Assembly: GCA_000993025.1 (NCBI GenBank)
Contig: LBVJ01000017.1
Span: 1 to 32,928 of the forward strand
Reading direction: 5' to 3'
DNA from: Candidatus Woesebacteria bacterium GW2011_GWA1_38_8
Lineage (GTDB): Bacteria; Patescibacteriota; Microgenomatia; UBA8517
DNA: 32,928 nt
Shown: positions 1-32,928 of the stretch, one piece after another
Position numbering within the stretch: position 1 is the stretch's first letter
How the letters are laid out: every line of letters begins with the position of its first letter
Position numbers and translations under genes: made by a program
Notes under the pieces: model-generated
What the model saw: the letters and a program-made list of their open reading frames with translations, nothing else
Databases searched by the model: none
Told to the model about the DNA's origin: nothing

Positions 1-245
1 TTTTCTTCAGAAAGGGCAACTATACACTGTCTGATATCGGATGTGGGTAAAAGCCCGAATTCGTCCCTTATGACGCGATTACTTCCCCCATCGTCCATCA
101 TGGAAACAATCACTGACAAATCCAGCCGGAGGTGTTTTTTAAGTCCGGTTAATACGGTAAAAGTTCCCGTTCCGCCACCAACAACTACAAGTTTTATTTT
201 CTTAGTTTGAAGTAACGACTTTCCGTTTTTATTTAATTTATCCAT
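1..245 (-). CDS. YvcK/CofD-like gluconeogenesis factor family protein, N-terminal part (truncated by window start)
   Basis: Reverse-strand reading from ATG at 245: MDKLNKNGKSLLQTKKIKLVVVGGGTGTFTVLTGLKKHLRLDLSVIVSMMDDGGSNRVIRDEFGLLPTSDIRQCIVALSEE; GGGTGT and DDGGS motifs typical of the YvcK family. Confidence 0.85.
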   Translation of the reverse strand, partial: MDKLNKNGKSLLQTKKIKLVVVGGGTGTFTVLTGLKKHLRLDLSVIVSMMDDGGSNRVIRDEFGLLPTSDIRQCIVALSEE

Positions 246-311
246 CAGTGAGTAATATATTAAATTATTAAATTACTAAATTGTTAAATAGTTTTATAGT
301 TATTCAATAAT

Positions 312-1544
312 TCATTTCTCTCTCGTACACATTCTTTCTATAACTTCATCTAACTGCAATAATTCCGTCTTATCAGAGTTTCTTTCTTTCCATTCGATCT
401 TATCTCCCGATTTTTCCGACACAACCAATCTTACCGGAATGCCGATAAGGTCCGCGTCCGCAAACTTTTCTCCCGCCATAACTTCTCTATCATCCCAGAG
501 AATCTCAACCCCCGCATTTTGTAATTTATCATAAATCTCCTCCGCTTTTTTCTTTATTTCTTCATTTCTTTCTTTCTTCAGTTCAATCAAGTGAACCTGA
601 TACGGCGCAATACTTTTCGGCCAGATAATACCCCGTTCGTCATGAAAAACCTCGACAGCAGTACCTAAAAGTCTTGTTACCCCGATGCCGTAACTTGCAA
701 AATAAACCAGTTTGCTCTGACCATCACGGTCCTGATAGGTAACGTTCATTTTCTCGGAGTATTTCTTGTCACCAAAAGGAAAAATATTTCCCACTTCGAT
801 CGACCTTTTTTCTTCATAATCATCCAAATTCCCCTCAAACACTTCCTTATTCAGAGCTTTTTTTGTATCTTTTTTTATATAGATCGTATCTTCACCGGCT
901 TCCGCAACAACCTGAAATTCACGGGTTCTATTTTCGGTAAAAACTCCCCCTGCCGCTTCTGTTATATAAGAATCAAAACCGATCCTATTAAATATCTTTA
1001 TATAGGCATCAGATACTTTTTCGTAATAATCATTCATATCTTCCTCTGTTTGATGAGCGCTATATAGGTCCTTCATTAAAAACTCTCTTCCTCTTAAGAT
1101 CCCTCCTGTGGGTCGGAGTTCATTCCTGAACTTTGTGGAAAAGTGATACATCGCGACAGGTAGGTCGTTATACGAATTAACATGTTTTCTTAAAAGATCC
1201 ATAACTATCTCTTCATGGGTGAAAGACAACGCAAATTCTTTCTTGCGTGCATCTGTCAGCTGATACATCACTTCTTTTGCCGATTCCCAACGTCCTGTTT
1301 CGTTCCAAATTTCCTTGGGATGCATCAAGGGCATTAAAAGCTCCTGCCCGCCGATCGCGTTCATTTCTTCACGAATTATCCCGATAATCTTATTTATAAC
1401 CCGCCAGCCAAGAGGTAAAAGCGTCCACGACCCTGCCATCAGCTGATCAATAAAACCTGCCCTTACAAGAAGTTTGTGATTTATACTTACCGCATCTTTA
1501 GGCGATTCCTTTTTGGTTTTAGGGAAAAGTTGAGATTGAAGCAT
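312..1544 (-). CDS. proS: Prolyl-tRNA synthetase, short form without an evident INS editing domain
   Basis: 410 aa; class II aaRS motifs (TGGILRGREFLMKDLYSAH, YGIGVTRLLGTAVE, IAPYQVHLIEL); shorter than the ~570 aa bacterial type. Confidence 0.93.
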   Translation of the reverse strand: MLQSQLFPKTKKESPKDAVSINHKLLVRAGFIDQLMAGSWTLLPLGWRVINKIIGIIREEMNAIGGQELLMPLMHPKEIWNETGRWESAKEVMYQLTDARKKEFALSFTHEEIVMDLLRKHVNSYNDLPVAMYHFSTKFRNELRPTGGILRGREFLMKDLYSAHQTEEDMNDYYEKVSDAYIKIFNRIGFDSYITEAAGGVFTENRTREFQVVAEAGEDTIYIKKDTKKALNKEVFEGNLDDYEEKRSIEVGNIFPFGDKKYSEKMNVTYQDRDGQSKLVYFASYGIGVTRLLGTAVEVFHDERGIIWPKSIAPYQVHLIELKKERNEEIKKKAEEIYDKLQNAGVEILWDDREVMAGEKFADADLIGIPVRLVVSEKSGDKIEWKERNSDKTELLQLDEVIERMCTREK

Positions 1545-1571
1545 AGGATACGATCATTATACCAGTAAAAT

Positions 1572-2675
1572 CTACTTTAATGTACTTTCTAAAAATCCCT
1601 GAAGACTACCTGCGATAATAAGCCTTTTAACTTCAACAAATGTTATTACAAGCATCAAGAGTAAAAGCAAAGCCATACCTGCTCCATGAATTGCGGCTTC
1701 TGCTTTTGGAAGGATCTTTCTTCCCAAGAGTTTCTCCAGAACAATAAATAGGAATCTGCCTCCATCAAGCGCGGGGATAGGAAGAAAATTAACTACCGCT
1801 AAATTAACAGAAAAAATTCCCAAAAAATTAATCAAAGGTAAAATACCGACTTTTGCGATCTCTGATGTCATAGCATAAATGCCTACAGGTCCGGCAATGT
1901 CTTCGGGCACTGATCCCCTTACCAAACCGGACATCATTGTATAAAGTCCGACAAAAACTTGCTTACCCCAAAAAAACGCGTCCTTAAAGCCATAATAAAC
2001 TCCTATAAACGGTCTTTGCCATACAGGGGGAAAGTATATTTCCGTTTGTGTGATTAGCACTCCTAAAGGTCCTTCATCCTTGGGAACATCTACCCTGGGT
2101 ACCATTTTGACCGATCTTTTTTCCCCATCACTATCCAGTACCTCAAGTACTATCTCTCTACCCTTGCTTTCGCCAATTAGACTTGAAAATTCGTCAAGCG
2201 TGTTGATCAAAACACCATCGACCGACAAAATAACATCAGAAGGTTTGATGCCTGCATTATCCGCCGGCGCATCCGTCACAACACCTGATATGATAACTTT
2301 ATCCGTTTCTTTAGGGACCCCCGAAAAACTGTAGAATATTGCAAAACAAACCACAGCTAACAAAAAATTCATTATGACTCCCGCGGACAGAACCGCAAAT
2401 CTGGCTTTCTTACTTTTATTAATAAATGCTCTATCGGGTTTTGTGACCCCATCTTCCGTTTGCTCGCCGTGAAGTCTGACAAAACCGCCTAACGGCAGCA
2501 GATTGATAGAGTATAAAGTCTCTCCGACCTGTTTTCCCCAAATTCTTGGCGGGTATCCAATCCCAAATTCTTCTACCCAAATACCGTTCTTTCTTGCAAC
2601 GATAAAGTGTCCCAGCTCGTGTACAAGAACAAGAACCGACAAAACAATAATAAATGTAAATACCGATAAAATCAT
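1572..2675 (-). CDS. rseP: RIP (site-2) zinc metalloprotease, M50 family
   Basis: HELGH motif near N-terminus, PDZ-like middle, NFLPIPALDGGRF C-terminal motif. Confidence 0.93.
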   Translation of the reverse strand: MILSVFTFIIVLSVLVLVHELGHFIVARKNGIWVEEFGIGYPPRIWGKQVGETLYSINLLPLGGFVRLHGEQTEDGVTKPDRAFINKSKKARFAVLSAGVIMNFLLAVVCFAIFYSFSGVPKETDKVIISGVVTDAPADNAGIKPSDVILSVDGVLINTLDEFSSLIGESKGREIVLEVLDSDGEKRSVKMVPRVDVPKDEGPLGVLITQTEIYFPPVWQRPFIGVYYGFKDAFFWGKQVFVGLYTMMSGLVRGSVPEDIAGPVGIYAMTSEIAKVGILPLINFLGIFSVNLAVVNFLPIPALDGGRFLFIVLEKLLGRKILPKAEAAIHGAGMALLLLLMLVITFVEVKRLIIAGSLQGFLESTLK

Positions 2676-2831
2676 ACTTTATGAGTGTAACATATCCACA
2701 ATAATCTCCAAATATCCAAGAATTCAAACTTCCAAACAAATTATATTCAAAAGTGACAATTTTTTTACTTTTATATTTTCTAATTGCTTGGTACTTGAAA
2801 TTTTAGGAGGTTTAAAATATTTATTGCTTAT

Positions 2832-3386
2832 TTAGATCTGTAGAAGTTCCTCTTTCTTTTTCTCCCCCATTACATTAATTTTTTCGACAAATTCGTCAGT
2901 TATCTCCTGAAGCTTTTTTTCTTCAGCAAATTTTTCATCTTCGGAAAGAGATTTTTCTTCAAACGCCTTTTTTATATCATGCATTCCCTCCTGCCTTACC
3001 TGACGGATCATTACTCTTCCACTTTCAAGTTTCGTTGCCAATAATTTAGTATATTTTTCTCTGTCTTCAGTCGTCATTGGAGGAAAAGAGATCCGAATTA
3101 TCTGCCCATTGATCGATGGATTCATTCCTATGTTGGCGGAAAGGATACCTTGCCTGATCTCTCCGATGATAGACTTATCCCACGGCTCAATTATTAACGT
3201 TTCATGGTCGGGAGAAGATACTCCTGCTAATTCTTTTATCTTTAGTTTTTGCTGTCCTCCATAAACCATAACTGCAAGATCGTCAACGAGTGCTGCACTT
3301 GCTTTTCCGGTGCGGAGTGAACCAAGGTCGGATTGCACCATAGAAAAAACCTGTGCCATCTTGGAACGGATAGAAGATTCATCCAT
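2832..3386 (-). CDS. frr: Ribosome recycling factor
   Basis: 184 aa; LRTGKASAALVDDL, SFPPMTTEDREKYTKLL. Confidence 0.95.
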   Translation of the reverse strand: MDESSIRSKMAQVFSMVQSDLGSLRTGKASAALVDDLAVMVYGGQQKLKIKELAGVSSPDHETLIIEPWDKSIIGEIRQGILSANIGMNPSINGQIIRISFPPMTTEDREKYTKLLATKLESGRVMIRQVRQEGMHDIKKAFEEKSLSEDEKFAEEKKLQEITDEFVEKINVMGEKKKEELLQI

Positions 3387-3513
3387 ACTAATTAAAATTC
3401 GAAATCCGAATATCGAAATCCTAAACCATTATGTAATAATAACAATTTCCTATACCAAATATCAAATGCCATATTGAGAATTGGTGAACATTTGAAATTA
3501 GAATTATTAGTAC

Positions 3514-3975
3514 TTATTTATTATCCTTTCCCAACTCTATTTGCATCACTCTTCCGATTTTGCAATTCTCCCCGGTCTTAGCGATCACGTCTTTAACAAG
3601 ATCGGAAATCTTTTTAGACGGGTCTTTAATAAAATCCTGCTTTTCAAAGTCTTTCTCGCCCATCGAAGCAACCTGCATAGCCAGTTCTTTTCCAAGATTC
3701 TGGAAAAGTTCGTTTCTGGCCACAAAATCCGTCTCGCAAAAAACTTCAGCAACACCAACAACTTTTTGCGTATGATGAGAGTAGGAAGACAAAATACCGG
3801 ATCTTGTTTCACGCTCGGCTCTTTTTGCGGCCTTTTCAAAACCTTCGCTCATTAATATTTTAACGGCTTTCTTTTCATCTCCCTTTTGTTCCTCCAATAC
3901 TTTCTTTACGCGTATAACAGGCGCGCCGGTTTCTTCCCTAAGTTTCTTTATTTGATCAACGGAAATTTTGTACAT
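3514..3975 (-). CDS. tsf: Elongation factor Ts (short form)
   Basis: 153 aa; IKKLREETGAPVIRVKKVLEEQKGDEKKAVKIL, VGVAEVFCETDFVARNE. Confidence 0.93.
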   Translation of the reverse strand: MYKISVDQIKKLREETGAPVIRVKKVLEEQKGDEKKAVKILMSEGFEKAAKRAERETRSGILSSYSHHTQKVVGVAEVFCETDFVARNELFQNLGKELAMQVASMGEKDFEKQDFIKDPSKKISDLVKDVIAKTGENCKIGRVMQIELGKDNK

Positions 3976-3985
3976 AGTTATTTTA

Positions 3986-4732
3986 TTACTTGGTTATTGG
4001 TTTCTTAACCGCTATATCACTTTTTTTTACTTCCTTCACTTGTGTAACTTTTCCCCTCCCCTCAAGTATCGCTTCCTTCATAAGATCAAGCACATATTCA
4101 AGAGCTTTTTTGGCATCGTCATTCATGGGGATCGGATGGTCTATAGGGGTTGGATCGCAATTGGTATCAACTATTGCAATGGTTTCAACTTCTTTGAAAT
4201 TGGCTTCTTTAACGGCACCTTTTTCTTTTCTTATATCGAATATGATCAAAAGATCGGGTGTAGCATCCATTCCTTTAATTCCGGAAAAATACCTTTCAAG
4301 CCTTTGGATCTCACGTTCGATCAGAAGTTTCTCTTTTTTTGTATGTTTGTCGTATTCTCCTGAAGCCATAGCTATTCTCATCTTCTCAAGCTTAAGGGAA
4401 GACTTTTTTATTTGTTCAAAATTGGTCAAAGTTCCCCCAAGCCATCTTTCATTAACATAATAGATACCGCATTCATTAGAAACATCTCTTATCTTATCCT
4501 TGATCTGTTTTTTGGTTCCTACGATCAGTATATTTTTCCCTTCTTTGGAAGTCTTTTTGATCACACTCAAGGCTTCTTCAAGAAGTGCTTTGGTTTTTAT
4601 AAGATCAAAAAGATGAATATTTTTCTGTTGCCCGTAAATATACTCCTCCATCTTCGGATTCCAACGACGGACCTGATGACCAAAATGGGCACCCCCCTGT
4701 ATCAACTTTTCCAATGAAATATTACTCGTCAT
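3986..4732 (-). CDS. rpsB: 30S ribosomal protein S2 (start placed at MTSNISLEKL; ORF track extends to 4795)
   Basis: LIQGGAHFGHQVRRWNPKMEEYIYGQQKNIHLFDL, AIVDTNCDPTPIDHPIPMNDDA. Confidence 0.95.
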   Translation of the reverse strand: MTSNISLEKLIQGGAHFGHQVRRWNPKMEEYIYGQQKNIHLFDLIKTKALLEEALSVIKKTSKEGKNILIVGTKKQIKDKIRDVSNECGIYYVNERWLGGTLTNFEQIKKSSLKLEKMRIAMASGEYDKHTKKEKLLIEREIQRLERYFSGIKGMDATPDLLIIFDIRKEKGAVKEANFKEVETIAIVDTNCDPTPIDHPIPMNDDAKKALEYVLDLMKEAILEGRGKVTQVKEVKKSDIAVKKPITK

Positions 4733-4836
4733 ATTTATGAAAATGTTCCTTAATCCCGCACCCGCATTTAGTACTCCCTTTTCAATTCTATTCAAATACG
4801 GCTAGTACTGCATTTCTGCGGGGCAAGCCTCTACTC

Positions 4837-4873
4837 GGAGCGAAGACGGTGAAGTCTTTCAGGAACAAGCTCC
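4837..4873 (-). promoter_or_regulatory. Hairpin in the rpsB 5' region, candidate leader structure
   Basis: Outer arms ggagc (4837-4841)/gctcc (4869-4873), inner arms gaagac (4842-4847)/gtctttc (4854-4860), in the upstream region of rpsB. Confidence 0.35.
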
Positions 4874-4949
4874 CAGTATGCGTATGTAAACAAAGACTAT
4901 ATTAACAAAAATATTGCCATTGTACAAGACTTACGATTCATTTACCCGA

Positions 4950-5804
4950 TCACACAAACTTGTTTAGAACGTCTCTGCAGCTTTTGACATAAACATTTGA
5001 TGGTAGAAAAACCCTCCCTTCAACAGCAATTGGGTCGTCTTGGTAACACTTGGTTAAACCTGAGAAGATTTTTAATAATTCACCTTTTATTTTTTGCCTG
5101 TCACTCTCCGGAGTATTATCATAAATTGTTCTTAACAAATCGGACTCCTTTATTCCCCTCTTCTCCGCAACTGTAAAAAGCGAAATAATATCGTATATAT
5201 CTTTTTCTCTTAATTTATCGCTCACCCTTGCAACATCAAGCTTCATAATTAAACAATCTTCAACAGATGGAATTGCAATACTTGATTTTTTTAGCCCTCT
5301 GGAAAAATTAACCAGCTCTACCTTATTTGCAATAAATTTATCAGGATATGGTGATATTTTCCTATCATTAAATATAACTTTATTTGCTTTATTATCCAGA
5401 AAATAGACATCAACGTCCGTAGACCTATCGGGTTCAGTCAAATATCCCTGTGGTTTATTTTGAACTCTCCACGTTTGTTTATTTACAAAATGGGAAGGTG
5501 CAGAATCAATAAATTGAAATTCGTTTGATTTTTGGAGTGCTGCCAGGATCTTTCCTGTCCCTCCCCTTTCTGTAATTACCATATCGACATCCTCCGTTCC
5601 CCTCCATTTATTAACCGCCTTATTCCCAATTGCCATCTTTGCATGTAAAAACGCTGCAAAACCACCCACAAATACAATTTGAGACGGCTCAATTCCCCCC
5701 TCCTTCGCCCCAAACGAAATATCTTTTGCCAATTTATTCACCAAATTCCACTGCATTCTTGGCTGAATCACCTTTTCGGAGCAATGCGGTAAAATTTCTG
5801 TCAT
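4950..5804 (-). CDS. Nucleotidyltransferase-fold protein (AbiEii/DUF1814-like, tentative)
   Basis: FVGGFAAFLHAKMA...RGTEDVDMVI plus a later ...DVDVYF and SVEDCLIMKLDVAR..KDIYDI pattern, similar to minimal-NTase proteins. Reverse-strand TATAAT just upstream. Confidence 0.5.
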   Translation of the reverse strand: MTEILPHCSEKVIQPRMQWNLVNKLAKDISFGAKEGGIEPSQIVFVGGFAAFLHAKMAIGNKAVNKWRGTEDVDMVITERGGTGKILAALQKSNEFQFIDSAPSHFVNKQTWRVQNKPQGYLTEPDRSTDVDVYFLDNKANKVIFNDRKISPYPDKFIANKVELVNFSRGLKKSSIAIPSVEDCLIMKLDVARVSDKLREKDIYDIISLFTVAEKRGIKESDLLRTIYDNTPESDRQKIKGELLKIFSGLTKCYQDDPIAVEGRVFLPSNVYVKSCRDVLNKFV

Positions 5805-5840
5805 CTGAATATTATATCCTATATTATATATGATGTAAAT

Positions 5841-6722
5841 TTATGTAAGCGGTTTTGTTAGATTCTCCAACAAACAACCGATTGTAACTGGGCCAATACC
5901 GCCAGGTACCGGGGAAACGAAGCTTGCTTTTTCGTAAGACTTTTTATCAATATCCCCAACCGGCGCGCCTACATCAATTAAAACCGCACCTTCCTTCACC
6001 ATATCCTCTTTTATGATCCCGGGAACCCCGCAGCAGCTTATTACTACATCGGCCGATCCTGTTAATTGTGACAGATTTGATGTTTTACTATCGGCTTCCA
6101 ATATCTCAAACTGCAGATTCCGGAGTCGTGTAAGCTCACCAGAACGACAACCTTCCGCACCCTCGTCCCTTAATTCATTATTCATTATTCTTAATTCTTT
6201 TGTAAGAGGTCCTCCCACCATTCCCATTGCTCCTACAACACACACCTTGCAGGTTCTCTCCTTGCAAGGTGGTCGCACAATATCAAGTGCGTAGTCAAGA
6301 ACTTCAAGGACGGCCTTTGAAGTCGGATGAAGATATGGACTGTCTTTTCTTAATCCGTCAACATCCTTGGATCTCTCAATCAAATTTACTATTTCCTCTC
6401 TATTCTCTTTTGTAAAAGTGTCAGGCAAGGGCATTTGTATCATAATTCCATGAACCGACGTGTCCCTGTTTAATGATCCAATAATCTCTTGTATCTCTTT
6501 TGTTTTTAAATCCGAACCTAATCTTATAATATTCATCTCTGCTCCTACTCTTTCGGCTGCTTTCTTTTTCAGATTTTGGTAAAGAACACTTCCGGGATCA
6601 CTGCCTACAATAATCGATACAAGCTTCGGAATAATTCCTTTTTGTTTTAGAGCGATCACCTTGTTTTTAAGAATCTCTTCTTTTTCAACTGCGTACTTTC
6701 TCCCGTCAAAAACGTATGGCAT
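5841..6722 (-). CDS. folD: Methylenetetrahydrofolate dehydrogenase / methenyltetrahydrofolate cyclohydrolase with inserted repeat-derived segment (start placed at MPYVFDGRKYA)
   Basis: VGSDPGSVLYQNLKKKAAERVGAE, GIMIQMPLPDTF, KDVDGL, VVGAMGMVGGPL, ADVVISCCGVPG, PVPGGIGPVTIGCLLENL. Confidence 0.93.
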   Translation of the reverse strand: MPYVFDGRKYAVEKEEILKNKVIALKQKGIIPKLVSIIVGSDPGSVLYQNLKKKAAERVGAEMNIIRLGSDLKTKEIQEIIGSLNRDTSVHGIMIQMPLPDTFTKENREEIVNLIERSKDVDGLRKDSPYLHPTSKAVLEVLDYALDIVRPPCKERTCKVCVVGAMGMVGGPLTKELRIMNNELRDEGAEGCRSGELTRLRNLQFEILEADSKTSNLSQLTGSADVVISCCGVPGIIKEDMVKEGAVLIDVGAPVGDIDKKSYEKASFVSPVPGGIGPVTIGCLLENLTKPLT

Positions 6723-6807
6723 ATGGAGGTATTTTAGCACTGCTGGAGCGGTATATGGTATATCGTATATTGTATATAGCTTAAAACCCAAAGATAGAAG
6801 CCAGAAA

Positions 6808-8115
6808 TTAGGGTGTGGAAAATTTGGAGCAGAGGGATTTGACCTGGGAATTTATATTTTTTAACAATTTGTCTTTTCCAATCTTTTTATAAAAATCCAC
6901 GATAAACTTTTTCCTTTCCGCTTTATCCGCAGGAATAGAAATACCGGAATATTCTCCGATAACCTTGCATATCCAAGCACCTATTATTTTCATTTCCTTC
7001 TCCTTCATTCCTCTGACTGTTAATGCAGGTGTTCCCATTCGCAGCCCGGATGGGTAAAAAGGAGTTGCGCTTTCGTTAGGGACAGTATTTCTGTTGACAA
7101 TGATCCCTGCTTTCTCCAATGCCCATGCAACAACCCAGCCATTGGTATTATTTTTACGAAGATCAATTAAAACCAAGTGCTTATCCGTTCCACCCGAAAC
7201 TACATCCAATCCTTTCTCTATAAAGTATTTAGCTAAGGTTTGAGCATTTTTGACAGTCTGGATTGCATACTTCTTAAAGGGTTTGCCCTGAGCCTGTCGA
7301 AGGGACACCGCTATTCCCGCAATTGTATGAAGATGTGGTCCACCCTGCAAACCCGGCATTAAGGAAAAATCAACAGCTTCTTCAAATTCCTTCCGGCAAA
7401 TAATTATTGCTCCGCGTGGTCCTCGGAGGGTTTTATGAGTTGTCATTGTTACAAAATCCGCGTATGGAAAAGGCGACTTGCAAGCCCCTCCGGCTATAAG
7501 CCCTGCCTCATGAGCAACATCTGCCAGATAATAAGCTCCCACTTTTTTGGCAATTTCACCCATTCTTTTATAGTCAAATTCTCTCGGATACGCGGTACCT
7601 CCGGAAATGACCATATTGGGTTTAAACTTCAACGCTTGTTTTTCAATAGCATCATAATTAAAAACGCGGGTCTTGGGGTCAACTTTGTAGAATTCAATAT
7701 CAAAGATCTTAGAAACCAGTGTCACTTTCCTACCCTGCATTTGCCAGCCATGAGAGAGATGTCCCCCGTCAGGAAGATACATCGACATGATCCTATCCCC
7801 GGGATCAAGAACCGCATTATATACGGCCAGATTTGCAGGACTTCCCGAATGTGGCTGAACATTTGCCGACCACTCGGATGAGCTTAGTCCGAAAGCCGCA
7901 AGCGCTCTTTCCTCACAAATGTTTTCTATCTCATCAACAACCGCGTTTCCCTGATAATACCTTCTCCCGGGAGTTCCTTCAGCGTATTTATGCATAAGAA
8001 TTGATCCCACCGCACGTCGCACCTCCGGATAGGTATAATTTTCAGAAGGAATCATGGAGAGCGTTTCCTTCTGCCTTTTTGTTTCTTTTTGTATCAAATC
8101 AAATATTTCGTCCAT
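6808..8115 (-). CDS. glyA: Serine hydroxymethyltransferase (start placed at MDEIFDL)
   Basis: MIPSENYTYPEV, KYAEGTPGRRYYQGN, VTMTTHKTLRGPRGAIIICRKE. Confidence 0.96.
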   Translation of the reverse strand: MDEIFDLIQKETKRQKETLSMIPSENYTYPEVRRAVGSILMHKYAEGTPGRRYYQGNAVVDEIENICEERALAAFGLSSSEWSANVQPHSGSPANLAVYNAVLDPGDRIMSMYLPDGGHLSHGWQMQGRKVTLVSKIFDIEFYKVDPKTRVFNYDAIEKQALKFKPNMVISGGTAYPREFDYKRMGEIAKKVGAYYLADVAHEAGLIAGGACKSPFPYADFVTMTTHKTLRGPRGAIIICRKEFEEAVDFSLMPGLQGGPHLHTIAGIAVSLRQAQGKPFKKYAIQTVKNAQTLAKYFIEKGLDVVSGGTDKHLVLIDLRKNNTNGWVVAWALEKAGIIVNRNTVPNESATPFYPSGLRMGTPALTVRGMKEKEMKIIGAWICKVIGEYSGISIPADKAERKKFIVDFYKKIGKDKLLKNINSQVKSLCSKFSTP

Positions 8116-8135
8116 AATTAACAAGTATATCCTAA

Positions 8136-8697
8136 TTATAACAATTTCGCGGCAACCCTATTCCAAATGTCCACCGAAACAGTTTCAATGGATCTATTCG
8201 CGCCAACAATTTCCCAACCGTATTTATCAGCAAGCATTAAATGAACGTCCCTATTTTGCTCCCACTTTCCGCTTTCTTCGTGCAATTGACCTCTCTCCAC
8301 TCCAGCATATCTCAAGATCCTCCGGATAAAGGTCGCGATTAATCTTTTCCATTATAGTAAGAGGAACACCAAAGGTGACTCCCCACGCGACACCTGTTCT
8401 CCGATAATCTTCAGCAACTATCCATGTCCCCCGATACAGCTGCTGAATCAGCGTAGGTTCATAATCTCGCCGGTTTTGAGCAAAAATCTTTTGAAGTTGA
8501 AGCGGTGTCAGATTTTCAGAATGATTTCTTAATATATTATTCAGCCTCGGACCTGTAGGTTCCAGATCATAAATTGGGTATTTTAGATACTTCGCTTCAA
8601 CTCCTTCCGTATTCAAATTCTCCGCAAGTTTTTTTGCCTGAACCGTTTTTCCCAAATTATTCGCTCCGTAAATAACAATAAACTTTCCTCTTTCCAT
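8136..8697 (-). pseudogene. tmk: Thymidylate kinase, frameshifted (N-terminal frame 8251..8697; C-terminal part continues in another frame to a stop at 8136)
   Basis: N-term MERGKFIVIYGANNLGKTVQAKKLAENL (P-loop-like). After DLYPEDLEI the kinase-like continuation ...AGVERGQLHEESGKWEQNRDVHLMLADKYGWEIVGANRSIETVSVDIWNRVAAKLL* is in a different reverse frame. Start-to-stop span is 562 nt, not a multiple of 3. Confidence 0.75.
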
Positions 8698-8706
8698 TTC
8701 TGTTAT

Positions 8707-8714
8707 TTTATAGT
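8707..8714. promoter_or_regulatory. Overlapping divergent -10 elements between tmk (-) and thyA (+)
   Basis: Only 29 bp separate the start codons. Minus-strand TATAAA (8707-8712) lies 9 nt from the tmk ATG; plus-strand TATAGT (8709-8714) lies 12 nt from the thyA ATG. Confidence 0.4.
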
Positions 8715-8726
8715 CTAATTAGGGCA

Positions 8727-9626
8727 ATGCTGCAATACCAAAATTTACTCTCGGATATTTTGAAAAACGGGGTGATTGAAAAAAACGAGCGAACGGGAAC
8801 CGGAACAAAAAAGGTATATGGACGAATGTTCCGCTTTGATCTTTCGAAAGGATTCCCCCTTCTTACAACCAAAAAGATGTTTACAAAAGGAGTTATATAT
8901 GAACTTTTGTGGATGATTTCGGGAAATTCCAATATCAGATACCTAGTTCAAAATGGAGTCAACATCTGGAACGAATGGCCGTACCAAAATTACATCACAA
9001 AAAATAAATTTGAGAAAAAATATCCGATATATAGCGACAAATGGTTAGCAGAAAAAGAGCGGTTTGTTGAAAAAATTAAAAATGATTTAAAATTTGCAAA
9101 AAAATGGGGTGACTGCGGTCCGTTTTACGGAGTTCAGTGGAGAAATTTTTCGGGTGTGGATCAACTGAGCTGGGTGATAAATGAAATTAAAAAGAACCCC
9201 GGGAGCAGAAGATTGATCGTTAATGCATGGAATGCACCATTAATCGATAAAATGGCACTTCCCCCATGCCATGTGATGTATCAATTTAATGTAGCCTATG
9301 GCAAACTTTCATGCATGATGTATCAAAGATCGGTTGATACATTTCTTGGACTTCCGTTTAATATTGCAAGCTATGCCCTTTTAACATTAATGGTTGCCCA
9401 GGTCACCGGACATAAGCCGGGAGCGCTTGTTATGGCGCTTGCCGATACACATTTGTATCTTAATCACATCAAACAAGCTAAAGAACAGATCTTGCGAAAG
9501 CCGTACAAATTACCCCAGATGAAACTAAATCCCAAAGTTAAGTCGCTTTTCGAATTCAAATTTGAAGATTTCGAGCTGGTAAATTATAAATCCCATCCAG
9601 CAATAAAAGCAGAAATATCGGTCTAA
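8727..9626 (+). CDS. thyA: Thymidylate synthase
   Basis: NGVIEKNERTGTGTKKVYGRMFRFDLSKGFPLLTTKK, LPPCHVMYQFNV, QRSVDTFLGLPFNIASYALL, GALVMALADTHLYLNH. Confidence 0.97.
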   Translation: MLQYQNLLSDILKNGVIEKNERTGTGTKKVYGRMFRFDLSKGFPLLTTKKMFTKGVIYELLWMISGNSNIRYLVQNGVNIWNEWPYQNYITKNKFEKKYPIYSDKWLAEKERFVEKIKNDLKFAKKWGDCGPFYGVQWRNFSGVDQLSWVINEIKKNPGSRRLIVNAWNAPLIDKMALPPCHVMYQFNVAYGKLSCMMYQRSVDTFLGLPFNIASYALLTLMVAQVTGHKPGALVMALADTHLYLNHIKQAKEQILRKPYKLPQMKLNPKVKSLFEFKFEDFELVNYKSHPAIKAEISV

Positions 9627-9683
9627 TTAAACTATTAAATTGTTATATTACTAAATTGTTGTTAATGACAATCTTAGTGGAGC

Positions 9684-9730
9684 GTCATCCTGAAAAGGTA
9701 GAGTGTCATCCCAAACGAAGTGAAGGATCT
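9684..9730. repeat. Intergenic copy of the GTCATCCTGA...GAAGGATCT dispersed palindromic repeat
   Basis: gtcatcctgaaaaggtagagtgtcatcccaaacgaagtgaaggatct; related copies inside topA and queA. Confidence 0.6.
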
Positions 9731-9745
9731 TGTTGGCAGTAATAT

Positions 9746-10234
9746 ATGATTATTTCAATAATCGCAGCTGTAGCTGAAAATAATGTTATCGGAAAGAAAA
9801 ATTCATTACCTTGGAATTTGCCCGCTGATCTGAAACATTTTCAAAAAATCACCATGGGGCACTGCCTTATTGTAGGGCAAAATACGCATGAGTCGATAGG
9901 AAAAGCCTTACCCGGAAGGACAAATATAATACTAACGTTCGATAAAAATTACAGAAGTGAAGGCTGTCTAATTGTCACATCCATCGAAGAAGCGTTAAGG
10001 GTGGCAAGTGCAAAAAATGAGAACGAGTTTTTTATTATTGGTGGCGCATCCATTTATAAACAATTTATTGAAATTGCCAACAAACTTTACATTACAAGAA
10101 TCCATCACAAATTCGACGGCGATGTATATTTTCCTGAAATAGATCTCAATAAATGGAAATTAGTTTCAAAAGAAGAGCACAAAAAGGACGATAAAAATCC
10201 GTACGATTACACTTTTATTGTTTACGAAAAATAA
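9746..10234 (+). CDS. folA: Dihydrofolate reductase
   Basis: IISIIAAVAENNVIGKKNSLPWNLPADLKHFQKITMGHCLIVGQNTHESIGKALPGRTNIILT, FIIGGASIYKQF. Confidence 0.95.
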   Translation: MIISIIAAVAENNVIGKKNSLPWNLPADLKHFQKITMGHCLIVGQNTHESIGKALPGRTNIILTFDKNYRSEGCLIVTSIEEALRVASAKNENEFFIIGGASIYKQFIEIANKLYITRIHHKFDGDVYFPEIDLNKWKLVSKEEHKKDDKNPYDYTFIVYEK

Positions 10235-10242
10235 TAATTCCT

Positions 10243-10563
10243 CTATCTCCGAAGATGTTTGTTGCGGGCACCCGGAGGTGGATCATAGAAGATGACTCTA
10301 CCTTCTTCTCGATATTCAGGATTCGGCACTCTCCACGCACCGATTTGCGATATATCATTTATGCTTAAATTGCCGGTTCGAAAGAGTATATTTGCTCTTC
10401 TTGTTTTTTCAAATTGAGGAATAACTTCGGCAACCCCGCCATCAAGACCCAGGCTCATTCTAATTCTCGAGGGATCGAAGTTTTTATCGGAATAACCAAA
10501 CCCATTTTCAAGCTCATCCTGTTCTTTTTTTTGACTCTCTTCAACTAGTCTTTCGCTGGTCAT
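10243..10563 (-). CDS. Hypothetical protein
   Basis: 106 aa ORF overlapping the upstream ORF stop by 4 nt (ATGA-type coupling). Confidence 0.5.
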   Translation of the reverse strand: MTSERLVEESQKKEQDELENGFGYSDKNFDPSRIRMSLGLDGGVAEVIPQFEKTRRANILFRTGNLSINDISQIGAWRVPNPEYREEGRVIFYDPPPGARNKHLRR

Positions 10564-10778
10564 TTATACCAAGGGTTATTGTTTTTTCCGGCAAGCCCGG
10601 GAAACAGTTCTTTACTTTCTGAACTGTTAGATTTATCGGTCGGGGAATGTTTACTGCCCGGAAGTATTTTTAACTCATTTAACGCTATTTCTTCAAGTTC
10701 TTCCGGTACTTTCTTGCCTCTGATAACGTAGTCGTATGGAGATAATCTATCCTTATTAATTCTGGTTTCTATAGTCAT
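10560..10778 (-). CDS. Hypothetical protein
   Basis: 72 aa ORF; reverse-strand TATTCT 8 nt upstream of ATG; coupled with 10243..10563. Confidence 0.5.
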   Translation of the reverse strand: MTIETRINKDRLSPYDYVIRGKKVPEELEEIALNELKILPGSKHSPTDKSNSSESKELFPGLAGKNNNPWYK

Positions 10779-10885
10779 TAGAAATCAGAATACCCGTTTT
10801 AAAACTATTATTCAAGTATCTATCTCAAGCAATATGATCTGCGATCGGTCAAAAAATATAAGGTAATATGAAGGGATATTGAGTG

Positions 10886-11425
10886 TTATATCTGCTTTTC
10901 TTTTTTCGAAGAAGTAACGCGGCCGCCTTGCCATTGGCCTCTATACACATTCCCACCGCTTCTCACCTCATAAAAAAGAATGTGAACAATTCTTGCTCCA
11001 AGCTCTATTTCGACGTTGCAATTTCCTGAATTGTAAAAAGTAAAAGATAGTTTCCCGCTATAACCGGGTGCGACATTACCCCCGCTTAAAATGATTCCGC
11101 TTCTATATAAAGTACTTCGTAACCAAAAATTAGCTGTCAGATTGTCCGGCAGATTAACACTCTCAATAGTAGATACAAGCAGGTGTTCGGCGGGTTTAAT
11201 TTTTACAGATGTTCTTTTTAAATTATGAAATTCCGCAACTAATTCAGAATCAACAGATTTTCGTTCTTCGATACCAAGAAAAGCTTTTCCTTTAATTCTA
11301 TAAACTTCACCCAATCTCAAGTCAAAACCGGCACCTTCCGGATTCGTAAGTTCTCTTTCCGAAAGATCTTCAACGAGTTTTTTTTCTTTAACCAATTTCA
11401 AAAGAATTTTGGGTCCGAGAATCAT
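10886..11425 (-). CDS. dcd: dCTP deaminase / dUTPase-superfamily protein
   Basis: NPEGAGFDLRLGEVYRI, LWLRST-like LTANFWLRSTLYRSGIILSGGNVAPGYSGKLSFTFYNSG. Confidence 0.85.
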   Translation of the reverse strand: MILGPKILLKLVKEKKLVEDLSERELTNPEGAGFDLRLGEVYRIKGKAFLGIEERKSVDSELVAEFHNLKRTSVKIKPAEHLLVSTIESVNLPDNLTANFWLRSTLYRSGIILSGGNVAPGYSGKLSFTFYNSGNCNVEIELGARIVHILFYEVRSGGNVYRGQWQGGRVTSSKKEKQI

Positions 11426-11505
11426 AATTGCACTAAATATGCATTTTACAGGATTTTATAGGAATTTAAAGGAGTTTAGAGGGATTAGTTGGGTTTTCGC
11501 CGAGT

Positions 11506-13632
11506 CTAACTCGGCTTCCGCCAGCTTGCCCATTTGCATTTCGGGTACCGGCTGCATCCGTAAAATTTTCTTCCTTTTTTGGTTTTTTTGACAATTACTT
11601 CTCCTTTTTTGCAATCGGGGCATTTTTTCCCGATCTTGTCCAAATATTTTGCAGTATATTTGCATTCGGGAAATTTATCGCACGATAGAAACTTCCCAAA
11701 CCTTCCCGTTCTTATAACAATATCTCCCTTTTTACATTCGGGACATTTTTCTCCCGTCTTTTCTGCTTCTATTGCAACTCTTTTTGCCTTTTTTTCTACA
11801 TCAAGGAGTTTTTTCTCGAACGGTTTATAAAAATCCCTTATCAACTCCACCCACTTTTCTTCGCCGTTAGCAACTTTATCCAAACCCTCTTCCATCCCTG
11901 CAGTAAATTGATATTCAAAAACATCAGGAAAATTACCTATCAAAAAATCATTGACGGCAATCCCTACAGATGTTGGTGAAAACTTGCCCTCGTTTTTTTC
12001 TACATAATTTCTTATTTGAATTGTATTGATCGTCGGAGCATAAGTTGAAGGCCTCCCAATTCCCAGTTTCTCGAGTACCTTTATAAGCGAGGCTTCTGTA
12101 TATCTTGCCGGAGGTTGGGTAAATTTCTGCAAGGGAATAACTTTTAATAATTTTAATGTTTCATCTTTGGAAACATCCGGCAATTGAGCGGGGTCAGCAT
12201 CAAAAGATCCTTTACTACGTTCAGGATGACGTAAAGACGAATCCACAGCAACCTTGTCATAATCCACTTTTACATAAAGAATCTTCCATCCATCAAATTT
12301 CATTATCTGACCGGAAACACGTAATAAATATTTATTCTTTATTTCTTCAGTTCTTTCTTTCTTAAATTCCGTTACTACATCTATTGTTGTTTCATCGTAA
12401 ACACTTGCGGTCATCTGGCAGGCAACAAACCTTTTCCAAATTAGTTTATATAGCATTTCCCCCTCCCTCTCGTATCTCGAATTTTGTAATTCGTATTTCG
12501 AATTTACACTTGTCGGCCTAATTGCCTCGTGTGCCTCTTGAGCAACTTTTGAGGAAGTTTTGTAGAACTTCGGTTTTTCCGGAAGATACTCCCCGCCGTA
12601 CTGTTTTTTTATAAAATCGCGCGTCTTTCTGATTGCCTCTAAAGATATGTTCATCGAATCAGTTCTGTGGTATGTGATCAAACCCTCTTCGTATAAAGCC
12701 TGGGCAACACTCATCGTCTTTTTGGATGACCAACCAAATATTCTCGCTGCCGCTTGCGACATTGTGGATGTGGTAAAAGGAGGATATGGACTCTTGTTTA
12801 CCTCACGTTTGACTACATCCAATACTGTATATTCCGACGCTTTCAGATCGGATACTACCTTATCAGCGTTTTCCTTATTTTGAATTTCCGCTTTTTTGTC
12901 GTTAATTTTGATAAGCTGAACTTCAAAAGTATTTTTTTGTTCATTTGGAGTTTTGGAAGTTTGAAGATTTACAAAAATTTCCCAATACTCTTTACTTTTA
13001 AAAGCCTCTATTTCCCTTTCTTTTTCAACGATAAGTCTCACACAAACGGTCTGTACACGGCCTGCTGAAAGACCACGCCGTACTTTTTTCCAGAGAAGCG
13101 GAGATAGTTTATAGCCAACAAGTCTATCAAGCACACGCCTTGCGGTTTGCGCATGTACCAGATTTTTATCAACATCGCGGGGATTCTTTATAGCTTCCTC
13201 GACGGCATTTTTCGTTATCTCGTGGAAAACAATACGCGATACTACGATATTACGGTATTGAGATACTGCGAGATTTTTATCTGTTTTCTCTCTTAATATC
13301 TTAGTATCCTTTTGATCTTTGGACCTTAAGCTATGTTTATCTTTTATGATCTCTGCCACGTGCTGTGCTATTGCCTCCCCCTCTCTGTCAGGGTCTGTTG
13401 CTATAAAAACATTTTTTGCTTTTTTTGAAGCGGTTTGAATTTTTCTTATCGTCTCACTCCTTTTTTCTACCACCCGATAATCGGGTTTAAAATCATGCTC
13501 GACATCGATACTTAATTTATTTTTCGGAAGATCTTTAATGTGTCCTGTTGTTGCTTCCACCACGTAACCGCTTCCCAAAAATCGGGAAAGTGTTCTCGCC
13601 TTGGTCGGTGACTCAACTATAATTAAATCCAT
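11506..13632 (-). CDS. topA: DNA topoisomerase I with C-terminal zinc-finger repeats
   Basis: MDLIIVESPTKARTLSRFLG, TDPDREGEAIA, SAGRVQTVCVRLIVEKE, EGLITYHRTDS, CPECKKGDIVIRTGRFGKFLSC. Confidence 0.96.
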   Translation of the reverse strand: MDLIIVESPTKARTLSRFLGSGYVVEATTGHIKDLPKNKLSIDVEHDFKPDYRVVEKRSETIRKIQTASKKAKNVFIATDPDREGEAIAQHVAEIIKDKHSLRSKDQKDTKILREKTDKNLAVSQYRNIVVSRIVFHEITKNAVEEAIKNPRDVDKNLVHAQTARRVLDRLVGYKLSPLLWKKVRRGLSAGRVQTVCVRLIVEKEREIEAFKSKEYWEIFVNLQTSKTPNEQKNTFEVQLIKINDKKAEIQNKENADKVVSDLKASEYTVLDVVKREVNKSPYPPFTTSTMSQAAARIFGWSSKKTMSVAQALYEEGLITYHRTDSMNISLEAIRKTRDFIKKQYGGEYLPEKPKFYKTSSKVAQEAHEAIRPTSVNSKYELQNSRYEREGEMLYKLIWKRFVACQMTASVYDETTIDVVTEFKKERTEEIKNKYLLRVSGQIMKFDGWKILYVKVDYDKVAVDSSLRHPERSKGSFDADPAQLPDVSKDETLKLLKVIPLQKFTQPPARYTEASLIKVLEKLGIGRPSTYAPTINTIQIRNYVEKNEGKFSPTSVGIAVNDFLIGNFPDVFEYQFTAGMEEGLDKVANGEEKWVELIRDFYKPFEKKLLDVEKKAKRVAIEAEKTGEKCPECKKGDIVIRTGRFGKFLSCDKFPECKYTAKYLDKIGKKCPDCKKGEVIVKKTKKGRKFYGCSRYPKCKWASWRKPS

Positions 13633-13700
13633 ATTTAAATTGTTATTAAATTGTTTTTACTTTGCGATTTCAACAATTTGACCACTTAGCCATTTAACAA

Positions 13701-14801
13701 TTATATTTTCTTATAAACTCCTCCTCCCACTTCTTTTACCAATCCTTTCAGCCTCATCGACATAAGTGTTGAGGAAATTTTTGAAACATTGCCTCCTGAT
13801 ATTCTAACAAGCTCGTCAAGGTGCAGTGGTTCCGCCTCCAATAATTTTATAATCTTTTCCTCATCCCTACTGTCCGGCAGAACTTTTGCTACTTTATCTC
13901 TATCTACTTTAACTTCTAAAGACAGTTCGTCAAGGATATCTTTTGGACAAAATGCCCATTTTGCACCATTTTGAAGTAAATAATGAGGTGCTTCGCTCAT
14001 CGGTGAAGTGATCTGTCCCGGTACGGCAAAAACCGTTTTCCCCTGTTGGGCAGCAGAGGAAGCGGTCAAAAGCGTTCCGCTTTTTTTGTATCCTTCAATA
14101 ACAACAACTGCTTTGGAAAGACCCGATACTATCCTGTTTCTGGACGGAAAGTTTACCGGGAGAGCCGGATAACCGAGAGGGTATTCTGAAAGAATTGCTC
14201 CGCCGCTTTTTACAATATCGTTTGCCAGTTTTATATTTTCCGGAGGATAAATATTATCAAGTCCCGAAGCAATAACGGCTATCGTCCTTCCACCCATATT
14301 TAACGCAGATCTATGGGCTACGGAATCTATACCACGGGCTAAGCCTGAAATGATAGTAATCCCCAAACTTGCCAACTCTGACGAAAACTTTTCCGTTACC
14401 TCTTTCCCGTAATATGTCATCTTGCGCGTTCCCACTATTGCTACTGCATTTTCATCGAAAATGGACAATTTACCAAGAGAGTATAAAACCACAGGGGCAT
14501 CATCCAGTTCTTTGAGATTTTTTGGGTATAGTTTGTCCCCTTTTACAATATACGAGATACCTTTTTGCTCAAGCGAAGAAAAATATTTATCACAGTTGAA
14601 AGAATTTCTATATTTGATAAATTTATCCGCTAAATTATCTTTAACTCCAACTTCTAAAAGATCTTTTTTCTCAACATTCCACGCTCTTTTTGCATTTTTA
14701 AAGTAGTTTATAAGAAGAGTAACTCTTCTCGGTCCAAAATCGGTAAATGAACATAGAGCTACAAGATATTTGTCATCAGACATAAATATAATATTAGCCA
14801 A
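13701..14801 (-). CDS. dprA: DNA processing protein DprA/Smf
   Basis: AIVGTRKMTYYGKEVTEKFSSELASLGITIISGLARGIDSVAHRSAL, FPSRNRIVSGLSKAVVVIEGYKKSGTLLTA, C-terminal winged-helix-like segment. Confidence 0.94.
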   Translation of the reverse strand: MANIIFMSDDKYLVALCSFTDFGPRRVTLLINYFKNAKRAWNVEKKDLLEVGVKDNLADKFIKYRNSFNCDKYFSSLEQKGISYIVKGDKLYPKNLKELDDAPVVLYSLGKLSIFDENAVAIVGTRKMTYYGKEVTEKFSSELASLGITIISGLARGIDSVAHRSALNMGGRTIAVIASGLDNIYPPENIKLANDIVKSGGAILSEYPLGYPALPVNFPSRNRIVSGLSKAVVVIEGYKKSGTLLTASSAAQQGKTVFAVPGQITSPMSEAPHYLLQNGAKWAFCPKDILDELSLEVKVDRDKVAKVLPDSRDEEKIIKLLEAEPLHLDELVRISGGNVSKISSTLMSMRLKGLVKEVGGGVYKKI

Positions 14802-14854
14802 TAGTAAATTCCTGCCCCGTTTAACGGAGAAAATTGGAAATAAGACAATATTTC

Positions 14855-16495
14855 TTATTCGTGTTCATTTGTATCTTGAACCCTGTCCTTATACCAAAAA
14901 TCAAAAACCTGCCTTGCAATGGGACCTGCAACCTTTGACCCCTCCCCACCCTCTTCGACAAGAATCGTAAGAACTATCTCCGGTTCATCTACCGGTCCAA
15001 AAACAGTAAACCAAGCATGGGTTTTATCCTCTGTCCCAACTTGTGCCGTCCCTGTTTTACAAGCCACTTCGACTCCGGACTTTTCCTCAAAATCAAAAAA
15101 AGTATATCCTGTTCCGCCCGCCGAACACGCTTTTCTCATCCCCTCTTTTACCAATTCAATATTACTTTCTTCGATGCCAAGATCAAGACAGTTCGGGTTG
15201 TAGCCGGTTTCAAAACCGGAAACGAAATGCGGTTTACACAATTCCCCCCCATTTGATATGGCGGATATAGCCGAATGAATGGCGATCGGAGTAACCAATA
15301 AATCCCCCTGTCCGATCGATAGATGATAAGTGTTACCCAGAAACCACCTTTCACCCTTCACTTCTTCTTTCCATTTTGGGTTTGGCACCAACCCTTCAAC
15401 TTCCCCCGAAAGATCGATGCCTGTTTTTTGTGATAAACCGAATTTTTGAGACCATGAAACTATGTTGTCAATACCCGTTAACTCCCCGATCTTATAAAAA
15501 AATGTGTCTGTAGATCTCGCGATCGCTCTTGTGACATCTATGCTTCCTTCCGAACCTCCATACTGAGTAAAGTACCAGTTGGAAAATGAATAATTCCCAT
15601 AGGCAGTTGAAAAAGTAATGCTGCCCGTGTCTTGATAGTAATAACCCCGATCTATCACTTTTGTTTCAAGAGCTGCAGTGGCAACCAAAGGTTTATAGAT
15701 TGATCCGGGGGGATATTTCCCCGATATCGATCTATTAAAGAGAGGTAATTTATCATCATTTAAGATCTCTATTGTTTTTTCCGATCCTTCTACAAAAAGG
15801 TTTGGGTCGTACGATGGTGACGAATACATTGCCAAAATTTGACCTGTCGGGTCACTCGCAATAATCGCGCCGGTAACTCCGTCAAACAAAGTCGATACAT
15901 ATTCCTGAAGAGGATAATCTATTGTCGTTTTTATATCTTCTCCCTTTTCGGGTTCTTTTGTACCCAATTCCCGTATAAAACTACCATCTGCTTCCACTTC
16001 GATCAGCATTTCTCCGTCGTCTCCGCGCAGTCGGCAATCATAAAATTCCTCAAGACCAGATCGTCCGATCGTGTCGTCTGCAGACCGCATCCCCTTATTG
16101 ATACACTGTGCATCAGTCTTACCCGCTTCATCTGTATTCACCAAACCAACATAACCGGTTATATGAGAAGCTGAATCTCTTAACGGATATTTCCTTATCC
16201 AAGAGTTGATCTTTGTAAGTTTTTTATCGGGACTATCAGTTTCAACATAGTACCCCTTTTCATAATTAAAAAATAACCATTTTTCGAGATCGCTGTTTTT
16301 GGACAACACCTCTCCACCCCTTGCAAGAATATCTCCTCGGGGAGCTTTTATTACGACTCTCCTTATTCTGTTGCCGTCGGCAAGATCTTTGTAGTAACCC
16401 CCCTTTATCACCTGAAGTTCAAAAAGTCTGACAAACAATATTAAGAAGGCAACAATTATAAGAGCTCTGATTAAATAAAGAATATGCCTTGTCAT
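14855..16495 (-). CDS. Penicillin-binding protein 2-type transpeptidase
   Basis: N-terminal TM; SGKYPPGSIYKPLVATAALE (SxxK), STDTFFYKIG, KTGTAQ. Confidence 0.92.
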   Translation of the reverse strand: MTRHILYLIRALIIVAFLILFVRLFELQVIKGGYYKDLADGNRIRRVVIKAPRGDILARGGEVLSKNSDLEKWLFFNYEKGYYVETDSPDKKLTKINSWIRKYPLRDSASHITGYVGLVNTDEAGKTDAQCINKGMRSADDTIGRSGLEEFYDCRLRGDDGEMLIEVEADGSFIRELGTKEPEKGEDIKTTIDYPLQEYVSTLFDGVTGAIIASDPTGQILAMYSSPSYDPNLFVEGSEKTIEILNDDKLPLFNRSISGKYPPGSIYKPLVATAALETKVIDRGYYYQDTGSITFSTAYGNYSFSNWYFTQYGGSEGSIDVTRAIARSTDTFFYKIGELTGIDNIVSWSQKFGLSQKTGIDLSGEVEGLVPNPKWKEEVKGERWFLGNTYHLSIGQGDLLVTPIAIHSAISAISNGGELCKPHFVSGFETGYNPNCLDLGIEESNIELVKEGMRKACSAGGTGYTFFDFEEKSGVEVACKTGTAQVGTEDKTHAWFTVFGPVDEPEIVLTILVEEGGEGSKVAGPIARQVFDFWYKDRVQDTNEHE

Positions 16496-16521
16496 AATTT
16501 AAACACCGGTCTAAACACATA

Positions 16522-17538
16522 TTAAAGTCCTTTAGTGATACGGATCTTTGACAAAAGTTTCGGACTTCCCAGAAGATTAGCACACCCCTTCACTACACAA
16601 GTAATTGGGTCGTCAGCAACCATCACAGGCATTTTTGTATTTTCGGAAATTAGTTTATCGATCCCGGGGATCAAAGATCCGCCGCCTGCCATTGTAATTC
16701 CGTTTTGTATAATATCGGAAACAAGCTCGGGGGGTGTCTCCTCCAATATGCTGACAATATTCGCAATAATTTCCTGAACAACAGGAACAAGAGCTTCACG
16801 AACTTCCGACGACGAAAGTTTTATCGATTTCGGAAGTCCTGTCTCCAAGTCTCTGCCTCTTACAACATGGTATTTCTCCTTAGCAGAAACAAAACTTCCT
16901 AATATAATTTTTACATCCTCAGAGGTGATTTCCCCTAAAAGGAGCGAGTACTTAAGTTTTACAAAATTCATTATAGCCTCATTCATCTCATCACCGGCAA
17001 CCCGGATTGATCTTCCTACAACAACACCGCCAAGTGATATAACTGCTATCTCCGCAGTTCCTCCGCCGATATCGACAATGAAATTACCACCTGCTTTTTC
17101 AACCTTTAATCCTGCACCAAGGGCTGCAGCCATCGGTTCTTCTATAAGATTTACTTCACGCGCACCTGCGGATATTACCGCATCCGAAACTGCTCTTCTT
17201 TCAACTTCTGTTACACCAGAAGGGATACCTATACATATTCTCGGTTTTGGGATTTTCGGAAATCCGGAATCCGTCTCGTGAACTTTTTTTATATAGTGTT
17301 TTAACATTGCTTCCGCGGCATCAAAATCTGCTATAACCCCATCTCTTAATGGTCTTATGACTTCGACATTTGCAGGGGTTCTACCCATCATTTTTCTGGC
17401 GTCGGACCCGATAGCCAATATCTCTTTGGTTTTTTTATGTCTTGCAACAACCGATGGTTCTTTGACCAATATACCCCTACCGGAGACCCAAACCATGGTG
17501 TTCGATGTTCCGAGATCAATGGCGATATCATACGTCAT
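16522..17538 (-). CDS. mreB: Rod shape-determining protein MreB (start placed at MTYDIAIDLGTSNT)
   Basis: IAIDLGTSNTMVWVSGRGILVKEPSVVA, GNFIVDIGGGTAEIAVISLGGVV, ITMAGGGSLIPGID. Confidence 0.95.
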   Translation of the reverse strand: MTYDIAIDLGTSNTMVWVSGRGILVKEPSVVARHKKTKEILAIGSDARKMMGRTPANVEVIRPLRDGVIADFDAAEAMLKHYIKKVHETDSGFPKIPKPRICIGIPSGVTEVERRAVSDAVISAGAREVNLIEEPMAAALGAGLKVEKAGGNFIVDIGGGTAEIAVISLGGVVVGRSIRVAGDEMNEAIMNFVKLKYSLLLGEITSEDVKIILGSFVSAKEKYHVVRGRDLETGLPKSIKLSSSEVREALVPVVQEIIANIVSILEETPPELVSDIIQNGITMAGGGSLIPGIDKLISENTKMPVMVADDPITCVVKGCANLLGSPKLLSKIRITKGL

Positions 17539-17781
17539 TACTGACCATATCTTATTAATATGAGTAAAAAATTTCGGTAAGACAGATTTATATTTCCTGA
17601 GCCTTATTTCCATAAATTGTTTAAATATCGTAGCACCAAAAAGTATAATGGTAAAAGGTATATTAGTTAAGAGGAGAAGTTGGAAAGACAGTAATCGTGA
17701 TACTTTATATAACTGTACCCGTATTATTTTTAGTTTTTAATCTTTGAGTTAATGTTTCCGCATACGCTATACTAAACTGCA

Positions 17782-20001
17782 ATGAATATTAAAAAAACAA
17801 TAGCCGTTCTATACAATAGCCTTCTTTTTATTGTTCCCTTGATCCTGTGGCCTTATACTTCTGAACTCTTTGAGTTTAATAAGATCGTCGTTACATATAT
17901 TTTTACTGTTCTTGTTTTGTTTTTTTGGATATTACGCTGTATTTTTGAAAAGAAAATAATTTTTAAAAGAACTGTCTTGGATATTCCGATACTTATATTT
18001 ATCGGCAGCCAAACGATCTCAACCATTATTTCCATCGATGCCAGAACATCCGTATTCGGTTATTACAGTAGGTTTAACGGAGGTCTTCTGTCTATCATCG
18101 GTTATTCGATCTTGTATTGGGGTTATGTGTCAAATCTTCAGGCAAACGATGTCCTTTCATCTATCAAGATGATCCTGTTTTCTACCTTTTTATCATCCGT
18201 CTACGGAATATTAGAACGTTTCGGCATTGATAAAGACATTTGGGTCCAAGATGTTCAAAACAGGGTTTTTTCAACATTCGGACAACCGAATTGGCTTGCA
18301 GCGTGGTTGGCAGCTGTTATCCCGGTAAGTATAAGTTGGGGTTTTACGATCCTCCGGCAAACAATAATCGGCTATCAACAGAACTCAAAACTGATAGATA
18401 AAAGCATAAAGTATTCAACTCTTATCAAGACATTTATTCCCTACATTATCTCGTCAATATTTTTCATTACCCTCTTGTTCACAAAGTCACGGTCCGGTAT
18501 TTTGGGGTTTGGAATTGCAAATTTGATCTATTGGGGACTTGTGTTAATTTTTTTGTTAAAAGACAAAAACTTATTCAAAAAAGTATTGCGTACTTTTATC
18601 ATCACCAATGTATCATTTGGAGTTATCATTGCCGTTGTCGGTTCTCCATGGTCTCCGACCATATCACAACTGATAGGCAAGATTAACGACAAAACTGCTA
18701 TCGTGGATGACGCACCACAAGCAACATCTCCCGCACTTGAACTAGGAGGTTCCAGCTCAGTCGAGATCAGAAAGATCGTTTGGCAGGGCGCAATCGATGT
18801 CTGGAAAAACTACCCGTTGTTCGGAAGCGGGGTTGAAACCTTCGCCTTTTCGTATTATCGGTTCAGACCCGTTTCCCACAATCTTGTATCAGAATGGGAT
18901 TTTCTTTATAACAAAGCGCACAATGAATACTTAAATTTTATGGCGACAACGGGGAGTGTAGGGATCTTAACCTATACAATCCTGATAATTTGCAGTTTAT
19001 ACATTTTTTCAACACATATTTTCAAACTACTAAAAGATCAAAACTTAAAAATTGACAACACAATTTTTAAAAATGACGATTTACTGATTACAATTGGGCT
19101 ATTTTCAGGATTTATTTCGATTTTAATCACAAACTTCTTCGGCTTTTCCGTCGTTCCTGTCAATCTTCTATTTTTTCTTTTTCCGGCAATGGCAGTCGCG
19201 ATGGTAGCAGGTGATAGGTTACAAGTGACAAGTAATAAACCACAAGCGACAGGCAAAAGTGACGAATTAAATGTGAGAAGTTACAAAATATTAAAACAGG
19301 AGCAAAAGGTGTTTTCTTTTTTCCTGTTACTTGTTACCTGTTACTTGTTATTTTCCATCTCCCGCTACTGGTACGCCGATATTCTGTACAACAAAGCTGA
19401 CGGGTTGGCAAAATCCGGAAATCTGATCGATTCTGTAAAAACAATTAATTCGGCGATCGAAATATCCCCCAAAGAAGCTGTGTATCACGATGAGTTGGCG
19501 AGCCAGCTTGCAGATATCGCGCTTGTTTATAAAAGCCAAAATAATGAAGAGTCTGCAAAACTTTTTTCGCAAAACGCAGTGAGGAGTGTTACAAAAGCAG
19601 AAACACTGTCACCTAATAATTTGAACATTTTACGGAATAAGGCAAGAGTTGCAATCCTTCTTTCTGAAGTAAATCCTATATATATACTGGATGCTAAAAA
19701 CGCGCTTTTAAAAGGAATCGAAATGGCACCCACCGAAGCCAAGCTCTATCATAATTTAAGTCTTACATATTACAGGATCGGTGATGTTGAAAAAGCGATC
19801 GAAACCCTGAAAATAACGATCGATCTAAAAGCAAATTATAAAGATGCCCGCTATGCTTATGCAATTATTATGCAGGAAAAAGGCAATATCGAGGAGGCAA
19901 AATATCAGCTTGAATACATCCTTAAAAACATTGATCCCAATGATACAAGAGCAAAGGTGGCACTGGAAGAAATTGACGGTCTGCAAAATAGCCTCGATTG
20001 A
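17782..20001 (+). CDS. O-antigen ligase/polymerase-like membrane protein with C-terminal TPR repeats
   Basis: 739 aa, many TM helices, FSTFGQPNWLAAWLA, SRSGILGF, GSGVETFAFSYYRFRP...KAHNEYLNFMATTGSVG; C-terminal TPR-like repeats. Confidence 0.85.
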   Translation: MNIKKTIAVLYNSLLFIVPLILWPYTSELFEFNKIVVTYIFTVLVLFFWILRCIFEKKIIFKRTVLDIPILIFIGSQTISTIISIDARTSVFGYYSRFNGGLLSIIGYSILYWGYVSNLQANDVLSSIKMILFSTFLSSVYGILERFGIDKDIWVQDVQNRVFSTFGQPNWLAAWLAAVIPVSISWGFTILRQTIIGYQQNSKLIDKSIKYSTLIKTFIPYIISSIFFITLLFTKSRSGILGFGIANLIYWGLVLIFLLKDKNLFKKVLRTFIITNVSFGVIIAVVGSPWSPTISQLIGKINDKTAIVDDAPQATSPALELGGSSSVEIRKIVWQGAIDVWKNYPLFGSGVETFAFSYYRFRPVSHNLVSEWDFLYNKAHNEYLNFMATTGSVGILTYTILIICSLYIFSTHIFKLLKDQNLKIDNTIFKNDDLLITIGLFSGFISILITNFFGFSVVPVNLLFFLFPAMAVAMVAGDRLQVTSNKPQATGKSDELNVRSYKILKQEQKVFSFFLLLVTCYLLFSISRYWYADILYNKADGLAKSGNLIDSVKTINSAIEISPKEAVYHDELASQLADIALVYKSQNNEESAKLFSQNAVRSVTKAETLSPNNLNILRNKARVAILLSEVNPIYILDAKNALLKGIEMAPTEAKLYHNLSLTYYRIGDVEKAIETLKITIDLKANYKDARYAYAIIMQEKGNIEEAKYQLEYILKNIDPNDTRAKVALEEIDGLQNSLD

Positions 20002-20018
20002 TGTAAAATACTTATTAT

Positions 20019-20543
20019 ATGATCCAGAAGATCGTTACTGTAAAAGACCCCGTTTTAAGAAACATCTCAAAAGAGGTCAAAGTTTTTGATAAAAAGACCT
20101 TTTCGTTAATTAAAGACCTGAAAGAAACTTTGTATATTCAAAAGGATCCGATCGGTGTAGGTCTCGCCGCTCCGCAAATCGGAAGAAATTTTAGAATTTT
20201 TGCAATGAAGCCTAAAGATGACATTACAACAATCGTTAATCCGATTGTTGTTTCTGTTTCCAAGACCCCGAAGGATCTGATGGACGAACATATTAAACTT
20301 ATGGAAGGGTGTTTATCGCTTCCCAACCTGTATGGACCCCTGAAGCGTCCTGACAATATAAAAATAAATTATCTGGACGAGAACGGAGAAAAGCAGACCA
20401 AATTATTTGAAACTTTTGAAGCACAGATCATTCAGCATGAAATCGACCATCTTGAAGGAGTACTGTTTACCGACCGTCTTATAGAACAAAAAAAACCTCT
20501 TTATGAGTTGGTCAACGATGAATGGGTACAAGTAGAAATTTAA
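20019..20543 (+). CDS. def: Peptide deformylase
   Basis: GVGLAAPQIG, EGCLSLPNLYGPLKRP, QIIQHEIDHLEGVLFTDR. Confidence 0.96.
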   Translation: MIQKIVTVKDPVLRNISKEVKVFDKKTFSLIKDLKETLYIQKDPIGVGLAAPQIGRNFRIFAMKPKDDITTIVNPIVVSVSKTPKDLMDEHIKLMEGCLSLPNLYGPLKRPDNIKINYLDENGEKQTKLFETFEAQIIQHEIDHLEGVLFTDRLIEQKKPLYELVNDEWVQVEI

Positions 20544-20544
20544 T

Positions 20545-21495
20545 ATGAAGATTGTATTTTTCGGTACACCCGACTATGTCGTTCCTTTTTTGGAAAATCT
20601 GCATAAAGCCTTTAAGGCCAGAAGCGAATCCCCTATCGCTTCCGTCGTAACCCAAGAGCCGAAACTTGCCGGAAGAGATCAAGTCAAAACCTTTTCTCCT
20701 GTTGATAAGTGGGCATATGAACACAAAAAACCTATATTTTTCGATCCTTTGGACATTGTCAGTTACAATATTTCCGCCGACATCGGCATCCTTGCATCCT
20801 ACGGGAAAATAATCCCCGAATCCGTTATTAACCATTTCAGATACGGAATCGTAAATATCCACCCCTCCCTTCTTCCTCTATGGCGCGGTTCCTCCCCTAT
20901 TCAGGCTTCGATCGTTTCGGGAGAAAAAATTACCGGCGTCACTTTTATGAAACTCGACCCGCTTTTGGATCACGGTCCGATAATTTCCCAATTCAAGGAT
21001 GAAATACTTGAAACAGATGACAGTCTAAGTCTAAGATCAAGACTGTTCGAACGGGCATCCGAAGCGATACCGTCACTTATTACTGCCTATATAAACGGAA
21101 AGGTAAAAACACATCCCCAGGACCACGAAAAAGCAACATTTACCAGAGAGCTTAAAAAAGAAGACGGCTTCATTCCACCGGAAATTCTATCTGCCACCTT
21201 GCAGGGTGCCACCTTTCAAGGCGAGTGGAAAATCTCGTTTGTAAAAAACTATTCACTAGTGCCTAGTGCCCAGTGCCTTGCGCGTTTTATCCGGGCAATG
21301 GAACCGTGGCCGGGGGCATGGTCGGAGATCAAGATATCAAGATATAAAGATATAAAGCGATTAAGGTTAAAAATTCTTAAAGCGCACGTCGAAGAAAAAT
21401 CAAATGTTATTGTTTTAGACTCCGTCCAGCTTGAGGGTAAATCACCCGTAACCTGGAAGCAGTTTTCTGAAGGATACCCTGAAGCGATATTCTAA
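20545..21495 (+). CDS. fmt: Methionyl-tRNA formyltransferase
   Basis: KIVFFGTPDYVVPFLENL, YGKIIPESVINHFRYGIVNIHPSLLPLWRGSSPIQASI, GVTFMKLDPLLDHGPI, AMEPWPGAWSEI. Confidence 0.94.
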   Translation: MKIVFFGTPDYVVPFLENLHKAFKARSESPIASVVTQEPKLAGRDQVKTFSPVDKWAYEHKKPIFFDPLDIVSYNISADIGILASYGKIIPESVINHFRYGIVNIHPSLLPLWRGSSPIQASIVSGEKITGVTFMKLDPLLDHGPIISQFKDEILETDDSLSLRSRLFERASEAIPSLITAYINGKVKTHPQDHEKATFTRELKKEDGFIPPEILSATLQGATFQGEWKISFVKNYSLVPSAQCLARFIRAMEPWPGAWSEIKISRYKDIKRLRLKILKAHVEEKSNVIVLDSVQLEGKSPVTWKQFSEGYPEAIF

Positions 21496-21547
21496 TTTCT
21501 GATTGTCAATTCAGATTTAATCGCAGTTTGTGTAAAAATATGAAAAT

Positions 21548-21799
21548 TTAAACAAAGGTTATATTTTTATAATCTTTGATACTACCGAAATTTTTTATTC
21601 TTTTTATACACTTGGCGCAAAGGCGCATTTGTTTTGATTCCCCATTTATAAGAACCGTTTTCTTTTGAAGATTTATCTTAAACAATCTTGGAGTAACTTG
21701 GGAACGATGCTTCCAGCGCTTCCCTGCAACACCGCGTCTATGCGTTTGCGAACGCCCCATAACATTCTTCTTATGACAAATTTGACAAACGTAGGACAT
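21548..21799 (-). CDS. rpmB: 50S ribosomal protein L28
   Basis: CQICHKKNVMGRSQTHRRGVAGKRWKHRSQVTPRLFKINLQKKTVLINGESKQMRLCAKCIK. Confidence 0.9.
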   Translation of the reverse strand: MSYVCQICHKKNVMGRSQTHRRGVAGKRWKHRSQVTPRLFKINLQKKTVLINGESKQMRLCAKCIKRIKNFGSIKDYKNITFV

Positions 21800-21946
21800 A
21801 ATATTTAACTTAAAACTTAAAAGTCAAAACAACAACTTAAAACTAAAAGCTTATGAGATATTTTCTGAAGCTTTGAGTTTTGCACTTTGAGCTTTGAGCT
21901 TTTGATATTATACTAATAAAGTAGAAATTTCGCAAAAGGGAAAAAT

Positions 21947-22588
21947 ATGGAAATTTTAGCATCAATAATTGCATTTACCGTAGCGATAACTGTTCACGAG
22001 GCTGCCCACGCTTGGATGTCCGACCGTCTCGGCGACCCTACGGCAAGATTAATGGGTAGGTTAACCTTAAACCCCATTAAACACCTTGACCTGTACGGAA
22101 CGGTGCTTGTACCTCTATTTTTAATACTGGCAAGATCTCCCTTCATCTTTGGCTGGGCAAAACCTGTAATGTTTGACCCTTATAATCTGAAGGATCCAAA
22201 AAAGGATGGAGCTTTGATAGCGCTTTCCGGTCCTTCGTCCAACCTTATTCTTGCGGCAGCAATGTCCATCATCCTCCGTTTTATGGGAAATCCATTTTTT
22301 CCTTCCAATTTTTTAAACATCCTATTTTTGTACATAATTACGATAAATATTACTCTGGCAGTGTTTAACCTGATCCCCATTCACCCCTTGGATGGAGGAA
22401 AAATATTCTTGGGGCTTTTACCAGATAAAGACGCAGTAGAAGCGGACCGTTTTATGAACAGATATGGTTTAATTATCCTGCTGTTTTTGATCTTTCCTTT
22501 CGGTGGAGTTTCACCCTTAAATACTATAATTTCTCCCATCATCGGCTTCATACTGAAACTTCTTCTACCGGGAACGGGATATATATAA
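21947..22588 (+). CDS. Site-2 protease family (M50) membrane protein
   Basis: AITVHEAAHAWMSDRLGDPTARLMGRLTLNPIKHLDLYGT, FNLIPIHPLDGGKIFLGLLP. Confidence 0.92.
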   Translation: MEILASIIAFTVAITVHEAAHAWMSDRLGDPTARLMGRLTLNPIKHLDLYGTVLVPLFLILARSPFIFGWAKPVMFDPYNLKDPKKDGALIALSGPSSNLILAAAMSIILRFMGNPFFPSNFLNILFLYIITINITLAVFNLIPIHPLDGGKIFLGLLPDKDAVEADRFMNRYGLIILLFLIFPFGGVSPLNTIISPIIGFILKLLLPGTGYI

Positions 22589-22663
22589 CAAAATAATTAC
22601 CAATATATACCAGTGAACACCAATTCCTAATTGGATATTTGAAATTGGATATCGGTTTAAGGG

Positions 22664-22831
22664 AAAGCTTTTTCCTCATCAAAAAAGCTTTATTTGGGTC
22701 TCCGGCTTAGCCGGGGGTAGTAGAAAAGTTTCTACTAAGGACGAATTACCCATCGCCCGAGGGCTTTGGGTTGAGTCTACCCACCTCGATTCGTTCGGGG
22801 AAAAACTTCACCTTAACCCCCTGATTCAGGG
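22664..22831. ncRNA. Unassigned structured intergenic region, candidate ncRNA (strand unknown)
   Basis: Dense inverted repeats: aaagcttttt/aaaaaagcttt, ccggc-tta-gccgg, tagtagaaa-ag-tttctacta, accca-tc-gccc-ga-gggc-tt-tgggt nested in acgaatt/gattcgt, ccctga-t-tcaggg; no convincing ORF. Confidence 0.45.
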
Positions 22832-22919
22832 TCATTTCTATTACCAAGAATGGACTTGAAAGAGTAAGGCTTCAGAAGACTTCTTTTATACAAAATTAAA
22901 AAAACACTCCCATGAAGAA

Positions 22920-22938
22920 GGCTGATTACAAATCAGCC
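22920..22938 (-). terminator. Possible terminator hairpin downstream of tRNA-Tyr
   Basis: Perfect 8-bp hairpin ggctgatt-aca-aatcagcc; a T-run (reverse strand TTTTTTT) follows at some distance. Confidence 0.35.
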
Positions 22939-22960
22939 AAGCAACTTTTAACTTTTTAAG

Positions 22961-23045
22961 TGCTGGAGACAGGATTCGAACCTATGTAGCCCGTCCGGGC
23001 GCCAGATTTACAGTCTGGTGCGATTGTCCACTCCGCCACTCCAGC
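22961..23045 (-). tRNA. tRNA-Tyr (GTA)
   Basis: Reverse strand GCTGGAGTGGCGGAGTGGACAATCGCACCAGACTGTAAATCTGGCGCCCGGACGGGCTACATAGGTTCGAATCCTGTCTCCAGCA; long variable arm, anticodon GTA, no encoded CCA. Confidence 0.95.
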
Positions 23046-23062
23046 ATTATTATCTATCGGGA

Positions 23063-23089
23063 TGCGATTGTCCACTCCGCCACCTCAGC
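23063..23089 (-). repeat. 5'-end fragment of tRNA-Tyr (partial tRNA duplicate)
   Basis: tgcgattgtccactccgccac (23063-23083) identical to 23019-23039 in tRNA-Tyr, then a diverged acceptor strand. Confidence 0.8.
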
Positions 23090-23112
23090 CTTTCGGCAGG
23101 CTCAGGGTAAAC
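23089..23112. repeat. CCCTGAGCCTGCCGAAAGG dispersed repeat copy
   Basis: Reverse strand GTTTACCCTGAGCCTGCCGAAAGG; close match to GTTTGCCCTGAGCCTGTCGAAGGG inside glyA (7281-7304). Confidence 0.6.
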
Positions 23113-23119
23113 TTATATT

Positions 23120-23140
23120 GTGAGCCGGCAATAGGATTCG
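23120..23140 (-). repeat. 3'-end fragment of tRNA-Thr(TGT)
   Basis: gtgagccggcaataggattcg, 21-bp exact copy of 23199-23219. Confidence 0.85.
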
Positions 23141-23201
23141 CCGTGCACAGTATCAAAGATACCAATGCGCTATCGAATTCTGTTGACAACAAACGTCAGT
23201 G

Positions 23202-23273
23202 AGCCGGCAATAGGATTCGAACCCACGACCTTCGCTTTACAAAAGCGTTGCTCTACCACTGAGCTATGCCGGC
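23202..23273 (-). tRNA. tRNA-Thr (TGT)
   Basis: Reverse strand GCCGGCATAGCTCAGTGGTAGAGCAACGCTTTTGTAAAGCGAAGGTCGTGGGTTCGAATCCTATTGCCGGCT; full cloverleaf, anticodon TGT, no encoded CCA. Confidence 0.94.
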
Positions 23274-23280
23274 GCTTTTA

Positions 23281-23336
23281 CCGGCATACTTTATTTGCTC
23301 AGTGGCTAAGGTCTCCTTACCACTGAGCTATGCCGG
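23281..23336 (-). repeat. tRNA-derived imperfect palindrome/hairpin immediately upstream of tRNA-Thr(TGT)
   Basis: ccggcata (23281-23288)/tatgccgg (23329-23336), gctcagtgg (23297-23305)/ccactgagc (23320-23328), taagg/cctta; the right arm duplicates the tRNA 5' end (20 bp: 23318-23337 = 23254-23273). Confidence 0.8.
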
Positions 23337-23415
23337 CAGATTATTTTACACACTACTGGAAGAAACAGGATAATTATACTTGTAATGGCACAGTAATTCC
23401 AGATATATTACCCAT

Positions 23416-24672
23416 ATGGATATATCCAGATTCGACTACCAGCTCTCAAGAGATTTAATTGCCCAAAAACCGGCAGATCCGAGAGATTCTTCAAGACTTC
23501 TTGTTTTAGATCGAAATAACGGCGAAACAAGACACACCGTCTTTTATAATATCATCAATTATTTGAATAGTAATGATGTTTTAATCCTCAATAAATCCAA
23601 GGTTTTTCCTGCCCGATTATACGGAACGAAAATGACAAAAGGGAAAGTGGAAGTTCTTATTTTGAGATTCCTACAAAATATTGATATGGATTCCCGCCTG
23701 CCCTCCTTCACCCAAGGCTACGGAAGGACACAGCGCGGGGATGACAGGGTGAAATACAGGAAAGACAAGAGGGGGATCCTTCGTACTTTAAGTACTCAGG
23801 ATGACAATACCCGTCATTCTGAACAAAGTGAAGAATCTCACACAATTTGCGAAGCGATCACCAAACCCGGACTGTTTTTAAATGACAGAATACAATTTGA
23901 AGGCTTTGAGGGAAATGTAAAAAAGCGGGATGGTTATATAACGCTTATTGAATTTGACCTTCCCCACGACCAACTACTTGGTAAAATTAATTTGATCGGA
24001 CACACTCCAATCCCGCCTTATATAAATAAGTCTCCCCTTTCAGAAAATGATCTTAGGGAAAAATATCAAACCGTATACGCAAAATCAGTGGGTTCGGCCG
24101 CTGCCCCAACCGCAGGTCTTCACTTCACTAATGAACTTTTAAAAAAACTTAGGAAAAAGGGTGTGCAAACCGAATATGTAACCCTTCATGTCGGACTCGG
24201 AACTTTCGCACCCGTCAAAGAAAAAGATGTCGAAAAACACAAAATTCATGAGGAATATTTTGAAGTGGATGGGGATACCTTAAAACGTTTAAATAAGGCT
24301 AAAAAAGAAGGAAAAAGAATAATTACTGTCGGCACTACTACCACCCGTGTACTTGAAACTTTAGCCTTCGGTCATTTGAGTCGATTAGGTCAATTAGAAA
24401 TTAGAAATTTTAAAGATTCTACGAATCTTTTTATCTTCCCTCCTTATAAATTCCACTTCGTTGACGCTTTAATTACAAATTTTCATCTGCCAAAATCCAC
24501 ACTGCTTGCACTTGTATCAGCATTTGTGAGTTACCCAAACCTGCCTGCGCAGGCAGGTACCAATAAAGAATTTACCGATTTTCGATCAAGCTCACTTGGT
24601 CGGGCATACAATGAGGCAATTAAACAAAAATACAGATTTTTCTCTTTCGGGGATGCAATGATGATCAAATAA
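23416..24672 (+). CDS. queA: S-adenosylmethionine:tRNA ribosyltransferase-isomerase with ~55 aa repeat-derived insertion
   Basis: MDISRFDYQLSRDLIAQKPADPRDSSRLLVLDR, VLILNKSKVFPARLYG, SVGSAAAPTAGLHFTNELL, LHVGLGTFAPV, HFVDALITNFHLPKSTLLALVSAF. Confidence 0.95.
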   Translation: MDISRFDYQLSRDLIAQKPADPRDSSRLLVLDRNNGETRHTVFYNIINYLNSNDVLILNKSKVFPARLYGTKMTKGKVEVLILRFLQNIDMDSRLPSFTQGYGRTQRGDDRVKYRKDKRGILRTLSTQDDNTRHSEQSEESHTICEAITKPGLFLNDRIQFEGFEGNVKKRDGYITLIEFDLPHDQLLGKINLIGHTPIPPYINKSPLSENDLREKYQTVYAKSVGSAAAPTAGLHFTNELLKKLRKKGVQTEYVTLHVGLGTFAPVKEKDVEKHKIHEEYFEVDGDTLKRLNKAKKEGKRIITVGTTTTRVLETLAFGHLSRLGQLEIRNFKDSTNLFIFPPYKFHFVDALITNFHLPKSTLLALVSAFVSYPNLPAQAGTNKEFTDFRSSSLGRAYNEAIKQKYRFFSFGDAMMIK

Positions 24673-24731
24673 ATTCCAATTTCCAATATATACAACTATT
24701 TATTATTACCAATCAAAATAATTATATATAT

Positions 24732-25592
24732 TTAAATCGCAAGAAGAACGGCGGCGATAATTAATACAAGCCCTAAACCTACACCTATATAAGTCGGTGC
24801 GGCAAAACCTGCATCGGGAAGCTCAGCCGAAATGCTCGTTGTCGGTGTTGGAGTTTTAGTGGGTGTGACCGTAAGTCCGCGTGTCGGTGTTGGGGTCAAA
24901 GTGACTTTTGCCGTAGTAGTTGGGCTCGGAGTAGGTGTTTTTGTCGGTACTTTTGTTGCAATCGGAGAAGGTCCGGTTGTCGGAGAAACATAAGTGTCCG
25001 ATGTTACGGTAAAGGTTGCTGTTCCCGTTTCATCATCAGGAATATTCAATATATCGGCACCATTTGATTTTTGTGTAATTATGCTTTGACTGGGATCAAA
25101 ACTCAAAGTAAAAGGATTGGTCTGGGGAATCTGTCCAACTGTTAAACTGAAGGTTGAAAGAAGCGTATCCGTGCTCGTAGCATAACCTGTTGCGCTAATG
25201 TTGGCACACTCAATATCAATCGCAACATTTTGTCCTTCGGTTGTGATACTTTTCTTCGGACAATTCCAGTTTCCGGAATTCTCAATGATGGGATTAATTT
25301 CTATGTTGGAAGTTGTTACTTCAGGTTGGGCTCCGGAAAAAGGATATAAAAGACGTAGGGATATTGACGAAATCGAAACACCCGAAGTATTAAAATATAC
25401 GCTGACAGGAATATCATCACCAACATTCAAATTTCCAAGGGTAGGAAAGAGAGACACTCTCGCCTGACCGCCCGGAACTGCTGCTTTTTCCCGAAGTTCC
25501 TGCTGCTGTCGGATAAGCATTACACCCGCAACAACACCACCTGCAAGTATAATAATAGCTATGACCGAAGCAAAAACATTCTTTTTTGACAT
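24732..25592 (-). CDS. Secreted/surface protein with cohesin-like domain, Thr/Pro-rich stalk and C-terminal LPDAG + TM (start placed at MSKKNVF)
   Basis: N-terminal TM, NVGDDIPVSVYFNTSGVSISSISLRLLYP region, PTKTPTPSPTTT stalk, ELPDAGFAAPTYIGVGLGLVLIIAAVLLAI. Confidence 0.65.
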   Translation of the reverse strand: MSKKNVFASVIAIIILAGGVVAGVMLIRQQQELREKAAVPGGQARVSLFPTLGNLNVGDDIPVSVYFNTSGVSISSISLRLLYPFSGAQPEVTTSNIEINPIIENSGNWNCPKKSITTEGQNVAIDIECANISATGYATSTDTLLSTFSLTVGQIPQTNPFTLSFDPSQSIITQKSNGADILNIPDDETGTATFTVTSDTYVSPTTGPSPIATKVPTKTPTPSPTTTAKVTLTPTPTRGLTVTPTKTPTPTTSISAELPDAGFAAPTYIGVGLGLVLIIAAVLLAI

Positions 25593-25647
25593 GTAGATGA
25601 CATCATTAAAGCACTTTTTATATTGATGTTTCAAGAGGTATTTTTTT

Positions 25648-25686
25648 TGAGCCCAAGGTGGGAATTGAACCCACGACCCTCTTCTT
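25648..25686 (-). repeat. 3'-half fragment of tRNA-Thr(GGT)
   Basis: 39-bp exact copy of 25750-25788 (anticodon-stem 3' side through discriminator). Confidence 0.9.
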
Positions 25687-25751
25687 TAGACGTTAGTCGA
25701 CGAAGTATCAAGAAGCTTTAGCCGGTGGAGTTAAAGTTGTCCTACTTTGTG

Positions 25752-25823
25752 AGCCCAAGGTGGGAATTGAACCCACGACCCTCTTCTTACCAAGAAGATG
25801 CTCTACCACTGAGCCACTTGGGC
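25752..25823 (-). tRNA. tRNA-Thr (GGT)
   Basis: Reverse strand GCCCAAGTGGCTCAGTGGTAGAGCATCTTCTTGGTAAGAAGAGGGTCGTGGGTTCAATTCCCACCTTGGGCT; anticodon GGT. Confidence 0.94.
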
Positions 25824-25920
25824 GAATTACCCTGAAATTATAGCATTAACAATAAAGGAATTTATAGTAACTTAAAGGGTAAACTAAAAACAGTACTCGA
25901 CTTTGAAATCCTCCAGATGT

Positions 25921-25926
25921 TATAAT
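25921..25926 (+). promoter_or_regulatory. Extended -10 (TGTTATAAT) of rpmG, 10 nt from ATG
   Basis: ccagaTGtTATAATtcttcccgctATG. Confidence 0.6.
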
Positions 25927-25936
25927 TCTTCCCGCT

Positions 25937-26128
25937 ATGGCAAAGAAAGGCGCAAGAGAGCTGGTCGGAATGATCTGTCAAACTTGTAAGTCGCAAAACT
26001 ATGTGACTGAGAGGAATAAGGTCAATATGGCTGAAAAATCCGAAAAGTCGGCAAAACTGCAGATAAAGAAGTACTGCAAGAGGTGCAAAAAGCACACATT
26101 GCATAAAGAAACAAGTAAATTGAAATAG
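25937..26128 (+). CDS. rpmG: 50S ribosomal protein L33
   Basis: 63 aa; CQTCKSQNYVTERNKVN...LQIKKYCKRCKKHTLHKETSK. Confidence 0.9.
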   Translation: MAKKGARELVGMICQTCKSQNYVTERNKVNMAEKSEKSAKLQIKKYCKRCKKHTLHKETSKLK

Positions 26129-26154
26129 AAAGTATAATAGAATTCTCTCAATAT

Positions 26155-26880
26155 ATGACAGAGAATAGACCGTTTAATGATTTCTTAAATACTGAATCAG
26201 TTCCCCATTCAAAAGAGACAAATAAAAGCATTAAAGAAGCACTAATAGCCGGAGGGATTACTGTAAAATACATTACTCCAAAGATCAAAATATATTTGCC
26301 GATAATTGACATAACAAAGCAACCCATACCACAACAAATCGAGACCGCCCGTCAATTTGCCACAGCGGCATTTGCTGATCAAAGAAAACTTGTTTATGAA
26401 TTTGGCAATCACCCTCTAAGCACCGGAGATGCGGCAGTGGGACTTGGAACCAACGTTACAGTTATTGGTTTTAATCCTGAGGCAATAGAACTAACAGATG
26501 TCGTAAGGGGAACGGAAAATATAAAATTACCCGGAAAGGGGTCTGGATCTATTGCATTAAATACCAACCTGCTCACAGAAGACATCAAGACATTTCCTAT
26601 TGCTGATCAAGCGCAAGCGTTTGCACCCTACCCTTCTGACGTCAGAAAATTTACTCTTGAGGGGTGTCAGCATGCAAAAGAAACATATATTGTATTGAAT
26701 CCATCAACAATATCTACTTATCCGCCAGAGGATGCAATATCTAACTTACCAAAACCCTATCGAGCAAGGGTGGTGTATTTGACAAGGAAGGAAATTGAAA
26801 AAATAACCGGTACTTCAATATCTAAATTTCTTGACGGTTACGAAGGAAAAGTCAAAATTCCTGTCGTAGTTGCAAAATAG
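26155..26880 (+). CDS. Hypothetical protein
   Basis: 241 aa ORF with TATAAT 16 nt upstream of ATG; no family recognised. Confidence 0.6.
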   Translation: MTENRPFNDFLNTESVPHSKETNKSIKEALIAGGITVKYITPKIKIYLPIIDITKQPIPQQIETARQFATAAFADQRKLVYEFGNHPLSTGDAAVGLGTNVTVIGFNPEAIELTDVVRGTENIKLPGKGSGSIALNTNLLTEDIKTFPIADQAQAFAPYPSDVRKFTLEGCQHAKETYIVLNPSTISTYPPEDAISNLPKPYRARVVYLTRKEIEKITGTSISKFLDGYEGKVKIPVVVAK

Positions 26881-27001
26881 TCGAGAAAATGATTAAGAAA
26901 GCAGGTTCTCCTTCATAGATTCCCACACAATCCAACGCGGGCTTTGGTCTAATAATATATGATAAAAAATTTCTACAGACATATATTAAAAAAAATAACT
27001 T

Positions 27002-27262
27002 TTAAACGATCTCGTTCAACCTGTCAGCTTTTATAGTTGTACTTTTCTGACATTTTAATATGTCACACATTTGAGTGTTGACCTTTTTGCACCTCTCATC
27101 TAATTGGCACCTTGCTCCTTGGGCAAACGTAGACGGCTTTCTTCTCATCCAGGGAGGAATCGCTCCCGGAACTCCAAATTCTGTATAGATATCAGAAAAA
27201 TCTGCAGCACATACCACTTTATCCGTGGTTACATTATTCTTATCAGCTTCACTTTTAGACAT
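27002..27262 (-). CDS. Hypothetical small cysteine-containing protein
   Basis: 86 aa with 5 Cys (...CAAD..RCQLDERCKKVNTQMCDILKCQK). Confidence 0.45.
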   Translation of the reverse strand: MSKSEADKNNVTTDKVVCAADFSDIYTEFGVPGAIPPWMRRKPSTFAQGARCQLDERCKKVNTQMCDILKCQKSTTIKADRLNEIV

Positions 27263-27412
27263 ATCAATTAAAAATAATTAGTCCTATAACGTATTCAAAC
27301 TATAGGTTTGTACGATATTTTCCCAGATATCTTTCTATAATGCAAGGTCTTAAAATCTTTTTGACATACCTGCTCCACAATTGCTTCTAAGCTTATATAT
27401 AATACTTTGTAT

Positions 27413-28024
27413 ATGACTGTAAATATTGGAAAGCTTGTCGTTGTTACCGGATTTTCCGGAGCCGGAAAGGATACTTTAATCGAGCGTTTTTTAACTAAAC
27501 GGAGTGATTTTGAAGCGGTGGTCACCCATTCTACCCGACCGCAGCGAAAGGGTGAAATACCCGGAGTACACCACCATTTCGTAAGTTTCAATGAATTCGA
27601 GTCATTGATCCAAAAAGGAGAGATGCTGGAATATGTTAAATACGGTTCATTTTATAAAGGAACGACAAAAAGCGCTTTTAGCAAGGTAAAAGAAGGTAAA
27701 AACATTGTATGGCGGGTTGATATCTTAAGGGCAGCTACATATGAAGAAACTTTCTCACAAGTATTTGATGCGGAAACGTCCCAAATCTTAAGTAAGAAAT
27801 CTGTCAGGTTATTTGTTAAAACCCCTTCCCACAGCACATCCTTTCAAAGATACGTTGCCAGAGATGAAAAGAGTTTGGATATCGAGGAGTTTAAAAAAAG
27901 GTTAAAAAGGGACATTTATGTATATGATCGGTATAAACATAAATTTCCGTATATTATCGTAAACAAGACGGGTAAGATCAATCAATCGCTTTCGGAAATG
28001 GAAAGGATCATTGACTCCATTTAG
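27413..28024 (+). CDS. gmk: Guanylate kinase-like protein (start placed at MTVNIGKL)
   Basis: KLVVVTGFSGAGKDTLIERFL, VTHSTRPQRKGEIPGVHHHFVSFNEFESLIQKGEMLEYVKYGSFYKGTTKS. Confidence 0.85.
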   Translation: MTVNIGKLVVVTGFSGAGKDTLIERFLTKRSDFEAVVTHSTRPQRKGEIPGVHHHFVSFNEFESLIQKGEMLEYVKYGSFYKGTTKSAFSKVKEGKNIVWRVDILRAATYEETFSQVFDAETSQILSKKSVRLFVKTPSHSTSFQRYVARDEKSLDIEEFKKRLKRDIYVYDRYKHKFPYIIVNKTGKINQSLSEMERIIDSI

Positions 28025-28073
28025 ATTCTTGTTTACCAATGAATGAAGACCCCTTACAAATATTCAGACTAAA

Positions 28074-28928
28074 TCAGTTTAATAAGTTTCCTGCCAGTTT
28101 TATTCCTTCAATTAATGCGTATCTTTCTAACATATTTTTATGCTCTACATACGCTCTTGCTTCAGTCATAACCCCATTGTCCCCATCCTCTTTCAAATCC
28201 ATAAATCCATCTATAACACCCAAGGCTAAGGTCGTATTTGCCATTTTAGTTTCGAGAATTTCATCTTTTTCACCCTTATTAAAAACTCTTGTCATAACTT
28301 TCGCCATCCTGCCAAAAGATCTTTTTCTCATTTCAAGAGAAAGAGTAAAAGTGTCAAGTCCATCAAGACCGTGGAATGTTTCAGGTTCTTTTAACTTGGT
28401 TTCATAAAAAAGATAATCATCTCTTGTATTAGTCAAATCAGCGATCAGATCGTTCTTTTTTTCGAACGGAATGTTCTGATTTGCTTTAATAAGATTTATA
28501 CCCCTTGTCCATAATTCGCCCGCGCTTTTACCTTCTCCATCTTTACTATTCCACGCAGCTTCACCCGACCTACCTGCTGATTTGTCAAAACAATCATCCC
28601 ATTTACAGGCTAATGCTTTATACATAAGTACCACAGGAACGATCAAACCATCCTTGTGCAAATCTTCCATATTCAGACCGGAAAATTCCTCCAAAGCGGA
28701 AAAGGAAACTGTTAACGTCTTTTCTTCCGCAAGGAAATTATTTTCGTCCGCAGGCAGAGTGTTTATTAAGGACTCGTATCTTTTTCTTACATTAGGTGTC
28801 TTTGCCACTATTTTTGCCAGTGTACAAAGTCCTTTTATATAAAATCCGTTATTATCAAGAAGATTTTCTGCTGCCGCCCTTGCATCTCCGGTAACCAAGT
28901 CACTTTTAAAATTATATTCTCTTTCCAT
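28074..28928 (-). CDS. Hypothetical alpha-helical protein with DDxxD-like motif
   Basis: 284 aa; KWDDCFDKSAGR and LALGVIDGFMDLKEDGDNG segments. Confidence 0.6.
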   Translation of the reverse strand: MEREYNFKSDLVTGDARAAAENLLDNNGFYIKGLCTLAKIVAKTPNVRKRYESLINTLPADENNFLAEEKTLTVSFSALEEFSGLNMEDLHKDGLIVPVVLMYKALACKWDDCFDKSAGRSGEAAWNSKDGEGKSAGELWTRGINLIKANQNIPFEKKNDLIADLTNTRDDYLFYETKLKEPETFHGLDGLDTFTLSLEMRKRSFGRMAKVMTRVFNKGEKDEILETKMANTTLALGVIDGFMDLKEDGDNGVMTEARAYVEHKNMLERYALIEGIKLAGNLLN

Positions 28929-29104
28929 AAATATTTATAAATTTTTTCCACAAACGCAATCTTATATTTTTTATTATTGGAAAATAATACGGGTTTGCGC
29001 GGTTGAGAAAGAAATATAAAAGAGAGTGCAAGCCCGTTTTAAAGATTTGCGATTGGAAAACTGATTATACCAACATATTTCTTGCCGTCCACCCCCAAAT
29101 GGGC

Positions 29105-29323
29105 TCATTTTACCCTAATCCTTTGCCTGGACCCCTTGGTATAATTGTATCTTCCACCGGATATATTTTTCGTGTCTACATCAACCCTAAAACATTTGAC
29201 CCCACTGGCGACTTTATCGGATAATGCCGGAAACACAAGACAATATAACGCTTCCATATCTTTCTTAATACAGTTTTTACAAACATCCGGAATATCTGAA
29301 GTTATTTGTATTTCACTAGTCAT
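29105..29323 (-). CDS. Hypothetical small Cys protein (start placed at MTSEIQIT)
   Basis: DVCKNCIKKDMEALYC motif; the longer ORF track start seems unlikely. Confidence 0.4.
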   Translation of the reverse strand: MTSEIQITSDIPDVCKNCIKKDMEALYCLVFPALSDKVASGVKCFRVDVDTKNISGGRYNYTKGSRQRIRVK

Positions 29324-29477
29324 TAATAATTTAAATTTAGACATTCTATACAATTTCCTCTGCATTAAACAAGGAGAAATATCTATTATGAGAAGGATGA
29401 AATTATTGATATAATAAACAGGTCTTAAGGGTATCTCTATTAAATATAACAAATATATTGCGCCAAAAAGCACAAAT

Positions 29478-29548
29478 AGGCTTGTGATGAAATGGTATCA
29501 TGGCGGTCTCCAAAACCGCTCTTCCAGGTTCAAATCCTGGCAAGCCTG
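29478..29548 (+). tRNA. tRNA-Trp (CCA)
   Basis: AGGCTTGTGATGAAATGGTATCATGGCGGTCTCCAAAACCGCTCTTCCAGGTTCAAATCCTGGCAAGCCTG; 7-bp acceptor, anticodon CCA, no encoded 3' CCA. Confidence 0.93.
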
Positions 29549-29620
29549 CATTTTCTTTAGCCTCACGATACTATATCAAACTATTGCTAACCCTGAAGAG
29601 AATTGAACTTTGAAGCTATA

Positions 29621-29875
29621 TTAAAGACTCTGTTCGTCTACTTTCAGATTTCCGTTTGCTACTTCGGCAATTGGATTACCAAACCACATCGAATGAATCG
29701 TTCCTGAACCATCTTTAGTACTCGTACTTTTAGCAACAGTAAAATTGGGAATAACTACATTATTTCTTTCAAGATATTCTTTAGTTGCAGTTTCAAGTGC
29801 TTTTCTGGCATGCCCACAACTCGAACAATTATTATCAAGTACTGAGCATTCTGATTTAATTATTTCGCATCTCAT
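29621..29875 (-). CDS. Hypothetical small Cys protein
   Basis: 84 aa; CEIIKSECSVLDNNCSSCGHARKALETA. Confidence 0.5.
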   Translation of the reverse strand: MRCEIIKSECSVLDNNCSSCGHARKALETATKEYLERNNVVIPNFTVAKSTSTKDGSGTIHSMWFGNPIAEVANGNLKVDEQSL

Positions 29876-30087
29876 ATATATTCTTCGGTGAGCAAGTGCT
29901 TAAATTTACATCCCGAGGCTGAAAAAGTCAAAAACAACTCCAATCTCCGAATTCAATATTTGAACAATTCTACTAATTTCGAGCGAGCTTACTTTATACC
30001 AATGGATTCGACTTTGCTCACCAGAAACAATAGCTCGTAGCTGGGCAACTTATAGGGACTCTTATCTTATAGTTATAGGGACTTATA

Positions 30088-30120
30088 GGGACGGTTCTGA
30101 TTTAGATACAGTTTTGATAA
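30088..30120. repeat. REP-like element next to Y1 transposase
   Basis: gggacggttctgatttagatacagttttgataa, 33-bp exact copy at 32878-32910. Confidence 0.75.
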
Positions 30121-30139
30121 AATAATAAATAATGAACGT

Positions 30140-30772
30140 TTACTTTCTGTGATAGCGAATTTTTCTAGTTTCATTATACCTCTGCCCCGATGATCCCCAT
30201 ATGCGTTTCTTATAGTTTGACAGCACTGTAATATCAACAATTAATTTCTGATACTTCTTGCGTTTCTCAATTTCTGTTTCTGTCAAATTTTCATATACAA
30301 AGTCAGCAGTTATCAGATCGTTTTTTTCTCCATATGAATAAAAGTTATAACTTGAATAAAGATAGTCCTTTGGGTTTTTAACTAAACCTGCTCTTACAGG
30401 ATTCAATTCAATATATTTACCGCATTGAATGAAATATTCATCTTTTCCAACAGGTTGACTTTTAAATCTATCTTGAAAAAAATGTCCAACCCACCCGTAT
30501 TTCTTTTTATAATAATAAAAATATTTTAAGTTTAATCGTTTCATGAAAGTAGAAAAATCAGAAGCTTTATTTGTTTTAACTAATAAATGTACGTGGTTTG
30601 GCATCAAACAAAAATGATATAAATCAAAAGGATGCTCATGTTTCAGTTTATGAAATATTCCTAAATATTTTTTATAGTCTTTTGCTGATCTGAAAATTAT
30701 GTTTTTATTATTCCCTCTAGTCATAACATGATAATAACTTTGAGATAATAAAAGTCTGGGTAATCTTGGCAT
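30140..30772 (-). mobile_element. REP-associated tyrosine transposase (RAYT / Y1_Tnp, IS200-like)
   Basis: SYYHVMTRGNNKNIIF, HFCLMPNHVHLLVKT (HxH), GHFFQDRFKSQPV, YIELNPVRAGLV. Confidence 0.93.
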
Positions 30773-30852
30773 ATTATTGTTGTCTATTAATTATTACGGT
30801 TTTTTCGGTAATTGTAAATAATTGTATAATTGTAAATACTGTGGCTATTTAA

Positions 30853-30863
30853 GAACCGTCCCC
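30853..30863. repeat. Inverted REP-like core on the other flank of the transposase
   Basis: gaaccgtcccc = reverse complement of ggggacggttc. Confidence 0.65.
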
Positions 30864-30973
30864 TTAGTTACACCTGAATAATTAGGCAAAAATGAGGATA
30901 TGTCCATACTCCGGTTACTGTAGTTCGAAAAATATGCTTTTTGACTTCAATCGATATATAATCAAATCAGAAA

Positions 30974-31426
30974 ATGGACATTGATCAAATTTTTTCGAAT
31001 ATTATGAAGGTTTTGAAAAGTAAAGAATTTTTAATGCGATTTATATCTATTATTTTTCTTCTATTAGGTATCTCCACCACTGATATTTTTCGATTTATTC
31101 TGATGCTTATTTCAGGAATTATGTTAGGAATCTATTATGGCTTATATAATGATGTCATTTGGAGGCCAAAAGGTAGTCTTGGAGAATCCTTTCCTTATAG
31201 GGCTCACCAACTGTGGATTCACATTATTTGCGGCCTAATCGGAAGTATATCTCTATATTTCTTACTTGGAGCAATAAATATATACAATCCATTAAAAACC
31301 TTAAAAAATTTTGGGTTTACTGAATTTACACTATTTGGAATAGCCTTATTAGGCTATGTGGGTTTGTTACCGAGAATTCTTTGGTATTTTTCCTACGCCC
31401 AACAGGGAATCTTCAAAAATAAGTAA
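30974..31426 (+). CDS. Hypothetical membrane protein
   Basis: 150 aa with several hydrophobic helices; TATAAT 11 nt upstream of ATG. Confidence 0.6.
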   Translation: MDIDQIFSNIMKVLKSKEFLMRFISIIFLLLGISTTDIFRFILMLISGIMLGIYYGLYNDVIWRPKGSLGESFPYRAHQLWIHIICGLIGSISLYFLLGAINIYNPLKTLKNFGFTEFTLFGIALLGYVGLLPRILWYFSYAQQGIFKNK

Positions 31427-31574
31427 ATAATTTATCCATTTACTTGGAAGACATATTGCGAATTAAGAAACCTTTCAACCTGACCTATATCAAATTAGCT
31501 TATTTCGTGCCAAATTGACCACAAAAAATAAACAGCCACAAAGCTGATTTGTAGCAGACCTCTAATCTGGCTAC

Positions 31575-32306
31575 TTAGTTCATTTTTGACCAAATACCAC
31601 ACCTTTTTGAAACAAAACCTTTATCAGTAGTTGCTATTGTCACTATGGCTACATCATCCGTATTTTCGTTTGATAATATTCCACCCATCCCTCCTGTAAA
31701 ATTGGATAATCTAGCAAAGTAACACCCTGTTTGACCTGTGTTCTTATATTGTCCAGGTTCAATATCAGTTCCAATAATATACATTCCATCTCCAAAAGTT
31801 GTCTTATCTGTTGTTATTGCAGACAAATCCTGAGTCCAAGTTCCACATCTTTTTGATGTAAAACCTTTATCAGTAGCTTCAATTGTTACAATTGCTGGAG
31901 CATCAATATTGTCATTAGTTATAATATCTCCCAAATCATTACCAAAACCACTCAATCTTGAATAATAGCAACCAGATGACGCTTCTCGTGTTCTATATGT
32001 TCCAGGTTGTATTTCATTACCAACTTCATATGTTCCGTCTGAAAAGTGCGGGTTTGGGTCTTCGGTTGGTTCAACCTTCGTCTCCACATCTGTAGATTCA
32101 CCTTCTTTATCTGAAGTGGATTTAGTATCATTGGATGAACTTTTTCCCGAACCCCCTACTCCCATAATCATAAACACAACAAATAGACCAATAATTCCAG
32201 TAAGTAAAGGGTGTCTTCTAAACCAACTTCTTTGGTCAGTTTGACAATGAGGACATTTGGTAGCTTTTTCGTCTATCTCCGATTTACAACTCTTACATTT
32301 CTTCAT
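31575..32306 (-). CDS. Zinc-ribbon, single-TM protein with two tandem ~70 aa domains
   Basis: CKSCKSEIDEKATKCPHC; two repeats (FSDGTYEVGNEIQPGTYRT...CYYSRLSGF...GFTSKRCGTW and FGDGMYIIGTDIEPGQYKN...CYFARLSNF...GFVSKRCGIW). Confidence 0.8.
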   Translation of the reverse strand: MKKCKSCKSEIDEKATKCPHCQTDQRSWFRRHPLLTGIIGLFVVFMIMGVGGSGKSSSNDTKSTSDKEGESTDVETKVEPTEDPNPHFSDGTYEVGNEIQPGTYRTREASSGCYYSRLSGFGNDLGDIITNDNIDAPAIVTIEATDKGFTSKRCGTWTQDLSAITTDKTTFGDGMYIIGTDIEPGQYKNTGQTGCYFARLSNFTGGMGGILSNENTDDVAIVTIATTDKGFVSKRCGIWSKMN

Positions 32307-32312
32307 TTACAT

Positions 32313-32323
32313 ATCACCCCCTT
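32313..32323 (-). promoter_or_regulatory. Strong Shine-Dalgarno AAGGGGGTGAT upstream of 31575..32306
   Basis: Reverse strand AAGGGGGTGAT-ATGTAA-ATG. Confidence 0.7.
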
Positions 32324-32557
32324 AATTGGACAGCCGCGAATAAATGGACAGAGGAAAATTCACTTCTGTCAGTATTATACAAAAATCAACAGAAAATAAC
32401 TATATTCCAGTCAAATAACTGAAAACGCATAATTGGGACTTCGAAATTGTCTCAATCTTTCTATATCAAACGAACTTAATTCGTGCCAGATTGTTCGAAG
32501 TTGAACCACCAAGGCCTGCTGTAATTTTAAGATTCTGATACAATTTGTAGTGATAAC

Positions 32558-32854
32558 ATGGATGACATTGCCAATGCATATTGGACTGTATTTTCAATAT
32601 TAGTTTTGCTCCTATTTTCTGCTGCAATAATTATAATTCTCGGAGTAATAAACTATATAAAGGCAAGGAAAAAGAAAAAAAACAAACTGAAATCTAACTT
32701 AATTACTGTTGGGTTCGCTTATTTTGTACTAGCAACAATATTTTACTTCAATAAAGATTATGGAAAAGTTTTTTCATTTTTTTTCTTGCCAATACTCTCC
32801 ATACTTGTTCTAATAATATTGGAGGTGGCAGGTTTGTTCATAAATAAAAAGTAA
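32558..32854 (+). CDS. Hypothetical membrane protein
   Basis: 98 aa, hydrophobic helices with a basic loop (KARKKKKNKLK). Confidence 0.5.
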   Translation: MDDIANAYWTVFSILVLLLFSAAIIIILGVINYIKARKKKKNKLKSNLITVGFAYFVLATIFYFNKDYGKVFSFFFLPILSILVLIILEVAGLFINKK

Positions 32855-32877
32855 AGAAAAATTTAAGGGAGCGTTGG

Positions 32878-32910
32878 GGGACGGTTCTGATTTAGATACA
32901 GTTTTGATAA
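32878..32910. repeat. Second copy of the REP-like element, without a visible transposase in the window
   Basis: gggacggttctgatttagatacagttttgataa, identical to 30088-30120. Confidence 0.75.
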
Positions 32911-32928
32911 TATTTATTAGAAACTAAC

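Follow-up and report, generated by a model that had tools for sequence, protein, structure and literature searches.

The window, by which we mean the whole analysed stretch of 32,928 nucleotides from a Candidatus Woesebacteria genome (G000), carries on its minus strand an intact tRNA-Thr(GGT) gene and, 63 bp downstream, an exact 39-bp copy of its 3' half. The earlier note had described this arrangement, and both the coordinates and a repeat search of the window agree with it. The search returned a 43-nt direct repeat, 98% identical and with a spacing of 102 (25644-25686 and 25746-25788), whose exact core of 39 bp (25648-25686, the same as 25750-25788) leaves a spacer of 63 bp. An exact 39-mer at a distance of 102 bp is far beyond chance. 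The locus contains the following features:

25751-25823, minus strand: intact tRNA-Thr(GGT), called by ARAGORN and Rfam (72.1 bits); read as the functional (inner, or replacement) copy
25648-25686, minus strand: exact 39-bp repeat of the 3' half, from the 3' strand of the anticodon stem to the discriminator; read as the remnant of an outer, split tRNA-Thr(GGT)
25687-25709, minus strand: anticodon-loop insert of the outer copy, GATACTTCGTCGACTAACGTCTA; related inserts occur in five other genomes
25710-25749, minus strand: rest of the spacer, read as a degraded part of the outer copy
25710-25715, minus strand: CTTCTT, 5' strand of the anticodon stem
25716-25736, minus strand: D-arm-like hairpin

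The hairpins drawn earlier for this spacer, a D-arm-like CTTTA..TAAAG and a CTTCTT..AAGAAG arm with a 23-nt loop, are indeed present in the letters. For positions 25710-25749, neither a direct nor an inverted origin was significant, and the stretch before the insert is too degraded in this genome to tell whether it arose as a direct copy. An inverted copy of the 3' half was considered as the source of the spacer; its signal was weak in G000 (p 0.063, or 0.015 without the stem) and it is not claimed. Rfam at gathering thresholds found tRNAs only, and no group I or group II intron core.

Five relatives (G010, G032, G039, G008 and G042) from the same family, which also contains named Candidatus Woesebacteria genomes, likewise have a 3' half after tRNA-Thr(GGT), and the anticodon-loop insert of each ends GTCTAAAG, like that of the window. 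In four of them (G008, G042, G039 and G032), the D-stem and anticodon stem of the tRNA reappear ahead of the insert as a direct copy, at a significant level; the unit is therefore a broken tRNA and not a new hairpin. The genus mate G001 has a plain tRNA-Thr(GGT) with no copy. A search of the GTDB contig collection, from which the window genome's own records may be omitted, turned up the exact insert-plus-tRNA pattern three times only; all three records are Woesebacteria, and there was no match in viral contigs. The exactness of the window's copy had been taken as a possible sign of constraint, but by itself it does not show this: the fragments of G010, G032 and G042 do not match the current tRNA but an earlier tRNA type that a relative has retained. 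In a further genome, G047 (L123), the 3' half of tRNA-Thr(GGT) occurs three times in tandem, each time with an anticodon-loop hairpin.

At several loci in these bacteria, complementary split halves of an outer tRNA surround an intact tRNA. In G032 and G010, the intact tRNA-Thr is preceded by the 5' half of a tRNA-Thr(GGT) and followed by the 3' half; the intact gene is therefore nested inside a split one. When the flanks were joined, with the inserts omitted and the anticodon filled in by hand, so that the filled letters count in the identity figures, the G032 sequence matched an unbroken tRNA of G013 at 72/74 positions and its own inner gene at 49/75, while that of G010 matched an unbroken tRNA of G001 at 67/76 and its inner gene at 50/76. 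The ARAGORN tRNA call on these joined sequences is likewise partly by construction. The nested loci with these unbroken counterparts, Thr(GGT) of G032 and G010, have no GIY-YIG gene in the stretches read.

The cleanest case is tRNA-Ile(GAT) of G063, in which outer halves comprising positions 1-33 and 34-73 flank an intact tRNA-Ile. Joined with nothing added, they form a tRNA-Ile(GAT) with 7/7 acceptor pairs that is identical to the inner gene at 56 of 73 positions. Similarly, the halves of tRNA-Ile(TAT) in G032 join after a 2-nt AT overlap is dropped, and tRNA-Ile(TAT) of G009 is split at the same place. The window's own genome offers tRNA-Cys, with the order outer 5' part ending CTG, GIY-YIG gene, intact tRNA-Cys and outer 3' half beginning CAAAAC; this outer tRNA is split exactly in the anticodon loop. 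The outer and inner tRNA-Cys are nearly identical where they overlap, so that a duplication and an incoming tRNA are indistinguishable here. Inverted repeats with arms of 10-14 nt surround the inner tRNA at four of nine nested loci, a set picked by the analyst beforehand, against 2 of 222 others. As a separate observation, the split tRNA-Ile anticodon loops of G000, G009 and G032 share similar inserts of the form GAC-hairpin-GAC (L143, L215, L164, L167).

Partial tRNA copies recur genome-wide. The share of tRNAs with their own 5' end copied upstream or their own 3' end copied downstream was 17/44 in G000, 8/47 in G032 and 14/46 in G009, and in two other families it was 3/45 and 7/43. With the threshold unchanged, wrong-end or reverse-strand controls yielded none in G000, G032 and G063, one in G009 and three in G088. 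Over the 92 tRNA genes of G000 and G032, a control survey gave scores of up to 80 for the expected end on the expected side, and never more than 21 for either control (wrong end, reverse strand). Paired 5' and 3' copies of the same tRNA showed only a mild excess (16 against 9.8 under independence). Within the window's family, 5' copies often stop in the D-loop and 3' copies often begin in the T-loop, each beside a conserved core. Among 281 genomes of the class, the exact T core turned up only in the window's family, and its hairpin covaries; the D core is also dispersed away from tRNAs. The window contains further examples of such copies:

23201-23273, minus strand: tRNA-Thr(TGT), the window's second case, flanked on either side by partial copies
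23318-23337, minus strand: 20-nt exact copy of the tRNA-Thr(TGT) 5' end that stops in the D-loop and forms an arm of a near-perfect palindrome
23122-23140, minus strand: 19-nt exact copy of the tRNA-Thr(TGT) 3' end that begins in the T-loop, beside the conserved core GATAGCGC..GTGCACGG
23063-23089, minus strand: 27 nt copied from the 5' end of tRNA-Tyr(GTA), lying upstream of that gene (22960-23045)

GIY-YIG genes lie between tRNA copies. Across six genomes with tRNA maps, 17 of 27 small GIY-YIG ORFs, counted by hand from listed positions, were within 150 bp of a tRNA, against an expectation of about 3% (binomial 7e-20). Four GIY-YIG genes stand between a 5' tRNA copy and the intact tRNA; besides tRNA-Cys of G000, the order 5' copy, GIY-YIG gene, intact tRNA occurs at Arg(TCT) of G032 and at Gly(TCC) and Asp(GTC) of G063. 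PF01541 was matched at three of these loci, with E-values of 1.8e-17 (G000 Cys), 5.4e-15 (G032 Arg) and 3.2e-15 (G063 Gly). Copies lying 220-600 bp away were found on 4 of 21 sides with a GIY-YIG gene, compared with 2 of 428 sides without one and 0 of 449 controls, and in G010 a T core 1.4 kb from tRNA-Gln bounds a segment that holds a GIY-YIG gene. A nearby nuclease is missing from most partial copies, and tRNA copies accompany only some of the GIY-YIG neighbours. No GIY-YIG gene was present at the window's tRNA-Thr(GGT) locus or in the stretches read of the relatives with the same insert, and a tree of 18 GIY-YIG proteins gave no clear grouping by target tRNA.

In the most likely reading, the window's fragment is what remains, after decay, of the 3' half of an outer tRNA-Thr(GGT) into which the unit that supplied the intact gene had inserted, splitting it. 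Whether that unit was a homing-type element, which split the older gene at its anticodon loop and brought the intact tRNA-Thr(GGT) with it, is in our judgement evenly balanced. Under such a scheme, a free-standing GIY-YIG endonuclease would cut in the D-, anticodon or T-loop of a tRNA gene, and repair would install an element carrying a complete replacement tRNA or else the missing tRNA end from which the gene could be rebuilt. The essential tRNA would survive because the element carries that replacement or missing end, and the partial copies would stay behind as direct repeats. In the window's genome, the outer 5' half and any nuclease gene would since have been lost, and the outer copy would have gained further short inserts. 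We infer that both the cutting and the mobility would be the work of the GIY-YIG protein, and the same mechanism would extend to tRNA-Thr(GGT), a locus without a GIY-YIG gene. A point against homing is that the D-loop and T-loop copies have conserved palindromic cores of their own, and these copies could stem from another process.

Known systems resemble parts of this picture. SegB of T-even phages is a free-standing GIY-YIG homing endonuclease whose cutting in tRNA loci promotes segmental duplication (PMC13096335). It offers a precedent in which a GIY-YIG enzyme is associated with tRNA loci and with their duplication; as with SegB, the GIY-YIG genes here adjoin tRNA genes, but they belong to bacterial chromosomes, their units are bordered by partial tRNA copies, and intact tRNAs lie within split ones. 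A second precedent is given by the inserts in rRNA genes of CPR bacteria, which sit at the tops or bases of stem-loops, are often short and uncharacterised, and are not introns where they encode GIY-YIG proteins (PMC11270868). Both kinds of insert occupy stem-loop sites in genes for structural RNAs of CPR bacteria; those in rRNA genes interrupt the gene where it stands, whereas those in tRNA genes bring a replacement copy.

The other origins that we weighed account for parts of the same evidence. The earlier note had offered a tRNA-mimic RNA as one reading of the unit, and a functional tRNA-like RNA made from the fragment would find some encouragement in the exact T-arm letters of G000, in the spacer hairpins that can be drawn, and in the covariation of T-type hairpins elsewhere (11 two-sided cells against 3.6 shuffled). 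However, the 102-nt unit folds no better than its dinucleotide shuffles (MFE -21.7 against a mean of -22.0, z 0.09) and scores only 14 bits against the tRNA model, and it was on folding and model scores that the mimic was dropped. Moreover, the 5' part of the unit is a degraded tRNA copy in relatives, the T-loop carries inserts in G039 and G042, the T-arm is broken in G008, and the fragment is absent from G001 and from most of the family; we consider such an RNA very improbable.

The note's other reading, an att scar of a lost element, fared better in part: there is an insertion-type scar at the anticodon loop, and in relatives elements do lie between split halves, but what lies there as the "element" is for the most part a further complete tRNA, in some cases accompanied by a GIY-YIG gene, and the loci read showed no tyrosine-integrase island between the copies. 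PMC9897764 and PMC4383910 describe tRNA-integrated islands that leave an intact tRNA and a displaced 3' fragment with breakpoints in loops. The copies here share the displaced fragment and the loop breakpoints, and the breakpoints in the anticodon and T-loops, the restoration of the gene and the direct repeats of about 19 and 38 nt running from loop to gene end would all suit att sites of since-deleted islands. Unlike such islands, however, most spacers here measure 20-130 bp, nested loci hold a whole tRNA and not just a 3' end, many copies are of 5' ends, and no integrase-bearing element was seen between copies among the ORFs read at the loci examined; we consider integrase scars unlikely. 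Not very likely either is an origin by replication slippage and template switching at tRNA stem-loops, together with dispersed palindromic repeats, giving partial tandem copies that decay neutrally, with the GIY-YIG neighbours a separate matter. It would fit the tandem 3'-half arrays of G047, the tandem units that extend past the 3' end in G009, G008 and at G000 Cys, and the arms complementary to the copy in 9/18 upstream and 8/25 downstream cases (p<=0.05). Against it stand the outer halves, which are no fresh duplicates, as they pair with one another and depart from the inner tRNA at about a quarter of positions, as well as a related insert in five genera and GIY-YIG genes within copy-bounded units. 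For the short copies, of which there are many, integrase scars and slippage are both possible, and several processes may be acting.

Tandem units at a tRNA locus are also familiar from the RtT repeats of the E. coli tyrT operon; these units contain the last 19 bp of the tRNA and thus resemble the 19-nt T-loop copies described here. To our knowledge, no nuclease is involved in RtT repeats. They differ from the copies here in having a known processed RNA product, according to PMC4986893, which cites Bosl and Kersten 1991.

Returning to the homing-type origin, we suggest, with somewhat less than even confidence, that CPR bacteria may host a class of selfish elements that break essential single-copy tRNA genes at their loops, carry a complete replacement tRNA, which would leave one tRNA gene nested within another that is split, and so steadily replace the host tRNA set. 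Our literature search, which was not full, found no paper describing a tRNA-breaking element with a replacement tRNA. If true, the small CPR genomes would be reworked through their most essential RNA genes, with host tRNAs swapped by homing. This would explain the clutter around tRNA genes that can mislead annotation, and would provide a testable case of a selfish element compensating for its own damage.

Several further elements were observed. The window encodes a Y1 transposase of the RAYT type (PF01797; 30140-30772, minus strand) flanked by GGGACGGTTCT / AGAACCGTCCC repeats, and a further copy of the longer repeat lies near 32880. Mobilisation of the tRNA-associated repeats by RAYT was rejected: the GGGACGGTTCT repeats that flank the transposase do not resemble the tRNA cores, and a Y1 transposase at E<=1e-5 may be missing from genomes that have the D core, such as G016, G011, G029 and G093. 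In G088 (L248-L263), similar folded elements of about 110 nt end in a tRNA 3'-end copy and lie downstream of the Lys(TTT), Leu(CAG), Arg(TCT), Leu(CAA), Tyr and Glu(CTC) tRNAs; they have no Rfam match and comprise two hairpins, each seemingly with G-A/G-A internal loops. Finally, the gene downstream of the window's fragment (24732-25634, minus strand) encodes a C-terminal LPDAG-like motif and a hydrophobic tail, and its product looks like a surface protein.
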